Shown: in pieces, positions 1 to 64,000 of the stretch
How the letters are laid out: each line of letters begins with the position of its first letter
How positions within the stretch are numbered: the stretch's first letter is position 1
Assembly (NCBI RefSeq): GCF_024643285.1
Contig: NZ_JAMSLW010000002.1
Coordinates: 124,001 to 188,000, forward strand
Length of the DNA stretch: 64,000 nucleotides
From: Parapedobacter lycopersici
GTDB taxonomy: Bacteria; Bacteroidota; Bacteroidia; Sphingobacteriales; Sphingobacteriaceae
Direction: 5' to 3'
Program-made: the position numbers and the translations under genes
Notes under the pieces: model-generated
Databases searched by the model: none
Told to the model about the DNA's origin: nothing
Seen by the model: the letters and a program-made list of their open reading frames with translations, nothing else

Positions 1-706
1 TCGTATACATGGTGTCGGCATGGGCAAGAAAGAGAATCTCATCCGGCTGCTTTCCGGGCAGCCGCCCAATCACGTTAATCCCTTTTCCATCAGAGGAAAA
101 GCGGACCTGGGCATGTAAGCGGACCGGGCTGCCTGACTGCACCGCCTCCTCAAGCAGTGGAACATCCCGGTACCCCACGCCGAAAAGCGGTGGCAGGGTC
201 GGGTCCGTACTCCTGTCCACCGGGATTGACCGGCCGTATTTATTGACACTTATGTTGGCCAGCAATTCTTTATTTTCCGGATGAACAACGATAAAACCGC
301 TATCCTGCCGGCTGAGTATACCGGAGAGTCCATTTTCCGGTGTTCCACGGCTGCCGAAAGCCAGGTCCGTCTCGATTTCCTGTTTCCCCACCTCCATACC
401 TGCCCGGCCAATTAATTCCCACCTGTCAAACGCATAGTCATCATAGTCGACCACAGGCAATGATTTTTTAAATTCCCCGTGAATGATGGCTGCTCCGGCA
501 GCGTAATGTTCGCTACCGGTGGCGCGGGGGCCGATCGCCGTACATAGCTGGTCCAGCAGCATACGGGTATACGCATTTCGCTCAGCCGCGTTACGCGGTA
601 TGCCTGCTACCGGTGCCGCGTTTATCCACCCACCCGCGCCAATCGCTATCGGTGCAAGCAGGGCCCCGGCAGACCGCGTGATAAATTCCTTCCTTGAGTA
701 CTTCAT
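1..706 (-). CDS. M28-family zinc metallopeptidase, N-terminal part (cut by window edge)
   Basis: The first 235 codons of a secreted M28-type aminopeptidase/carboxypeptidase are present; the rest lies beyond base 1. The N-terminus (KYSRKEFITRSAGALLAP) is a Tat-like signal with an S-R-K-x-F motif. Residues about 45-80 form the usual lead-in with a PRATGSE motif, residues about 90-205 look like the inserted PA-type domain, and AHAD at 228-231 carries the first zinc-binding His and Asp just before the cut. The family removes N-terminal residues from peptides outside the cytoplasm. It lies 36 bp behind the SusD gene on the same strand, so it is probably the enzyme of a SusC-SusD-peptidase operon, which hints at oligopeptide or glycopeptide use. 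The remaining metal ligands cannot be seen. Confidence 0.8.
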   Translation of the reverse strand, partial: MKYSRKEFITRSAGALLAPIAIGAGGWINAAPVAGIPRNAAERNAYTRMLLDQLCTAIGPRATGSEHYAAGAAIIHGEFKKSLPVVDYDDYAFDRWELIGRAGMEVGKQEIETDLAFGSRGTPENGLSGILSRQDSGFIVVHPENKELLANISVNKYGRSIPVDRSTDPTLPPLFGVGYRDVPLLEEAVQSGSPVRLHAQVRFSSDGKGINVIGRLPGKQPDEILFLAHADTMYT

Positions 707-742
707 CTGTTTTTATGATCGTCTGCAATAACATTCCCTGAA

Positions 743-2365
743 TTAATCTGCAGGTGTGGGAAACAGCTCGATGGGTTTCGCATCCCACCACAACCGGGTA
801 TCCATCCGGTCCGGTCCGCCGAGTAATTCCAGCGCCGTCTTAAACCCTTCGGCATTGGACGTAGTTTCAATCGGTGGGTATTCCCGTCTTCTAGCCAGTT
901 CGAACTTGGTCAGATTCGGATTGGAAGAAGCAATCAGTGCATAACCAACCGGATACCCCGTCCTTCTCCGTTCCGACCACGCTTCCCATCCGTCAGGAAA
1001 CAGGGCCAGCCATTTTTGGGTAATGATCTGTTCGAGCTGGGTCTCAAAACCTGCAGCTGCCTGGTAGGCAACAGGAATATGGGTAACCGCCGGGCTGTTC
1101 CAAGGGTCGTCAATTGGCACGGGTAAACTGGTACCCTGGATGTATGCTTCAATTTCTGCCGGCGAAGCCGTCGTTGTGGAAGAAAGTGCCATCCGGATTC
1201 CCTCTTCGTATAAATCCTTTGCGGGACTGCCCATGTTCCACCCCCGCAATGCCCCTTCGGCGCGTAAGAAATACACCTCAGCTGCCGAAATAACCCCCAT
1301 CGGTGCATTAACCCCGGCCTCGCCCCACAATCCGGTGTACAGCGGGCGCCACCGGTTTCCAATAGCGGAATAACTCAGGGTCATCCCGTTGCGGTCCCGC
1401 TGTTCCACAGGCAGTCCGTTCCGTAGGCCGCGGTACCCCCCGCCATCCCAGCGCGGCGACATGTATACGGCTGTCCGGGGGTCATCAAAACCAATGAGCA
1501 AGCTGTAAATGGTGGCGCTCATCCGCCACTCCTCGTGGTAAGTTATCTTCGATAATCCATTCAGCGAATTGATCGTCGTGGCAATTTCGCCACTTTCGGC
1601 ATTGGCCGTGATGACGCCGTCATTGATGGCTTTTTCCGCTTCGGCTCTGGCGAGTTCGGGGTCAACGTATACAACCCGCATGGCCAGCCGTAGCCGTAGC
1701 GAACCGGCAAACTTCAGCCATAGGCCAACGTCGCCGTTATACATCTGATCGTTAACACCAAACGCACTCGAGCTGCCCACATGTTCTTTGAGGACAGCCA
1801 CAGCCTCATCCAGCGTACTAAAGAAATCGTGATATATCGCTTCCTGAGAATCGTAATTCACCACCGTTTCCGCATTACCGAACTGGGAGTAGATGATCGG
1901 CCCGAAATGGTCGGTCATCCGGTGATAGGCCACCACCCGCTGTACTTTTGCAATCGCGTTTTCAACGGGCATATTGGCATCTACTGTAAATTTTTCCACG
2001 AAAGCCAGCTGTGTCGCCACCATGGCGTAGAAGTTAGACCATAACCGGTCTTTATGTGCGCCGGCATCCACGTACTGGTCGGATTCGAATGCCGGGTGGA
2101 TATTGGAATGGTACTGCGCATAGCGGTCCGAATACAGTGCGGAATTCCAGATGTAGGTACTCATTCCGCTGACTGAATTGTACTGGGCCTGCGCAAACGC
2201 CTGTCCCAGCAGATTTGCATCAATCTTATCCACTACAATCTGGTCCTGGGGGGTGTTCAGTTCATCAAATTCTGAAGTACAGGACAGCATACTGATTAGC
2301 GTAAATGCGGCAAGGGCCATATAAAAATGTCCGAAGCGCTGCTTACTATTTCGTTGACGTCTCAT
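743..2365 (-). CDS. SusD/RagB-type nutrient-binding outer-membrane lipoprotein (pair 1)
   Basis: A 540-residue surface lipoprotein of the SusD-like_2 type that captures a substrate and acts as the lid of its SusC partner. The signal peptide ends in SMLSC, so Cys29 is the likely lipidated residue. The mature part opens with the TSEFDELN segment usual for the family and contains an AEVYFLRAEGALRGWNMG helix pair and a GWEAWSERRRTGYP segment near the C-terminus. It starts 42 bp after the SusC gene and is followed at 36 bp by the M28 peptidase gene. It is clearly homologous along its length to the second SusD in the window, which suggests duplication of a susCD unit. The substrate cannot be read from the sequence. 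Confidence 0.92.
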   Translation of the reverse strand: MRRQRNSKQRFGHFYMALAAFTLISMLSCTSEFDELNTPQDQIVVDKIDANLLGQAFAQAQYNSVSGMSTYIWNSALYSDRYAQYHSNIHPAFESDQYVDAGAHKDRLWSNFYAMVATQLAFVEKFTVDANMPVENAIAKVQRVVAYHRMTDHFGPIIYSQFGNAETVVNYDSQEAIYHDFFSTLDEAVAVLKEHVGSSSAFGVNDQMYNGDVGLWLKFAGSLRLRLAMRVVYVDPELARAEAEKAINDGVITANAESGEIATTINSLNGLSKITYHEEWRMSATIYSLLIGFDDPRTAVYMSPRWDGGGYRGLRNGLPVEQRDRNGMTLSYSAIGNRWRPLYTGLWGEAGVNAPMGVISAAEVYFLRAEGALRGWNMGSPAKDLYEEGIRMALSSTTTASPAEIEAYIQGTSLPVPIDDPWNSPAVTHIPVAYQAAAGFETQLEQIITQKWLALFPDGWEAWSERRRTGYPVGYALIASSNPNLTKFELARRREYPPIETTSNAEGFKTALELLGGPDRMDTRLWWDAKPIELFPTPAD

Positions 2366-2407
2366 GATTCATGATTTTACGTAAGGATTCATAATTACCC
2401 GGTATAC

Positions 2408-5400
2408 TTAAAAATCGATTTTCAGGTTCAGGCCGTAGGACCGGGTGGTCGGCGGACTGAACGACGATTGTCCCTCAGATATCACGCCGGTGCCTGCCGT
2501 AATATCCGGATCGATGGTCTTTGATGCACGATACAAAAACAGGAGATTCCTGCCCACAATGGCCAACCGTGCACCGGCGATCGGCAATTTTTCGATTAAC
2601 GACGCGGGTAAAGCAAAGCCGAGGGTGACTTCCCGTAAGCGGGTATTGGTCATGCTCTCCACGAATGCTTCACCGACGGGGTTAACCACGCCACCGGTAG
2701 CCCGCCAGAATGTCTGTGCATTTACCGGGATATCGTTGGGGCTTCCGTCCTGTTTCACCGCGCTGTACTCCGCAAACAAGTTTTCGCCAAATACAAGTCC
2801 ACCTTCCCGGCCGGCCAGTGTTTCTTCCGTCAGGCCCTCAAACTTTAACATGGCATCGGTAACCGATAATATCGTGCCCCCCTGCCGATGGTCGATCAGG
2901 AAACTGAGACTGAAGTTTTTGTAGGTCAGTGTATTGTTTATGGCCCCCATCCAGTCGGGGATCGCATTAGCCACAGCCCGGTTCCGGGAACCTGAATTCA
3001 GCGGCTGCCCGTTATCGCCCACGACAATATTTCCCTGGTCATCGCGCAGCCAGCCGACTGAAAAAATCTGACCGAACGGCTGTCCCTGGATCACAACAAA
3101 ATCACGGAAACTCTGGTCAGACCCGACAATTAACTTGGGCCGTTGGTCATTAAGCGCTTTAACCAGGTTGCGGTTCCGTGAAAAAGTCACATTGGTTTCC
3201 CATACCAGGTTCGCATTTCGGACCGGTGCGCCATTTAGACTAATCTCAATGCCTTTATTTTCCACGTTGCCCCCGTTGGTAAAATACTCCGAAGCACCCG
3301 ACCCGGGAGGCAGTGCGACCGTAAATAATTGGTTCAGCGTATTCGTTTTATACCCGGTAATGCTGAAACCCAGCCGGTCATTGAATAACCCGACATCCAG
3401 GCCGACTTCATACGCATTGGTTTCTTCGGGCCGCAGGTCGCTATTGGGCAATGTGCTGCTCAGCTGCAGAAATCCATTGGCGCCACCGGCACTGAAGGCC
3501 GCTGTCCGGCTTAGCCGGTAAGCGGGGCCACTGCTGCCCACTTTTGCCCAGGATCCCCGCAGCTTGGCGAGATTAATCCATTCGGGAACGGCAATCAGAT
3601 CCGACAGGATCGCACTTAATCCCACCGAAGGGTAAAAATAAGAGCGATTGGATGCCGGCAACGTAGAACTCCAGTCGTTTCTTCCGGTTACATCGAGGAA
3701 TAATACATTCCGCCAACCGAGGTGAGCAAATGCATATAATGAATGAATGTCCATATTGGGACCCGGGGAATTACTGGTCAGTCCATCCAGCGTATTTGAC
3801 AACGTCCAGAAATCGGGCACAATCATCGCCACCCCGGTATTTGAGCTCAGCGACGAATTACGCTCCTGCCGGATGTTGCCACCCACATTAACGTCAAACT
3901 GCCAGTCCTGATTAAACGTCTTGTTATAGGTAAGGAGAAAATCGCTGTTAAACAACGACGTATTCCTTTTCGACACCGTATACCTGCCATTTAATGCCCG
4001 GGCATAGAAATCCCGCGATAAGCGTTCCTCACTGCCATTGAATACATTATCAAATGAGGCCCGCACCATTAATCGGATTTCATCGGTAAACTGATATGAC
4101 AATGATGCCATCCCGATCGTCCGTTCACGCGGACTGATGTTACTGGCACGATGGATTAAAAAATAAGGGTTCAGCCCCAGCGTGGAGCCCGGCGTCCAGT
4201 AATTTTGCAGGATAATACCATTGGCATTCGTATAGGAATAGTTCCTGGCATCTTCGGTCCGGATATTCCGGGGCATCATATATATCTGCTTCGTCGGATT
4301 AAAGTTGTTGATGTCTTCGATCAGCGGATCATGGGTCGTCTGTTTCATGTAGTCGATCTTGGCATCCACGGACAGCCTGTCGGTCAGCTGGCTATTCAAC
4401 CGCACAGCCAGGTTATTCCTGCCCAGCTTATTCCCCGGGATAATACCCGCGGCATCCGTGCGCGTATAGGTTAACATGCCCTGCATTTTCTCACCCCCCA
4501 TGGTGGCCACCAGGTTAGTCGCTGTATTATATCCCCGCTGGAAGGCGTCGCGGATATTATCAGGCTGCGGCGTTAAACTGTACTGTGCTCCCGCATCTTC
4601 CGGCCGGATGGACCACGAAGCGACCTGCTGGCCCTCCATCCTCGGCCCCCATGACGATTCGGCATTGGCCTGATAAACCCCGCCTATGCCCTGACCGTAT
4701 GCGTTCTGGAAAGGAATATTATGGATGGGCTCCAGTAGTTGGGTCGTTTGGTTGAGACTGACACTTACCGTACCTGCCCGGCCTCGTTTCGTTTCGATAA
4801 TAATTACCCCATTCTGTGCTGCGGAGCCATACAATGCTGCGGCATTCGGTCCCTGTAATATATTAAGCGATGCAATGTTATCTGGACTGATGTCCGAGGG
4901 ATCGCCGACAATGGGAACCCCGTCAATCACATAGAGCGGCTGGCTGTCACCGGAAATAGAGCGGTTACCCCGGAGAACCACCCGGTTCGACGCCCCGACA
5001 CCGGCTCCCGATGTGGATAGCGTTAGTCCCGGCACCTTACCCTGGAGCGAAGTCACCACGTTCAGCTCGCGTGCCTCCGTCAGTTGCTCCGTGTCAATGC
5101 TTTGCGTGCTATAGGTAAGTGAACGCTTTTCGCGTTCGATACCCAGCGCGGTTACTACGACTTCTTCCAGGGCGGTTGATTCATCCTTCAGTACCACCTC
5201 AATGGTCTGCCGGCCGTTTACAGGAATCTCCTGTGCAACAAAACCAACATAGGTAAACACCAGGACACCGTTTTCGGGTGCGTTAATGGAAAAATTACCC
5301 GAAGCGTCGGTAGTGGTGCCCGAACCCGTTCCCTTCAGGGAAACACTGACACCCGTTACCCCGTTGCCGTTGACATCGGTTACCCGGCCTCTTACCGCAG

Positions 5401-5602
5401 CCTGGGTTTGACCGACCGCCACGGCGGCCGGACTTCGGTTTACGGGCATTGCATCCGCACCCAGGGTGGAAACTAACAGTAACAATGGGTAGAGGCCGGC
5501 GCGACCAATAAATTTAGGAATGGACAGACACGGCCTGGTCAGGAAACCGGAGTTGGATCGTCCCTTGGCACAATGGGCCAGCGGGACTGTGAAAAGTTCC
5601 AT
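2408..5602 (-). CDS. SusC/RagA-type TonB-dependent outer-membrane transporter (pair 1)
   Basis: A 1064-residue TonB-dependent channel that would import the ligand held by the neighbouring SusD. A signal segment lies at about residues 30-50, a CarboxypepD-regulatory-like domain at about 68-140, a TonB-box-like EEVVVTALG at 146-154, then the plug with the family motif GNRSISGDSQPLYVIDGVP, then a long barrel ending in F. There is no STN domain, so unlike SusC 2 it probably does not signal to an anti-sigma factor. The ATG at 5602 is the only ATG before the signal segment. Its leader carries one copy of a duplicated hairpin element (5614-5690). Reading in from the operon upstream is possible but a terminator-like hairpin lies between. 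Confidence 0.92.
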   Translation of the reverse strand: MELFTVPLAHCAKGRSNSGFLTRPCLSIPKFIGRAGLYPLLLLVSTLGADAMPVNRSPAAVAVGQTQAAVRGRVTDVNGNGVTGVSVSLKGTGSGTTTDASGNFSINAPENGVLVFTYVGFVAQEIPVNGRQTIEVVLKDESTALEEVVVTALGIEREKRSLTYSTQSIDTEQLTEARELNVVTSLQGKVPGLTLSTSGAGVGASNRVVLRGNRSISGDSQPLYVIDGVPIVGDPSDISPDNIASLNILQGPNAAALYGSAAQNGVIIIETKRGRAGTVSVSLNQTTQLLEPIHNIPFQNAYGQGIGGVYQANAESSWGPRMEGQQVASWSIRPEDAGAQYSLTPQPDNIRDAFQRGYNTATNLVATMGGEKMQGMLTYTRTDAAGIIPGNKLGRNNLAVRLNSQLTDRLSVDAKIDYMKQTTHDPLIEDINNFNPTKQIYMMPRNIRTEDARNYSYTNANGIILQNYWTPGSTLGLNPYFLIHRASNISPRERTIGMASLSYQFTDEIRLMVRASFDNVFNGSEERLSRDFYARALNGRYTVSKRNTSLFNSDFLLTYNKTFNQDWQFDVNVGGNIRQERNSSLSSNTGVAMIVPDFWTLSNTLDGLTSNSPGPNMDIHSLYAFAHLGWRNVLFLDVTGRNDWSSTLPASNRSYFYPSVGLSAILSDLIAVPEWINLAKLRGSWAKVGSSGPAYRLSRTAAFSAGGANGFLQLSSTLPNSDLRPEETNAYEVGLDVGLFNDRLGFSITGYKTNTLNQLFTVALPPGSGASEYFTNGGNVENKGIEISLNGAPVRNANLVWETNVTFSRNRNLVKALNDQRPKLIVGSDQSFRDFVVIQGQPFGQIFSVGWLRDDQGNIVVGDNGQPLNSGSRNRAVANAIPDWMGAINNTLTYKNFSLSFLIDHRQGGTILSVTDAMLKFEGLTEETLAGREGGLVFGENLFAEYSAVKQDGSPNDIPVNAQTFWRATGGVVNPVGEAFVESMTNTRLREVTLGFALPASLIEKLPIAGARLAIVGRNLLFLYRASKTIDPDITAGTGVISEGQSSFSPPTTRSYGLNLKIDF

Positions 5603-5613
5603 AATTAGGATCG

Positions 5614-5690
5614 TTTAAGTTAAACAAAAACAGCTTGCTCTCGCTAAGAATAAGTAAGGAACGGCTATGACAACTGATTCGGGTCGGTTG
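5614..5690. repeat. Structured direct repeat, copy 1 (susC 1 leader)
   Basis: A 24-bp block at 5614-5637 (core AGTTAAACAAAAACAGC on the plus strand) is identical to 5927-5950. After 33 bp follows a hairpin at 5671-5690 (CAACTGA, loop TTCGGG, TCGGTTG, with one T-G wobble). The same arrangement and spacing recur in copy 2. On the minus strand the block ends 11 nt before the start codon of susC 1, so this copy is part of that gene's leader. Confidence 0.75.
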
Positions 5691-5775
5691 CCACGAGCCG
5701 CGGATTTTACTGAACTATTCAATAAAACCGGTGCCTTATGGAAAATTGAATTTTACATTTCATTGGTTAGTAAAT

Positions 5776-5783
5776 CAAAACTA
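5776..5783 (-). promoter_or_regulatory. Possible -7 box for susC 1
   Basis: On the minus strand this reads TAGTTTTG, which fits the Bacteroidota TAnnTTTG -7 box. It would give a leader of about 165 nt that includes the copy 1 hairpin. No TTTG -33 box is seen at the right distance, and an isolated 6-base match is expected by chance several times per 64 kb, so support is weak. Confidence 0.3.
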
Positions 5784-5926
5784 TTTATTAACTAGACCTT
5801 TAATGATTAAAAACTCCCGCTTTCTTTTTCTTTTTGTTCAAAACGGGCGGTTACGAAGTGATCTATCGGAGTGTCGTTCTGTGGGGTCGGTAGGCAAAAT
5901 CAAAAAAATTCATACATTTGTTCTGT

Positions 5927-6009
5927 TTTAAGTTAAACAAAAACAGCTTGTCATTCCTTATGGAATGGATTTAAAACACCATACCAGCACGATTCGGGTC
6001 GCGCTGGTA
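5927..6009. repeat. Structured direct repeat, copy 2
   Basis: The block 5927-5950 is identical to copy 1 over 24 bp. The hairpin at 5982-6009 (TACCAGC, one A-C mismatch, CGA, loop TTCGGG, TCG, GCTGGTA) keeps the GATTCGGGTC apex of copy 1 while the lower stem is changed on both sides so that pairing is kept. The block-to-hairpin spacing is the same as in copy 1. Apart from these repeats and the terminator hairpin, I see no gene in the 474-bp gap 5603-6076. Confidence 0.75.
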
Positions 6010-6014
6010 AACAT

Positions 6015-6058
6015 GAAGCCCCCTGATTTTATTGGCAACTCTAAAACCAGGGGGCTTC
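6015..6058 (-). terminator. Hairpin terminator after the pectate lyase/transglutaminase operon
   Basis: A perfect 11-bp stem (GAAGCCCCCTG at 6015-6025 with its complement at 6048-6058) and a 22-nt loop lie just downstream of the transglutaminase-like gene. T-runs are poor on both sides (slightly better on the plus strand), so it may work in either direction or mainly as an mRNA 3' end. Confidence 0.6.
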
Positions 6059-6076
6059 TTACATTCCATCAATTTA

Positions 6077-8335
6077 CTACGGTTTGTTTTCCTCCTTAAC
6101 CAATGGCTTAAATGGTTCCCGGTAATGCCAAAGTATATTCAGCGAAGAAGGTTTGCCAACGACTCCGACGGTATTTATTGTACGCATCTCCAATGTATTA
6201 AGTGCTGCGGGTCTTAATTTCCATGTAAACCCAGCCGCTGAGCGCTGCCATCCCTGGCCATTGATATTGATTTCAAAGGACTCGAAGTTGGGCGTGGATG
6301 TAATCATCTGAATATCGATCTCGCCCTCCTGTGCCCCATGGGTAGCCGAATACTGCACTTGGTTAAGCGTAGGGTAGAAGTCAGCTTCCCGGTCCGAGTA
6401 CAGGGCGTACTGCAATTTTCTGGGGGTGGCACTATCATACCAGTTCACATAACCATTCCATGGCCATTCGATCTGCAGACCATTGCTGACCGGCCTGGGC
6501 ATGGGATTCGATAGAAAATCACTACGCGGAATAAACCGAATAAAACCAGCCAGTATATGTTGGGGCGGTGGATTTTTAGGATCATTTAGGTGTGCTGTGA
6601 AAGTTGAAAAATTCAGTGGCTGCTTCACGCGCTCTATCCCTTCTACTCTCCACGCCCACGGAACCGGACTGGTCCAATCAATTGGCCTTCTTGCTGAAAA
6701 CCCAAGTTCCTGCAGGAAAAACTGATGCTGCTCAAGTACATTCAATGGTATTCCTGTCAACGTGTTATATTCATAAGAGTCAAAAACACTTTCGGGGTCA
6801 ACAAGTACCCACTTGCCAAGTTCATCAACATATACCTCAACTGTTTCGTGAGCGAAAATATTGGTATGCCTCACATTGTATCCGAGTGCCTGCAAGGCTT
6901 GCATAAAAACAACCGAAAATTGCATACACATGCCCCCTGCTCCAAACTTTTCCCTCCGCTCCAAAATGTGGTTTGCATTCCATTCGGGGTATTCTACCGA
7001 GGGGAGTTCGTGTTTCCAAAGTGAAGAAACCAGATGCCTGATACGGTTTATCTTCTCAAAATCGCCTTGCGTATCCTCCACGAGTTTCAGCAGTTTTAAT
7101 TTTTCCTTGAGTAACTGAAGCTCCGGGTGGTTGGCATCTTCGTATTTTATCTTGAATGAGGGATAGCGATGGACGGGGTTGCGCGCCGACACGATAGCGT
7201 AATCGCCCTTGGTCAAGGTATCCGCATTTATGCTGCGATGTATGGCTACCCGGTGAACCACCGGCGTGCGAAGGGGATTTTCAGTAGATAACACAGCCCG
7301 CCATTGCAGGTAACGGTGACCGCTTGCAGGAATTGCGAATGTGAAATCACCTCCCTCGCCAACCCTGCGCCACGCTCCCCAGTCTGTACTGTGCATATCC
7401 TGTGTATTCGCCGTCCGTATTTCCCAAATAACACTCGTCTCTTTCGGAAGAAAGGCGTTTGCCTCCATTTGCAGGCTTTGTATACTGCATTGAGGTACCA
7501 CAACCTGATTTTCTGAAGTCGACCAAAGGTCGATGGGGGGGGATGCAAGTATGCCTGTCGACTCAAACCGTTCTAAATGCAGCCTGACTGTATATTCCCC
7601 CACAATGGAATCCCCCGGCCCCAATTTCCCTACGGACCAAGTCCGCCCCCCGTCAACGGATTTTGCTGAAGTGGCACCCACGGCTATCTTTTTTAACAAC
7701 GGTGAACCGGCTTCTTGCTCCGGATCGATCTGACCTGCGGAAGTCAACGCCGTATTTCCTCCGTATGTGAATTTGCCCCCGCCCCCCTCATACTCATCTT
7801 CGCGCGCAAACAACAGCTCATATCCGGCGTTCTTCGGTGCATCGCATCCAATAATGATTTCGTTCAAGCCTTTTTTTAATGTGGCAGCAGGTATTTCCAC
7901 CCACCGCCATGAAGGCTCATGCCATGAAGCCGTTACGCCCGCGACATCCGTTCCATTAACTTTTAAATAATATGGCGGATCGCCCTCGGCGTCCTTTGAC
8001 TTGATCATAAAAAACACAACATGTGTTTTCGACGAAACCGGCACTTCATCCAACACAAACTGTTTTCGGATAAGCACCCCTTCATGGATCGGTTCCAAAA
8101 ATGTTCCTTTTTGGCTCCAGCCCGCCCCAGGGCCATCGTTTTCGAGGAGTTTGTAGTTGTATAATGAAACACCGTTAGCCAAAGGTGCAATCATAACGTC
8201 GTTTACAAACCCGTTTTTGTAGGCTTCTATGGCACTCAAATCAGTAGTTACCTGTGTTGATTGGGCATTGGCACGTGTCGTGAAAAGCGCTATGAGTATA
8301 CCCGCTATTCCAACTGTTACGGTATGTTTTCTCAT
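6077..8335 (-). CDS. Secreted transglutaminase-like multidomain protein (paralogue 1)
   Basis: A 752-residue exported protein with a signal peptide (residues 1-24, cleavage after NAQ or ANA). Residues about 85-180 look like a beta-sandwich lectin-like domain, an Asp-box (SVDGGRTW) sits at 226-233, and a transglutaminase/cysteine-protease-like core follows with Cys470 (GGMCMQFS), His496 (AHETVEVY) and Asp513 (VDPES) as the expected triad. A C-terminal Ig-like domain ends near PSSLNI. It starts 10 bp after the pectate lyase gene, so the two are probably co-transcribed. The fold can support peptide hydrolysis, transfer or isopeptide chemistry, and the real reaction is unknown. The same order of segments is found in the gene at 61552-63756. 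Confidence 0.85.
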   Translation of the reverse strand: MRKHTVTVGIAGILIALFTTRANAQSTQVTTDLSAIEAYKNGFVNDVMIAPLANGVSLYNYKLLENDGPGAGWSQKGTFLEPIHEGVLIRKQFVLDEVPVSSKTHVVFFMIKSKDAEGDPPYYLKVNGTDVAGVTASWHEPSWRWVEIPAATLKKGLNEIIIGCDAPKNAGYELLFAREDEYEGGGGKFTYGGNTALTSAGQIDPEQEAGSPLLKKIAVGATSAKSVDGGRTWSVGKLGPGDSIVGEYTVRLHLERFESTGILASPPIDLWSTSENQVVVPQCSIQSLQMEANAFLPKETSVIWEIRTANTQDMHSTDWGAWRRVGEGGDFTFAIPASGHRYLQWRAVLSTENPLRTPVVHRVAIHRSINADTLTKGDYAIVSARNPVHRYPSFKIKYEDANHPELQLLKEKLKLLKLVEDTQGDFEKINRIRHLVSSLWKHELPSVEYPEWNANHILERREKFGAGGMCMQFSVVFMQALQALGYNVRHTNIFAHETVEVYVDELGKWVLVDPESVFDSYEYNTLTGIPLNVLEQHQFFLQELGFSARRPIDWTSPVPWAWRVEGIERVKQPLNFSTFTAHLNDPKNPPPQHILAGFIRFIPRSDFLSNPMPRPVSNGLQIEWPWNGYVNWYDSATPRKLQYALYSDREADFYPTLNQVQYSATHGAQEGEIDIQMITSTPNFESFEININGQGWQRSAAGFTWKLRPAALNTLEMRTINTVGVVGKPSSLNILWHYREPFKPLVKEENKP

Positions 8336-8345
8336 CTTGAAAAAA

Positions 8346-9923
8346 TTAGTGTTGTGCTGATAAATAATCCATCAACAACCTCATATTTTTAACATAAACG
8401 GCAACCGAAATATACTGCTGGTCAGAAGGGTCCAGCTTCCAATCAGCGGATAGCCGATCGGCGTGCATAGCGGTGTTGGTTTCTTGCCCTGTTCTTGGGT
8501 CAATCGAATAGGGACTGCTGATCCACTCATGTTTGGAAAGCCAGCGATATTGCGTATCCAGCGCATCGATTATTTTACTGGCATCACTTCCACTTTGTCC
8601 CGTTCCCACATTCGTATAAGGCGTTTGGAAATAATACTTTCCGGTATGCCGATTGCGGCCCTCGACCTCGATTAACGGGGAGTTTCTTGTCGCTTCTTCC
8701 TTAGCCAATGCATTCGCCTGCTCATATTCCTTTTTAAGCATTTCAATATTCAGCACCATATTATGGCCGTAGGAATACAGGTTATCCATACGATAATCTA
8801 CCCAGTACTTGCTATCATTAACACCGGTCCCTTCCCGATGTGCCCATAAAGGTTTATTGGTATCGATCTCTACGAAAAAAGAATGCGTTCTCTTTCCCTC
8901 GTCCGTCTGCTGCTGTGGGAGGCGGGCACTTTCCAGCCAGGCGATGGCATCCGGTATCCGTGCCAAAAATTTCCGATCCCCGGTATATCTGTAAAACTTC
9001 AGCAGCATCAATATATTGTCGTATGTTTGACCGGTTACAATGGAGGCAGGCTCAAAACTCCTCGCGTGTGCGGGCTGCAATTGCATATCATACTGTTGGG
9101 CCCATCCTCCCTGCGGGTTCCCCTGTTGGGTAATCAGGTAAAAATTCATGGCACGGTATATTGGTTCCAGCAAACGTTCTTCTCCCAAGGTTGCATAACA
9201 ATCGATTAAAAACTGGGTGGTGTTACGCATTACGTCATCGTTGAAGGTATAAAAGGACGAATAGTCTTCTTTTCCGTCTTTTGGATGGTTATTCATCAGT
9301 GGGTAACGCTGGGGCCAGCCGCCAATCGGGTATTGCGCATCCAAAACAAACTGGATGGCTTTGTCCAGGGAGGGTTTGATCTGTGGATCCAGCTTCTCCA
9401 AATAGACGCGCAGTAGAAAACCGGCAGCACCTGGCGTGACATTATCATCAAACGTTGCGTTGCCATAGTAATAATAGTGTTCCTCAAATCCCCATGCGTT
9501 CTTACCAATCGTCCTATACCATTCTTTCAATGACCGATCGCCAGCAAAGTCGATGAAGTAATTCCACCCGCCGCAATCGAGCTGGCCGCGAATCAACGCA
9601 TTAGCCAGTTTTAATGCCGCTTCATAGTAATACTCATCGGCAGTGACATGGTAGGCATCAAGAAACAGGTGTCCCATACCTAGGGAGCCTGGCTCTTCTA
9701 TCCTGATTTGTGTATCATAGGCTTCTAATTCATGCCACCTGCGCGTTAGATCCTCGGTATAAAGCCGCGCATAACCACCGTTTGTGCTGACATGTTCTAC
9801 CATGAACCTGGTGGCCTGCAGCATCGCTTTTTTTACGTTCGATTCCAGACTCGATTGCCCCCTGGCAACAAGCGAAAAGGTCAATAAGCAACAAAAAATA
9901 ACTATTGAATGACTGTTTTTCAT
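8346..9923 (-). CDS. Pectate lyase, PL10 type (PelA-like)
   Basis: A secreted lyase of about 525 residues expected to cleave polygalacturonate by beta-elimination. The ATG at 9923 (MKNSHSIVIFCCLL) gives a clean signal peptide ending near VARGQ; an in-frame ATG at 9971 would add 16 residues and overlap the SusD gene, so it was not used. Family signs are the alpha-helical barrel with a GGWPQRYP loop, the TFNDDVMRNT segment, a GGWAQQYD repeat of the same loop and a FEPASIVTG motif. It is longer than a bare PL10 domain, with a C-terminal extension of about 130 residues. It is the third gene of the SusC 2-SusD 2 operon and gives the best clue that the locus targets pectic polymers. Confidence 0.85.
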   Translation of the reverse strand: MKNSHSIVIFCCLLTFSLVARGQSSLESNVKKAMLQATRFMVEHVSTNGGYARLYTEDLTRRWHELEAYDTQIRIEEPGSLGMGHLFLDAYHVTADEYYYEAALKLANALIRGQLDCGGWNYFIDFAGDRSLKEWYRTIGKNAWGFEEHYYYYGNATFDDNVTPGAAGFLLRVYLEKLDPQIKPSLDKAIQFVLDAQYPIGGWPQRYPLMNNHPKDGKEDYSSFYTFNDDVMRNTTQFLIDCYATLGEERLLEPIYRAMNFYLITQQGNPQGGWAQQYDMQLQPAHARSFEPASIVTGQTYDNILMLLKFYRYTGDRKFLARIPDAIAWLESARLPQQQTDEGKRTHSFFVEIDTNKPLWAHREGTGVNDSKYWVDYRMDNLYSYGHNMVLNIEMLKKEYEQANALAKEEATRNSPLIEVEGRNRHTGKYYFQTPYTNVGTGQSGSDASKIIDALDTQYRWLSKHEWISSPYSIDPRTGQETNTAMHADRLSADWKLDPSDQQYISVAVYVKNMRLLMDYLSAQH

Positions 9924-9957
9924 CTTAACTATTTTTGACAGTAACGTGTTTACTACA

Positions 9958-11520
9958 TTAAGGCTTGGCATCCCACCACAGTTTCACCAGCCTGCCATCC
10001 TTTCCTTCCCCCAGCAAACTGATGGCTACCTGAACGGCCGCTGCATTATTTTGATATTCCATCGGCACAAACGGAATCCTTCTGATGATAGCCGTTACAG
10101 GTACTTCCGGATCCAGCGACCGGATAATGGGGTATCGTGCCGGATATCCTGTTCTCCGCAATTCGCTCCAGGCCTCCCATCCGTCAGGAAAGATGGCAAT
10201 CCATTTTTGCGTGATAATCTGCTCCAACTGCTTTTCAAAATCCGCAGCGGGATCGTATTTGACAGGGATGTCAGCCGCAGCAGGTGTATTCCACTTATCC
10301 TGGATAGCAGCCGGTACGTTATTGCTGTTGATATAATTCAGTATTTCATTTTCGGAGACCGCTGTTTCGGCCAGCAGCGATTGCCTGATACCCTCGTTGT
10401 AGAGTGCCTCTGCTGCCCCTCCCATGTTCCAGCCTCTTAACGCGCCTTCAGCCCGGAGAAAATAAACTTCGGCCGCACCCATTACTTTGATATCGGGATT
10501 GCTTCCTCCCTGGCTTACCGAGAGAAACTTAGGGCCGATGGTTGAATAATCGTCGTTGATTCCCGTTCTATCGTCGATCTCAACGCCATTTCTTAGGCCT
10601 TTGTATTCCAGACTAGCTACAGCCTGACTGAAATATACGGGAAGACGGGGGTCTTCATATCCCGTCAGAAAGCTTTCCATCGTTGCGCTCATCCGGTATT
10701 CTCCCCAGGCCGATATCTTTTCATGGGGATGGCGGGAAAGATCTGTGGTAAGCACATTGGCATTATCGGAAACCGTTTGCATCACACCCGCTGCCACCGC
10801 TTTTTCCGCTTCCTGTTTTGCCCGGGCGGGGTCGGCATAAGCGATACGGAGGGCCAGCCGCAGCCGTAATGAATTGGCGAAAATCAGCCATTTGTCCACG
10901 CTTCCTGCATACAGCAGGTCGTTCGAACCGAAGCCATTGGCTCCGGTGTTATCGGAAAGGACAGCTGTTGCTTCGTCCAGTAGCTTAAAAAAATCGGCGT
11001 AGATACTTTCCTGGCTATCGTAAGCGACACTCGTTTGCGCATTACCAAACTCCGCGTAGATAATAGGTCCCCATTGATCCGTCATGCGGTGGTATATCAT
11101 CACTTTCCAGATTTTGGTCAGCGCATTTTCCACGGGCATACCGTTTTCCGCAGTGTACTTTTCCACAAAATGGAGTTGTGGAGCAGCATTCGCATAAAAC
11201 GCCCGCCAGGCATAGCCGGCCCAATCACCCATATGAAGGTACTGGTCGCTGTTAAACCAAGGTACTGAAGTGGCGAAATATTGAACATACAAATCGGAAA
11301 ACAGGTTTTGGGCCTGCTGCATATCGCTGCCATCTCCCATAATTCCCCGGTACTGAGCCGCCGCAAATGCCTGGCCCAGCAGGCCCGCATCCAGGTTTTC
11401 GACCGAAAGGACGCCTGGAGGAATATTCATTTTATCGAAATCCTTGGTACAGCCAATACTAAATAGGAATATGATGGCATACACCGTTAACATATGAAGT
11501 TTAATCTTGTACTTTTTCAT
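9958..11520 (-). CDS. SusD/RagB-type nutrient-binding lipoprotein (pair 2)
   Basis: A 520-residue surface glycan-binding lipoprotein of the SusD-like_2 type. The start at 11520 (MKKYKIKLHMLTVYAIIFLFSIGC) gives a lipoprotein signal with Cys24; the longer ATG at 11550 adds ten residues with no visible role and would almost touch the SusC stop at 11553. The mature protein begins with TKDFDKMN and shares long stretches with SusD 1, including AEVYFLRAEGALRGWNMG and GWEAWSELRRTGYP. It lies 32 bp after susC 2 and 34 bp before the pectate lyase gene. With SusC 2 it should bind and pass on pectin-derived oligomers, by context. Confidence 0.92.
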   Translation of the reverse strand: MKKYKIKLHMLTVYAIIFLFSIGCTKDFDKMNIPPGVLSVENLDAGLLGQAFAAAQYRGIMGDGSDMQQAQNLFSDLYVQYFATSVPWFNSDQYLHMGDWAGYAWRAFYANAAPQLHFVEKYTAENGMPVENALTKIWKVMIYHRMTDQWGPIIYAEFGNAQTSVAYDSQESIYADFFKLLDEATAVLSDNTGANGFGSNDLLYAGSVDKWLIFANSLRLRLALRIAYADPARAKQEAEKAVAAGVMQTVSDNANVLTTDLSRHPHEKISAWGEYRMSATMESFLTGYEDPRLPVYFSQAVASLEYKGLRNGVEIDDRTGINDDYSTIGPKFLSVSQGGSNPDIKVMGAAEVYFLRAEGALRGWNMGGAAEALYNEGIRQSLLAETAVSENEILNYINSNNVPAAIQDKWNTPAAADIPVKYDPAADFEKQLEQIITQKWIAIFPDGWEAWSELRRTGYPARYPIIRSLDPEVPVTAIIRRIPFVPMEYQNNAAAVQVAISLLGEGKDGRLVKLWWDAKP

Positions 11521-11552
11521 TGCTATACGTTTAAAAAAGAGGCTATTCATGA

Positions 11553-14500
11553 TTAAAATCCTACGGAAAGGTTTATCCCCACCGTTCTTTGCGAAGGCCT
11601 GACATACTGGTCAATCCCTTCGGTACCCGGTCCGGTGCCAACCCGCAAATCTGCATCCACTGTCTTGGAAGCGCGGTAGAGGTAAAAAAGGTTTCTGCCG
11701 ACTAACGAGATATCGAGCCTTTTAATCGGTCCTTTTTCCAGCAGCTTACGCGGAATTTCATATCCGATGCTCAATTCCCGCAAACGCGTATTGGTAGCGC
11801 TTTCCACAAAAGCCTCTCCCACGAACAGGGAAATTCCGCCTACGTGATTCCAGAACTGCTCGGCATTGATTGCAACATTATTTGGACTTCCATCCTGCAA
11901 CACCGCCTGTTCGCCGGGGAAAAGATTCTCTCCGAAAACGAGTCCGCCCTCCCGGCCCATCAGTGTAGCTTCGGCAACACCATAGCCATGCAGCAGCGAA
12001 TTGGTAAAGGAAAGCATGGTGCCGCCCTGCCGGTGATCAATCAGTACCCGGAGATTAATACCTTTAAAACTAAAACGCTGTGAAACGCTTGCCAGCCAGT
12101 CTGGATTGAAGTTAGCCACTTTTTCCGACTGGTTCGGTGTCAGCATCGGCAATCCGTTTTCGGTCACCAATACCCTGCCCTGTCCATCCCGTTCAAACCC
12201 CCTGGCATAGATATTACCCCAGGGTTCACCCTCTTCTATTACAATCTGGCCGACTTCTACCCGCGGCCTATCGTCGGATATGGTAATCACCTCGCTTATA
12301 TTCCGTCCATAATTCAGGTCTATCGACCAGTTGAAATTTGCTTTGCGCACCGGATTTGCGGTCATCACCACTTCATAGCCGTGGTTTCTGATCTCCCCGC
12401 CATTTGAATAGTATTGACTGGCGCCGGAACCGATGGGCAGGTTAACGGTGAACAGCTGATTTCTTGTATTGGTGTTGTACACCGTGAAATCAAAACCCAA
12501 CCTGCCTTCCCAAAATTGCACATTAAGTCCGCCCTCCATGGATTCGGTCATCTCCGGCTTTAAATCAGGATTTGGCAATATATTGTTCAGTTGCAGAAAT
12601 CCATTCGTTCCACCCGGAACCAAGCTGGCCTGGCGGGATAGCATGTAGGGCATTGCAGCATTCCCAACCTGTGCCCAGGCTCCTCTTAACCGTAAAAAAG
12701 AAATGGGATCAGGAAGTGTGATCAGGTCAGAAACCACGGCACTTAACCCCACAGAAGGATAGAAATAAGAGCGGTTGTCCGCAGGCAATGTCGAACTCCA
12801 GTCGTTCCTGCCGGTAATATCGATAAAGACTGCGTTTTTCCAGCTTAAGTTAATAAAGGAAAACAGGGACGAGTTGGCGGATTCGGCAATGCTTTCGTTG
12901 GATAATATGGTTGTGCTATTTGATAGGGTGAAAAAATTGGGTACCGTCAGCGCCGGACCTGTATTGGAGGAAAGCGATTCGCTTTGCGCTTTTGCAACGG
13001 AGCCTCCAAAATTAATGCTCGACGTCCAGTTAGTCAAAAACTCCTTATTATATGAAAATATAAACTCTCCCCGGTACGATGTGGAACCGGAGCGGGTGGT
13101 GGTAAATCGTCCATTCGGCGCCTGGTTATAGGTGTCGTTATAAAGCTTTTGGTCCCAGTTGGACTGGCCTTTAATATAATTTCCCCGTGCCAGCAGGTTG
13201 ATGCCATCGGCTATCTGGTAATTCGCTGCCAGTAAGGCTTCGATTAAATCACCGGATCTTTCACTCAGAACCCGTTGCCTCAACCAGTGGGGGTTCTTGG
13301 ATATACCTGCGTTGGGCAGCCAGTAATTTTGAAACAGCTCGCCTTCTCCATTCCGGAATTCAAAATTCTTCATGTGATCCGTACGGATATTTCTTGGGAT
13401 AAGATAGACGCTGTAATTGGGACTGAAACCGCTTCCGGTCTGCACTTCGTTGGGGTACGATTCAAACATATAGTCAATCTTGCTGTCCAACGAAACCTTA
13501 TCTGTTAATTTGGTATTCCACCGGAGTGTAAGGTTGTTCCGTTTTAACTCATCGTCATAGATGATCCCGCTTGCATCGGTCCGGGTATAGTTAAAAAAGG
13601 TCTGATTTTTCTCAGTTCCGTGAGAGATGGAAATGTTGTTGCTGAAATTCAGCCCTGTCTGATAAAAATCCCGCACGTTGTTGGGCTGCGGTGATAGCGC
13701 ATATTCGGCCCCGGCGTCTTCCGGTGCGAGCGACCAGTGTTCCACCAGCTGCCCCTCCATTTTCGGTCCCCAGGAGAATTCCGACCGCTTATTGTAATTA
13801 CCTCCATTTCCCTGGCCGTATTGATTTTGAAACCGCTGTAGGATGACCGGATCGGTTAAGATCAGGTTGCTATTAAAATTGACACTTGACTCACCTGCCT
13901 TTCCCCGTTTTGTTTCGATAATAATGGCACCGTTCTGCGCAGCACTGCCATACAGCGCAGCAGCATTTGCGCCTTTAAGCACGTTCATGGATGCAATATT
14001 ATCTGGGTTCAGAATATCCGGGTTACCCGGCATGCCATCTATGATATAGATAGGTTGACTGTCGCCCGATATGGAGCGGTTACCCCTAAGCACAATCCTA
14101 ACGGGCGCGCCTACTCCTGTCCCTGATTCGGTAATTGATAAGCCGGCTACCTTGCCCTGTACCGCAAGAAGCGGGTTTGGTTCCCGCGTTTCTGAAAGTT
14201 CCTCGGAGCTTACCACTTGTGTACTATACGTTAAGGACCTGCCCTGTCTTTCCAGGCCAAGTGCGGTTACTACTACCTCTTCCAGGCTTTGGTTGTCGGG
14301 CTCAAGCGTTATCGTAAGGGAATTAGCGGATTGGACCTGTATTTCCTGGGTTAAATAGCCGATCATAGAAATGGAAATAGTACTTCCCGCCGGAGCCGAT
14401 AAAACAAAATTACCCGCCGCGTCGGTCGTGGTACCACCAGCGGAACCTTTGATGCTTACCGTTACTCCTTCCAGCGGTTCGCCCTTGGTATTTATAATCC

Positions 14501-14918
14501 TACCATGAACGGACTGCTGGCTGGCGGAAACAGGTAAGCCAATCGGAGCTACCGGCTTCGCCTTCTGTTTAACGACAATGTTCTTCCCTTTAACAATGGT
14601 GAATTCCAATGGTAAATGTTTAAAAGAAGATTGTAGGATTTCACGGATAGATAAATTCTCCGCTTTAAGGGAGAGCCGTTTACCCTGCACCAGTTGATTG
14701 TCATAAAAAAAGACGTATCCACTTTGCTGTTCAATCAATGCAAACACCTTCTCGAGTGGCATGTCCTGCACATTGAGATCAATGTTCTGGCTGTATCCCT
14801 TGGCAAAAATCTGGGTAACGGCCAACACGACCAATATGATTGTTAATTTCATAATACGCAGAAAATTAAGGGAGAATAAGGCCACACCGGGGGCCTTAAC
14901 TTTTTTAAAATAATTCAT
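11553..14918 (-). CDS. SusC-type TonB-dependent transporter with STN signalling domain (pair 2)
   Basis: From the ATG at 14918 the protein has 1121 residues: a signal segment (about 20-42, ending AKGYSQ), an STN domain (about 45-117), a CarboxypepD-regulatory-like domain (about 136-206), a TonB-box-like EEVVVTALG (213-221), plug and barrel. An STN domain is the part that contacts a FecR-type anti-sigma protein in the periplasm, and a FecR gene and an ECF sigma gene lie immediately upstream, so ligand binding here should switch on the locus. An ATG at 14978 adds 20 residues of no clear use; the chosen start matches the MKKx-type leader common in related SusC proteins. The plug motif GNRSISGDSQPIYIIDGMP shows close kinship with SusC 1. 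Confidence 0.92.
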   Translation of the reverse strand: MNYFKKVKAPGVALFSLNFLRIMKLTIILVVLAVTQIFAKGYSQNIDLNVQDMPLEKVFALIEQQSGYVFFYDNQLVQGKRLSLKAENLSIREILQSSFKHLPLEFTIVKGKNIVVKQKAKPVAPIGLPVSASQQSVHGRIINTKGEPLEGVTVSIKGSAGGTTTDAAGNFVLSAPAGSTISISMIGYLTQEIQVQSANSLTITLEPDNQSLEEVVVTALGLERQGRSLTYSTQVVSSEELSETREPNPLLAVQGKVAGLSITESGTGVGAPVRIVLRGNRSISGDSQPIYIIDGMPGNPDILNPDNIASMNVLKGANAAALYGSAAQNGAIIIETKRGKAGESSVNFNSNLILTDPVILQRFQNQYGQGNGGNYNKRSEFSWGPKMEGQLVEHWSLAPEDAGAEYALSPQPNNVRDFYQTGLNFSNNISISHGTEKNQTFFNYTRTDASGIIYDDELKRNNLTLRWNTKLTDKVSLDSKIDYMFESYPNEVQTGSGFSPNYSVYLIPRNIRTDHMKNFEFRNGEGELFQNYWLPNAGISKNPHWLRQRVLSERSGDLIEALLAANYQIADGINLLARGNYIKGQSNWDQKLYNDTYNQAPNGRFTTTRSGSTSYRGEFIFSYNKEFLTNWTSSINFGGSVAKAQSESLSSNTGPALTVPNFFTLSNSTTILSNESIAESANSSLFSFINLSWKNAVFIDITGRNDWSSTLPADNRSYFYPSVGLSAVVSDLITLPDPISFLRLRGAWAQVGNAAMPYMLSRQASLVPGGTNGFLQLNNILPNPDLKPEMTESMEGGLNVQFWEGRLGFDFTVYNTNTRNQLFTVNLPIGSGASQYYSNGGEIRNHGYEVVMTANPVRKANFNWSIDLNYGRNISEVITISDDRPRVEVGQIVIEEGEPWGNIYARGFERDGQGRVLVTENGLPMLTPNQSEKVANFNPDWLASVSQRFSFKGINLRVLIDHRQGGTMLSFTNSLLHGYGVAEATLMGREGGLVFGENLFPGEQAVLQDGSPNNVAINAEQFWNHVGGISLFVGEAFVESATNTRLRELSIGYEIPRKLLEKGPIKRLDISLVGRNLFYLYRASKTVDADLRVGTGPGTEGIDQYVRPSQRTVGINLSVGF

Positions 14919-14931
14919 TAACTTTGAAAAG

Positions 14932-15027
14932 TTTGGGTTAGTTAATTGGTTATTTGTTCCAGTATAAATAATTAGCATTTACTAATCTGGCGTTCTTGGC
15001 AGGAGTGGGTCAGACTCCTGCTTTTTT
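14932..15027 (+). ncRNA. Candidate antisense small RNA opposite the susC 2 leader
   Basis: On the plus strand a -7-like box TAACTTTG (14919-14926) is followed by a hairpin (CCAG 14959-14962, ATTAG/CTAAT 14971-14986, CTGG 14987-14990) and a textbook terminator (8-bp stem 14999-15021 plus six T). This predicts an RNA of about 96 nt lying wholly within the fecR-susC gap and complementary to the susC 2 leader. Cis-antisense RNAs opposite susC leaders are known in Bacteroides (DonS type). No good -33 box was found, so expression is inferred. Confidence 0.4.
14999..15027 (+). terminator. Intrinsic terminator facing against the surrounding operon
   Basis: GCAGGAGT, a 7-nt loop, ACTCCTGC and a run of six T form a strong plus-strand terminator although every neighbouring gene is on the minus strand. 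On the minus strand the T-run is absent, so it would act there only as a leader hairpin. It is the 3' end of the candidate antisense RNA. Confidence 0.7.
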
Positions 15028-15098
15028 ATGCCATTTCGATTTTTTTGTCTGTTTATTTTTCCATGGCTTTCGTAGTTTAAGTTTTGTAAAAGGTTAGT

Positions 15099-16289
15099 TT
15101 ATAACACCGTAATCTTTCCATTTTTATCCGGCCATTCCGATTTTTCCAGCACGGTGTTAATGCCGGAGTAATTTAGGATGGTTAACACTTCCTGTAAGCT
15201 GACGTTACGGTATATCCGACCGGAAAATTTCCGGGAATCTGCCTGGCGGTAGGCTACTTCTACATTGTACCACCTGGAGATGTTGCGCATGATCGCTCCG
15301 ATATCGGCATCACGGAAGTCGAATAGTCCACTTTTCCAGGCAATCGTCTGCTGACCATCGGATTCACGGAGGATGATCTCATTTGCTGTTGCCGGATTTC
15401 TCGGAACGATACTCTCCTGTCCGGGCTTCATAAGTACACTGTTATTCCCGGCAATTAACCGCACCTGTCCTTCGAGCAAAACTGTTTTTACATCCGTTTC
15501 ATCGGCGTATGCGTTCACATTGAAATGCGTACCCAAAACCTGTATTGTCTGTCCATCTGCAACGACTTCAAATGGCTTTGACCGGTTTTCCACCACTTCA
15601 AAATAACCTTCTCCGGTAAGTGTTACTTGCCGCCTATCTCCAAACTGGCTCGGAAATTTCAGGCTGGATTCGGCATTTAGCCAAACATGACTTCCGTCCG
15701 GCAGTATTACCTGGAATTGTCCACTGCTTGGTGTGACTATAGTGTTGTATGCAATTGTTCCGGATGGAATGTTTTCCTGACTTTTTATATCAAAAATCAG
15801 TTTCTGTCCGTCCGATGAAACCTGATTCCCATTCGCGTGGGAAAGGAGTACACTGTCGCCATGTCCTAACACCACCCGTCTTCCATCTTCCAGTAACAGC
15901 ACAGCTTTATTGCCTCCCGGCAATACATCATATTGATTTGCGTCATTAATAAAAGAAGCCATAGGTGCTGGCCTGCTGAGGCCCTGGTAATACAGATAAC
16001 CGCCTATGACACTCAGCACGGCAATCAGGCTCGCCGCAGCAGCCATCCATTTTTTTGACCGGCGCTTTGCAGTGCTATTTTCCGTCAGTTCATCGGAAGC
16101 GATCCGGGTTTTAATTGCCGCATATATTTTGTGCTTCAATTCGTCCTTAGAAGTACAGGAATCGATCTCTTTTTTCGAATCGTTAAAGGAATTGTACCAT
16201 TGCTCGAATTCGCGCATTTCTTCGCCGGTAATTTCTCCCCGCTTCCATTTTTGCGCGAGGAAATCAATTCTTGATCCTTGCTTAGCCAT
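15099..16289 (-). CDS. FecR-family anti-sigma factor
   Basis: An inner-membrane anti-sigma protein of 396 residues. The cytoplasmic N-domain (FLAQKWKRGEITGEEMREFEQW) would hold the sigma factor, one membrane segment lies at about 81-100, the periplasmic FecR domain at about 183-280 (TPSSGQFQVILPDGSHVWLN, then LTGEGYFEV and VLGTHFNVNAY), and a DUF4974-type C-terminal domain at about 322-390 (GLFDFRDADIGAIMRNISRWY), which resembles an STN fold. The start MAKQGSRIDF at 16289 was preferred over the in-frame ATG at 16331, which adds 14 residues. It sits between its presumed sigma factor (95 bp upstream) and the STN-SusC gene, forming a complete three-part surface-signalling set. Confidence 0.92.
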   Translation of the reverse strand: MAKQGSRIDFLAQKWKRGEITGEEMREFEQWYNSFNDSKKEIDSCTSKDELKHKIYAAIKTRIASDELTENSTAKRRSKKWMAAAASLIAVLSVIGGYLYYQGLSRPAPMASFINDANQYDVLPGGNKAVLLLEDGRRVVLGHGDSVLLSHANGNQVSSDGQKLIFDIKSQENIPSGTIAYNTIVTPSSGQFQVILPDGSHVWLNAESSLKFPSQFGDRRQVTLTGEGYFEVVENRSKPFEVVADGQTIQVLGTHFNVNAYADETDVKTVLLEGQVRLIAGNNSVLMKPGQESIVPRNPATANEIILRESDGQQTIAWKSGLFDFRDADIGAIMRNISRWYNVEVAYRQADSRKFSGRIYRNVSLQEVLTILNYSGINTVLEKSEWPDKNGKITVL

Positions 16290-16383
16290 TTTTTTGGTCA
16301 GTTTAATAAGATAGCCGTTAATGGGGCGCATAACCCTACCTTATTTTTTAATTATTTTTTTAAACGGATGTGGGAGCAGCTGC

Positions 16384-16968
16384 TTAACTGACAAGTAGCA
16401 GCAACGCAACAGAAAAGTAATGCCTAAAGTGCTGCTTTAGGAATTTGAGCGCATGTGTGATGTGTTTTTCAACCGCTTTCTCTGAAATCACAAGCTTTTT
16501 GGCAATCTGCTTGTTGGTTAGGTTGGATTGCCGGCTAAGGCTGAATACCAGCCGGCATTTTTTTGGAAGTTGGTTGATTCGATACTCCAGCTGCATCGCC
16601 AACTGATCCAGATCAAATTGATAAAAGTGCACCTCCGTTCTCTCATCCTGAAGCGCCTGGCTCAGCATGTCCCGGAATTCCCTGTCTTTTAACCGCCGTG
16701 CCCTGCGATCAATAACCTCATATTTAACAGCAACGGCAAAATAATTTTCAAAGCCACGCTGCAATTTGAAGCTTTCCCGCTTTCTCCATAAATTAAAGAA
16801 AATGTCCTGAACCACTTCCTCGCCTTCGACAAGGTCATTCAGGCGGTTGCTGGCAATAACAAATAATTTGTCCCAATACTTGTCGTACAAATAGTTGAAA
16901 GCAGATTTATCGCTGTTAGCTAACAAATCTGCTATTTCAAAGTCCGTATACAAGTCATATGAATACAT
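16384..16968 (-). CDS. ECF sigma-70 factor (Bacteroidota subfamily) for the pectin locus
   Basis: A 194-residue extracytoplasmic-function sigma factor. Region 2 covers about residues 25-90 (FNYLYDKYWDKLFVIASNRL, VVQDIFFNLWRKRE) and region 4 about 130-180 (LPKKCRLVFSLSRQSNLTNKQ, then an HTH ending AVEKHITHALKFL). The last residues (HYFSVALLLLVS) form a short hydrophobic tail rather than a normal polar end. By position it is the partner of the FecR protein just downstream and should direct transcription of susC 2, susD 2, the lyase and the transglutaminase-like gene. The 146 bp separating it from the AGE gene stop contain no obvious promoter or terminator. Confidence 0.92.
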   Translation of the reverse strand: MYSYDLYTDFEIADLLANSDKSAFNYLYDKYWDKLFVIASNRLNDLVEGEEVVQDIFFNLWRKRESFKLQRGFENYFAVAVKYEVIDRRARRLKDREFRDMLSQALQDERTEVHFYQFDLDQLAMQLEYRINQLPKKCRLVFSLSRQSNLTNKQIAKKLVISEKAVEKHITHALKFLKQHFRHYFSVALLLLVS

Positions 16969-17114
16969 GCGGGCACTTTGATGGTTTATCGATCAGGTCT
17001 TTCACATTTCGCGCAAAAGAGTGGAGTCCCTGGTTTATTGACGGCAGCAAAATCCGGGAAGCGCTTTCCAGCCGTCTCCCGTCCGATTATACTGGGTCAG
17101 CGATGCTGCACAAA

Positions 17115-18458
17115 TCAGGCATCAAATAATCCCGAGGGCTTATACCCGTTTGCCTTAATCCGGTCGAAAGCCAGCATGGACACCATGAGCTGGCGCGGCC
17201 GGTGGTAATTCTCCGCCCGGACCTGCGAATGCTTCTCCAGTTTGCGGTCACCGCTATCAATTACAAAAGCATACTCCGGCCGTACAAATTTCTCCTGGAT
17301 ATAGGCATCCGTTTCCAGGAACCGCCGGATGGCCCATGGATCGGCCCGGTGCTCAATCAGGTGCAGCGCACCGATCAGGATTTCCTCCTGTACCCAACGC
17401 GCCTTGGTGAGGGTCCACTGGTACTCGTCCGTATTCGGCAGTGCGGTAAAATGTCCGCCGTAAACCGGGTCAGTAGCTACCTCCACGTGGTGCTTGAACA
17501 GGGTAGCCGCCCGATCGAACAGTGCTGCATCCTTACGGAAAACCGCGTATGCCATCACAAAGGCAAACGACTCACATCCGTGCCCCAGGTCAGCATACTG
17601 CAGCGCAACCGGGTCAGCCAATGGTTTCAGGTCGTGGCCAATCGCCTCATTCACCAATCCATGCTCCCCATTGATGTGGTGGGTGAGGATGGCCGTCGCA
17701 CAGCGGTCGGCCAATGCCTGGATCTGCGGGTCGGCCTCCTGTTTCAGCAACTGGGTGGACACGCTGATCAGGATCATCCAGTGCCCGAGGATCCGGGGAC
17801 CGGGCAACGGGTTGTCCGATTTATAAGCATAGGTATAATCGTCCCGGTCATAGCGGTCTGCCGCCTTCAGCACAATCTCCTTTGCCTGCTCAAAATATTC
17901 CCTTTCCCCGCTTGCCTTGGCGTATTCGGCCAAGCCCTCGGCGACGAACAGGTTGCCATAAATATCGCCTTCCCCGGTTGAGCGGGGTTCGCCCTCCTTC
18001 GAAAACGAAGTTGGATAGAACCGGCCATCTGCCGGAAGTCGGGGAAGAATGAAATCCCGCGACTTGCGCACGACCTCCAGGTAGGCCGGGTTTTGTTCGA
18101 AATGATTATACAGAAAAGCGTAAGTCCACATTCCGCGCCCCTCAAACCAGGCACGTTTATCGGTTGTTTCCAATTTGCGGGTGGCAATGTTGACATTACA
18201 CATGAAGCCTCCCAGTTCATGGTCGATTACATACTGGTCCATATTGGGGAGGAATCCATCGAACAGTGCCGTGTGATAGCGTTCCCGTCGTGCCGGCAGC
18301 TCCATATCCGCAATAGTGGGGGCCGCTGCGTGGCCTACGCCTGTATCCCGTCGGTTGTCACCGCCGGATGTACACCCCAGGGCACCCAATCCCATTACAC
18401 CAAGACCGGCGAACGCCTGTTGCCGGATAAATGCTCGTCTTGAATAATCTTTGCTCAT
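17115..18458 (-). CDS. Exported AGE-family (N-acylglucosamine 2-epimerase type) protein
   Basis: A 447-residue alpha-helical barrel protein of the AGE superfamily, which includes N-acyl-D-glucosamine and cellobiose 2-epimerases and sugar isomerases. Motifs include WFEGRGMWTYAF (104-115), GHWM (225-228), LGHGCES (291-297) and YHRPRQ near the end, which contribute to the His/Glu/Arg-rich pocket of the family. Unlike the usual cytosolic enzymes it has a twin-arginine signal (SRRAFIRQ at 6-13) followed by a lipobox-like LGALGC (Cys29), so it is probably exported folded and possibly lipid-anchored. It is 38 bp after the short anti-sigma gene. A related (alpha/alpha)6 glycan hydrolase role cannot be excluded. 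Confidence 0.8.
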   Translation of the reverse strand: MSKDYSRRAFIRQQAFAGLGVMGLGALGCTSGGDNRRDTGVGHAAAPTIADMELPARRERYHTALFDGFLPNMDQYVIDHELGGFMCNVNIATRKLETTDKRAWFEGRGMWTYAFLYNHFEQNPAYLEVVRKSRDFILPRLPADGRFYPTSFSKEGEPRSTGEGDIYGNLFVAEGLAEYAKASGEREYFEQAKEIVLKAADRYDRDDYTYAYKSDNPLPGPRILGHWMILISVSTQLLKQEADPQIQALADRCATAILTHHINGEHGLVNEAIGHDLKPLADPVALQYADLGHGCESFAFVMAYAVFRKDAALFDRAATLFKHHVEVATDPVYGGHFTALPNTDEYQWTLTKARWVQEEILIGALHLIEHRADPWAIRRFLETDAYIQEKFVRPEYAFVIDSGDRKLEKHSQVRAENYHRPRQLMVSMLAFDRIKANGYKPSGLFDA

Positions 18459-18496
18459 TCTGTTTAATAATTGGAGTTAACACCACAATAGCCGGG

Positions 18497-18778
18497 TCAG
18501 GATGATCCCGGTGTTTCCGAACCGTCGATCCTTTTCCAGATGGCATCCAGCATCCCGTCTTTTAACGCTTTCCGTCCGGCCTCATCCAGCGCAGCAAGTG
18601 CATCCGGACCGTCTTCAAACGCTTCATAATAGTCAATCAACAGGGCGTTTTCCGCCTCCGTCATCGTTCCCTCCCGATATTTTTCGAGTAGCTTGAGAAG
18701 CGCTGCTTTATTCACAATGATATAGGACTCAACTGGTTCAAATTCTGGTTCATTACTTATGTGACTCAAAATTTCCAA
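18497..18778 (-). CDS. Short stand-alone FecR-like anti-sigma N-domain protein
   Basis: Up to 93 residues, resembling only the cytoplasmic sigma-binding helices of FecR proteins (LLKLLEKYREGTMTEAENA, then IDYYEAFEDGP and KDGMLDAIWKRID). There is no membrane segment and no periplasmic FecR domain; the stop is followed after 38 bp by the AGE gene, so no lost downstream half is visible. It has no ATG at its front: the reading frame opens after a stop with TTG at 18778, and a GTG at 18715 would begin at NKAALLKLLEKY, close to where FecR proteins normally start, so the true start is undecided. It follows an ECF sigma gene at 102 bp and is its likely partner. A degraded fecR remnant is the alternative. 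Confidence 0.65.
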   Translation of the reverse strand: MEILSHISNEPEFEPVESYIIVNKAALLKLLEKYREGTMTEAENALLIDYYEAFEDGPDALAALDEAGRKALKDGMLDAIWKRIDGSETPGSS

Positions 18779-18880
18779 AAAGTCCCACTAATATATTGCA
18801 ATATCGGGATTTTATCGTTTTCCATTCGGAAAACAGGTTTTGTCAAGGTGTTGACAGCGGCAAATCCGGTTAACCGGCAG

Positions 18881-19462
18881 TTAAAGCAGGCCGGCAAAGG
18901 CCGTAAAAAGAACTAAAAAACGCGGCAATGAACCCTTCAGTTGCTCCGCAGCCTTGCCCAATTGATTCTGTACGGTTTTGATGGACAATCCCAGACGGCT
19001 GGCAATCACTTTGGTGGTGAGGTCGTCGTGGTGGCGTAATTTAAAAATCAGGCGCCTTTTCGGCGGCAATGCATCGATAACCCGCTCGTAAGACGTATAA
19101 AACTCATTCCGCTGGACGTTGGTGTCGGCGGTCAGGTAAGACGGGATCGTTTCCTGCAGGCAGTCAAAAAAACCATCGACATACCGTTCACGGGCAATAA
19201 GTTTCAGCACTTGATTTCGAATGGACACATTTAAATAGGCAGGAAAATTAGCGATGGGGGTTTTTTCGCGCGACCAGATATTAACGAAAATTTCCTGTAC
19301 TACATCCTTCGCATAGTCTTCATTCCTCAACCGCTTAAAGGCCTTCAGATACGCAACGCTCCAGTATTTTTCATACAACTGTCCGAAAGCAGTCCGGTTG
19401 CCGGAAGCAATTTGCTGTAATAACAGACTGTCCTGGTTTTTTTCAATGTTTAGTGAAGCCAT
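18881..19462 (-). CDS. ECF sigma-70 factor (second)
   Basis: A 193-residue ECF sigma factor with region 2 at about residues 25-90 (FGQLYEKYWSVAYLKAFKRL, VVQEIFVNIWSREK) and region 4 at about 125-175 (LPPKRRLIFKLRHHDDLTTK, SIKTVQNQLGKAAEQL). It ends in a hydrophobic tail (RFLVLFTAFAGLL), as does the other sigma factor in the window. It heads the operon sigma, short anti-sigma, AGE protein. Its promoter (19578-19607) is unusually complete and overlaps a perfect 18-bp palindrome, so the sigma gene itself seems to be under repressor control. A Cys-free, 193-residue length is normal for the subfamily. Confidence 0.9.
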   Translation of the reverse strand: MASLNIEKNQDSLLLQQIASGNRTAFGQLYEKYWSVAYLKAFKRLRNEDYAKDVVQEIFVNIWSREKTPIANFPAYLNVSIRNQVLKLIARERYVDGFFDCLQETIPSYLTADTNVQRNEFYTSYERVIDALPPKRRLIFKLRHHDDLTTKVIASRLGLSIKTVQNQLGKAAEQLKGSLPRFLVLFTAFAGLL

Positions 19463-19545
19463 TTGTCAGTTGATTAGATTGCCCCTTACAAAATGATCCG
19501 TTAGATCCCCAAAACCCGCAATGAAAAATAAATTTATAATTGGTC

Positions 19546-19607
19546 GTGTACGGACACATTATTTTTGTGTACGTACACAAATATACTAACATAAATTAAA
19601 AAACAAA
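19546..19607 (-). promoter_or_regulatory. Promoter of the second sigma operon with overlapping palindromic operator
   Basis: On the minus strand TTTG (19607-19604) and TATATTTG (19585-19578), 18 bp apart, match the Bacteroidota -33/-7 promoter. The perfect palindrome TTTGTGTACGTACACAAA (19564-19581) covers the -7 box edge and the expected start site. A second, imperfect copy GTGTACGGACAC lies at 19546-19557 with its centre 21 bp away, i.e. two helical turns. The form TGnnnnCGnnnnCA suits a LacI- or GntR-type repressor. Confidence 0.65.
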
Positions 19608-19844
19608 ATTTAAGTCATTTTTTTTGATAAAAACGCTGCCACGCAGCTGCGCTGATCTACGGAGGACTCGGCTGCTTTTCCCATCGTTCAGCTACCCGTA
19701 ATCCCCCGGTATTTACCAGGCATTCCATAAATCAGCAGCGGCCCTTAAGACAGGATTCCTTTTGTGGGCCACCCTTCCCACGCCGCAACACAACCGGTCT
19801 TTTTACGGACTTTACCTTGCACACTGCCGACAATTTCAGGGGAT

Positions 19845-19899
19845 GAGTCCAGTGTGAGTCCAGAGTGAGTCCGGGGTGAGTCCAGTATGAGTCCAGTGA
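19845..19899. repeat. 11-bp tandem repeat, five copies
   Basis: GAGTCCAGTGT, GAGTCCAGAGT, GAGTCCGGGGT, GAGTCCAGTAT and GAGTCCAGTGA follow one another without gaps. All five keep GAGTCC and differ in the second half. The unit length equals about one helical turn. Confidence 0.9.
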
Positions 19900-20125
19900 T
19901 TGTTCGTAAAACATTGGAGTCATACCGCTAGCACAGCAGACATACCCCCGATCCGGGCAAAACAGGTATTGGACGAAAAATAGTATTGAGCCATTGGCGG
20001 CACGACAGTGACTATTGCCGTTATCCCATTTAATTCGCGTAAAAAGGCATTCCGTTGACTGGAATTTATTTTCGCTGCGTAAAGAAAATCGTATATTAGC
20101 TATACAAATCAATCATTCAGCAACC

Positions 20126-20704
20126 ATGGACAACATCATGAATCTTTTGAACGGCAGTCTCGGAAAAGAGGTGATTGCCGGCATTACCAAGCAAACCGGT
20201 GCATCCGAAGATGAAGCACAGTCCGTTGCCAGCACGGCGCTTCCGGCGATGCTGGGGGCATTGCAGCATAATGCGAATAACCAAGATGGGGCACAAGGCA
20301 TCCTGAACGCCCTCCAGTCAAAGCATGACGGGAGCATCCTGGATAACCTTCCCGACTTTTTCGGGAACGGCGACACCCGTGATGGCAATGGCATCCTTGG
20401 TCATGTGCTTGGCGGAAAGAAAGAGGTGGTAGCGCAATCGATCAGCAATAAAACAGGTGTTTCCTCCGGTACGGTTTCCAGTATTATGGCTTCGTTGGCC
20501 CCGATTCTGATGGGATACCTTGGTAAGCAGAGCCGTAGCCAGCAGGTTGGCGATGGCAACAGCCTGAGTGACCTGTTAGGCGGGCTACTGGGCGGACAGT
20601 CGGGCGGCGATGCGCTGGGCGGCCTGCTGGATCAGAACGGCGACGGGAAACTGGGCATAGACGACGCGGCAGGATTCCTCGGCGGTCTGTTTGGGAAAAA
20701 ATAA
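20126..20704 (+). CDS. DUF937-family protein with EF-hand-like loop
   Basis: A 192-residue protein made of two repeats of the DUF937 helical unit (GITKQTGASEDEAQSVASTA with ALPAMLGAL at about 19-46, and SISNKTGVSSGTVSSIMASL with APILMGYL at about 105-132), then a Gly/Leu-rich tail. The tail contains DQNGDGKLGIDD (169-180), which has the spacing of a calcium-binding EF-hand or dockerin loop (D1, N3, D5, K7, D12), followed by GLFG repeats. No signal peptide is seen. The start ATG at 20126 is used because the longer frame upstream has no family similarity. It is convergent with the LacI gene 29 bp away. The function of DUF937 proteins is not known. Confidence 0.85.
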   Translation: MDNIMNLLNGSLGKEVIAGITKQTGASEDEAQSVASTALPAMLGALQHNANNQDGAQGILNALQSKHDGSILDNLPDFFGNGDTRDGNGILGHVLGGKKEVVAQSISNKTGVSSGTVSSIMASLAPILMGYLGKQSRSQQVGDGNSLSDLLGGLLGGQSGGDALGGLLDQNGDGKLGIDDAAGFLGGLFGKK

Positions 20705-20733
20705 CCGACGACGCATTGGGTGTCGACTGTTGC

Positions 20734-21801
20734 TTAATTGCGATAAAAGGCGTAGTTCTCCCGGGTGATAATATCAATCGGCATAAAGTTCACCTTGTCA
20801 ACCTCCGTCGCAAACGCGAGGTGCTGGTACAGGGCCATGACGCCCCGGTAGGCCTGCTCATGCGGTTTCTGACCGATCAGAAAATCAATGGTTCCTTTTT
20901 TGAGGTATTCAATATTCTCCGGGAGGAAGTCGTATCCGATCAACAACAGGCCTCGTTTTCCCGATTTTTCCAGGTAACGGGCAACGGTTGAGACCCGGGA
21001 ATTGGTTGCGAAAATAATCCGGATATCCTGATGTTCATCCAATAGCTGGGCGATATTCTGTTCGACGGATTCATAATCCGTTTGGCGGATATCCACCTTT
21101 ACGATGGCGATCGGGGAAGGGTTGTCCGAGAAATAGGCGCGGAACCCCTCTTCCTTCCGCAGGGTATAGTGATGGCTTTCCAGTTCCTTGGAAATATTGG
21201 CTACCAATACCTTGTTCTCGCCATGCGAAAGGTACCGGATGAGGTGGGCAACCAGGTAACCGCTGTCAAAAAGATTGGGACCGATGTAACTGAGGCTTTC
21301 CACCTGCGGAAGATCCGAATTGATAAACACATAGGGGATATTCCGCGCTTTACAGGCATTGGCAAAACGGGTTGATTCTTCAATGAAGATCGGGGTCAGC
21401 ATAACGCCGTCCACATCGGTCTGCAGCAGCAATTCCGCCTGGCGGTCAAATGAGCCTTTGTCGTTCTGATCAAAAAAGTACTTATCCACCCGGACACCGT
21501 ATGATTCGATTTCGGATTCCGCCTGGATGATGCCGTTAAGCAAGACTTCCCAGTATACCGTTTCGCCCGGGACCCTCGGGGTGAGCGTGGCAATCCGGAT
21601 CAGCTTTTTTGAGGCCAGTCGCCGTGCAATCAGATTGGGCTGGTAACCCAGCTCATTAATGATGGCATTGATCTTCTCCTTGGTTTTTTTGGATACACCG
21701 GGCCGGTTATGGATAACGCGGTCTACTGTTCCTATTGAAACGTTCGCCCTTTTTGCAATTTCTTTTATCCCCAATGGAGTGCTATGATTTCTTTTTTCCA
21801 T
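20734..21801 (-). CDS. LacI-family transcriptional regulator
   Basis: A 355-residue repressor with an N-terminal HTH (GIKEIAKRANVSIGTVDRVI, hinge helix near ELGYQPNLIARRLASKK) and a periplasmic-binding-protein-like sugar-sensing domain (about 65-350). In this phylum such proteins usually control carbohydrate genes, but no transport or catabolic operon adjoins this one, so its target is not given by context. The upstream gap carries a palindrome GTTTGCGCAAAC (21889-21900) with the CG centre expected of LacI operators and a partial second copy, which suggests autoregulation. It could also act on the palindrome in front of the sigma gene about 1.2 kb away; that is a guess. Confidence 0.92.
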   Translation of the reverse strand: MEKRNHSTPLGIKEIAKRANVSIGTVDRVIHNRPGVSKKTKEKINAIINELGYQPNLIARRLASKKLIRIATLTPRVPGETVYWEVLLNGIIQAESEIESYGVRVDKYFFDQNDKGSFDRQAELLLQTDVDGVMLTPIFIEESTRFANACKARNIPYVFINSDLPQVESLSYIGPNLFDSGYLVAHLIRYLSHGENKVLVANISKELESHHYTLRKEEGFRAYFSDNPSPIAIVKVDIRQTDYESVEQNIAQLLDEHQDIRIIFATNSRVSTVARYLEKSGKRGLLLIGYDFLPENIEYLKKGTIDFLIGQKPHEQAYRGVMALYQHLAFATEVDKVNFMPIDIITRENYAFYRN

Positions 21802-21818
21802 TTAATTACGGTATATCC

Positions 21819-21900
21819 GTTTGCGCCGGCACACAGCATGGGTGATCTATTTAACAAGCACGATGATTTTACCAGAACTGCTGTCTGTGTTTGCGCAAAC
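21819..21900. promoter_or_regulatory. Possible LacI-type operators upstream of the lacI-like gene
   Basis: GTTTGCGCAAAC (21889-21900) is a perfect 12-bp palindrome with a CG centre. The first eight bases recur as GTTTGCGC at 21819-21826, 18 bp before the start codon of the regulator. The centres are about 70 bp apart. They lie between the divergent regulator and msrC-type genes. Confidence 0.45.
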
Positions 21901-21995
21901 GCCAAGAATGGCGGGCAAATCTAAATTAAATCTCGTTAATTATCAATAATTAATCGACACAACTTCAGCTGAATCGCATCCCGCCTGTTTTTGAT

Positions 21996-22003
21996 TATCT
22001 TTG
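21996..22003 (+). promoter_or_regulatory. -7 box of the methionine sulfoxide reductase gene
   Basis: TATCTTTG fits TAnnTTTG. Transcription would begin near 22008-22010, after the upstream in-frame ATG at 22005, which supports the second ATG (22032) as the true start. No -33 box is evident. Confidence 0.5.
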
Positions 22004-22031
22004 CATGCACATTCACGTTCATCTTAGCCCC

Positions 22032-22499
22032 ATGGCCGAAACATTACAGTTAACCAGCGGTGACAAAGCCACGCAATACGAGGCACTGCTACCGCAATTG
22101 AGTGCCCTGGTTGCCGGAGAACCTGACTTGATTGCCAATATGGCCAACCTCGCGGCGGCGCTCCGTATGCAATTCAACTTCTTCTGGGTGGGTTTTTACC
22201 TGGTGCAGGGCAATGAATTGGTATTGGGACCGTTCCAGGGGCCGGTTGCCTGTACGCGCATCGCCCGGGGAAAAGGCGTCTGTGGGACGGCCTGGATGCG
22301 TGGCAAAACACTCGTTGTACCCGATGTGGACGCCTTCCCCGGCCACATTGCCTGCAGCTCGCTGTCGCGGTCCGAGATCGTGGTCCCCATCTATAAACAA
22401 GGTGAAATCATTGCGGTGCTGGATGTCGACAGCGATCAGCCGGACCATTTTGACGAAACAGATGTAACCTACCTGACGCAGCTGAGCCGGCTGCTTTAA
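22032..22499 (+). CDS. msrC: Free methionine-R-sulfoxide reductase (GAF domain)
   Basis: A 155-residue single GAF-domain enzyme that reduces free methionine-(R)-sulfoxide using thioredoxin-type reductants in the cytosol. The diagnostic cysteines are at 74 (GPVACTRI), 84 (KGVCGTAW) and 108 (GHIACSS), matching the three-Cys relay of the E. coli enzyme, with the conserved VPDVDAFPGH and SEIVVPI segments. The ATG at 22032 is chosen because a -7 box lies so close to the ATG at 22005 that the latter would hardly be transcribed. Its stop overlaps the stop of the convergent WD40 gene by four bases. It stands alone on this strand. Confidence 0.92.
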   Translation: MAETLQLTSGDKATQYEALLPQLSALVAGEPDLIANMANLAAALRMQFNFFWVGFYLVQGNELVLGPFQGPVACTRIARGKGVCGTAWMRGKTLVVPDVDAFPGHIACSSLSRSEIVVPIYKQGEIIAVLDVDSDQPDHFDETDVTYLTQLSRLL

Positions 22500-23419
22500 T
22501 GCGTGGCACGAACATCCCACACCATCGCCTTTTTGTCGTCACTGACCGAAACCAACTGTTCCTTATGGCTATTCCAGATCAGGTCATTTACGGATAGCAG
22601 GTGACCTTCCAGGCCCTTTTCAAAACTGATGGTACGGAGGAGCCTGAAATCATCGGCTGCCCACAGCTTCACGCTCTTGTCCCTGCTCGCCGTTGCAAAT
22701 ACGGGTAGTGTGGGGTGATATTTAATGGCATATACCGTAAACATGTGAGGTATAAACGAGCGAACCGCTGAAAAATCCGCGGCGTTCAGCACATTTAGTT
22801 TAGCATCGCGACCACCGGTAAGCAGGAATCTTCCATCAGGAGAAAATATAAGTGAAGTAACGGGCATGTTATGCGCGGGGATTTCCATCAGGAGGCCATA
22901 ATCCAGCGCGCTATAGATTTTCAGTTTCCCGTCCTTCGTACCGAAAACGATGGTCTTCTCGTCGTTGCTTATTGCAATGGCACGTACGGTCTGCTCCGCC
23001 ACCTTAAAATGGTAAAGCAGCCGGAAGCCTGCGGTATCCCATACGGATACAGTTCCATCTTCGGAAGACAGTATTAATTCCGGTTTATCACGAAACGACT
23101 TAATGTCGAATACCGGTCGCTGGTGATGCTCAAGCTTCGCCACGGACTGGCCTGTGGTGATATCGACGACCTGTACCAATCCGCTCCGTGTGCCGATGGC
23201 CATCAGGTTGGTACCGGGAAGCAGGTGGAGGGCATAAACAGATGATTGCACCGGACACAGGACGCGTTCAAACGCCAGGGTATCCATGTTCCATTGCACC
23301 ACGCCCTTGTCATTGCCTCCCGTAAACAGCATGGAAGGCTCGGGGCCGTTTTCCACAGTAAAAATTGGATTCTGGTGTCCGCTGAGTGTTCCTTTTTTAT
23401 GAACCTCAAGTGCTATCAT
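22496..23419 (-). CDS. WD40-repeat protein at the end of the his operon
   Basis: A 307-residue protein made of about six to seven WD40 blades (for example GVVQWNMDTL, VSVWDTAG, VKLWAADD and AMVWDVRA near the blade ends, with GH/H..PV openings), so a single beta-propeller without other domains and without a signal peptide. It probably mediates protein binding in the cytosol; no catalytic role is evident. Its ATG overlaps the hisIE stop in an ATGA, so translation is likely coupled to histidine biosynthesis genes, but there is no known place for a propeller in that pathway. It is convergent with the methionine sulfoxide reductase gene, sharing four bases. Confidence 0.85.
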   Translation of the reverse strand: MIALEVHKKGTLSGHQNPIFTVENGPEPSMLFTGGNDKGVVQWNMDTLAFERVLCPVQSSVYALHLLPGTNLMAIGTRSGLVQVVDITTGQSVAKLEHHQRPVFDIKSFRDKPELILSSEDGTVSVWDTAGFRLLYHFKVAEQTVRAIAISNDEKTIVFGTKDGKLKIYSALDYGLLMEIPAHNMPVTSLIFSPDGRFLLTGGRDAKLNVLNAADFSAVRSFIPHMFTVYAIKYHPTLPVFATASRDKSVKLWAADDFRLLRTISFEKGLEGHLLSVNDLIWNSHKEQLVSVSDDKKAMVWDVRATH

Positions 23420-24000
23420 TGGTGCCTTTTTTCCAGGTTTTTGGCGATGGTCGCCAATGGAATATTCTTTTCCCGCAGCAGCACCAACAAATGGAAAACC
23501 AGATCGGACGCCTCGTTAACGAAATCGTTGTCGGTTTCGGCCAGCGCGGCGATCACCGTTTCCACCGCTTCCTCTCCCACTTTCTGCGCCACCTTATTCA
23601 GTCCGCTCTGATGCAGCCGGTTCACGTAGGATGCGGCTGTCGGAAATTCATAACGATCGTTAATGATCTGTTCAAGCTCGAAAATAAAATTCCGGTCGTA
23701 TTCGGTGCTGAAGCAACTCCGGCTTCCGGTGTGGCAGGTCGGCCCTTTCGGGTGTGCTTTGATTAACAGGGTATCCTGATCACAGTCGATATGCGTGCTT
23801 ACGACTTCAAGGAAATGGCCGCTCTCTTCCCCTTTCGTCCACAGCCTGTTCTTACTCCGGGAAAAAAAAGTTACCCGCTTTTCTTCCTGCGTCTTTTGCC
23901 AGGCTTCCTGATTCATGTAGCCCAGCATCAGCACTTCCAGGGTCTGCGCATCCTGCACAATGACCGGAACGAGCCCGCCGCTCTTTTCAAAATCCAACAT
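23416..24000 (-). CDS. hisIE: Bifunctional phosphoribosyl-AMP cyclohydrolase/phosphoribosyl-ATP pyrophosphatase
   Basis: A 194-residue fusion catalysing steps two and three of histidine synthesis. The HisI part (about 1-105) has SRSKNRLWTKGEESGHF, the metal-binding DCDQD (73-77) and the zinc cysteines in GPTCHTGSRSCF. The HisE part (about 110-194) is a MazG-like helical domain with EEAVETVIAALAE and a DLVFHLLVLL segment. It lies 22 bp after hisF and overlaps the WD40 start by four bases. The fusion is normal for Bacteroidota. Confidence 0.95.
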   Translation of the reverse strand: MLDFEKSGGLVPVIVQDAQTLEVLMLGYMNQEAWQKTQEEKRVTFFSRSKNRLWTKGEESGHFLEVVSTHIDCDQDTLLIKAHPKGPTCHTGSRSCFSTEYDRNFIFELEQIINDRYEFPTAASYVNRLHQSGLNKVAQKVGEEAVETVIAALAETDNDFVNEASDLVFHLLVLLREKNIPLATIAKNLEKRHQ

Positions 24001-24022
24001 AATCTTTTAATCTATAGCAAAT

Positions 24023-24775
24023 TTACCGCACTTCAATTCCGTTTTTCCGCAGTTCGGCTTTCAGATCGGGGATGAGGATTTCCCCGTAATGGAACACCGA
24101 AGCGGCCAGTGCCGCATCGGCATGCCCCTGCTGGAACACGTCGACGAAATGCGATATGTTTCCCGCACCGCCGGAAGCGATCAGCGGGATGGACAACCCG
24201 CGGTTGACCTTATCAAGCAATACGCAGTCAAATCCGTTTTTGGTTCCATCGTGATCCATGGAGGTCAACAGAATCTCTCCCGCACCGCGGCTTTCCGCCT
24301 CTTTTATCCAGTCTTCCGTTTCCACATCCGTCTTCAGTCGGCCGCCGTTGAGGTGAACGTAATTTTTACCGTTTACCCGCCGGGTGTCAACTGCCACCAC
24401 CACGAACTGGATGCCAAACGCATTGGCCATTTGATCGATCAGCTGCGGGTTCCTCACTGCAGCGGAGTTAATTGAGATCTTATCGGCCCCCGAGTGCAGC
24501 AGTACATCGGCATCCGCCAGCTCATTGATCCCCCCACCGATGGTAAAAGGGATATTGACCTGCCGCGCTACCGACTTAACCAGGTCTACCGTGGTTTTCC
24601 GCCGCTCATGCGTAGCCGTGATATCCAGAAAAACAAGTTCATCGGCCCCCTCGCGGGAATATTGCCAGGCGAGTTCAACCGGGTCACCCGCATCGCGCAG
24701 ATTGACAAAGTTGACGCCTTTTACTGTCCGTCCATCCTTGACATCTAAGCAGGGGATGATTCGTTTGGCAAGCAT
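24023..24775 (-). CDS. hisF: Imidazole glycerol phosphate synthase, cyclase subunit
   Basis: A 250-residue (beta/alpha)8 barrel that joins ammonia from HisH to PRFAR to give imidazole glycerol phosphate and AICAR. The catalytic pair is Asp11 ([10 protein letters not shown]) and Asp130 (VVAVDTRR), and phosphate-binding loops are seen at FTIGGGI and ASGGAGN. It begins four bases after the hisA stop, so the two are tightly coupled. The AICAR produced links this operon to purine synthesis, whose purC gene lies a few kb upstream on the same strand. Confidence 0.96.
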
Positions 24776-24779
24776 TGTC

Positions 24780-25529
24780 TTAAAACCGAATGAGCGATTT
24801 CAGATTCCATTCCTTGATTTCCCCAATGCTGATACGGTTTTCATAAATCGCCTTGCCGATCACGCATGCTTCTACATTGATGCCCGCCAGTGTCTGCACA
24901 TCCTCCATGGAACTGATTCCGCCGGAGGCAATGAGCTTAATGATAGGGGAATGGTCCAGCAGCTTTTTGTACAGTTCTACGCCTGCACCGCCCAGCTTGC
25001 CGTCTTTGTTGATATCCGTACATAAAAACCGGTAGAAACCCAATGAAAGGCACCGGTCGATATAATCCATTAATTTCACCGGCGAACTTTCCATCCAACC
25101 GGAGTATTTAATCACTTCATCCAGCACGTCGATGGCGATAACCACCTGGTCGGCGTATTTTTTACGGCCTGTATTCAGCTTGCTCAGCTCATCCAGGAAT
25201 TCCGGGTTGGTAATGGCCTGTGTGCCAACGACCACCCGGTGTATGCCGGCGTCTACCAGCTCCCTGACTTTCTCGATGCTGCGCACACCGCCGCCGTACT
25301 GCACTTTCATGTCGGTGTGCTGGATGATGTCAAACAGGTATTTTTGATTACTGAAATCCCCTTTTGCACCATTAAGGTCGACGATATGGACAAACTCCGT
25401 ACCGTTGGACTGGTATTTCTCAATCATCTCCTCGAGGCTTACCTCGTACGTGGTGACCTCACTGTAGTTGCCTTCCCGTAAACGGACCACTTTTTTGTCC
25501 AACACATCAATCGCAGGAATGATATACAT
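24780..25529 (-). CDS. hisA: ProFAR isomerase (HisA)
   Basis: A 249-residue (beta/alpha)8 barrel, phosphoribosylformimino-5-aminoimidazole carboxamide ribotide isomerase, which catalyses the Amadori rearrangement before the HisHF step. The two catalytic aspartates are Asp8 ([10 protein letters not shown]) and Asp134 (VIAIDVLD). The phosphate-binding QYGGGVRS and IASGGISS loops are present. It is placed between hisH (12 bp) and hisF (4 bp), the usual order. Confidence 0.95.
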
Positions 25530-25541
25530 GTTTTTGGCTGA

Positions 25542-26135
25542 TTAACGTAAATTTGAAAAATTCAATAATAACTGCTCGCCAGCTGCTCCGGATTTTTCTG
25601 GGTGAAACTGTACGCCAAAGAAGTTTTTATCTTGAATGGCGGCCGAAAATTTCAGTCCATATTGAGCAAAAGCGGCCGTAAAAGTAGCATTATATTCAAT
25701 AAAATAAGAGTGAACAAAGTAAAAGTAGGTATCTTTTTTCAGATTTTCGAATAACGGATTGTTGTTTTCCGGATATACCTTGTTCCAGCCGGTGTGGGGT
25801 ACCTTTTCGGCTATACGTCCCTCAAAATGATATGTTTTCAGCGGAACAATATCCAGTAATGAGGCATTTCCTTCTTCTGAATAAGCGGTAAGCAGCTGCA
25901 TACCCACACAGATTCCCAGTATCGGTTTCTTAATTTCCCCCACCGCGCCGGCCAGTCCCGAGTCCCTTAATTTTTGCATGGCAGCCCCGGCATGGCCCAC
26001 ACCGGGGATGATGATCCGGTCATATCGTTCCACTTCACTGGTTTTATTGATCATGCCGTATGGGATATCCAGCCGGTCCAATGCCGCCGTAAGTGAAAAA
26101 ATATTTCCCGCTTCGTAGTTAATAATCCCTGTCAT
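25542..26135 (-). CDS. hisH: Imidazole glycerol phosphate synthase, glutaminase subunit
   Basis: A 197-residue class I glutamine amidotransferase that supplies ammonia to HisF. The triad is Cys76 (GICVGMQLL) with His178 and Glu180 (QFHPEKSG). Its reading frame starts at 26135 after a 102-bp gap from hisB that contains two hairpins; this is the only wide gap in the his run. Length and motifs are normal. Confidence 0.95.
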   Translation of the reverse strand: MTGIINYEAGNIFSLTAALDRLDIPYGMINKTSEVERYDRIIIPGVGHAGAAMQKLRDSGLAGAVGEIKKPILGICVGMQLLTAYSEEGNASLLDIVPLKTYHFEGRIAEKVPHTGWNKVYPENNNPLFENLKKDTYFYFVHSYFIEYNATFTAAFAQYGLKFSAAIQDKNFFGVQFHPEKSGAAGEQLLLNFSNLR

Positions 26136-26148
26136 TGTTCAGCTGTCA

Positions 26149-26230
26149 GCCAGCTGCTAACTGCAGCTGGCCTATTATATTAAGTAACTTTCTTTATGTT
26201 TCTTTAGCACTGCCGGAGCCCTTTTGCTCC
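26149..26230 (-). other. Two hairpins in the hisB-hisH gap
   Basis: GCCAGCTGC/GCAGCTGGC (26149-26171, 9-bp perfect stem, 5-nt loop) and GGAGC/GCTCC (26215-26230, 5-bp stem) fall in the only long gap of the his operon. Neither has a T-run on the minus strand, so they look more like mRNA stabilising or processing structures than terminators. Confidence 0.5.
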
Positions 26231-26237
26231 TGCGTAA

Positions 26238-27377
26238 TTACAAAACTCCTTTGGTGCTGGGCAATGCCATGTTTTCAGCATCGCGCTTTACCGCACGTTT
26301 GATTGCCTTGGCAAATGCCTTGAAAATTGCCTCGATCTTATGGTGCTCGTTGTCTCCCTCGGCTTTGATGTTGAGGTTACATTTAGCCGCATCGGAAAAT
26401 GATTTGAAAAAATGGAAAAACATTTCCGTGGGCATGTCACCGATTTTCTCCCGCTTAAACGCAGCGTCCCAGACGATCCAGCTCCGGCCGCCGAAATCGA
26501 TGGCTACCTGGGCAAGGCAATCGTCCATCGGCAGCGTAAACGCATAACGTTCAATCCCCCGTTTATCACCCAATGTCTTCAGGAACAGCTCGCCAAGCGC
26601 AATGCCGGTATCCTCGATCGTATGGTGCTCATCGATATGCAGGTCGCCCCGGGCGTGTACCGTCAGATCGATACCCCCATGACGGGCAATCTGGTCGAGC
26701 ATGTGATCGAAAAACGGCAAGCCCGTCTGGATGTCAGCTTTCCCCTTTCCATCCAGGTTTATGCGGACATATATGTCCGTTTCGCTCGTTTTACGGTGAT
26801 ACTCACCCGAGCGGGTTCCCAGTTTCAAAAATTCATAGATAGTACGCCAGTCTGACGTCTCCAGCGCCACCGTGGTTTCATCGATTTCAAGCGCTTCGGT
26901 CGCTCCGAGCGCATCGTTATTCCGTAACCATATTGCCTTAGCCCCCAGGTTCTGGGCCAGTTTTACATCGTTTATCCGGTCGCCGATGACAAATGAATTA
27001 GCCAGGTCATATTTCTCCGGATCAAAATAAGAAGTAAGCAGTGCCGTCCCCGGTTTACGCGTCGACGCATTTTCATGGGGAAACGTGCGGTCGATATGCG
27101 TAGCGGCAAACACAGCGCCCTCACCTGCAAACGTGTTGATCACGAAATCATGCACCGGCCAGAAATTGACCTCGGGGTGCGATGCCGTGCCCAAACCGTC
27201 CTGGTTGGTTACCATGACCAGTTCAAAATCCAACTCATGTGCAATACGGGGCAGGTACTGCAATGCACCGGGGTAGAATTGAAGTTTGGCAAACGAATCG
27301 ATCTGCTCGTCCTCCGGTTCCAGAATCAGTGTACCGTCCCGATCTATAAATAATAGTCTTTTGATGCTATCAGCCAT
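26238..27377 (-). CDS. hisB: Bifunctional histidinol-phosphatase/imidazoleglycerol-phosphate dehydratase
   Basis: A 379-residue fusion. The N-terminal HAD-type phosphatase (about 1-165) has FIDRDGT with Asp12 and Asp14 and a [14 protein letters not shown] motif; it removes phosphate from histidinol phosphate. The C-terminal dehydratase (about 190-379) has the paired metal-binding HHxxED and [10 protein letters not shown] motifs and works on imidazole glycerol phosphate. The fused form occurs in enterobacteria and Bacteroidota. It follows hisC by about 30 bp. Confidence 0.96.
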
Positions 27378-27409
27378 GTTTCCCTATATTCTTCCTAATC
27401 ATATTACAA

Positions 27410-28477
27410 CTACTGTTTATCCGATTTATATTGCTGCAATGCCGCAATCAGGCGTTCATTTTCAGCGGGGGTGCCAATGGTAATGCGCAGGCAACCCTCG
27501 CACAATTCCACCTTGGAGCGATCGCGGACAATAACACTCGCGTCAACCAGATGGGTGTAAATTTCGCGGGGTTCCGATGTCTTGACTAAAATAAAGTTCG
27601 CATCGGATGGATAAACATGCAATACATAGTCAAAGGTACGCAATAGTTCCGACACCTGCTCCCGCTGGGAAACGGTTTCCTTGATCCAGTTATTCACCTG
27701 CTCAACCTGATCCAGCGCTTTCAGCGCCAACTCCTGCGTGGCCTGGTTAATGTTATATGGAGGTTTTATTTTATTGAATACCTCGATGATTTCCTCGCTT
27801 GCGAAAGCCATCCCTAACCGCAGTCCGGCAAGGCCCCATGCTTTCGACAGGGTCTGCAGCACCACGAGATTGCCGTACTCGGTCAGCTCCTGTATAAACG
27901 TTTTTTGCCGGGAATAATTGATGTAAGCTTCATCGATCACCACGAGGCCATTAAAATTAGCCAGCACCGTTTCCACATCTTCACGGTGAAGCGAGTTGCC
28001 TGTTGGATTATTGGGCGAGCAGAGGAAGATGATCCGGGTATTGGTGTCAATGGCTTCGGCTATCCCTTCCAGGTTTAGCTGGAAATCATTGGTGAGGTTT
28101 ACCTTTTTGACAGCCACATCGTTGATGTTGGCCGACACCTCGTACATACCGTATGTTGGCGGCACGAGAATTACATTGTCAATCCCCGGGCGGCAGAATG
28201 CCCGGAATAAAATATCAATCGCTTCATCGCTGCCGTTCCCCAGGAAAATATTCCGCGCCGGCACCCCCTTTATATGGCTTAATTTGTGTTTTATTTCATG
28301 TTGCAATGGATCGGGATAGCGGTTGTAAAACACATCCAATGGCGAGCCGAACGCATTCTCGTTGGCATCAAGCAGTGTGGATGCCTGCCCCTTGAACTCA
28401 TCGCGCGCAGAGGAATAGGGAACCAGGTTTCTGATGTTTTCCCGTAGGAGGTTGTTTAAATCAAATGATGAGGCCAT
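27410..28477 (-). CDS. hisC: Histidinol-phosphate aminotransferase
   Basis: A PLP enzyme of 355 residues (fold type I) converting imidazole acetol phosphate to histidinol phosphate. Signs are LGNGSDEAID, the CSPNNPTGN motif, VIDEAY and the PLP lysine in TLSKAWGLAGLRLG. The ATG at 28477 (MASSFDLNNLLRENI) was preferred to one at 28546, which would add 23 polar residues and overlap the gene upstream. It is the first his gene of the run; hisG and hisD, usual upstream neighbours in the phylum, are missing here and rnz lies in that place. Confidence 0.93.
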   Translation of the reverse strand: MASSFDLNNLLRENIRNLVPYSSARDEFKGQASTLLDANENAFGSPLDVFYNRYPDPLQHEIKHKLSHIKGVPARNIFLGNGSDEAIDILFRAFCRPGIDNVILVPPTYGMYEVSANINDVAVKKVNLTNDFQLNLEGIAEAIDTNTRIIFLCSPNNPTGNSLHREDVETVLANFNGLVVIDEAYINYSRQKTFIQELTEYGNLVVLQTLSKAWGLAGLRLGMAFASEEIIEVFNKIKPPYNINQATQELALKALDQVEQVNNWIKETVSQREQVSELLRTFDYVLHVYPSDANFILVKTSEPREIYTHLVDASVIVRDRSKVELCEGCLRITIGTPAENERLIAALQQYKSDKQ

Positions 28478-28551
28478 TTCTATATACCGTGTGTCGTTGT
28501 TTTTTTGTATTGTACTATCATGCCGTATATCCCCGGGGCCCGGCAAAACCG

Positions 28552-29478
28552 CTATGCACTTGCCGCCTGAACGGGGTACCAGCTTCCTTCCAGTGCCAGT
28601 TGCGTATCGGGGAATACGGTTCTGCTCTCTTTCAGTAATTGTCCCAGCTCCTTATACCGGGCTGAGTAATGTCCGATAAGCAGCTGCCTGACCCGGGCGG
28701 ACCGGGCTACTTCGCCTGCCTGTAACGCCGTGGTATGGTATGTTTCCCTGGCACGGTCGTGCATCTCATGCATAAAAGTAGCTTCGTGATACAGCAAATC
28801 CACCTCCTGAATATAGGGCAGGTAGCCGCCGGATGCCTGGGTATCCGAACAGTAGGCATAACTGAGCGTGGCCTGGGGTGGTTCGGTTAAATCCTGCCAG
28901 GCATGGACCGTACCGTCTGCCGCCACATAATCATGCCCCCGCTTAATCAGTGAAAGATAAGGTTTGGGGATACCCAACCGGTCCGTTTCCGCTTTTTTAA
29001 TCGTGGGTAGCCGCTCTTTTTCGTCAAATCGGAATCCCGTACAGGGAATCCGGTGATTCAGCGGAAAGGAACGAACCTGCAGAAGCTCCGTATCAGCGAT
29101 CACTTCCTGCGACTGATCCTGGGTAGGGTGAAAATGCAGCGGATAACGCAACACGGTCTGTGAATGTGTAAAATGCAATTCAACCAGCTCCTTCAATGGC
29201 TGGGGACCGTATAGGTGTAATGCCTCTTTTCGTCCTACGAGGTGCATGGAGGAAAGGAGACCGATAAGGCCCAGGTAATGATCGCCATGAAGGTGGCTGA
29301 TAAAAATATGCTTGATCCGGCTGCTCTTAACACCATATCTCATCAGCTGCAGCTGGGTTCCTTCCCCGCAGTCGACAAGATACAGCTGCTCCTCCACATT
29401 GATCACCTGCGCCGTTGGATGGCGTCCGTATATGGGTGTGGCTGAGCTGCTCCCCAATATCAACACTTCAAATTTCAT
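28552..29478 (-). CDS. rnz: Ribonuclease Z (tRNA 3' endonuclease)
   Basis: A 308-residue metallo-beta-lactamase-fold nuclease that trims tRNA 3' ends. The zinc motif SHLHGDHYLG has His62, His64, Asp66 and His67; later ligands sit in FPLNHRIPCTGF, SDTQ and LLIGHYSARY. Its start overlaps the end of the STAS gene by four bases (ATGA), which implies coupling. As the only tRNA gene in the window (Asp) encodes CCA, trimming near CCA would be needed, as is usual. Confidence 0.93.
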   Translation of the reverse strand: MKFEVLILGSSSATPIYGRHPTAQVINVEEQLYLVDCGEGTQLQLMRYGVKSSRIKHIFISHLHGDHYLGLIGLLSSMHLVGRKEALHLYGPQPLKELVELHFTHSQTVLRYPLHFHPTQDQSQEVIADTELLQVRSFPLNHRIPCTGFRFDEKERLPTIKKAETDRLGIPKPYLSLIKRGHDYVAADGTVHAWQDLTEPPQATLSYAYCSDTQASGGYLPYIQEVDLLYHEATFMHEMHDRARETYHTTALQAGEVARSARVRQLLIGHYSARYKELGQLLKESRTVFPDTQLALEGSWYPVQAASA

Positions 29479-29858
29479 CCCTCTTCTACAGCACCCCGCA
29501 GCTCTTTTTCAATTTCCGTCATAAAGATGACATCCTCCGCGCCAACATTGTCGGGCACCATGGACAGCACAGCATCCAGGTTGCACACGGTGATCAGTTT
29601 TTTAATCGGATCGTTGGCATGGGTTACGATAAACACCCCTCCTGCAGCTTTGCAGAGCCGGTGCGCCAGCAATACGGTACGCAATCCCGTGGAATCAGCG
29701 TCCAGCACATGTGATAAATCAAGCACGATGTTGCGTTGCCCTCCGGTATTTTGCAGCAGGAATTCGGATTTGATCTTCGGTGCCGTATCTCCGTCGAGCA
29801 GTTCAACATGCGGCTGGATGATCACGTATTTCTCATGCTTATCAATGGTGAATTTCAT
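29475..29858 (-). CDS. Single-domain STAS protein (anti-anti-sigma type)
   Basis: A 127-residue STAS-domain protein like SpoIIAA/RsbV. The phosphorylatable serine would be Ser56 in LDADSTGLRTV. Such proteins release a sigma factor from, or relay to, a HATPase anti-sigma kinase; no kinase or phosphatase gene lies near, so its partner is unknown. The C-terminal part after about residue 105 (EDVIFMTEIEKEL) is longer than a bare STAS domain. It overlaps rnz by four bases and follows purC by 18 bp. Confidence 0.85.
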   Translation of the reverse strand: MKFTIDKHEKYVIIQPHVELLDGDTAPKIKSEFLLQNTGGQRNIVLDLSHVLDADSTGLRTVLLAHRLCKAAGGVFIVTHANDPIKKLITVCNLDAVLSMVPDNVGAEDVIFMTEIEKELRGAVEEG

Positions 29859-29876
29859 GCCGGGTCTGTTTAATGA

Positions 29877-30827
29877 TTAACTAATTATCCGCCGCAGCGC
29901 GGCGGCAGTCTGGCTTGCTACCCGATCCATTACATCCGACTGTTCCGGATATTTAAAGGGTTCGCCAGTAATGTGTTCATATAATTCAATGTACCTTTCG
30001 GATATCGAAGATACGATTTTATCGGTCATTTCCGGAATTTGCTGGCCTTCCTGGCCCTGAAATCCGTTTTCGATCAGCCATTGGCGGACGAACTCCTTGG
30101 ACAGCTGCCGCTGGGGATTGCCCTCCCGCTGCAGGTTTTCATAGCTGTCTGCATAAAAATACCGCGACGAATCCGGTGTGTGGATTTCATCGATCAGGTA
30201 TATCCGGTCGCCCAGCTTACCAAATTCATATTTGGTGTCAACCAGGATCAGTCCACGTTCCGCCGCCAGTACCGTACCCCGTTGGAACAGCGCTTTGGTA
30301 TAGGCTTCCAGCTGCCTGTAATCTGTTTCCGAAACCAGTCCCTGCCGGAGAATCTCCGCACGGGAGATATCTTCGTCATGTCCTTCACTAGCCTTTGTTG
30401 TAGGTGTGATAATCGGTTCCGGAAACCGGTCATTTTCGTTCAATCCTTCGGGAAGTTGCTCGCCGCAGACTTCGCGCTTTCCGGCGCGGTATTCCCGCCA
30501 GGCATGGCCCGAAAGATAACCACGGATCACCATCTCGACCTTGAACGGCTGACATAGGCGGCCGATGGTGACGTTCGGGTCCGGTACATCAAGTACCCAG
30601 TTTGGCACAATGTCTTCGGTTGCTTTGAGGAATTTCGCTGCGATCTGGTTGAGCACCTGCCCTTTGTAGGGGATTGCCCGGGGCAGGACCACGTCAAAAG
30701 CCGAAATGCGGTCGGTTGCGATCATGGCCAGGTACTGATCGGCAATGGTATACACATCGCGGACCTTCCCCCGGTAAAATGCCGTCTGGCTTTCAAAATT
30801 AAAATCGGTTTCTTTTATCGTATTCAT
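29877..30827 (-). CDS. purC: Phosphoribosylaminoimidazole-succinocarboxamide synthase
   Basis: A 316-residue SAICAR synthase that joins aspartate to CAIR in purine synthesis. It has [19 protein letters not shown], the nucleotide-binding [10 protein letters not shown] and LVDTKYEFG. The length is that of the longer bacterial type (about 300) rather than the short 240-residue form. It lies upstream of the STAS gene on the same strand, about 100 bp after phoH. The his run downstream yields AICAR, two steps further on the same purine pathway, so co-location is sensible. Confidence 0.95.
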
Positions 30828-30927
30828 ATGCGGTTAGGCGGTCGGTCGCCTATCATGATGCTGTTTATTTCACTTATTTCCCCTGCGGACGGGGCTGCCT
30901 TTACTCCTGAAGTCTCCTGTTGCTGCG

Positions 30928-31893
30928 TTAAATATCCCCGTAGGCTTCGAGGATCCGCCGGACCAGTTTATGCCGTACGACATCGCCCCCACTCAAATAA
31001 ATAATATCGATACCTTCAATATCATCCAATAGTTTAATGGCGTTCTGAAGGCCCGACTGCTGCTTTTTGGGCAAATCAATCTGCGTGACATCTCCCGTCA
31101 CGATGAATTTTGCCGTGGGTCCCATACGGGTCAGGAACATCTTCAGCTGCATATCCGTGGCATTCTGGGCTTCATCCAGAATAACAAAACAATTATCAAG
31201 TGTCCGTCCCCGCATAAATGCCAGTGGAGCCACCTCAATCGTCCTGTTCTCCAAAAACACCTTTAGCTTTTCCACCGGAATCATGTCATCCAGCGCGTCA
31301 TAAAGCGGTCTCAGGTAAGGATCAACTTTTTCCTTGAGGTCACCCGGCAGAAACCCCAGGTTCTCGCCTGCTTCAACAGCCGGCCGGGTAAGAATGATCC
31401 GCTTCACCTCTTTGTTGCGCAACGCCCGTACAGCCAATGCCACAGCCGTATAGGTTTTCCCCGTTCCGGCCGGACCGATCGCGAACAAGATGTCGTTCTT
31501 CACGATGCTGTCCACCATCCGCCGCTGATTGGCCGTCCGCGCTTTAATCACCATCCCGTTCGGCCCGAAAACGATGGGCTCCCCGGAACTCTTTGTCTCC
31601 GCCTTGACGGCCGCTTTGCCCTTTGTTGCCGTTACTTCCGTTGCGGTTTCCAGGATCGACTCAATATCATTCGGTGTTAAGCTGTTGTATTGCTCCACAT
31701 GGGCAATAATCCGATCGAAATAGCCCTTAAACGCACTGATTTCCTGCTCATCACCCAACACCTTCACCTCGTTCCCCCGGGCGACGACCTTCAGCTTCGG
31801 GAATTGCTTTTTTACTATTTCAAAATGCTCGTTCTGTGCTCCCCACAATACTGCGGGATTGACATACTCCAGGGTAATACTTAATTCGTTCAA
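30928..31893 (-). CDS. PhoH-family ATPase
   Basis: A 321-residue PhoH protein: an N-terminal KH-like/PhoH_N segment (about 1-100), then a helicase-like P-loop ATPase with Walker A GPAGTGKT (140-147), Walker B VILDEAQNATD and the VTGDVTQIDLP motif. The family is linked to RNA metabolism and ribosome quality control, often beside ybeY. The frame has a TTG start at 31893 (in-frame stop four codons upstream, and NELSITLE matches the normal family N-terminus), so TTG is very probably real. Confidence 0.92.
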   Translation of the reverse strand: MNELSITLEYVNPAVLWGAQNEHFEIVKKQFPKLKVVARGNEVKVLGDEQEISAFKGYFDRIIAHVEQYNSLTPNDIESILETATEVTATKGKAAVKAETKSSGEPIVFGPNGMVIKARTANQRRMVDSIVKNDILFAIGPAGTGKTYTAVALAVRALRNKEVKRIILTRPAVEAGENLGFLPGDLKEKVDPYLRPLYDALDDMIPVEKLKVFLENRTIEVAPLAFMRGRTLDNCFVILDEAQNATDMQLKMFLTRMGPTAKFIVTGDVTQIDLPKKQQSGLQNAIKLLDDIEGIDIIYLSGGDVVRHKLVRRILEAYGDI

Positions 31894-32143
31894 ATTTGCT
31901 ATTCATTAACATATGCGCACTGCTCCGTCACGCGACGGCCAATGCGGCCAAAAAGTCCATAAATATAGGTATTAATTCACATCTGTTTATGCCGAAATAA
32001 AAAATCGCACCCACGATCGCATGTATGCGGAGTTATCCCGTCCGCCGCTTTGCGAATCCGGAAATTTCACAGTATACTTGCCCTCTACGATGGAGCAGCG
32101 GATCCAGTGTACGGATTTTTGATTTTATCAATAACATGGCGGA

Positions 32144-32929
32144 ATGGGTACCATCACCTTAACGACGGATTTAGGACATAAAGATTTTTACCAGGCGGCA
32201 CTTAAAGGCAGTATTATCAGCCAGTATCCTGCCGTGCGATTGCTGGATATCTCGCACGATATCCCTCCCTTCGATATTCAATACGCAGCATTTGTATTAA
32301 AAAATGCCTATCCATACTTTCCCGAGAAAACAGTGCACCTGATCGGCATTGATTCGTTGTATAACAATGAGGAGACCCGTTACCTGGCCCTGCGGTATAA
32401 CAACCACTTTTTTGTGGGTGCGGATAACGGTATCTTTTCCCTGATTCTCGATGGCAAGCCGCAGGAAATTGTAGAGCTGAACATCATTCAGGACCTGAAG
32501 TACCTGCACTTCCCGCTTACTGACATCTTCAGTAAGGCCGCCTGCCACCTGGCCAAGGGTGGAAAGCTCGCTGAAATCGGCGATCCGGTTGATTCGCTGA
32601 CTGACCGGACATTGATCCAACCGATCGTGGAGAAAGATGGCTTACGGGGAAGCGTTATTTTCATTGATTCTTTCGGCAATGTCATCAGCAACATCAGCAA
32701 GGAGCTTTTCAATAAAGTACAGCGCGGGAGAAGTTTTACCTTGTACTTCAGGCGCAATGAAACCATTGACCAGATGAGCTGGCACTACAACGAGGTTCCG
32801 GAAGGCGAAAAACTCTGTCTATTTGGCATTAGCAATTACCTTGAAATCGCGATTAATAAAGGAAATGCCAGCGGGTTACTGGGACTGAATAAAGGCGATA
32901 TCATCCGGGTGGAATTCGGAAATAAATAG
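32144..32929 (+). CDS. SAM hydroxide adenosyltransferase (DUF62/chlorinase-fluorinase family)
   Basis: A 261-residue protein of the SAM-dependent halogenase fold. Most members use water, splitting S-adenosylmethionine to adenosine and methionine, rather than halide. Seen are LTTDLGHKDFYQAALKG at the front, GADNGIFSLIL, and IDSFGNVISNIS in the C-terminal barrel. Its physiological purpose is uncertain. It is the first gene of a plus-strand pair, six bases before the next gene; the 250-bp divergent gap from phoH has no clear promoter boxes. Confidence 0.9.
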   Translation: MGTITLTTDLGHKDFYQAALKGSIISQYPAVRLLDISHDIPPFDIQYAAFVLKNAYPYFPEKTVHLIGIDSLYNNEETRYLALRYNNHFFVGADNGIFSLILDGKPQEIVELNIIQDLKYLHFPLTDIFSKAACHLAKGGKLAEIGDPVDSLTDRTLIQPIVEKDGLRGSVIFIDSFGNVISNISKELFNKVQRGRSFTLYFRRNETIDQMSWHYNEVPEGEKLCLFGISNYLEIAINKGNASGLLGLNKGDIIRVEFGNK

Positions 32930-32935
32930 TTAAAA

Positions 32936-33514
32936 ATGAAATTCATGCATTATACAACCCGCACATGCGGCCGACCACTGCGATGGGCTGCACTATTTGG
33001 TTGCCTCCTGTGGCTGCCTTTCGGGGCGCTGGCACGGCAGGCACCTGATACGACACAGCGGACAAATGCCGCCTACGAAGCGCAGCGCAACAAAGTAAAC
33101 GAATTGCTCGACCAGCGCAGTGCCCGGTTTGGCCAGTTCAACCAAAGCCTGGAACAGCGCACCGGCATTTTTGGACTGAAGACCAAAAAGGATATGCAGG
33201 CATCCATTGACATTCTCAAGCAGATTGTACTGACGGATAATGATATCTTCAGGGAAACCAAACAGCTGCTCGATTTCAAGGATTTTGAAAAAACCCAGAT
33301 TGCGGAACAGGCTTCCGAATTCGACGGACGGATCAATGGGTATATTAAAACCATCAGCAAGCTTCAGCAGGAACAGGAGCGCCTTCAGCAGGAATTGCGG
33401 TCGCTTCAGCAAAATAACCGCCGTTACCTGGGACTGCTGCTGCTTACCCTGGCGGTGCTCGTCGTGTGGGCAGCTTTCATTTTCCGGCGAAGGAAAAAAT
33501 TGACGAAGGCGTGA
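32936..33514 (+). CDS. Coiled-coil protein with signal peptide and C-terminal membrane anchor
   Basis: I do not recognise this 192-residue protein. Residues 1-34 form a signal peptide (WAALFGCLLWLPFGALARQ), a long charged helical part follows with strong heptads at about 130-160 (LQQEQERLQQELRSLQQ), and residues about 164-184 are a membrane helix (LGLLLLTLAVLVVWAAFIF) followed by RRRKK. The predicted topology is a periplasmic coiled coil anchored in the inner membrane by its C-terminus. It probably shares an mRNA with the SAM-hydrolase gene, but no functional link is known. Confidence 0.75.
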   Translation: MKFMHYTTRTCGRPLRWAALFGCLLWLPFGALARQAPDTTQRTNAAYEAQRNKVNELLDQRSARFGQFNQSLEQRTGIFGLKTKKDMQASIDILKQIVLTDNDIFRETKQLLDFKDFEKTQIAEQASEFDGRINGYIKTISKLQQEQERLQQELRSLQQNNRRYLGLLLLTLAVLVVWAAFIFRRRKKLTKA

Positions 33515-33536
33515 TACGGTCTTATGTTATTGTATA

Positions 33537-33544
33537 TACTTTTG
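33537..33544 (+). promoter_or_regulatory. -7 box of the ABC exporter gene
   Basis: TACTTTTG fits TAnnTTTG and would give a leader of about 30-35 nt. No clear -33 box is present. Confidence 0.45.
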
Positions 33545-33581
33545 TCCCTATAAATTTTATTTATAAGGATAGTAACCGAAC

Positions 33582-35408
33582 ATGGCAAGAGCACGATTAA
33601 ATAGCGGGGACGCGCCAACAGAGGATCTGCCCAAACCCAAACTCACCAAAACCACGCTGAAGAAGGCAGCCAGGTTACTGGCATATCTTCGGCCCTATCG
33701 GGTGAAGTTTGTTATTGGCATGGGTTTTTTATTCCTGTCCAGCCTTACGGCATTGGCGTTTCCGGCTTTACTGGGGTCCATGATCGATGCCGCACAGGGA
33801 AAACAAAGTTATGCCTGGCTCCCCGCCGACATCCGTACCATTGGCATCGTCGCCTTTGTAATTCTGTTTATCCAGTCGGCCGTATCATTTTTCCGGATAC
33901 GCCTGTTTGTGGAGGTAGCTGAAAAATCCCTGGCCGATATTCGCCGTGATTCCTATTATAAACTCATCACACTGCCGCTTGATTTTTTCTCCAACCGGCG
34001 TGTGGGCGAGCTTAACAGTCGCCTGTCGGCCGACCTGGCACAGATCCAGGATACGATGACTACTACACTTGCCGAGATCATCCGGCAGGTCATTCTGCTT
34101 ACCGGCGGCGTTTGTTTGCTATTTGTCGTTTCGGGCAAGCTGACCCTCCTCAACCTCAGCATACTGCCCATCCTGGTGGTTATTGCCGTGGTCTTTGGCC
34201 GCTTTATCCGCAAACTGTCCCGCCAGGCACAGGACCGGCTGGCCGAGTCCAATACCGTTGTTCAGGAGACCCTACAGGGTATCAGCAACGTCAAGGCATT
34301 TGTAAATGAAGCTTATGAAGCTTCCCGTTACTCGAAAACGCTGCAAGCCGTGGTAAAAATTGCCGTTAAAGGAGCCACCTACCGGGGCATGTTTGCATCG
34401 TTTATTATATTTTGCCTGTTCGGGGCGGTGGTTGCGGTCATCTGGTACGGTTCATCACTGGTCGCCGCGGGCGATATTTCTGTCGGTGAACTCACGACCT
34501 ACATCCTATACTCCATTTTTGTTGCGGGGTCCATGGGTAGCTTCCCCGAATTATACGCCAACGTACAAAAGGCAATAGGCGCCAGCGAGCGGGTTATTGA
34601 AATCCTGGAAGAGCAGGAGGAAGATTCAGGGTTATTGCAGGAAGAAAAATCCATTGAACGCCATCTGCATGGCAGCATCGCATTTGATGGGGTTACCTTC
34701 GCCTACCCTTCGCGGCGTGAGATCACAGTACTTAAAAATGTAAACTTTGAAGCCAGAGCAGGTGAAAAAGTGGCCATTGTCGGTCCAAGCGGTACCGGAA
34801 AATCGACCATCGCCTCGCTTGTGCTCCAGTTTTATAAACCCGACAGCGGCCGTATTCTTTTCGACGGCATGGAAGCAGCCCGCTACGCATTGACAGATAT
34901 CCGCAGCCAGGTAGCCATTGTACCGCAGGATGTGCTGCTGTTTGGCGGCACGATCCGTGAAAATATTGCCTATGGCCGGTTAACGGCCGACGCGGAGGAA
35001 ATTATTACAGCCGCAAAACGGGCCAATGCACACCATTTTATCATGGACTTTCCCGAGGGGTATGACACCATGGTTGGCGAGCGCGGCGTAAAGCTGTCCG
35101 GCGGCCAGCGCCAGCGCATTGCCATTGCACGGGCCCTGCTGAAGGACCCGGCTATTCTTATTCTCGATGAAGCAACATCCTCGCTGGATTCCGAATCGGA
35201 GCGCCTGGTACAGGAGGCTTTGGAAGAACTCATGAAGAACCGGACATCCATCATCATTGCGCACCGCCTCTCCACCATCCGTGAGGCGGACCAGATTATC
35301 GTGGTGGAAGGCGGACAGGTAGTAGCCGCCGGTTCGCACGATGAGCTCATGGGAATGGAGAAAGGCCTCTACCGCCACCTGTATAAACTCCAGCTGGCTG
35401 ATAAATAG
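33582..35408 (+). CDS. ABC transporter, fused permease-ATPase (MsbA/exporter type)
   Basis: A 608-residue half-transporter that should work as a homodimer exporting lipids or drugs. Six membrane helices fill about residues 30-340 (ABC_membrane domain). The ATPase domain has Walker A GPSGTGKST (from about 401), the Q-loop in VPQDVLLFGGTI, signature LSGGQRQRIAIARALL (about 503) and Walker B ILDEATSSLD (about 526). It is close to lipid A flippases by shape, but the substrate is not certain from sequence alone. It is a stand-alone gene with its own -7 box. Confidence 0.9.
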   Translation: MARARLNSGDAPTEDLPKPKLTKTTLKKAARLLAYLRPYRVKFVIGMGFLFLSSLTALAFPALLGSMIDAAQGKQSYAWLPADIRTIGIVAFVILFIQSAVSFFRIRLFVEVAEKSLADIRRDSYYKLITLPLDFFSNRRVGELNSRLSADLAQIQDTMTTTLAEIIRQVILLTGGVCLLFVVSGKLTLLNLSILPILVVIAVVFGRFIRKLSRQAQDRLAESNTVVQETLQGISNVKAFVNEAYEASRYSKTLQAVVKIAVKGATYRGMFASFIIFCLFGAVVAVIWYGSSLVAAGDISVGELTTYILYSIFVAGSMGSFPELYANVQKAIGASERVIEILEEQEEDSGLLQEEKSIERHLHGSIAFDGVTFAYPSRREITVLKNVNFEARAGEKVAIVGPSGTGKSTIASLVLQFYKPDSGRILFDGMEAARYALTDIRSQVAIVPQDVLLFGGTIRENIAYGRLTADAEEIITAAKRANAHHFIMDFPEGYDTMVGERGVKLSGGQRQRIAIARALLKDPAILILDEATSSLDSESERLVQEALEELMKNRTSIIIAHRLSTIREADQIIVVEGGQVVAAGSHDELMGMEKGLYRHLYKLQLADK

Positions 35409-35507
35409 CCCCTGTCTGTTTGTTTTTATTTCTCCTGGCCGGCAAACATTTTACCGGCAGGGTTGTTCAGTAATTGAAGGTAAAAATAAAACCAAAAGGA
35501 CATCAAG

Positions 35508-35849
35508 ATGAATACGAAAAACAATATCATTACTTTTGCGTTGGTAGGACTCGCTGCAGGAACGATAACCTGGTTGTTATTAGGCACCAAGGAAGGCCGT
35601 AAACAGTTAAGCTGCGCAAGCGACGGAATCCGTCAGTTTACGGACTCCATGAAAAACAACGCGAAGAAGGGATTGGACAAAGCGGCAGAAATGGCCAACA
35701 AGGCAAGCAAGGAAGCCCAGGATATGCGTGCCAAAGCGACCAGCAGCGGAAAATCAATGTTGAATAAGGCCGATCAGGCTGCCAAAAAATCGATCAACAA
35801 AGCAGCCGACGCCATGAAAACGGCCCGGCGTAAAACCGACATCTCTTAA
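35508..35849 (+). CDS. YtxH-domain protein
   Basis: A 113-residue protein with one N-terminal membrane helix (ITFALVGLAAGTITWLLLG) followed by TKEGRKQL and a long Lys/Ala-rich helical tail, the pattern of YtxH-type envelope-stress proteins. A purine-rich AAGGACATC just before the ATG at 35508 is the nearest thing to a ribosome-binding site. Such proteins are often stress-induced; the precise role is unknown. It stands alone, about 100 bp after the ABC gene and 60 bp before ccmB. Confidence 0.85.
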   Translation: MNTKNNIITFALVGLAAGTITWLLLGTKEGRKQLSCASDGIRQFTDSMKNNAKKGLDKAAEMANKASKEAQDMRAKATSSGKSMLNKADQAAKKSINKAADAMKTARRKTDIS

Positions 35850-35895
35850 TAGCCTGCATGCAGGGAAACATTCGCCTGAATTAACGGACGAATTG

Positions 35896-35903
35896 TATCT
35901 TTG
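35896..35903 (+). promoter_or_regulatory. -7 box immediately before ccmB
   Basis: TATCTTTG lies only five bases before the ATG, so transcription would begin at or next to the start codon. No -33 box is seen. Confidence 0.4.
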
Positions 35904-35908
35904 CGAAA

Positions 35909-36568
35909 ATGAGCTTACTGAAAGAGGTCGGTTCCCTGATCCAAAAAGACATCATTCTCGAGTGGCGTTCCAAATACGCACTTAACGGCATTCTGCTGTA
36001 TGTGGTATCTACGGTATTTGTCTGTTACCAAGCATTCAAATCGGTAGATCCCACGACGTGGAATGTGCTTTTCTGGATTATTATGCTTTTTGCCTCGGTC
36101 AATGCCATCAATAAGAGTTTTGTCCAGGAAAGCCAGCACAGGCAACTGTATTATTACACCATTGCCGGACCTAAAGCCATAATCCTCTCAAAAATAGGCT
36201 ATAACGTACTGATCATGCTGCTGCTATCGGCTATCGCTTTTACGGCGTATGCGGTAATATTCGGTACGCCGGTGGGCGACCTTACCCTTTACCTGCTTGC
36301 CGTGGTTTTGGGCGCCGTCAGTTTTGCAGCCGTCTTTACCATGGTCTCCGGTATTGCTGCCAAAGCCGGCAACAACAGTACCCTGATGGCGGTACTGAGC
36401 TTTCCGATTATCATCCCGTTGCTGATTATCCTGATCAGGTTATCCAAAAATGCGATGCTTGGACTGGACTGGAGTGTCAGCTACCCTGAACTCCTGGTGC
36501 TGGCGGCGATTAATGTCATTACTGTTACGATTTCTTTATCGTTATTTCCTTACCTTTGGCGGGATTGA
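35909..36568 (+). CDS. ccmB: Heme exporter protein B
   Basis: A 219-residue integral membrane protein with six helices, the CcmB permease that works with the CcmA ATPase to release holo-CcmE during cytochrome c maturation. The N-terminus LLKEVGSLIQKDIILEWRSK and the conserved FVQESQHRQLYYYT segment fit the family. It is the first of a ccmB-ccmC-ccmD run. CcmA, E and F are not in the window. The start codon is almost at the predicted transcription start. Confidence 0.92.
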   Translation: MSLLKEVGSLIQKDIILEWRSKYALNGILLYVVSTVFVCYQAFKSVDPTTWNVLFWIIMLFASVNAINKSFVQESQHRQLYYYTIAGPKAIILSKIGYNVLIMLLLSAIAFTAYAVIFGTPVGDLTLYLLAVVLGAVSFAAVFTMVSGIAAKAGNNSTLMAVLSFPIIIPLLIILIRLSKNAMLGLDWSVSYPELLVLAAINVITVTISLSLFPYLWRD

Positions 36569-36583
36569 CCCCGCGAACAACGA

Positions 36584-37258
36584 ATGACAATGAAACATTA
36601 TTGGTGGAAAATACTAGCCCTGCTATTGCTGCTTTATGGCATTATCGCTGGATTATTGGGCCCCGTTCCGGCGCTCCCTATCGTACATGAAACCATTCGC
36701 AATGTATATTTCCATGTACCCATGTGGTTTACCATGTTTACGCTGTACCTGATTTCTGTAATTTACAGCATCAAGTACCTTTCTTCCAACAATCCGCATC
36801 ACGACCTGGTGGCTGTTGAAAGTGTAAACGTCGGCGTTATTTTTTGTACTTTCGGATTGCTTACGGGCATGGCCTGGGCTAACTTTACCTGGGGTGCACC
36901 CTGGCCGAACGACCCGAAATTAAACGGCTCGGCCATTGCCACGTTAATGTACCTGGCTTACCTGGTATTGCGGAATGCATTGGAGGAAGAACAGAAACGG
37001 GCTAAAATCTCCGCGATTTACAATGTATTTGCCTTCCCCATCATGATCGTACTGATGTACATCCTTCCGAAAACCACGGACTCGCTTCACCCCGGCGCCG
37101 GCGGAAATTCGGGCTTCGGCCAGTTTGACCTCGACGGATCGATGAAAGCCGTGCTCTACCCGACGGCCATCGGCTGGATACTGACGGGTATTTGGCTCAT
37201 GACATTGCGGTTCCGCATCCGGAAACTCGAATACCAAAACCACACTGTATCCGAGTAA
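36584..37258 (+). CDS. ccmC: Heme exporter protein C
   Basis: A 224-residue membrane protein with six helices and the WWD-type domain that hands heme to CcmE. Heme-ligand histidines are His44 (YFHVPMWF) and His169 (DSLHPG). The WWD motif appears in the form WGAPWPNDPKLNG, which departs from the proteobacterial WGxWWxWD. It begins 15 bp after ccmB; an ATG six bases further in is an equal alternative start. Confidence 0.93.
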   Translation: MTMKHYWWKILALLLLLYGIIAGLLGPVPALPIVHETIRNVYFHVPMWFTMFTLYLISVIYSIKYLSSNNPHHDLVAVESVNVGVIFCTFGLLTGMAWANFTWGAPWPNDPKLNGSAIATLMYLAYLVLRNALEEEQKRAKISAIYNVFAFPIMIVLMYILPKTTDSLHPGAGGNSGFGQFDLDGSMKAVLYPTAIGWILTGIWLMTLRFRIRKLEYQNHTVSE

Positions 37259-37324
37259 ATATTCGCATTATATAAATAATAAAACGTGAATACTAAATTT
37301 TGGCAATATTTAACGCGAAACAAT

Positions 37325-37543
37325 ATGAAAAAGATAATTCTTTCTTTTCTATTAGTTATCAATGGGTTAATATGTAGTTTTGCCCAAACAAATGCTGAGG
37401 TCGAAATGGCCACAGATTTTCGCAGTTCGGGCAAGATTTACGTGGTGATACTGGTGTTGGCTATCATTCTGATTGGACTGGCCATTTATTTATTCACCAT
37501 TGATAGAAAAATCACCAGGTTGGAAAAATCGCGCAAAGCATAG
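37325..37543 (+). CDS. ccmD: CcmD-like small membrane protein
   Basis: A 72-residue protein with a signal-like N-terminus (MKKIILSFLLVINGLICSFAQ), a short periplasmic part and one membrane helix (VVILVLAIILIGLAIYLF) followed by a charged end (DRKITRLEKSRK). Position after ccmB-ccmC and size mark it as the Bacteroidota CcmD counterpart, which stabilises the CcmABC complex. The ATG at 37325 is preferred to 37286, which would put polar residues before the signal. Confidence 0.75.
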   Translation: MKKIILSFLLVINGLICSFAQTNAEVEMATDFRSSGKIYVVILVLAIILIGLAIYLFTIDRKITRLEKSRKA

Positions 37544-37618
37544 CGCACACATCGACAGCCAAGGCTTACCCGCTGCTGAACAGCAAACAACTAAAATTTA
37601 ATAATCTTTACATTAAGT

Positions 37619-39061
37619 ATGGTTATGGTTAAGTCAACAGCGAATTCCATCCAACAGCCTCACTTTTTTGATGACGTATCTGAATTTTTTGACCATGCAG
37701 CCCGGTTTACCAAACACCCGCAGGGCCTGCTCAATCAGATCAAGGTATGCAACAGTGTCTATCGTTTCAGTTTCCCGTTCCGAAGGGGTGACCGGCTGGA
37801 AGTAATCAACGCCTGGCGCGTAGAACATTCACAGCACATGTCGCCCACCAAAGGCGGTATACGGTACAGCGATATGGTCAATGAGGATGAAGTGATGGCC
37901 CTCGCCGCGCTTATGACCTTTAAATGTGCCATTGTCAATGTGCCGTTCGGAGGTGCTAAAGGGGGCATCGCCATTAATCCCAAAAACTATTCAGTGGATG
38001 AACTGGAAACGATCACGCGCCGTTACACGGTAGAACTCATCAAGAAAAACTTTATCGGGCCTGCCATTGACGTACCTGCCCCCGATTACGGCACGGGCGA
38101 ACGGGAGATGAGCTGGATTGCGGACACTTATACAACCATGAACCCGGGACAACTCGATTCGTTTGGCTGTGTTACCGGAAAACCGCTTTCCCTACATGGC
38201 ATTGCAGGCAGAAAAGCCGCTACCGGCCGCGGGGTGGCCATCGCTATACGGGAATGCCTGAGCACGCCTGAAGACATGAAAGCGCTTGGCCTTACACCCG
38301 GTATCGAAGGTAAAAAAATAATTATTCAGGGACTGGGTAATGTCGGTTACAATACCGCGAAAGTACTCATGGAGTTCGGCGCCATCATTGTCGGTATCTG
38401 CGAATACGACGGCGCATTGTATAACCCCGATGGACTGGATCCGGATGCCATTCTTCAGCACCGTAAAAACACCGGTTCCATACTGGGTTTTAAACACGCC
38501 AAAAAAGAGTTTAAGAACCCTGCCGCAGGCATGGAACAGCCCTGTGACGTGCTGGTGCCCGCTGCGCTCGAAAACCAGATTACCATGGAGAACATCGGTC
38601 GTATCCGTGCGAAAGTGATTGCGGAGGGGGCCAATGGGCCGACCACACCTGCCGCAGCCAATGCCTTCGTGAAAAATGGCGGAATTATCATTCCGGACAT
38701 GTATTGCAACGCCGGCGGGGTCACCGTATCGTATTTTGAATGGCTGAAAAACCTGTCGCACGTTGCGTTCGGCCGCATGGATCAGCGGTATGAGGAAAAG
38801 GCGAACCTGAACCTGGTAAACATGGTGGAAGCAATGACCGGCGTATCCCTGACCAATGAACAGCGAAATACGATTGTAAAAGGCGCTTCCGAACTGGAAT
38901 TGGTCAATTCCGGATTGGAAGACACCATGATCCGTGCGTACCACGAGATCCGGGAAGTCAAAAATTCCACTAAAGGAGTTGACACTTTACGCACAGCAGC
39001 CTTTATTGGTTCCATCAATAAAATTGCGATATCTTACCAGAACCTCGGAATCTGGCCATAA
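37619..39061 (+). CDS. gdhA: Glutamate dehydrogenase (Glu/Leu/Phe/Val dehydrogenase family)
   Basis: A 480-residue oxidoreductase linking 2-oxoglutarate and ammonia with glutamate. The substrate domain has [26 protein letters not shown] with the catalytic lysine region and [12 protein letters not shown]; the Rossmann domain begins at [15 protein letters not shown]. It is somewhat longer than the 420-residue hexameric type. It ends six bases before a strong bidirectional terminator. Cofactor choice (NAD or NADP) cannot be stated with confidence. Confidence 0.9.
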
Positions 39062-39067
39062 ATTACC

Positions 39068-39103
39068 AGAAAGCCGTCATTTCAAATGAAATGACGGCTT
39101 TCT
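39068..39103 (+). terminator. Bidirectional terminator between gdhA and the FAD/Fe-S oxidase gene
   Basis: A perfect 16-bp stem (AGAAAGCCGTCATTTC with its complement) and an AAAT loop lie between two convergent genes. Thymines flank it moderately in both directions, so it probably serves both. Confidence 0.85.
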
Positions 39104-39112
39104 CTTCCGGCA

Positions 39113-42058
39113 CTATTTTACGAGTGCATTCCAAAGAATTTCGACAGGGTGATAAGCCCGCCTTCCCGCTCCATCTTTAATCTGGTGCCGGCAACTGGTG
39201 CCCGGCGCGGCAATGATCACGTTCTCGGCAGCTGCCCTGACCGCAGGGAGCAACACCAGTTCACCGACATTCATGGAAACCTCAAAATGCTCTTTTTCAT
39301 AGCCAAATGAGCCCGCCATGCCGCAGCACCCCGAAGGGATAACCGTTACTTCATGCCCCTCCGGAAAGGCGAGTATCTTTTCGGTGGCCCCAACCAGGTG
39401 GAAAGCCTTCTGATAGCAGTGGCCATGCAGCTTTATCTGCTGTTTAGCCGTACCAAACCGTGAGCGGTCAATGTGACCCGCATCCATTTCCCCCGCGAGA
39501 AATTCGTCGATCAGCAGGGCACTGCCGGCCAGCCGCTCCGCTTCGGACAATAATTCCCGATCGACCAGATCGGGGTATTCATCCCGAAAGGTCAGCACAG
39601 CAGACGGTTCAATACCGATCAAGGGTGTTTCCGCCGTGATGAAGTCCTTCAGCATACGGACGTTGGCGTTTGCGATGTCTTTTGCTTTCCGGACCAGCCC
39701 TTTCGACAGGTACGTCCGGCCGCTTTCCAGGTGATTAACCAACTGCACATCGTATCCCAGCGCAGTCAGCAGCTCGTACGCCGCCTTCCCGATGTCCGTA
39801 TCGTTGTAGTTGGTAAATTCATCGCAGAAAAGGTAGACCCGGCGGCCGGTCGCTCCATGCCCCTTTTGGCGGGCCTGCCTCCGTGCCACCCATTTTCTAA
39901 GGGTGGTACTGCCCACTTCGGGCAGCGATCGGTTCTGGGCGAAGCCAAGTATGCGTTTTACGATGGAGGAGGTGAAATTATTCCGGATCACGAAATTGTA
40001 AAGCCCCGGAACGTAACTGGCCAGGTGCTGGGACTTTGTGAAGTTGGCGATGACATTTGCCCGGAACGGGGTACCATTGGCATCGTAGTAATGTTGCAGA
40101 AACTCTGCCTTCATCTTGGCAATATCAACACCCGACGGGCATTCCGTCTTACATCCCTTACAGCTCAGGCACAGGTCCATTACCTCCTTGATTTCATCGT
40201 GGTCAAACCGGTTAACCTTCCGCGAATCGGTGAGAAACTGCCGAAGCATGTTGGCCCTCGCCCGTGTCGTATCCCGTTCTTCACGGGTAGCCATGTAAGA
40301 CGGGCACATCGTCCCTCCGGTAATGTGCGTCTTTCGGCAGTCGCCCGAGCCCGAACATTTTTCCGAGAGCCTCAGGATACTTTCCTGTTTACTGAAATCA
40401 AATATGGTGGGAATCTGGATATCCGAGGTGTCTTTTTCGTACCGCAGAAACTTATCCATGGGTGGTGTATCGACAATTTTGTTGGCGTTGAAGATACCGG
40501 CCGGGTCAAATATCTGTTTCACTTTTTCCAAAAGCGCATATACCTCATTACCCAAAACCGCACCGATGAATTCCCCGCGCAGCCGGCCGTCGCCGTGTTC
40601 CCCGCTCAACGAGCCATTGTATTTCTTTACCAGCTGTGCCGTCTGTGCAAGCACAGAGCGGAATGCCTGCTTCCCCTCCGGTGTTTTCAGATTGATCAGC
40701 GGCTCGACATGGAGCTCACCGGCACCGGCATGCGCATAATAAGAGGCCTTAAGGCCATGATTATCCAGTATTCCCTGCAATTCCTCAATATAGGCGGGTA
40801 AATCTGCAGGCAACACCGCGCAGTCTTCGATCAGGTTTACCGGCTGTGTGTCCCCCGGCAGGTTCCGGATCAGTCCCAGTCCGGCCTTGCGGACGTCCCA
40901 GACCAGTGTTGTTTTCGCCCCCCCGGTAACCAGCGGGTGCGCATAACCCAGTCCCTGCGCCTGCAGGTCGGCCCGCAGGGCAGCCGCCTTGCTGGCTACC
41001 TCCTCGGGAGTTGCCCCCCGGAATTCCACCATCAGCAGCGCTTCGGGATCCCCTTCAATAAAGAACCGGTTATACTGGTAAGTAGGGTGCCCTTTGGTGA
41101 AATCAAGAATGTACTTATCGACCAATTCAGAGGCCTCCGGATGATGCGCCAACGCAATGACATTGGCGTGCAGTGACTCGATCAATGAATGGCAATGGAT
41201 GCATAGCAGACCGATTTCCTGTGGCGGAAGCGGCAGCAAATTCAGCTTAAGTTCTGTATGGATACCGAGGGTTCCCTCCGAACCGGCCAGCAACCGGCAT
41301 AGATTAAAGGGCTGTTCACTGTCCGCCAGCAGATCCAGCGCATACCCGGTATTACGCCGCGTAATTGAACGTTTAGGATAATTATCCGCAATGACGCGCC
41401 GGTTGGATTCGTCAGTCAGCAGGGCATTCATCTCCCGGTAGATCGCGCCCTCCCGGTTGGGTTGTTTCAATTTCTGGAAAAGTACAGCATCGTCCAACGG
41501 TTCAAAGACCACCTGCGTCCCGTCATCAAGCAATACCGTAGCCGATAACAGGTGGCTACGCGTATCGCCCCATACAATGGAGTGCAGTCCACTGGAGTTA
41601 TTGCCTACCATTCCACCGATCATGGCCCGGCTGGCTGTGGACGTTTCCGGACCGAACATCAGCCCATAAGGCTTCAGGTATGCGTTCAGGTCGTCGCGGA
41701 TGACACCCGGCTGCACGCGTACCCAGCGTTCCTCGGTATTCACTTCCAGCACCTGGTCAAAATGCCGGGATACATCAACAATAATGCCCCGACCGACCAC
41801 CTGTCCGGCCAATGAAGTGCCTGCCGTACGCGGAATGAGTGTAACACCATTCCCCGATGCAAAGGCAATCAGCTGTTTCAGGTCATTTTCATCTTTTGGG
41901 ATTGCCACGGCAAGGGGACGCTCCTGATACACCGACGCATCGGTTGAATAAGCGCGTATGATGGTGGCATGCTCGGCACTGTCACTATAATAGAGCCTGC
42001 CGGTTAACGAGCGGCTCAGGTCGGCTAACGCCGGTGCTATGTTTTCAGTCTTGGTCAT
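39113..42058 (-). CDS. FAD-linked oxidase fused to Fe-S domains (D-2-hydroxyacid dehydrogenase type)
   Basis: A 981-residue fusion. Residues about 30-500 are a GlcD-like FAD-binding oxidase (PRTAGTSLAGQVVG, MIGGMVGNNSSGLHS, SGEHGDGRLRGEF). Residues about 560-700 carry two iron-sulfur motifs (CSGSGDC to MCPS, and CLSCKGCKTECPSG). The C-terminal part has CCG-type motifs (HGHCYQKA, GCCGMAGSFGYE). This layout oxidises D-lactate, D-2-hydroxyglutarate or glycolate and passes electrons to quinone; the substrate is not settled. It is a single-gene unit, convergent with gdhA. Confidence 0.88.
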   Translation of the reverse strand: MTKTENIAPALADLSRSLTGRLYYSDSAEHATIIRAYSTDASVYQERPLAVAIPKDENDLKQLIAFASGNGVTLIPRTAGTSLAGQVVGRGIIVDVSRHFDQVLEVNTEERWVRVQPGVIRDDLNAYLKPYGLMFGPETSTASRAMIGGMVGNNSSGLHSIVWGDTRSHLLSATVLLDDGTQVVFEPLDDAVLFQKLKQPNREGAIYREMNALLTDESNRRVIADNYPKRSITRRNTGYALDLLADSEQPFNLCRLLAGSEGTLGIHTELKLNLLPLPPQEIGLLCIHCHSLIESLHANVIALAHHPEASELVDKYILDFTKGHPTYQYNRFFIEGDPEALLMVEFRGATPEEVASKAAALRADLQAQGLGYAHPLVTGGAKTTLVWDVRKAGLGLIRNLPGDTQPVNLIEDCAVLPADLPAYIEELQGILDNHGLKASYYAHAGAGELHVEPLINLKTPEGKQAFRSVLAQTAQLVKKYNGSLSGEHGDGRLRGEFIGAVLGNEVYALLEKVKQIFDPAGIFNANKIVDTPPMDKFLRYEKDTSDIQIPTIFDFSKQESILRLSEKCSGSGDCRKTHITGGTMCPSYMATREERDTTRARANMLRQFLTDSRKVNRFDHDEIKEVMDLCLSCKGCKTECPSGVDIAKMKAEFLQHYYDANGTPFRANVIANFTKSQHLASYVPGLYNFVIRNNFTSSIVKRILGFAQNRSLPEVGSTTLRKWVARRQARQKGHGATGRRVYLFCDEFTNYNDTDIGKAAYELLTALGYDVQLVNHLESGRTYLSKGLVRKAKDIANANVRMLKDFITAETPLIGIEPSAVLTFRDEYPDLVDRELLSEAERLAGSALLIDEFLAGEMDAGHIDRSRFGTAKQQIKLHGHCYQKAFHLVGATEKILAFPEGHEVTVIPSGCCGMAGSFGYEKEHFEVSMNVGELVLLPAVRAAAENVIIAAPGTSCRHQIKDGAGRRAYHPVEILWNALVK

Positions 42059-42279
42059 ACAACTGCGAATATAAACATAATGTAGTTTTCAGGAAGCCGT
42101 GAGTGGTTATTTACATCCATACCAAATACGCATTTGGAAGGAAGGCAGTACCGGCGGCGGCTGATGTTAATCGCAGAAATTTAATACAGGCATTACATTA
42201 AGGTCATTTCCTTTCCTTCTATTTGCATTGCAATGGTTATGAACTGCAAACAATTATCACCACACACAACCTGCTGCTT

Positions 42280-43137
42280 ATGCAAAAACGGGATGTAGAC
42301 CTGATTATTATCTCAGATGTACACCTTGGCACATATGGCTGCCATGCAAAAGAACTTTTACGTTATCTTAAAAGCGTAAAACCCAAGCAGCTTATCCTGA
42401 ATGGCGACATTATCGATATCTGGCAGTTCAGCAAACGGTATTGGCCGGAATCCCACATGAAGGTTGTCCGGAAGATCCTCAAATTTGTGGCAGAGGGCGT
42501 ACCCGTTACCTATTTAACAGGAAATCACGATGAGCTGTTGCGCAAATTCGCTGATTTCCGCCTTGGGTCACTTACCTTAACAAATAAACTCACCCTACGC
42601 ATCGGGAAAAAAAGAGCCTGGGTATTCCATGGCGATATTTTCGATGTGACAATGCAACATTCCAAATGGCTTGCGCGGCTGGGAGCTGTCGGTTATGATA
42701 GCCTGATCCTGCTGAACAGCCTGGTTAACTGGATGCTGGAAAAATTGGGCCGGGATAAAATGAGCCTCTCAAAAAAGATCAAGAACAGCATTAAAAATGC
42801 GATAAAGTTCATCAATGATTTTGAAGTGACGGCCGCTTCCCTTGCCATTGAAAAGGGGTATCAATATGTAGTATGCGGGCATATTCATCACCCCGAGATC
42901 AAGCAGATAGAAACGGCGCTTGGAACGGTAACCTACCTTAATTCGGGCGACTGGGTGGAAAACCTGACCGCCCTGGAATGCCATCGCGGGAAGTGGCAGA
43001 TCTACCGTTACCAGGCGGAAGATTATGCGACGGCAGACCCGGAGCCTGACGGGGCAGAGCACGATGATCTCAGTGAAAAACTGGATATCAAACGCTTGCT
43101 GGAAGTGTTGAAATCAGAGCCTATGGTGGCGCTATAG
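42280..43137 (+). CDS. LpxH-like calcineurin-fold phosphoesterase (paralogue A)
   Basis: A 285-residue metallophosphoesterase with ISDVHLG (Asp13, His15), NGDIIDIW, GNHDEL, HGDIFD and CGHIHHPE, so the full dinuclear metal set is present. It resembles UDP-2,3-diacylglucosamine hydrolases, with an inserted helical cap. The frame is open from a TTG at 42223, but the ATG at 42280 gives the normal family N-terminus. A second, more canonical LpxH-like gene is at 56683, so this one may act on another phosphodiester. It is followed by a membrane-protein gene on the same strand. Confidence 0.82.
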   Translation: MQKRDVDLIIISDVHLGTYGCHAKELLRYLKSVKPKQLILNGDIIDIWQFSKRYWPESHMKVVRKILKFVAEGVPVTYLTGNHDELLRKFADFRLGSLTLTNKLTLRIGKKRAWVFHGDIFDVTMQHSKWLARLGAVGYDSLILLNSLVNWMLEKLGRDKMSLSKKIKNSIKNAIKFINDFEVTAASLAIEKGYQYVVCGHIHHPEIKQIETALGTVTYLNSGDWVENLTALECHRGKWQIYRYQAEDYATADPEPDGAEHDDLSEKLDIKRLLEVLKSEPMVAL

Positions 43138-43247
43138 CCTCGTCGGTGAGGCCGGATACCCCGCCAGCCGATACGGCATGCTTGAAATTAGCAATGGCCG
43201 ATTGGCTAAATTATCTTAATATTGTAGCACAAAGACGTGCATACAAA

Positions 43248-44228
43248 ATGATCGATCAATTCCGGAAATACACACCGCTCAATATCCTGTTGTTATCCGT
43301 TGTGGGGGTATTGCTGTGCCTGGGTGTCTTTACCCACCTTCCGGAAGGCCTGACCCCCGTATTTTTTGAACCCGCAATCAGCAATTTCACCGGCAAGTTA
43401 TATCAGGGAGCAGTTTCTCCCGAACTCAATGCCGTGATCACACTGGCGCTGACCATTGTCCAGGCATTGCTGATCAACCAGGTTGTCAATACCGCAAACC
43501 TGGTTGGCCGGCCAAGTTTTCTGGCCGCGTTGATGTACCTTGCCCTGGCCAGTCTGATTTTGCCATTTCTAGTATTGTCACCTATCTTGATTTGCAATTT
43601 TCTGTCTATTTGGATGCTGAGTAAATTACTTAGCCTGTACAGACGGACAGAAATCAAGCCCCTGATGTTTGATCTGGGCATGATTGTAGCCTTGGGAAGC
43701 CTGGTGTATTTCCCATTTATTGTGATGCTGCTGCTGCTTTGGGGTGCGCTGATCATCTTCCGTCCATTCGACTGGCGGGAATGGCTGGCTGCTTTTATCG
43801 GCTTTATCACCATTTACTTTCTGTTGGGTGTACTGTATTTCTGGCTTGACCAGCTGGACACATTCTACCGGATCTGGCTGCCGTTAACACATCCCTTTCC
43901 AACATCTGTCCATATTGAAATGTATGATTACCTGGTATTGGTCCCCGTAATACTCATCCTGGTGCTCTTCCTTTTTACGTTAAGGCAGAACTTTTTCAAA
44001 AGCGTCGTACACATCCGGAAATCTTTTCAGCTGCTGTTCTGTATGCTGCTGCTGACGGTGCCCTCCTTCTACCTGAATGCGGAATTAGCGGTCAACCATT
44101 TTCTCCTGTGTGTACCCCCGATTGCCATTTACATGGCTTATTACTTTAACTACGCAACCAAACGGTGGTTCTACGAAAGTGTCTTTGCCCTTTTACTGCT
44201 GACCAGCATCTACTTCCAGTTCTTCTAA
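43248..44228 (+). CDS. DUF6427-type multi-pass membrane protein
   Basis: A 326-residue inner-membrane protein with eight to ten hydrophobic helices and few charged loops (for example LNILLLSVVGVLLCLGVF, ILPFLVLSPILICNFLSIW, FLLCVPPIAIYMAYYFNYA). It resembles a Bacteroidota-specific family with no known function. The ATG at 43248 (MIDQFRKYTPLN) is chosen over the open frame from 43146, whose first 34 residues do not look like a natural N-terminus. It lies 110 bp after the phosphoesterase gene. Confidence 0.75.
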   Translation: MIDQFRKYTPLNILLLSVVGVLLCLGVFTHLPEGLTPVFFEPAISNFTGKLYQGAVSPELNAVITLALTIVQALLINQVVNTANLVGRPSFLAALMYLALASLILPFLVLSPILICNFLSIWMLSKLLSLYRRTEIKPLMFDLGMIVALGSLVYFPFIVMLLLLWGALIIFRPFDWREWLAAFIGFITIYFLLGVLYFWLDQLDTFYRIWLPLTHPFPTSVHIEMYDYLVLVPVILILVLFLFTLRQNFFKSVVHIRKSFQLLFCMLLLTVPSFYLNAELAVNHFLLCVPPIAIYMAYYFNYATKRWFYESVFALLLLTSIYFQFF

Positions 44229-44295
44229 TTATTTATTATACAGCTTTTTAACCTTTTTTAACAAAAAGAATGTGTGGCGGGAGCTAAAAATTAGA

Positions 44296-44303
44296 TAGCT
44301 TTG
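44296..44303 (+). promoter_or_regulatory. -7 box upstream of purQ
   Basis: TAGCTTTG fits TAnnTTTG and gives a leader of about 100 nt. A short hairpin GGTGG/CCACC (44317-44330) follows within the leader. No -33 box is evident. Confidence 0.4.
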
Positions 44304-44409
44304 CATACATTTTACGGGTGGGAGGCCACCTTTATTACAGGCCATGCTGCAACAGGATACCCCCGTGGTTTATTTAGTTAATCGATTATCATCAATTTAG
44401 CATATTTAC

Positions 44410-45102
44410 ATGAAGTTCGGTGTCGTTATATTTCCGGGTTCCAATTGTGATGAAGACATTATCCACGTCTTGGGCAACGTTATGGAACAGGAGGTGGTTC
44501 GTTTATGGCATAAAGACCATGACCTGCAAGGGGCGGAATTTATCGTATTGCCCGGTGGTTTTTCTTATGGCGATTACCTGCGCTCGGGCGCCATTGCCCG
44601 TTTTTCTCCGATTATGCAGGAAATCATTGCGTATGCCAAAAAAGGAGGATACCTTATGGGAATCTGCAACGGTTTTCAGATTCTGACGGAAGCCGGATTG
44701 GTGCCGGGTGCATTGCTGCACAACCAGCAGCGGAAATTCATCTGTGACAATATCTACCTGAAAGCCCAAACCAGCGATTCAATAATCACTTCCCAACTGG
44801 AATTGGACAGGGCCTATAAAATTCCGATCGCACACGGCGAGGGCAATTATTTTGCGGATGAAGCGACATTAAACGCGCTAAACGACAACGATCAGGTATT
44901 ATTCCGGTATTGTGATGCCGCCGGTAACATCGTGGCTGACGCAAACCCCAATGGCTCACTGGAAAATATCGCCGGTGTGTGCAATAAATCAAGAAACGTA
45001 TTCGGTTTGATGCCGCATCCCGAGCGCGCCTCGGAAAACATCCTGGGCAATCAGGATGGCATAGGCATTTTTGAATCCATACTCCATACCGCATTATCGT
45101 AA
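44410..45102 (+). CDS. purQ: FGAM synthase subunit I (glutaminase)
   Basis: A 230-residue class I glutamine amidotransferase giving ammonia to PurL for formylglycinamidine ribonucleotide synthesis. The catalytic Cys86 is in GICNGFQIL, with His203 and Glu205 in MPHPERASE; the front has FPGSNCDED. That purQ is a separate gene implies a small PurL and PurS elsewhere. It is the second purine gene in the window, apart from purC. Confidence 0.94.
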   Translation: MKFGVVIFPGSNCDEDIIHVLGNVMEQEVVRLWHKDHDLQGAEFIVLPGGFSYGDYLRSGAIARFSPIMQEIIAYAKKGGYLMGICNGFQILTEAGLVPGALLHNQQRKFICDNIYLKAQTSDSIITSQLELDRAYKIPIAHGEGNYFADEATLNALNDNDQVLFRYCDAAGNIVADANPNGSLENIAGVCNKSRNVFGLMPHPERASENILGNQDGIGIFESILHTALS

Positions 45103-45118
45103 TCAGTTCACTCATTAC

Positions 45119-46441
45119 ATGCACAAAGCTCCCTCAAATTACATGCGTATCGTTTCAAAAGTTACTTTTTTTGTTGCATTTTTTATGCTGGCGGCTACGC
45201 TGGGTTATGCACAGCGGTCGACCACCAGCTCTCCATACTCACGCTTTGGCATCGGCGAATTGCGTGGCGATAACCTGCCGCAAAGCCGGGCAATGGGTGG
45301 TATCTCTACCGGCGTGCGTTACCTGCAGGGCTATGGCAATATCAACGTCATCAATCCGGCATCCTACTCTGCGCTGCTGCTTACCACCATTGACGTGGGC
45401 GTATTTGGCAACATCAACCAGTTAAGCAAAAATCAGCATTCCGAAAACGCGTATAATTTTGCATTAAGCCACATTAATTTCGGCATCCCGCTTGGGCGGC
45501 CGGGTGGAATCAGTTTCGGTATCCTGCCTTTTTCAGACGTAGGCTCCAGTTACTCTATTCCCGGTACAGTTGACACAACGAATATCAATACGGTATACGC
45601 GGGTACGGGTGGCACAACCAAGGCGTACCTCGGATATGGCATCCAGCTTAATAAAAATTTCAGTATTGGCGTGAATGCAGGCTATATTTTCGGTACGCTC
45701 AACAACATTAATTCCATCGAGTTCCCAAATGATGTGGGTGCACTCAATATCCGGACAGATAACAGCCGTTATGTCAAAGGATTCAGCTATGACTACGGCA
45801 TACAATACTTTCAGCCGCTGAAGAACGAATTAAGCCTGACCATTGGTTATTCGGGAACAGCGGGCACATCCCTCCGGGCGAAAGCCTCGCAAGTAGTGAC
45901 AGGTACCGCGACCAGCGTGGCCGAAGACGAGGAAAACCTGCCGTTAGATACGATTTCTACCTTTGAAGGCCAACGATATTCGATTAAAATGCCGATGAAA
46001 CACAGCATCGGGTTTACGCTGACCAAAACCAACAAATGGATGGTGGGAGGAGATTTTAATTACGCCAAGTGGAGTGATTACCGGGAAGGGGCAACCGATC
46101 CCGGGTTTACGGACAGTTATGGATTTGCTGTCGGTGGACAATTCACACCCGACGCGTCTTCAATCAATTACCTCAACCTGATTGACTACCGCCTCGGCTT
46201 CAAGGCCAACAAATTATACCTCAATTTGCAGGATCAGGACATCAAGCAGATGGCCATTACCGTGGGATTTGGCTTTCCATTGGCTTCGCTTTTCGGCGGA
46301 ACGTTCTACAAGATCAACTTCTCCAGCGAATTTGGCCAGATGGGTACGCTTTCAAACAATTTGGTCCGTGAACGCTATATTAATTTTAACTTAGGGTTTA
46401 CACTCAATGACCGCTGGTTCGTCCGGAGATCGTATGATTAA
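45119..46441 (+). CDS. Outer-membrane beta-barrel protein (FadL/PorV-like appearance)
   Basis: A 440-residue protein with a signal peptide (VTFFVAFFMLAATLGYAQ) and a mature part starting SSPYSRFGIGELR, then alternating amphipathic strands with many Gly and aromatic residues and ending in a strand. This looks like the membrane barrel family that precedes lptC in Bacteroidota, function unknown. ATG 45119 is used; ATG 45143 (MRIVSKVTFF) is as good. It begins after purQ by 16 bp and overlaps or abuts the lptC gene, so the two are coupled. Confidence 0.8.
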   Translation: MHKAPSNYMRIVSKVTFFVAFFMLAATLGYAQRSTTSSPYSRFGIGELRGDNLPQSRAMGGISTGVRYLQGYGNINVINPASYSALLLTTIDVGVFGNINQLSKNQHSENAYNFALSHINFGIPLGRPGGISFGILPFSDVGSSYSIPGTVDTTNINTVYAGTGGTTKAYLGYGIQLNKNFSIGVNAGYIFGTLNNINSIEFPNDVGALNIRTDNSRYVKGFSYDYGIQYFQPLKNELSLTIGYSGTAGTSLRAKASQVVTGTATSVAEDEENLPLDTISTFEGQRYSIKMPMKHSIGFTLTKTNKWMVGGDFNYAKWSDYREGATDPGFTDSYGFAVGGQFTPDASSINYLNLIDYRLGFKANKLYLNLQDQDIKQMAITVGFGFPLASLFGGTFYKINFSSEFGQMGTLSNNLVRERYINFNLGFTLNDRWFVRRSYD

Positions 46442-46457
46442 TCATGCCGACCATGCC

Positions 46458-47069
46458 ATGTTTACCAAGACGACATTAACTGACTATACATTCCCCGCCC
46501 CAAAGCGGGGTTTTGTCCTTTTGTTTCTGGCAGCAATCAGCTTATTGGCTTCCTGTGAAACGGATTTAAAGGAAGTCGACCGCATTGCAGCCATACAGGC
46601 AGAAGAACCGGTGGATATTTCCAGGGGCGTCACTGTAGTTTTCAGTGACTCAGCCGTTGTACAGGCAAAAATGAGCGCACCTGAAATGCGGCACTACAAT
46701 GTGGAAGATCCGTATTATGAATTTCAAAAGGGGGTTACCATCATCTTTTATGATGAACACAGCAAAGAAACCCAGCGCATTACCGCCGATTATGCGATTC
46801 AGAAAGAGGCCGAGGAGTTAATCGAATTCCGGGGAAATGTGGTCATTACCCGCGCGGACGGTTCCGTCATCAAAACCGAAGAACTCATTCACAGCCAAAA
46901 AGACAATACGTTTTATAATCATGTGCCGATCACCGCGCATTTTAAGGATGGCAAGGGTGATTTTATGGGATCTTCCTTTCGCTCGGATGGAAATTTTGAA
47001 AATATTGTGGTTCAAAATTCAACCGGATTGTATATTTTCGACGGCAACCAGGGACCGTCTTTTCGCTAA
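46458..47069 (+). CDS. lptC: LPS export protein LptC
   Basis: A lipoprotein or anchored periplasmic protein of about 203 residues from the LptC/OstA-like family, which passes lipopolysaccharide from LptBFG to the periplasmic bridge. A signal with LLASC (Cys33 from this start) precedes repeated beta-strands (VTVVFSDSAVVQAKMSAPEM, ITADYAIQKEAEELIEFRGN). The ATG at 46458 gives a compact signal; ATG 46434, which overlaps the preceding stop by eight bases, is the alternative. The length is typical. Confidence 0.85.
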   Translation: MFTKTTLTDYTFPAPKRGFVLLFLAAISLLASCETDLKEVDRIAAIQAEEPVDISRGVTVVFSDSAVVQAKMSAPEMRHYNVEDPYYEFQKGVTIIFYDEHSKETQRITADYAIQKEAEELIEFRGNVVITRADGSVIKTEELIHSQKDNTFYNHVPITAHFKDGKGDFMGSSFRSDGNFENIVVQNSTGLYIFDGNQGPSFR

Positions 47070-47138
47070 CGGCGTTCACCGGCTATTTTTTCAAAATGGA
47101 TGGGCTCTGCCCTGAACAAGACCAAAAAAACAGCTAAT

Positions 47139-48092
47139 ATGATCAACGGTTTAACTAAAAACATTGCAATATTTCAACGATCATTTTTCCTATTACTGTG
47201 TGCAATGGCCCCGGGCTTGCTCGCTGTTGCCCAGCACGCAAAAGATCAGGGGGTACACACCGCGACGGTCAGGTTTGACGGGATCGACCGTAAATACATG
47301 TATTACATTCCTTCAGCATATGATGCAAAAGCCAGATTACCGATTGTATTCTTCATTCACGGGTATGGCGCCAGTGCCCAGATCGGCGTAGATGTACTGG
47401 GGCCGCAATTCCATCAGCGTGCCGATCGGGATGGTGCGATCGTGGTTTATCCGGAAGCGACATCCAAGCACTGGAATGACAGACTGGGCGGTAGCTTCCC
47501 GGCAACAGATACCATCGATGATGTGGCTTATATCAATCATTTAATCGACCTATTCATCAGCGATTTTAAGGGTGACCCCCGCCGGGTCTATGTGTCCGGA
47601 AGTTCAAATGGCGGGATGATGACTTACCGGTTAAGCGTGGACATCCCCGGGAAAATAGCCGCCATCGCACCCTTCATATCTGCCATCAGTCCGCAGGTAG
47701 CTGCTACATCGGTCGATGCCGAGCCGATTCCTATCATTATCACAAGCGGAACTGCTGACAGTGTTATCCGATGGGATGGTGGACCTGTCGACGTGATCAA
47801 TACCCCCCGATTGCTATCCGGTGATCAGAACGTAGCGTACTGGGTGGCAAGAAACGCGACCAAAACCAATGCTAAGGTGCGTGTCTTACCTGATATAACC
47901 CCCGATGATGAATCGACCGTTGAAATACAGCATTACCCAGGCAGGTACGATGTCGTGCTTTACAAAATCATAGGGGGAGCGCACCGGCATCCCACCCTTC
48001 GCGAACCGGGAAAGCCCCTTGTACCCGGACAGAACATGGATTACAATTCCTTTGAAACCGTATGGGATTTTATGATGCGCTATAAAAAATAA
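47139..48092 (+). CDS. Secreted CE1/PHB-depolymerase-type esterase
   Basis: A 317-residue alpha/beta-hydrolase with a signal peptide (FFLLLCAMAPGLLAVAQ). The nucleophile is Ser156 in GSSNG, the oxyanion region is IHGYGA, an acid is likely in the SGTADSV segment and the histidine in GGAHRHP. Proteins of this type hydrolyse feruloyl or acetyl esters on plant polymers or polyhydroxybutyrate-like esters; the substrate is open. It might serve the pectin or hemicellulose diet suggested by the left side, but it is 30 kb away. ATG 47139 is preferred over 47100 for its signal peptide. Confidence 0.85.
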   Translation: MINGLTKNIAIFQRSFFLLLCAMAPGLLAVAQHAKDQGVHTATVRFDGIDRKYMYYIPSAYDAKARLPIVFFIHGYGASAQIGVDVLGPQFHQRADRDGAIVVYPEATSKHWNDRLGGSFPATDTIDDVAYINHLIDLFISDFKGDPRRVYVSGSSNGGMMTYRLSVDIPGKIAAIAPFISAISPQVAATSVDAEPIPIIITSGTADSVIRWDGGPVDVINTPRLLSGDQNVAYWVARNATKTNAKVRVLPDITPDDESTVEIQHYPGRYDVVLYKIIGGAHRHPTLREPGKPLVPGQNMDYNSFETVWDFMMRYKK

Positions 48093-48247
48093 TTACATAA
48101 TACCGGTTTTTGAACGTTTTGCTCAATTTTGCTTTTTGATCCTATTTTTTTCATAAAAATCGTATCTTGCGCCTCATTTTCAGTAACTGGCTAAACCCGG
48201 TCTTACAACGGAATAATTAGAAAAAACAAAACAGTTTATATACAACT

Positions 48248-50359
48248 ATGGGATTAATGAACTATTTGCGTAACCGGGCGGGGGTGGTTATCGTTGCTTT
48301 TATCGGTTTCGCGATTTTTGCGTTTTTACTGGGAGACGTAATTAATTACGGTACGCCTTTTTGGGCCAGGCATCAAAATCAGGTGGGGAGCATTAACGGG
48401 AATTCAATTGATATCAATGAATTTAACGCACAGGTAGACCAGACGTCCGAAATGTTCCGCCAGCAAATGGGTGGCGGTACACTGAATCCGCAGATGCGGT
48501 CGTGGGCGGTCCAGCAAGTCTGGAGCCAATACCTCAACCGGGCGTTGCTTGAAAAAGAAATTGAACAGGTCGGCCTAACCGTCGGCCAGCCCGAATTGAA
48601 CGACCTGGTCCAGGGAGAAAACCCTTCCATGCAGATACAGCAGGCATTTATGAACCCGCAAACGGGACAGTTCGACCGCAACCAGCTCAACGGATTCATT
48701 GCCCAGGTTGGCAGCCTTCCTGCAGCCCATGAAGCGCACGGACAGTGGGAAGCCCTCCTGCAGAATGTAATTGATACCCGACTGGCTGCCAAATACACCG
48801 ATTTGGTTAACAACAGTATTTATGTCACTTCACTTGAAGCAACGGAGGATTATAACCAGCGCAACAAACTAGCGAACTTCGACTATATTTTACTCGACTA
48901 CAGTGCTATACCAGACAGTTCAGTAACTGTTACGGAGCAAGATTACAAGGCATACTACGACGAGAATAAAGGGGTGTTTAAGAATGCGGAAGAAACCCGC
49001 AGTTTGGAATATGTAGTATTTGATGCCAGCCCTACTGCCCAGGATACAGCCCGGGTACGGGAAACGATAACAGAATTAAAAGCCCAGCTGGCGGAATCGA
49101 CTACCGATTCCCTGTTTGCTGCGGTGAATTCGGACACCAAATATCCATTTGCCTACCGCAAACGGGGTGAAATGGGTTCCGCGTTGGACTCGCTCATTTT
49201 CAGCGCATCACCCGGATCAACGGTCGGTCCGATCGTTTCGAATGGAACTTTCGAGATTGCAAAAGTAGTGGACGCGAAGGTGTGGCCGGATTCTGTAAAA
49301 GCCAGCCATATCCTGCTTAATCCAGCTGCTGAGGGCGGACTTGAGCGCGCACAGGCAAAAGCGGATTCCATCCGGAGCCTGGTACTCCAGGGTGAAAACT
49401 TTGCCTCGCTGGCTATCCAGTTCAGTGTGGATGAGGGCAGTAAAATCAATGGCGGCGAACTGGGTACTTTTGCACCGGGCATGATGGTACCCGTATTTGA
49501 AAACGCCGTATTCAATGGCAAAACAGGCGATGTACTCGTCGTCAATAGCCAGTTCGGCATCCACATCATCAAAATTATAAACCAGATCGGTTCATCACGC
49601 GTGGTCAAGGCCGCCATTGTGGATAAACAGGTAACCAGTGGTAGAGAAACCATGGATGCCGCATACAATAAGGCAACGCAGTTTTTTGGTGCGATCAACG
49701 GTAATAACTTCAGTGAGGTAGCTTCGGAGCAGCAACTTAATCCCTCAAAAGCAGAAAATATTACGGCAATGGAAACCATGCTGATGGGTACGGATGTGCC
49801 CCGGGAGCTTATCCGATGGGCTTTTGAAGCCGATCAGGGGGATGTTACTAACCAGGTGTACGAAGCGACAAATAAATATATTGTCGCCCGTGTGACCGAT
49901 ATTCAGGAAAAGGGCCAGCTTCCTTTGGAAGCCGTGAAAAAAGATATAGAAGCGGTAGTCCGAAACAGGGTAAAAGCTAAGCAGCTAATTGCTCAGGCAA
50001 CTGAGGCATCACAGGGCGCAGCCAGCCTGGCCCAGATCGCAGGAAAACTGGGAAAAACACCGGTGGCCGCTGAAAATATTGTATTGGCTAATCCGGTAAT
50101 ACCGGGAGTAGCCCGGGAAAATACCGTAGTGGGCACTGTTTTTGGGCTGCAGCCTAAACAGCCTTCCAATCCGATACGGGGCGCACAGGGCGTGTACGTT
50201 GTGGAGGTATCGGGTTTTGTAAATCCAGCCGTACCCGAGGATTTGACAGCCTTGAAAAAACAACTGATGCAAGCCACTACCCAACGGGCGGGAGCATTGA
50301 CGTTCCGCGCACTGCAGGATAAGGCAGATATTGTAGACAATCGGGCGAGGTTCTTTTAA
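48248..50359 (+). CDS. PpiD/SurA-type peptidyl-prolyl isomerase
   Basis: A 703-residue periplasmic foldase anchored by one N-terminal helix (VVIVAFIGFAIFAFLLGDVI). An N-terminal SurA_N-like helical domain (about 45-200), then a parvulin (PPIC) domain at about 345-455 (KASHILLNPA, GGELGTFAPGMMVP, FGIHIIKI), then a long C-terminal helical part. It helps outer-membrane proteins fold after export. A TATCTTG sequence about 80 bp upstream is a damaged -7 box. Neighbouring lptC and barrel genes fit envelope biogenesis. Confidence 0.9.
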   Translation: MGLMNYLRNRAGVVIVAFIGFAIFAFLLGDVINYGTPFWARHQNQVGSINGNSIDINEFNAQVDQTSEMFRQQMGGGTLNPQMRSWAVQQVWSQYLNRALLEKEIEQVGLTVGQPELNDLVQGENPSMQIQQAFMNPQTGQFDRNQLNGFIAQVGSLPAAHEAHGQWEALLQNVIDTRLAAKYTDLVNNSIYVTSLEATEDYNQRNKLANFDYILLDYSAIPDSSVTVTEQDYKAYYDENKGVFKNAEETRSLEYVVFDASPTAQDTARVRETITELKAQLAESTTDSLFAAVNSDTKYPFAYRKRGEMGSALDSLIFSASPGSTVGPIVSNGTFEIAKVVDAKVWPDSVKASHILLNPAAEGGLERAQAKADSIRSLVLQGENFASLAIQFSVDEGSKINGGELGTFAPGMMVPVFENAVFNGKTGDVLVVNSQFGIHIIKIINQIGSSRVVKAAIVDKQVTSGRETMDAAYNKATQFFGAINGNNFSEVASEQQLNPSKAENITAMETMLMGTDVPRELIRWAFEADQGDVTNQVYEATNKYIVARVTDIQEKGQLPLEAVKKDIEAVVRNRVKAKQLIAQATEASQGAASLAQIAGKLGKTPVAAENIVLANPVIPGVARENTVVGTVFGLQPKQPSNPIRGAQGVYVVEVSGFVNPAVPEDLTALKKQLMQATTQRAGALTFRALQDKADIVDNRARFF

Positions 50360-50373
50360 CCCGTTATTTTACG

Positions 50374-50381
50374 TAATTTTG
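50374..50381 (+). promoter_or_regulatory. -7 box of the DUF2480 gene
   Basis: TAATTTTG fits TAnnTTTG, about 40 bp before the start codon, in the short gap after the foldase gene. Confidence 0.45.
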
Positions 50382-50422
50382 TATCCGGGCAGTGGTTATA
50401 CTGTCCGGATTTTTTATTTACT

Positions 50423-50938
50423 ATGGAAATACAGGAGCACATTGTCAATAAAGTGGCACAAAGCGGATTGATTACCGTGGACCTTGCTGACTTCGGACCC
50501 CGGGGCGAACGGGTAATCTATGACATTAAAGATAATCTATTCCATGGTCTTATCCTCAGGGAAAAAGATTTCAGGGAGTTTGTCAAATCTCACGACTGGC
50601 AGCAATATAAAGGAAAATACGTAGGCATCACTTGTTCCGCTGATGCAATCATACCTACCTGGGCTTACATGTTGCTGGCCAACAGCCTGGAACCCTATGC
50701 CCAGGATGTCGCCTTTGGTGATGCGGACACACTGGAAACACTGTTATACGAACGGGCACTGGACGGAGTAGACATGGAGCGTTACCGCGACCAGCGCGTA
50801 GTAGTTAAAGGCTGCGGGGATATTCCGATTCCGGAGTCTGCATTTATTAAATTCACGGCAAAATTAACCAAAGTGGCCAAAAGCATCATGTATGGCGAAC
50901 CGTGTTCAACTGTGCCGGTGTTTAAACGCAAAAGCTAA
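50423..50938 (+). CDS. DUF2480-family protein
   Basis: A 171-residue cytosolic protein of a family seen mainly in Bacteroidota. Conserved-looking parts are VDLADFGPRGER, LILREKDFREF, ITCSADAIIPTWAYML and VVVKGCGDIPIPE; the last includes a Cys that with Cys in ITCSAD might bind metal, which is my inference. No reaction is known. It heads a run of uncharacterised genes (DUF3108, DUF3109) and overlaps none of them once starts are set. Confidence 0.85.
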   Translation: MEIQEHIVNKVAQSGLITVDLADFGPRGERVIYDIKDNLFHGLILREKDFREFVKSHDWQQYKGKYVGITCSADAIIPTWAYMLLANSLEPYAQDVAFGDADTLETLLYERALDGVDMERYRDQRVVVKGCGDIPIPESAFIKFTAKLTKVAKSIMYGEPCSTVPVFKRKS

Positions 50939-50969
50939 AACGGCATTTTATTTGCATATTGTTCTGTTG

Positions 50970-51746
50970 ATGAAAAAAACAACTGCCTTTATATTCTGCT
51001 TCATCGGTGTGACCCTGCTGGCCCACGGCCAGCTTCCCTTCCGTAAAGAATCAGCGTTCCAGGCAGGAGAAGAATTGACCTACCGTTTGCGATATGGCAT
51101 TATATCGGCTGCTGTGGGCGTGCTCAAGGTAGAAGACTCCAGTATTAAATTCAGCAGTCCCCATTCGTTTCATCTTTCCGCGAGGGGGCGTACCTCTTCG
51201 GCATTCAGTGTGTTCTATACGGTTGATAATCGTTATGACTCATACATTGACTCACGGACGTATTTACCCCATTATTATACGGAAAATATACGCGAAGGAA
51301 ATTACAGGCGGACGGATATTGTACGGTTTGACCATCGGCGCCGCACGGTTGTCGGCAACAAGGGAACCTTCCAAAGCAATTCCGACCAGACCTTTGATTT
51401 ACTTTCTGCCTATTACTTTGCGCGGAACCTGGATTTATCCAAGGTTAAGGTGGGTGATTCCTTTAAGCTCACCTATTTCCTGAACGACGAGATCGCCACG
51501 CTGGGCATCGAATATATCGGAATTGAAACCATAAAAACGGCCCTGGGCACACTGGAATGTCTTAAATTCAGTCCGGAGATCAAACCCGGCCGTATATTTA
51601 AAAAGGACAGTAGGTTATACCTGTGGGTAACCAACGACGGCAACCGGATTCCGGTAAAAGCCCAGGTCGAGATCCTGGTCGGATCGGTAACGCTGGAGCT
51701 GACCGATGCCAGCGGACTGAAGTATCCGCTTGGCGAAAAACAATAA
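50970..51746 (+). CDS. DUF3108-family exported protein
   Basis: A 258-residue secreted protein with a signal peptide (FIFCFIGVTLLAHGQ) and a beta-rich body (FQAGEELTYRLRYGIISAAVG, LSARGRTSSAFSVFYTVDNRY, KEDSRLYLWVTNDGNRIPVK-like end). DUF3108 is thought to be a periplasmic beta-barrel lipocalin-like fold with no known substrate. The ATG at 50970 is used instead of 50892, which would overlap the DUF2480 gene and precede the signal with 26 odd residues. It is 14 bp before the DUF3109 gene. Confidence 0.85.
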   Translation: MKKTTAFIFCFIGVTLLAHGQLPFRKESAFQAGEELTYRLRYGIISAAVGVLKVEDSSIKFSSPHSFHLSARGRTSSAFSVFYTVDNRYDSYIDSRTYLPHYYTENIREGNYRRTDIVRFDHRRRTVVGNKGTFQSNSDQTFDLLSAYYFARNLDLSKVKVGDSFKLTYFLNDEIATLGIEYIGIETIKTALGTLECLKFSPEIKPGRIFKKDSRLYLWVTNDGNRIPVKAQVEILVGSVTLELTDASGLKYPLGEKQ

Positions 51747-51760
51747 AAAAACAATCAACC

Positions 51761-52339
51761 ATGATGATCGAGGTAGGAGCGGTATTGGTAAGTGAAGACC
51801 TAATTAAAGAAGAATTTGTCTGCAACCTGCATAAATGCCGTGGTGCGTGCTGTATTGAAGGTGATGCGGGTGCCCCGCTGCATCAGACTGAACTGGCCGT
51901 TCTTAAGGAAATATACCCGCATGTAAAGCCTTATATGACGGAAAAAGGCATAGCCGCTGTGGAAGAATACGGCACACATGTTACCGACATGGATGGCGAC
52001 CTTACAACGCCATGCGTGGGTGGGAATAAGGAATGTGCTTACGTTACCTGGGAAAACGGCATCACCAAGTGTGCTATTGAAAAGGCATATGAAAGTGGTG
52101 CGATCACCTGGAAAAAACCCATTTCCTGCCACTTATACCCGATACGAACCACCGTTTACCCCGAGTTTGAAGTATTGCACTACGACCGCTGGCACATCTG
52201 CCATTCGGCTTGTTCGCTGGGTAGGGAGCTGCATGTACCGGTATATGCGTTCCTGAAAGAGCCCCTTACCCGTAAATACGGTGCCGAATGGTACAGTGAG
52301 CTGGAAGCGGCCGCTGCCGAAAACGATTCAAACAAGTAA
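51761..52339 (+). CDS. DUF3109-family cysteine-rich protein
   Basis: A 192-residue cytosolic protein with ten cysteines in pairs and clusters (FVCNLHKCRGACC, TPCVGGNKEC, TKCAIEK, ISCHLYP, HICHSACSLG). The pattern suggests a metal or Fe-S site, as in related Zn/Fe-S CxxxCxxC proteins; this is inferred. No function is known. Two ATGs stand in a row (51761, 51764). A longer open frame from 51623 runs over the preceding gene and is not accepted. Confidence 0.85.
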   Translation: MMIEVGAVLVSEDLIKEEFVCNLHKCRGACCIEGDAGAPLHQTELAVLKEIYPHVKPYMTEKGIAAVEEYGTHVTDMDGDLTTPCVGGNKECAYVTWENGITKCAIEKAYESGAITWKKPISCHLYPIRTTVYPEFEVLHYDRWHICHSACSLGRELHVPVYAFLKEPLTRKYGAEWYSELEAAAAENDSNK

Positions 52340-52406
52340 AAATATCTTAGTATCTTACGGCCGTTTTTACACCATCAGACAATATTCGTGTTTGCCGGAC
52401 TTTTAC

Positions 52407-53378
52407 ATGATCAAACTAAGCGAAATACAGAAACCGATTGCTAAGGAACTTGAAATTTTCGAGGATAAATTCAAGGAATCGATGCGGAGCTCTGTTCCGC
52501 TGCTTGATCGCATCACCCATTACATCGTAAAACGAAAGGGCAAACAAATGCGGCCGATGTTTGTCTTTTTCTCGGCAGGGTTATGCGGCGGCATTAGCGA
52601 AGCGACCTATCGGGGAGCAGCACTGGTTGAATTGTTGCATACCGCCACCCTGGTGCATGACGATGTGGTAGACAACGCAAATGTACGACGGGGATTCTTT
52701 TCTGTTAATGCCCTTTGGAAAAATAAAATTGCAGTATTGGTCGGAGATTTTCTGCTGGCCAAGGGATTATCGCTTTCCATCCGCAACGATGATTTCGGCC
52801 TGTTGAAGATTGTCACCGAAGCAGTGGAACAGATGAGTGAAGGTGAACTGCTCCAGATTGAAAAGGCGCGTCGACTTGATATTGAGGAATCCATTTATTT
52901 TGAGGTCATCAGGCAAAAAACAGCCTCGCTCATCGCTTCCTGCTGTGCGTGTGGGGCGGCCTCGGCCGGTGCAGACCGCCACATTGTGGAGCAGATGCGT
53001 AATTTCGGTGAAAAAGTAGGCATTGCCTTTCAAATTAAGGACGATCTGTTTGACTTCGGTGTCGACGATGTGGGTAAGCCCCTCGGTAACGACATCAAGG
53101 AAAAGAAAATTACACTGCCGCTCATTTACGCATTGCAACAGACCGGCCGATCACAAAAAAGGCACATCATTAATCTGGTGAAGAACCATAATGAAAACGA
53201 CCAAAAAGTAAAAGAAGTGATCGAGTTCGTTAAAACCAGCGGTGGTATGGAATATGCGACCACCAAAATGCAGGCCTACCAGCAGGAAGCATTTGATATC
53301 CTTGCCGACTTTCCGGAAAGCGCCTATCGGAATGGGTTGGAACAACTTGTAAAATATACTACAGAACGTAATAAATAG
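52407..53378 (+). CDS. Trans-polyprenyl diphosphate synthase (octaprenyl/solanesyl type)
   Basis: A 323-residue prenyltransferase that elongates farnesyl diphosphate with isopentenyl diphosphate, probably for the menaquinone side chain. First Asp-rich motif HDDVVD (Asp85, Asp86, Asp89), second KDDLFDF (Asp212, Asp213, Asp216), and KRKGKQMRP for pyrophosphate binding. The second motif lacks the extra Leu-Asp of short-chain enzymes. ATG 52407 is used; the frame from 52281 lies inside the gene before. It abuts terC by one base. Confidence 0.92.
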   Translation: MIKLSEIQKPIAKELEIFEDKFKESMRSSVPLLDRITHYIVKRKGKQMRPMFVFFSAGLCGGISEATYRGAALVELLHTATLVHDDVVDNANVRRGFFSVNALWKNKIAVLVGDFLLAKGLSLSIRNDDFGLLKIVTEAVEQMSEGELLQIEKARRLDIEESIYFEVIRQKTASLIASCCACGAASAGADRHIVEQMRNFGEKVGIAFQIKDDLFDFGVDDVGKPLGNDIKEKKITLPLIYALQQTGRSQKRHIINLVKNHNENDQKVKEVIEFVKTSGGMEYATTKMQAYQQEAFDILADFPESAYRNGLEQLVKYTTERNK

Positions 53379-53379
53379 C

Positions 53380-54432
53380 ATGAGCCACGAACTTATATTT
53401 TTTGGAGGATTTATCATTTTTATTGTCCTGATGCTGGCCATCGATCTCGGCCTGTTCAGCAAAAGCAATCAGGCAGTAAGTCTTAAACAGGCAGCGATCA
53501 TGAGCGCGGTGTGGGTCAGCTTTGCCCTTGGCTTTTATGTATTGCTACGCATCTGGGGTGACGAATTGCACAATATTGAAAATTTTGCACAGCTTGCAGA
53601 AATCACGAAAAAACACCTGCACAACATCAGGCTGATCCCGGATGATTTTGCAGCAAGCCTAACCGCTTATAAAAACAACTTAGCACTGGAATACATCACA
53701 GGCTATGTGGTAGAATATGCGCTTTCCGTTGACAATATCTTCGTTATGGTACTGGTGTTTGGCTCCTTCGGTGTACGGCCGGAGTACTATCACAAGGTAT
53801 TGGTATGGGGCATCATCGGCGCTATTTTACTCCGTTTTATATTTATCTTTCTCGGGGCGGCACTGATCAGCCAGTTTGGCTGGATACTGTATCTTTTTGG
53901 TTTCTTCCTGGTATATACCGGCGTCGTAATGTTCATCAACCGCAACACAGATGATGAGATAGACCCGAAGAATCACAAAGTAGTTAAGTTTGCTTCTAAA
54001 TATTTCTCAGTATACCCCGATTTTGTCAATGGGCATTTCTTTCATCGGGAAAATGGAAAAAAATACATTACACCGCTTTTTCTGGTCCTGTTAGTCATTG
54101 AATTTACAGACCTTATTTTCGCGGTTGATTCCATTCCAGCCATATTTGCCGTTACCAAAGATCCGTACATTGTTTTCTTTTCCAATATTTTTGCCATTCT
54201 TGGTCTGCGGTCTATGTTTTTCTTGCTGGTCAACATTATCCACAAATTCCATTACCTGAAAACGGGATTATCCTTTTTACTGGTCTTTATCGGCGCCAAA
54301 ATGTTGCTGCACCATTGGCTCAGTGAATGGGGATTTACGACCGCACATTCGCTCATCGTGATTGTAGGTATCCTAGCCATCAGTGTAATTGCCTCTTTGA
54401 TGTTCCCGAAAAAGGCGGAAACCCCGGCATAG
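53380..54432 (+). CDS. TerC/Alx-family membrane protein
   Basis: A 350-residue protein with eight to nine membrane helices. Characteristic acidic motifs in helices are SVDNIFVMVLVFGSF and DLIFAVDSIPAIFAVT, with LGLRSMFFLL. The family exports metal ions such as manganese, and newer work links it to metal loading of exoenzymes. It starts one base after the polyprenyl synthase stop and may be translated with it. An extra loop of about 50 residues (NIENFAQLAEITKKHLHNI) after helix 2 is typical of larger members. Confidence 0.9.
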   Translation: MSHELIFFGGFIIFIVLMLAIDLGLFSKSNQAVSLKQAAIMSAVWVSFALGFYVLLRIWGDELHNIENFAQLAEITKKHLHNIRLIPDDFAASLTAYKNNLALEYITGYVVEYALSVDNIFVMVLVFGSFGVRPEYYHKVLVWGIIGAILLRFIFIFLGAALISQFGWILYLFGFFLVYTGVVMFINRNTDDEIDPKNHKVVKFASKYFSVYPDFVNGHFFHRENGKKYITPLFLVLLVIEFTDLIFAVDSIPAIFAVTKDPYIVFFSNIFAILGLRSMFFLLVNIIHKFHYLKTGLSFLLVFIGAKMLLHHWLSEWGFTTAHSLIVIVGILAISVIASLMFPKKAETPA

Positions 54433-54459
54433 CATGCTGACATGGCGCTTCATCCCGAC

Positions 54460-56607
54460 TTATTTCGGGTTGTAAGTGACCCCCGTATTTTGGAACAGGA
54501 AAGCCCATTTGTCCGCTTGCTCCGCAATAATCATTGCAGTGGGCTTACCTGCGCCATGCCCCGCTTTCGTTTCAATACGGATGAGCACCGGCGCCTCTCC
54601 CCTATGGTATTGCTGTAAACGTGCGGCAAATTTAAACGAATGCGCGGGTACTACCCGGTCATCGTGGTCGGCCGTCATTACCAACGTAGCCGGGTACACC
54701 GTACCGGATTTCAGCGCATGGTAGGGAGAATAAGTATAAAGGTAAGCAAACATCGCTTCATCATCGTCCGCGGTACCGTAATCATAAGCCCAGCCCGCCC
54801 CCGCGGTAAATTTGTGATAACGAAGCATATCCAACACCCCTACTGCCGGAAGCGCCACACGGAACAATTCCGGCCGTTGTGTCATTGCCGCCCCTACCAG
54901 CAGGCCACCATTGGAGCCACCGGCAATTCCCAGTTTCCCGGGGGTGGTATATTGTTCGCGAATCAAGTACTCCGCTGCGGCAATGAAATCATCAAACACA
55001 TTTTGTTTTTGGCGTTTTGTTCCCGATAGGTGCCATTGCTCGCCGTATTCACCACCGCCCCGCAGGTTGGCCACAGCATATACCCCGCCCTGCTCAAGCA
55101 GAATAATCGTTGATATGCTGAACGAGGGAGTAAGGCTGATGTTAAATCCACCGTAACCGTACAGCAATGCCGGATTGTTTCCATCCAGCTTGAGGCCTTT
55201 CTTATGCGTAATAATCATCGGTATTTCCGTACCGTCTTTCGAGCGATAAAACACCTGTCTGGACTCATACAGCGAAGGGTCAAAATCCACACGCGAAGCG
55301 TTGTACAGCTCCGATTTCCCGGTTCCGATATCGTATTTGAAAATCGTTGGCGGATAGATATAGGAAGTAAAAGAATAATAGAGCATCTTATCGCCGGGTT
55401 TTGCGCTGAACCCACTGGCTGAACCCACATCCGGCAGCTCGATTACCCGTTCTAATTCTCCCTTTCGGTTATACTGATGCACCAATGAAGTAGCATCTTT
55501 AAGGTAATTGGCAAAAATTTTGCCTCCGCCGGTACTGGGACTCAATACGTTCGCTGTTTCCGGAATGAAATCCCGCCAGTTTTCGACAGCCGGGTTACGT
55601 GCATCCACAGCAACGATCCGCCCATTCGGAGCGTCCAGATTGGTGTAAATAAATAGTGTATCACCAGCATGGTCGATAATGCCGTGATTTTTTTCAAAAT
55701 TATCGACGACTTGAACAATAGCATTATCCGGTTTCGACAGGTCCCGGATATACAGCTCATTTCCTGTAGTGGTATTAGCCGCGGAGATGACCAAAAACCG
55801 TTCATCATCCGTCAGGTAAGCGTCTATATAACGCCGCGGCGTGTGCGAACCGCCAAAGATCAGCACATCTTCGTCCTGGGGGGTATCCAGCCGGTGAAAA
55901 TACAGTTTATGCTGGTCGGTAATACCCGCCAGCGTACTGCCCTCCCGGGGTTTGTCATAACTGCTGTAGTAAAAGCCGGTATTGCCGTGCCAGGCCAATC
56001 CGCTAAATTTCACATCAACCAATGTATCCCCTACAATGGATTTATCCTCGGCACGGATGACGATTACCTTGCGCCAGTCTGAGCCTCCTTCTGAAATCTG
56101 ATAAGCCACCAGACTCCCGTCTTTGCTGAATGCGATTCCGGCAAGAGACGTCGTTCCGTCTTCGGAAAATTTATTCGGATCGAGGAAAACTTCTGCCTCA
56201 CCGTCCTCTCCATGCCGGCGATACAGCACATGCTGGTTCTGCAAGCCGTCGTTCTTATAAAAATAGGTATAGCTACCCTCCTTAAACGGTGCAGTGTACT
56301 TTTCATAATTCCATAGTTCCTCCAACCGGTCGTATATAGCCTTTCTGAACGGAATCTGTTCGAGGTACCCATTAGTTACTTCATTCTGGGCGTCTACCCA
56401 GGCTTTTGTGTCGCGCGCCGTATCATTTTCCAGCCATCGGTAAGGATCAGGCACCTTATTTCCGAAATACGTATCGACCACACCCCCTTCAGGCGTTTCC
56501 GGGTAAGGCAATAAGGCAATATCCGAAGCCGGTGCGATGCCATTTTGATGATGACATGCGGTTGTTGCCAGTGCGGCAAGTACGATAACCCCAATTGGCT
56601 TGCTCAT
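54460..56607 (-). CDS. Prolyl oligopeptidase (S9A), exported
   Basis: A 715-residue serine peptidase cutting after proline in short peptides: N-terminal propeller (about 60-440) and C-terminal alpha/beta-hydrolase. The triad is Ser565 (GGSNGG), Asp649 or 650 (ADHDDRVVP) and His684 (KAGHGAG). The front (VIVLAALATTACHHQ) is a lipoprotein-like signal, although the lipobox TTAC is not ideal. The promoter at 56630-56659 has both boxes. It is divergent from the LpxH-like gene, with overlapping promoter regions. Confidence 0.93.
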   Translation of the reverse strand: MSKPIGVIVLAALATTACHHQNGIAPASDIALLPYPETPEGGVVDTYFGNKVPDPYRWLENDTARDTKAWVDAQNEVTNGYLEQIPFRKAIYDRLEELWNYEKYTAPFKEGSYTYFYKNDGLQNQHVLYRRHGEDGEAEVFLDPNKFSEDGTTSLAGIAFSKDGSLVAYQISEGGSDWRKVIVIRAEDKSIVGDTLVDVKFSGLAWHGNTGFYYSSYDKPREGSTLAGITDQHKLYFHRLDTPQDEDVLIFGGSHTPRRYIDAYLTDDERFLVISAANTTTGNELYIRDLSKPDNAIVQVVDNFEKNHGIIDHAGDTLFIYTNLDAPNGRIVAVDARNPAVENWRDFIPETANVLSPSTGGGKIFANYLKDATSLVHQYNRKGELERVIELPDVGSASGFSAKPGDKMLYYSFTSYIYPPTIFKYDIGTGKSELYNASRVDFDPSLYESRQVFYRSKDGTEIPMIITHKKGLKLDGNNPALLYGYGGFNISLTPSFSISTIILLEQGGVYAVANLRGGGEYGEQWHLSGTKRQKQNVFDDFIAAAEYLIREQYTTPGKLGIAGGSNGGLLVGAAMTQRPELFRVALPAVGVLDMLRYHKFTAGAGWAYDYGTADDDEAMFAYLYTYSPYHALKSGTVYPATLVMTADHDDRVVPAHSFKFAARLQQYHRGEAPVLIRIETKAGHGAGKPTAMIIAEQADKWAFLFQNTGVTYNPK

Positions 56608-56629
56608 TTAAATACGGATTAGTATCAGA

Positions 56630-56659
56630 CAAAACTAACAAGATCGGTATAAAAACCAA
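56630..56659 (-). promoter_or_regulatory. Promoter of the prolyl oligopeptidase gene
   Basis: On the minus strand TTG (56659-56657) and TAGTTTTG (56637-56630), 19 bp apart, give a leader of about 15 nt. Confidence 0.55.
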
Positions 56660-56668
56660 TCTTTTCTG

Positions 56669-56676
56669 TATTTTTG
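56669..56676 (+). promoter_or_regulatory. -7 box immediately before the LpxH-like gene
   Basis: TATTTTTG ends six bases before the ATG, so the mRNA would have almost no leader. The -33 box is missing. Confidence 0.35.
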
Positions 56677-56682
56677 GCCGCT

Positions 56683-57432
56683 ATGGCCACACGCAAAAAT
56701 ATCTATTTTGCTTCCGATTTTCACCTTGGTGTACCGCTCAACGATACCGCCTACACCCGGGAAAAGCGGCTGGTCCGGTGGCTGGACAGCATTAAATCCG
56801 ATGCCGCCGAACTCTACCTGATAGGCGACATATTTGATTTCTGGTTCGAATATGCCACGGTCGTTCCCAAGGGCTTTATCCGCTTTTTGGGTAAACTGGC
56901 CGAACTGACCGATGCGGGCATCAAAATCACCCTATTCAAGGGCAATCACGATATGTGGATGTTCGGCTATCTTAAAGATCAGCTGGGTGCAACCATCATT
57001 GAAAACGAACTGGTTATCACCCGTGGCGAAAAGACGTTCTACCTGCATCACGGCGACGGGCTCGGTCCGGGTGACCGCAAATACAAAGTGCTCAAAAAAA
57101 TATTCAGAAGCCGCTTTTGCCAATGGCTTTTTGCCCGGCTGCATCCCAACCTCGGAATTGGGATTGCCCAACGCTGGTCGGCACACAGCCGCATCGCATC
57201 GGGAGGCAAGGAAACCTTCCAGGGTGAAGACCGTGAATGGCTGGTATTGTATGCCAAAGAATTAATTAAAAAACAACACTACGATTATTTCATCTTCGGG
57301 CATCGCCACCTGCCATTGGATATTACCCTACCCAATGGCAGCAGGTACCTCAACCTCGGCGAATGGATGAATTACTATACATACGCGGTATTCGATGGTG
57401 AAAAGCTGGAATTAAAGACGTGGGATGAGTAG
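56683..57432 (+). CDS. lpxH: UDP-2,3-diacylglucosamine diphosphatase-like phosphoesterase (paralogue B)
   Basis: A 249-residue calcineurin-fold enzyme that in lipid A synthesis removes UMP. Motifs: ASDFHLG (Asp12, His14), IGDIFDFWFEY, GNHDMWMFGY, LHHGDGLGPGDRKYK and FGHRHLP. The GDIFDFWFEY and GPGDRKYK segments make it the better LpxH candidate of the two in the window. The ATG at 56683 is chosen; a TTG at 56674 in the same frame lies within the -7 box. It overlaps the regulator gene downstream by eight bases. Confidence 0.88.
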   Translation: MATRKNIYFASDFHLGVPLNDTAYTREKRLVRWLDSIKSDAAELYLIGDIFDFWFEYATVVPKGFIRFLGKLAELTDAGIKITLFKGNHDMWMFGYLKDQLGATIIENELVITRGEKTFYLHHGDGLGPGDRKYKVLKKIFRSRFCQWLFARLHPNLGIGIAQRWSAHSRIASGGKETFQGEDREWLVLYAKELIKKQHYDYFIFGHRHLPLDITLPNGSRYLNLGEWMNYYTYAVFDGEKLELKTWDE

Positions 57433-58018
57433 TCCTGATATTAGGTTGGCTAATATGCATATTGATGCCCTCTTCACCAATGTATTGGATATTCCCGCTG
57501 AATCGCTGCAAAAAATCCGGGGCATTGCCACCCTGGTTAAGTTCCCGAAGGGGCACCTGCTGTTCCGGGCAGGGAAACTGGAGCGCGATCTCTATTTCGT
57601 TGTCAAAGGTATTGCCCGTGTATATTACCACCATCATGCCAACGAGGTTACATTATGTTTTGGGGCTGAAGGTGAAGCATTAATTTCACTGAAGAGTTAC
57701 ATTACCGACCAACCCGGATATGAAAATATCGAACTGCTGGAACCCTGTGAACTTGTTCACTTAAGGACCGCCGATTTACAGCACTTATATGCCACCGATA
57801 TCCACCTCGCCAACTGGGGCAGAAAATTGGCCGAACAAGAACTGATCAAAACCGAAGAGCGGCTCATGTCGAGGCAATTCAAAACGGCAACAGCGCGTTA
57901 TAGTGAACTGATGACTCATCACCCCCACCTCCTGCTCCGGGTTCAGTTGGGACATATCGCTTCTTACCTGGGCGTTAACCAGGTTACCCTCAGCCGCATC
58001 CGGGCAGATATCCGTTAG
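57425..58018 (+). CDS. Crp/Fnr-family transcriptional regulator
   Basis: A protein of up to 197 residues with an N-terminal cyclic-nucleotide-binding-like domain (FPKGHLLFRAGKLERDLYFV, EGEALISLKSY) and a short C-terminal HTH (LGHIASYLGVNQVTLSRIR). No Fe-S-type N-terminal cysteines are seen. ATG 57425 overlaps the gene before; ATG 57455 (MHIDALFTNV) is an equal start. The SMR exporter gene follows on the same strand after 88 bp, suggesting it may be the target. Confidence 0.88.
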   Translation: MSSPDIRLANMHIDALFTNVLDIPAESLQKIRGIATLVKFPKGHLLFRAGKLERDLYFVVKGIARVYYHHHANEVTLCFGAEGEALISLKSYITDQPGYENIELLEPCELVHLRTADLQHLYATDIHLANWGRKLAEQELIKTEERLMSRQFKTATARYSELMTHHPHLLLRVQLGHIASYLGVNQVTLSRIRADIR

Positions 58019-58106
58019 TTTTTTTCCATTTGTAAAAATTAGTCCGGCCGCATTGCGGATATTTGCAGGGCAATGATGCAATACAATATATTGATAACAA
58101 GTAACT

Positions 58107-58436
58107 ATGAATTGGATTATTCTCATTATCGCCGGATTATTTGAAGTTGGATTTACCACAAGCCTGGGAAAAGCAAAAAGTACAACCGGTACGGAATCGC
58201 TCTGGTGGTATGGCAGTTTTGCCGTGTGTCTCACCGCCAGTATGGCGCTCTTGATCAAGGCCACCCAGTCGCTGCCCATGGGTACCGCCTATGCGGTGTG
58301 GACCGGTATTGGCGCTGTTGGAACCGTACTGATGGGCATCATTTTCTTCAAGGAACCTGCTACATTATGGCGGCTGGTCTTTATCACCACGCTCATCGGC
58401 TCAATCATCGGGTTGAAAGCCGTTTCAGCGCACTAG
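58107..58436 (+). CDS. Small multidrug resistance exporter, Gdx/SugE-like
   Basis: A 109-residue four-helix protein with the essential Glu13 (GLFEVGFT) and the GTAYAVWTGIGAVGT motif. In this subfamily many members export guanidinium by proton exchange; others take quaternary amines. It works as an antiparallel dimer. A preceding guanidine riboswitch was looked for and not seen. Its neighbour is a Crp-type regulator. Confidence 0.88.
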   Translation: MNWIILIIAGLFEVGFTTSLGKAKSTTGTESLWWYGSFAVCLTASMALLIKATQSLPMGTAYAVWTGIGAVGTVLMGIIFFKEPATLWRLVFITTLIGSIIGLKAVSAH

Positions 58437-58481
58437 GGTCAATGTCACTATTTCCACGTCCGGAAAAACCATAAAAAAACG

Positions 58482-58489
58482 TATTTTTG
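58482..58489 (+). promoter_or_regulatory. -7 box of prfA
   Basis: TATTTTTG fits TAnnTTTG; leader about 36 nt to the ATG at 58532. It also shows that an in-frame TTG start at 58487 is not usable. Confidence 0.5.
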
Positions 58490-58531
58490 TGCCTGTTTGG
58501 CTTAACGCCGAAACGAATTACGAAAAATAAT

Positions 58532-59605
58532 ATGTTAGAAAAGCTAAAAGCGATAAAAGACCGGTGGGATGAGGTGGAACGCGAATTAAGCAACCCCGAA
58601 ACCATCAATGACATGAAGCGGTTTGCCAAACTCAACAAGGAATACAAAGAGCTTGGAAAGATCGTCGATCAATACCATATCTATAAAAATATGGTAAGTA
58701 ATATTGACACCAACAAGGACATTCTGGCCAATGAGAAAGATCAGGAGTTGCGTGAAATGGCGAAGGAAGATCTGGACCTGCTGCTGGAGCAGAAAGCGGA
58801 AAAGGAAGAAGAAATCCGTCTGATGCTGATTCCCAAGGATCCTGAAGATGCAAAAAATGCCATCATTGAAATCCGGGGCGGTACAGGGGGCGATGAAGCG
58901 GCGTTGTTTGCCGGTGACCTGTATCGGATGTATACCCGCTTTTTTGAGCAAAAAGGTTGGCGTAACGAAGTGCTGGATGTTACTGAGGGTACAGCCGGCG
59001 GCTATAAGGAAGTGATCCTGAAAGTCATTGGCGAAGATGTATATGGACAGCTCAAATACGAATCGGGTGTCCACCGGGTGCAGCGTGTACCCGATACCGA
59101 GACCCAGGGCCGTGTACATACGTCGGCAGCTTCAGTTGCCGTATTACCCGAAGCAGAGGAGGTAGATGTGGAAATCAACCCCGCGGATATCGAAATGCAG
59201 ACGTCACGTTCGGGCGGTGCCGGCGGACAAAACGTAAATAAAGTAGAAACCAAGGTGCAGCTTACACATAAACCGACGGGTATTGTGGTCGTATGCCAGG
59301 TGGAACGCTCCCAGCTAGCCAACCGGGAGCTGGCGATGGAGATGCTGCGATCGAAACTTTACGAGCTCGAGGTACAGAAAAAACACGGTGATATTGCTGC
59401 CAAACGGAAAACAATGGTGTCAACCGGCGACCGGTCGGCCAAGGTACGCACCTATAATTACCCACAGGGACGCGTCACGGAACACCGCATCGGGCTGACC
59501 CTTTATAACCTCCCCGCCATTATGGATGGTGATATCCAGGAGATTATCGACGCCCTCCAATTTGCGGAGAATGCAGAGAAAATGAAGGAAGGTGCTACCG
59601 GTTAA
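58532..59605 (+). CDS. prfA: Peptide chain release factor 1
   Basis: A 357-residue class I release factor reading UAA and UAG. Family signs are [40 protein letters not shown] with the codon-recognition region, and the universal GGQ in [14 protein letters not shown]. It begins with [12 protein letters not shown] at 58532; upstream residues of the open frame fall within the promoter. It precedes tRNA-Asp, which has its own promoter. Confidence 0.96.
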
Positions 59606-59622
59606 ATATTTTCAAAAAAATG

Positions 59623-59652
59623 TTTGCAAATAGATAAAACAAGCTATATTTG
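59623..59652 (+). promoter_or_regulatory. Promoter of tRNA-Asp
   Basis: TTTG (59623-59626) and TATATTTG (59645-59652) with 18 bp between are a model Bacteroidota -33/-7 promoter, 19 bp before the tRNA. Confidence 0.8.
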
Positions 59653-59671
59653 CAGACCCGAAAGGGAAGCA

Positions 59672-59748
59672 GGTTCGGTAGTTCAGCTGGTTAGAATACA
59701 TGCCTGTCACGCATGGGGTCGCGGGTTCGAGTCCCGTCCGGACCGCCA
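59672..59748 (+). tRNA. tRNA-Asp (GTC)
   Basis: A 77-nt tRNA: acceptor GGTTCGG paired with CCGGACC (one G-U), anticodon loop CTGTCAC with GTC, T-loop TTCGAGT, discriminator G and encoded CCA. It has its own promoter before and an intrinsic terminator after it. Confidence 0.97.
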
Positions 59749-59752
59749 GTTT

Positions 59753-59787
59753 AAAAACCCTCTCTAAGATAATTAGAGAGGGTTTTT
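59753..59787 (+). terminator. Terminator of tRNA-Asp
   Basis: A perfect 14-bp stem (AAAAACCCTCTCTA and its complement) with loop AGATAAT, the right arm ending in five T. It begins five bases after the tRNA. Confidence 0.9.
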
Positions 59788-60085
59788 CTTTTGCAGGAAA
59801 CGAACTCCCACCTCGTTCTCGGAGGCTCGGGAAAATCATACGCACCCGCGATTTTGCCAAATGGATAAAGCGGTAACCCCTTAACCCGTAGCACGGTCTA
59901 TATTGGTAAAAGTGATAATAAAAAAAACCGGTGCCCCACCTGTTCTCAAAAGAGTTTTTACATTTGTTTCAGACGGTCCGGTTGTAGGACTGTCCGCAGG
60001 AACTCCCGCGAAATTTGCGGTCAGGCACCTAGGATAGATACGAAGGCTAGGTATACGCGTAAACAATGACATTGAAAACACATCC
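59788..60085. other. Gap after tRNA-Asp without a recognised gene
   Basis: About 300 bp. A TACATTTG (59959-59966) could be the -7 box of the next gene. No repeat of the tRNA 3' end, integrase remnant or reading frame of note was found. Confidence 0.5.
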
Positions 60086-60871
60086 ATGAAAGAGAATATT
60101 TTATTGATGCTTATTATGATAGCTACCAAATGCTTCGGGCAGGGAGAGATCACGATATCCCATGCTATCCAAACGGAAGATTTTATAGAGATTGCCCTGT
60201 CAATGGATAAACAGACCAGTAAGTTCGAGCTGATCAACATAGATACCATGACAGTTACGGATAACAGGGGAAACGTGCTGGAAGTAAACCGTACTTATCC
60301 GTTGAATTATAACTACAATAATGGCAGAGGTAAAACATTACGGTATAATCTCCCCAAAAGGAAGGTCCGGGATCTGCATATCAGGGGCATCATGAAATAT
60401 TTTACTCCCGCTGAAGAAAGCAGCTCATACTTCAACCTGGGGAAAAACGGGGATATTGCCCGCAATGTTAATCTCGTAGACAAGGCAATATTGGCGGAGA
60501 ACCCCGACCTCTATTTCAGCATTGTTGATTCGACGGTGATAAATAACGTCTTCCCGGACTTTACATACAGAACAAGAGACAGCGAACCTTACCGTAAAAT
60601 TGACTTCAGCTCCTTTGATATCATATACGCATACCGGTACACGGATGAACAGAAGATCGTTTATTTCATCAATGATGATCCGATGCCCGGATATACTAAC
60701 ATGACACTTAGAGATAAGAAAACGGGTATCATATATGCATTAACTAAAATAAAAAGGGGCATTTCTCAAGCCGAGAGAGATGATATTTCAGTGGAAATCA
60801 TGATCGAAAATGAGGTGTCCGTCAAGAGGATCCCTTTTGAAATCGGAGAAGTAAAAGTAGAACAGTTATGA
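60086..60871 (+). CDS. Unrecognised secreted protein
   Basis: I do not recognise this 261-residue protein. A short signal peptide (LLMLIMIATKCFGQ) is followed by a mainly beta-type body with many Asn, Asp and Tyr (NYNYNNGRGKTLRYNLPKRK, YRKIDFSSFDIIYAYRYTDE). There is no known motif. Its base composition is AT-richer than the neighbouring housekeeping genes. Its stop overlaps the start of the acetyltransferase gene in an ATGA, so the two form a pair. Its place directly after a tRNA gene raises the chance of horizontal gain. Confidence 0.7.
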   Translation: MKENILLMLIMIATKCFGQGEITISHAIQTEDFIEIALSMDKQTSKFELINIDTMTVTDNRGNVLEVNRTYPLNYNYNNGRGKTLRYNLPKRKVRDLHIRGIMKYFTPAEESSSYFNLGKNGDIARNVNLVDKAILAENPDLYFSIVDSTVINNVFPDFTYRTRDSEPYRKIDFSSFDIIYAYRYTDEQKIVYFINDDPMPGYTNMTLRDKKTGIIYALTKIKRGISQAERDDISVEIMIENEVSVKRIPFEIGEVKVEQL

Positions 60872-61428
60872 CGGCTAAAAGGAGTATGCTGGTATCAGCG
60901 ACTTTCCCAGTTTTGAAAACTGAAAGATTAACGCTCAGACGATTATCAATTGATGACCGACAAGCTATTTTTGCTTTGCGCGCAGACCCAAAAATTAACG
61001 AGTTCCTTGACAGACCAATCTGTAAGACAGACGAAGATGCAATAGATTTCATCAACAAGGTTAATGACAATGTTGCAAAAGGCAACACGCGTTATTGGGC
61101 GGTTACGTTGACAGAGACAAAGACACTTGTAGGCACAATTTGCCTGTTTGACTTTTCAAGCGAAAGTAGTAGTTGTGAAATCGGATATGAATTAATGCCT
61201 GAATTTCAAGGACAGGGAATAATGAGAGAGGCGGCTCAAGCAGTAATTGATTATGTGTTTCAGACTTTAAAGTTTAAAAAAATACTTGCTTTTACACATT
61301 ACGGGAACCAGAATTCAACCAATCTTCTGTTAAAATTAAATTTTGTAAAATCAATAGAAACGGACAAAGAAAATGCTAATTTAAATATTTTCACGTTACA
61401 TAATAATAGCGCATCTACAGAAGGATGA
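60868..61428 (+). CDS. GNAT-family N-acetyltransferase (RimJ/RimL-like)
   Basis: A 186-residue acetyltransferase using acetyl-CoA. The opening LKTERLTLRRLSIDD is typical for RimJ/RimL-like members, and the CoA-binding motif A is GYELMPEFQGQGIMREA. The acceptor (protein N-terminus, ribosomal protein or small molecule) cannot be told. It is one of the most AT-rich genes here, and is coupled with the unknown gene before it. Confidence 0.88.
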   Translation: MTAKRSMLVSATFPVLKTERLTLRRLSIDDRQAIFALRADPKINEFLDRPICKTDEDAIDFINKVNDNVAKGNTRYWAVTLTETKTLVGTICLFDFSSESSSCEIGYELMPEFQGQGIMREAAQAVIDYVFQTLKFKKILAFTHYGNQNSTNLLLKLNFVKSIETDKENANLNIFTLHNNSASTEG

Positions 61429-61551
61429 TGCTTAAACCACCGTTTTTTAAGATGTGGTTATTGATGCAACGTACAATTCTGAACCTCCTATTTTCAACAA
61501 TGTCATACGGCCTGTATTTCTTTTGCGACAGTTATTGCGTTTCCCTGGCAG

Positions 61552-63756
61552 CTATTTACTGATCAACGTGATGCTGGAAGGCTGGCCTTTATTCCCAAGC
61601 ACGTCCACACTACAGATCTCAAGGTTGTTGCTGCCCGGTACCAGCTTCCACTCGTATGTATGCTCGGACACCTGCATTTGCTTTCCATTTACGGTTACTT
61701 CAAAGTAACTGAATCCGGGCGTGTCGGTAAGCATGTTGATGATAAGCTTATCCTTTGCGATCACTGACGCGCTGAAATTCACCTGGAACAACGGACCGTA
61801 CATGTCAGCAGCACGCCTAACAAAAATCCGATGCTCCGGCGTCGGGGGAGTCTGCTCGTCCGTCCAGGCATAATAGCCGTCCCATCCCCAATGTGTCCTG
61901 CCGTGTGTAATAGGTATCGGCAACGGTTGGCTGAGCCAGTTGCTGCGCGGCAACCAGCGTACTTCAGCCGCATTAAAAAACCCATAACCACCCGAATAAC
62001 CTGCATTAAGCGAGTTAGGGGCTACCTTCCACCACACATAATCATCATCGATCTTTCCCGAAAACGCATGCCCACCCACCTCAATAGCGATGGGCAGTTG
62101 TTCCGGATGGATATTGGCTGTCCGCAAATTCCGATCGTCAACAGACCACTGGTCCCGGTTAACTGATTCGCCTTCCGGGTAATAGGTCGACAAAAAAATG
62201 CGATGCAGTTCAAGGACATTCAAGGGAATGCCCGTCTTACGATCGTAAAATGACGTATCAAAATTAGGGTCAATCATTACCCACTTATTAAATTCATTCG
62301 ACCACACTTCCACCACCTCATGGCCTCCCCATATTGAAAAATTGGTGTTAACAATGCGCGCCGGAATTCCAAAACTTTGACAGGCCTGGGCAAATACCAC
62401 AGCATAATGCAGGCAATTGCCCCCACGCTTACCTCCAGTGCCGGCCAGTATTTCCGTGGCGTCCCACGTGATCAGATCGGGTGATTCCGGATCAGGAAGG
62501 AACCAGTCCCATTGACCTGCAACCCACCCTCTTAAACGTATAATTTTTTTCCATTCTGTTTTTGCTCCTTCGACGACGCTATCCAGGGTAAACGTCTTAC
62601 GGAATTTCTGTAACTTGTTATTTGCCGGATCTTCGTGCCGGAATGCAAAAGCGCTTGGGGTAAAAGCCCCGTTGTGTGAACGGACCACCGTCAGGTTATC
62701 TGTTACTAATCCCACCGTCCATCTGCTGTCCACAGTGAGTCCGTTTAATTTCGGTGTTTCCGCTCCCGAGTTCCCCTCAAAGCTAAACTCCAGTTGAATA
62801 AAACGTTTTTTGTGTTCGGCCGGCAATTTCTCCGTTGCCAGTTCTTCCCAATCCGTCCAGCCACCGAGCGCCGGCTGGTGCGTATCCCCACTGCGGATCC
62901 GCGTAAGCCAGCGACTGCCTTTTGTTTCGGCTGTGTCTATCCGGATAATGGCATCATGGATAGTCGCCGGGGAAAAAACCACTTCCCCCAGCAGTTTATC
63001 CGCCAGATTGATGACCGGCGTATACAGCTGGGCCCTGTCCTGATAAGACTGTAATTTAAGCCTGATGGGATATTCCCCCGTCTTGCCTGCGGCTGTCACG
63101 TGGTTATTCCAGGTATTGCCGCTGTCTACACTCCGGGCACTTCGGAAGGGAAAGCTGACGTTGGCTGCTGGTCCATATTTGAACTTTTCATAAAGTGCAA
63201 CCGGTACGCGGTATCGATCCCCGGTTTCCTGCACAGCAACTTCAATCCGGTTTTCGCCCTTTTTCAAATAGGCTACCGGCACCGGTACGGAAGTCCAGAA
63301 ATGGTGGAATTCGTAAACAATCGGCTCATTGCCGTTTACAGTAAATACCAGTTTTCCCCCGGAAAGCGGTGTATTGCCAACCGGATATAGCAGCATACTG
63401 ATGATCGCATTTCGCACTGGGGAATCGGGCAGGATCAGGTGTTTACGTAACGTTATTCCATCACCGATCGTATCCCAGGCTTCGCCCCTTATTGATCCGA
63501 TCCCTGCCGCATCGTCTTCGATCAGCACTTCCCCCGTTAACTCGATCGCATCGTCAGTAAGCATCAGCTGCCGCGACTGGGATTGGAAAAACAATTCAGA
63601 AGCGTTCCACGACTGCTTTGCATGGCCAACGCTATCAGCAAGGTAATTTTGCCGGGAAAAGACAACATCCTGACGGTGGACAGCAGACACAGGCCTTTGA
63701 AAAAGCAGCATAAACAATACAGGGAAGAATAAACGTGGCAGGCGATTCAAATCCAT
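61552..63756 (-). CDS. Secreted transglutaminase-like multidomain protein (paralogue 2)
   Basis: A 734-residue exported protein with signal peptide (about 1-25). Architecture follows paralogue 1: lectin-like beta-sandwich (about 95-195), Asp-box SVDSGNTW (209-216), a further beta part, then a transglutaminase-like core with Cys448 (RGGNCLHYA), His479 (WGGHEVVEVW) and Asp496 (MIDPNFD), then a C-terminal Ig-like domain ending GQPSSITLI. Thus all three core residues are kept in both copies. It probably shares an operon with the truncated gene at 63822, 65 bp upstream. The chemistry and substrate are not known; peptide or glycopeptide linkages of plant walls are possible. Confidence 0.85.
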   Translation of the reverse strand: MDLNRLPRLFFPVLFMLLFQRPVSAVHRQDVVFSRQNYLADSVGHAKQSWNASELFFQSQSRQLMLTDDAIELTGEVLIEDDAAGIGSIRGEAWDTIGDGITLRKHLILPDSPVRNAIISMLLYPVGNTPLSGGKLVFTVNGNEPIVYEFHHFWTSVPVPVAYLKKGENRIEVAVQETGDRYRVPVALYEKFKYGPAANVSFPFRSARSVDSGNTWNNHVTAAGKTGEYPIRLKLQSYQDRAQLYTPVINLADKLLGEVVFSPATIHDAIIRIDTAETKGSRWLTRIRSGDTHQPALGGWTDWEELATEKLPAEHKKRFIQLEFSFEGNSGAETPKLNGLTVDSRWTVGLVTDNLTVVRSHNGAFTPSAFAFRHEDPANNKLQKFRKTFTLDSVVEGAKTEWKKIIRLRGWVAGQWDWFLPDPESPDLITWDATEILAGTGGKRGGNCLHYAVVFAQACQSFGIPARIVNTNFSIWGGHEVVEVWSNEFNKWVMIDPNFDTSFYDRKTGIPLNVLELHRIFLSTYYPEGESVNRDQWSVDDRNLRTANIHPEQLPIAIEVGGHAFSGKIDDDYVWWKVAPNSLNAGYSGGYGFFNAAEVRWLPRSNWLSQPLPIPITHGRTHWGWDGYYAWTDEQTPPTPEHRIFVRRAADMYGPLFQVNFSASVIAKDKLIINMLTDTPGFSYFEVTVNGKQMQVSEHTYEWKLVPGSNNLEICSVDVLGNKGQPSSITLISK

Positions 63757-63774
63757 AAGGATAACAAATAAAGC

Positions 63775-63814
63775 AGGCGGTTCATCCGCGGATGAACCGC
63801 TGAATGAACCGCCT
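63775..63814 (-). terminator. Hairpin with two alternative left arms between the last two genes
   Basis: Read on the minus strand, AGGCGGTTCAT (63814-63804) and GCGGTTCATC (63800-63791) are near-repeats that can each pair with the following GATGAACCGCCT (63786-63775); the inner pairing gives a 10-bp stem with a CGCG loop. A T-rich TTTATTTGTT follows. It may act as a partial terminator or attenuator within the operon. Confidence 0.5.
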
Positions 63815-63821
63815 CCAATTA

Positions 63822-64000
63822 TTAGTTTATTTTTAATGTTACGGTACCCGCGGGCAGCTTAGCCGTTAATCGGTTGGCTGCACTGTCGTACTGCCAATCC
63901 TTAAACGTTTTTCCGTCCAGCTGCACAGCTGCCGGTTTACCGGATAACAGGACCTGTATACTGCAACCCGATTCCGATTTAATTTCGAGCTCAGAGGCGG
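63822..64000 (-). CDS. C-terminal end of an unidentified protein (cut by window edge)
   Basis: The last 58 or so codons of a minus-strand gene, ending in TAA at 63822-63824. The visible end (SGKPAAVQLDGKTFKDWQYD, then ANRLTAKLPAGTVTLKIN) looks like a beta-sandwich closing domain of the kind that ends many secreted polysaccharide-active enzymes, but that is only an impression. It is 65 bp upstream of paralogue 2 and probably co-transcribed. Confidence 0.6.
   Translation of the reverse strand, partial: ASELEIKSESGCSIQVLLSGKPAAVQLDGKTFKDWQYDSAANRLTAKLPAGTVTLKIN

Follow-up and report, generated by a model that had tools for sequence, protein, structure and literature searches.

The window (the whole 64,000-nt stretch of Parapedobacter lycopersici DNA that was analysed) carries a candidate antisense element at 14919-15027, around which all genes lie on the minus strand. 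The site falls between the start codon of susC and the anti-sigma factor gene fecR upstream of it. The features, in order of position, are:

8346-9971, minus strand: pectic-acid-lyase-like gene
9958-11550, minus strand: susD-like gene
11553-14918, minus strand: susC, TonB-linked receptor with an STN domain, the target gene (TIGR04056, 8e-180)
14919-14926, plus strand: putative antisense -7 promoter box TAACTTTG (consensus TAnnTTTG), read directly from the DNA
14932-15027, plus strand: predicted cis-antisense RNA of ~96 nt, its 5' end placed from the box and its 3' end from the T-run
14933-14990, plus strand: 5' domain of the predicted antisense RNA, a long AU-rich stem-loop (fold prediction)
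14998-15027, plus strand: predicted intrinsic terminator of the antisense RNA, a GC-rich hairpin with an 8-9 bp stem, a 7-nt loop and six T
15099-16331, minus strand: fecR, anti-sigma factor (Pfam FecR and FecR_C, both above cut-off)
16384-16968, minus strand: ECF sigma factor gene (Pfam Sigma70_r2 and r4_2 above cut-off; TIGR02985 at 4.6e-35, slightly below cut-off)

The susC protein matches Pfam Plug above cut-off, and its STN match (E 2.2e-6, 27.8 bits) lies slightly below the Pfam cut-off of 28.4. Judged from the sequence, the probable susC start is the ATG at 14918-14916 (protein MNYFKKVK). The ORF opens at 14978, a less likely start because the MNYFKK start is common to the related same-genus locus described below (L002). 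A second ECF sigma gene (18881-19462), followed by a short ORF (18497-18778), stands apart from the sigma/fecR pair at 15099-16968.

A predicted antisense RNA over the susC leader

The initial annotation had described a -7-like box, a nested hairpin and a strong six-T terminator on the plus strand. The box was confirmed: TAACTTTG occupies 14919-14926 and adjoins the susC ATG. The terminator, claimed at 14999-15027, also held up. Its arms, GCAGGAGT (14999-15006) and ACTCCTGC (15014-15021), enclose a 7-nt loop and are followed by six T (15022-15027), and its stem of 9 pairs is the longest among the 24 terminator-like sites of a 14-kb scan, in which shuffled sequences gave 16.0 +/- 4.0 sites. The hairpin claimed at 14959-14990 stands as a structure but not in its extent, as in the best fold a longer stem-loop takes up 14933-14990. 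The predicted RNA as a whole (14932-15027) folds at -29.5 kcal/mol (z -4.8), a value equalled by 0 of 200 shuffles, with its 5' domain reaching z -3.16 as antisense RNA vs. -1.52 on the sense strand. It would span from ~14 nt upstream of the susC ATG to about -109. Rfam returned no match at gathering score in the window except a tRNA elsewhere, with chance-level hits below cut-off at the locus itself, and no family at cut-off for 11 other loci.

Box and terminator recur at susC genes of the same genome

The P. lycopersici genome holds 48 susC genes above the TIGR04056 cut-off (47 whole and one split), eight weaker matches being left out. Two leaders at contig ends (L035 and L053) were dropped, which gave 46 testable leaders; the start codons of L037 and of the window susC (L068) were set by hand. 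The detector scored two features of the antisense strand: TAnnTTTG no more than about 12 nt from the start codon, and a terminator that folds at -10 kcal/mol or better, has at least four T in eight and is centred 50-140 nt upstream. It was fixed after a first scan and inspection of sequences from this same genome. As controls, 400 kb of the genome supplied 286 gene starts.

The box was found at 18/46 susC starts, the antisense terminator at 18/46 and both at 16/46, while sense-oriented terminators were found in 2/46. Among the 286 control starts there were 8 antisense boxes, 24 sense boxes, 10 antisense terminators and 12 sense terminators. The combination of box and antisense terminator thus separates susC from controls (16/46 vs. 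1/286; Fisher p 2e-14, for a detector tuned on these sequences). Within susC it is concentrated beside fecR, with 14 of the 22 genes that have a FecR_C match within 800 nt carrying both elements, vs. 2 of the 24 others.

Conservation in genus, family and class

The fecR-susC gap of the window was searched against 41 genomes, its own included. One genome of the same genus (G002) matched clearly, with an E-value of 3.6e-26 and 80% identity, the runner-up among the 41 reaching 1e-3. In its fecR-susC gap (L002) the hairpin is kept, with one loop base changed and one extra A beside it, the flanks have diverged, and the box reads TAGCTTTG. The initial annotation had regarded loss of terminator and hairpin in close relatives as grounds for refutation; no such loss is seen at L002, the sole same-genus locus with clear DNA similarity. 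Elsewhere, a near-copy of the window hairpin (GCAGGAGT...ACTCCTGC), its T-run on the antisense side, lies at 1501-1533 of L014 in another genome (G004), ~70 nt upstream of the minus-strand gene of a TonB-linked receptor (ORF from 1432). A contig scan for relatives yielded a single distant susC (L069, from Robertkochia) that was left out of the analysis.

As the detector had been tuned on the P. lycopersici genome, relatives offer the fairer test. The next gene was located through FecR_C (PF16344) matches in genomes of the genus, family and class, and a nearly identical detector was applied, with a terminator window of 45-150 nt. For the genus, 30 of 405 matches in eight genomes were used, and for the family 30 of 177 in ten genomes. 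For the class we used 7 of 10 matches together with 25 loci, two of which belong to the family, and 40 fetched stretches. Leaders were dropped when the match was below cut-off or within a receptor gene (L153, L157 and L159), when the gap reached 998 nt (L121) or when there was no downstream ORF (L169, L195 and L209); five repeats among 174 leaders were removed and L226-L240 were left out. The final set comprises 169 leaders from 46 genomes, including P. lycopersici, and is biased to high-scoring FecR matches, of which only part were used.

The antisense terminator occurs in 81 of the 169 leaders and in 28 of the 46 genomes, while a sense terminator without an antisense one occurs in 2/169. By rank, it is present in 16/30 leaders and 8/8 genomes of the genus, in 23/31 leaders and 11/12 genomes of the family, and in 24/62 leaders and 8/25 genomes of the class, where a single genome (G121) supplies 11 of the 24 and no antisense terminator was detected in the other 17 sampled. 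Where the gap from fecR to the next gene is at least 90 nt, 77 of 111 leaders (28 of 33 genomes) carry the terminator, vs. 2 of 34 leaders with a shorter gap. The remaining 34 of the 111 show no terminator at the set threshold. We refer below to the 81 terminator-bearing leaders as units; the RNAs predicted from them have a median length of 93 nt (range 75-135). Their hairpins differ from locus to locus, and each of nine stem levels is occupied by all four Watson-Crick pair types across the set.

Units accompany STN receptors

The next genes of the relatives were typed by an in-house STN profile only, and not as SusC. This profile, grown from the STN region of the window receptor, matches 142 of the 169 downstream proteins. 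Units stand beside 81 of these 142 STN receptors and beside 0 of the 27 proteins without STN. The same division is seen in the P. lycopersici genome, where 18 of 24 STN susC genes and 0 of 22 others have the antisense terminator. The unit therefore goes with receptors able to signal to FecR.

Many unit-bearing receptors have an extension of ~10-40 residues ahead of a second Met that is followed by a signal peptide (14849-14918 in the window susC, MNYFKK...RIMKLTI), which may make the start codon doubtful in some of them. Pfam FecR_C also matches within some SusC frames of 1132-1160 residues (SusC genes of C18 and C16 in genome G000), towards the N-terminus, a hint that the folds may be related.

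The box at the start codon

Of the 81 units, 56 have the strict box near the start codon and none has a sense-oriented box in the same window. The boxes fall into few registers relative to the start codon, with 29 at -7, 16 at -3, 10 at -8 and one each at +6 and -16. A fixed translation signal as the source of the box does not account for the three main registers. All 16 boxes at -3 go with Tyr at codon 2, which we discarded as evidence, as the box itself forces Tyr. In the 25 units without a strict box, 12 have TAnnTTTA at this place by our own reading. At one further locus (L141) the first ATG has no box and TACATTTG lies over the next ATG (MYKICTQ), which may be another case of register -3.

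According to excerpts of PMC7366714, the consensus promoter has TAnnTTTG at -7 and TTTG at -33, and the -33 box, found in Bacteroides thetaiotaomicron, could not be identified in Flavobacterium johnsoniae. A TTG at the expected -33 spacing is absent in our window, and a general -33 element was rejected, the profile of the 56 boxes giving only a weak TTG peak at -22 (8/56). A k-mer search upstream of the hairpin for a sense promoter motif returned the 3' end of fecR (AAGGAGG), AAAAGC at the hairpin edge and AACC/AAAC words, and nothing clear.

A proposed antisense lock on susC

We propose, with a probability of about 0.84, that the plus strand holds the gene for a cis-antisense RNA of ~96 nt, with a housekeeping-type promoter and an intrinsic terminator, that most likely restrains susC. 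The structured antisense RNA of this length over the susC leader, as put forward in the initial annotation, is supported at the level of sequence by the box, by the orientation of the terminator, by strand-specific folding and wobble pairs, and by its wide occurrence. The TAnnTTTG promoter abutting the susC start codon would drive a plus-strand RNA that ends at the terminator in the fecR-susC gap, its 5' part forming an AU-rich stem-loop and its 3' part a GC-rich terminator hairpin. By pairing with the leader of susC a short way before the start codon, this RNA would block susC translation or target the mRNA for decay; transcriptional interference may add to the effect. Pairing over its full length would require a susC mRNA that begins upstream of 15027. 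A housekeeping-type antisense promoter set against a target that is probably driven by the ECF sigma factor suggests that the RNA locks out leaky expression: susC would be held down until FecR frees the sigma factor. That the RNA is made, where exactly it starts, that it pairs with its target in the cell and that it represses susC are what we infer here. Repression is not certain, because the excerpted text of PMC10994844, which reports 32 annotated antisense RNAs of polysaccharide utilization loci (PULs) in B. thetaiotaomicron, describes both negative and positive correlation between antisense RNA and target.

Transcription might instead begin at the box and control susC by promoter occlusion or polymerase collision, without RNA pairing. 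The position of the box, which overlaps or abuts the start codon in 55 of the 56 units that have one, suits this alternative well. We nevertheless consider it unlikely, as it is at odds with signs of selection on the fold of the RNA, which argue that the RNA itself matters. They include the wobble pairs given below and the folding of the stretch between box and terminator; this stretch, which leaves out the terminator itself, was cut at the found box and terminator in units and fixed at -12 to -68 in controls. In the 81 units its mean z is -2.36 as antisense RNA vs. -0.69 as sense RNA (paired p 2e-12). The antisense and sense values are close to each other in fecR-linked leaders without a unit (-0.32 and -0.29, n=66), in other P. 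lycopersici susC leaders without a unit (0.00 and -0.06, n=22) and in control genes (-0.29 and -0.32, n=219).

The same asymmetry bears on the idea that the hairpin belongs to the leader of the sense susC mRNA, as a 5' stabiliser, processing site or sensor, with the opposite T-run reflecting an A-rich leader. The mRNA would form this symmetric stem as well, and a small number of hairpins qualify as terminators whichever strand is read (any sense terminator, 7/169). A strand-symmetric search, which found a hairpin in 71 of 145 fecR-linked leaders, allows the two strands to be compared. A run of at least five T follows on the antisense side in 60 of the 71 hairpins and on the sense side in 3, and G-U pairs fit the antisense RNA in 45 cases vs. 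11 for the sense RNA (p 5e-6), with 16 other mismatches. In the 24 P. lycopersici susC leaders without fecR, the five hairpins found have no clear strand bias. Moreover, it is chiefly as antisense RNA that the sequence next to the hairpin is structured, and the start-codon box travels with the hairpin in the P. lycopersici genome (Fisher p 2e-8). The asymmetries of T-run, wobble pairs and fold therefore indicate that selection probably acted on the antisense-strand RNA. All these p-values are too small, because the detector was tuned on the P. lycopersici genome and the leaders share ancestry; the shared ancestry of copies weakens them but does not explain the strand asymmetry. A purely sense-strand role for the hairpin is, in our judgement, very improbable.

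Least probable of all is that the terminator insulates fecR and the sigma gene from antisense transcription entering from susC, the short RNA being a by-product, which fits its orientation and its place just downstream of fecR but needs neither a promoter box at a near-fixed place on the start codon (registers -7, -8 and -3) nor a structured 5' domain.

Comparison with known antisense RNAs

DonS-type RNAs have a Rho-independent terminator at the 3' end, and DonS uses the housekeeping promoter (-7 TAnnTTTG, -33 TTTG). The antisense RNAs of plasmids and type I antitoxin systems are short and structured, with two hairpins, and are antisense to a 5' leader. The predicted RNA resembles the latter in being short, structured and antisense to a 5' leader, but there is no toxin or replication gene, the target being an outer-membrane transporter.

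The DonS-type cis-antisense RNAs associated with PULs in Bacteroides (Cao et al., 2016) are described in PMC7366714, PMC10994844, PMC11697453 and PMC9723704, from which we draw on excerpts. In PMC7366714 the DonS family is 78-128 nt long, is divergent to susC homologues and lowers their expression; among cis-antisense RNAs generally, selected ones fold extensively and 52% have a housekeeping promoter. The mechanism of DonS is called unknown in PMC11697453. In the excerpt of PMC9723704, 287 antisense transcripts are reported for Flavobacterium psychrophilum and the Bacteroides case is cited as a starting point for similar work. Among the matches listed in a search of open-licence papers, no title or abstract opening mentioned a susC antisense RNA outside Bacteroides.

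The likeness to DonS drawn in the initial annotation is borne out in anatomy. The predicted RNA lies opposite the 5' end and leader of a susC homologue, is ~96 nt long here and 75-135 nt over the 81 units, few of them outside the reported range of 78-128 nt, and has an intrinsic terminator at its 3' end, as RNAs of the DonS type do. The window has the -7 TAnnTTTG, while TTG at -33 is absent there and the set has it in 8/56. A difference from DonS is that the box of the predicted RNA sits on the start codon, in genes for STN receptors that mostly adjoin fecR. The small RNAs FopS and GibS, described with RbpB in B. thetaiotaomicron in the excerpt of PMC11697453, offer another comparison. FopS affects the translation of susC at a site close to the start codon, and the FopS members, 14 paralogues in all, have a sequence motif in common and repress specific PUL operons. 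The predicted RNAs differ in lying opposite their own gene and in having structure more than sequence in common.

The predicted RNA is ordinary in kind, because DonS-type RNAs are already known. Its unit is unusual in reach, because it occurs with most sampled STN receptor genes that have a long enough fecR gap, in several Bacteroidia families. We lean slightly towards the view that the ECF sigma/FecR/STN-receptor module has, across Bacteroidia, an additional component of ancestral origin: an antisense RNA of two stem-loops whose promoter lies on the start codon. The DonS RNAs would then be one branch of a class-wide family kept by structure and not by sequence, and these transporter genes would be under double control, by release of sigma and by an antisense lock of their own. 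The 81 units, spread over 28 genomes and with strand-specific signs of selection on the fold, provide many natural variants and clear mutants for the question of the DonS mechanism. The survey further suggests that many FecR-linked receptor genes of other Bacteroidia have beside them a control RNA that is overlooked when nutrient uptake is annotated. Control RNAs of a type described from gut Bacteroides may be widespread in the uptake choices of related bacteria.

The terminator hairpins share one further detail. An apex of the form purine-pyrimidine-G ... C-purine-pyrimidine, a pattern chosen after inspecting the hairpins, is present in 51 of the 81 units vs. 4 of 38 other intergenic terminators, a set in which some hairpins were counted once for each strand. 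The apex may serve as a site of contact for a protein or for another loop.
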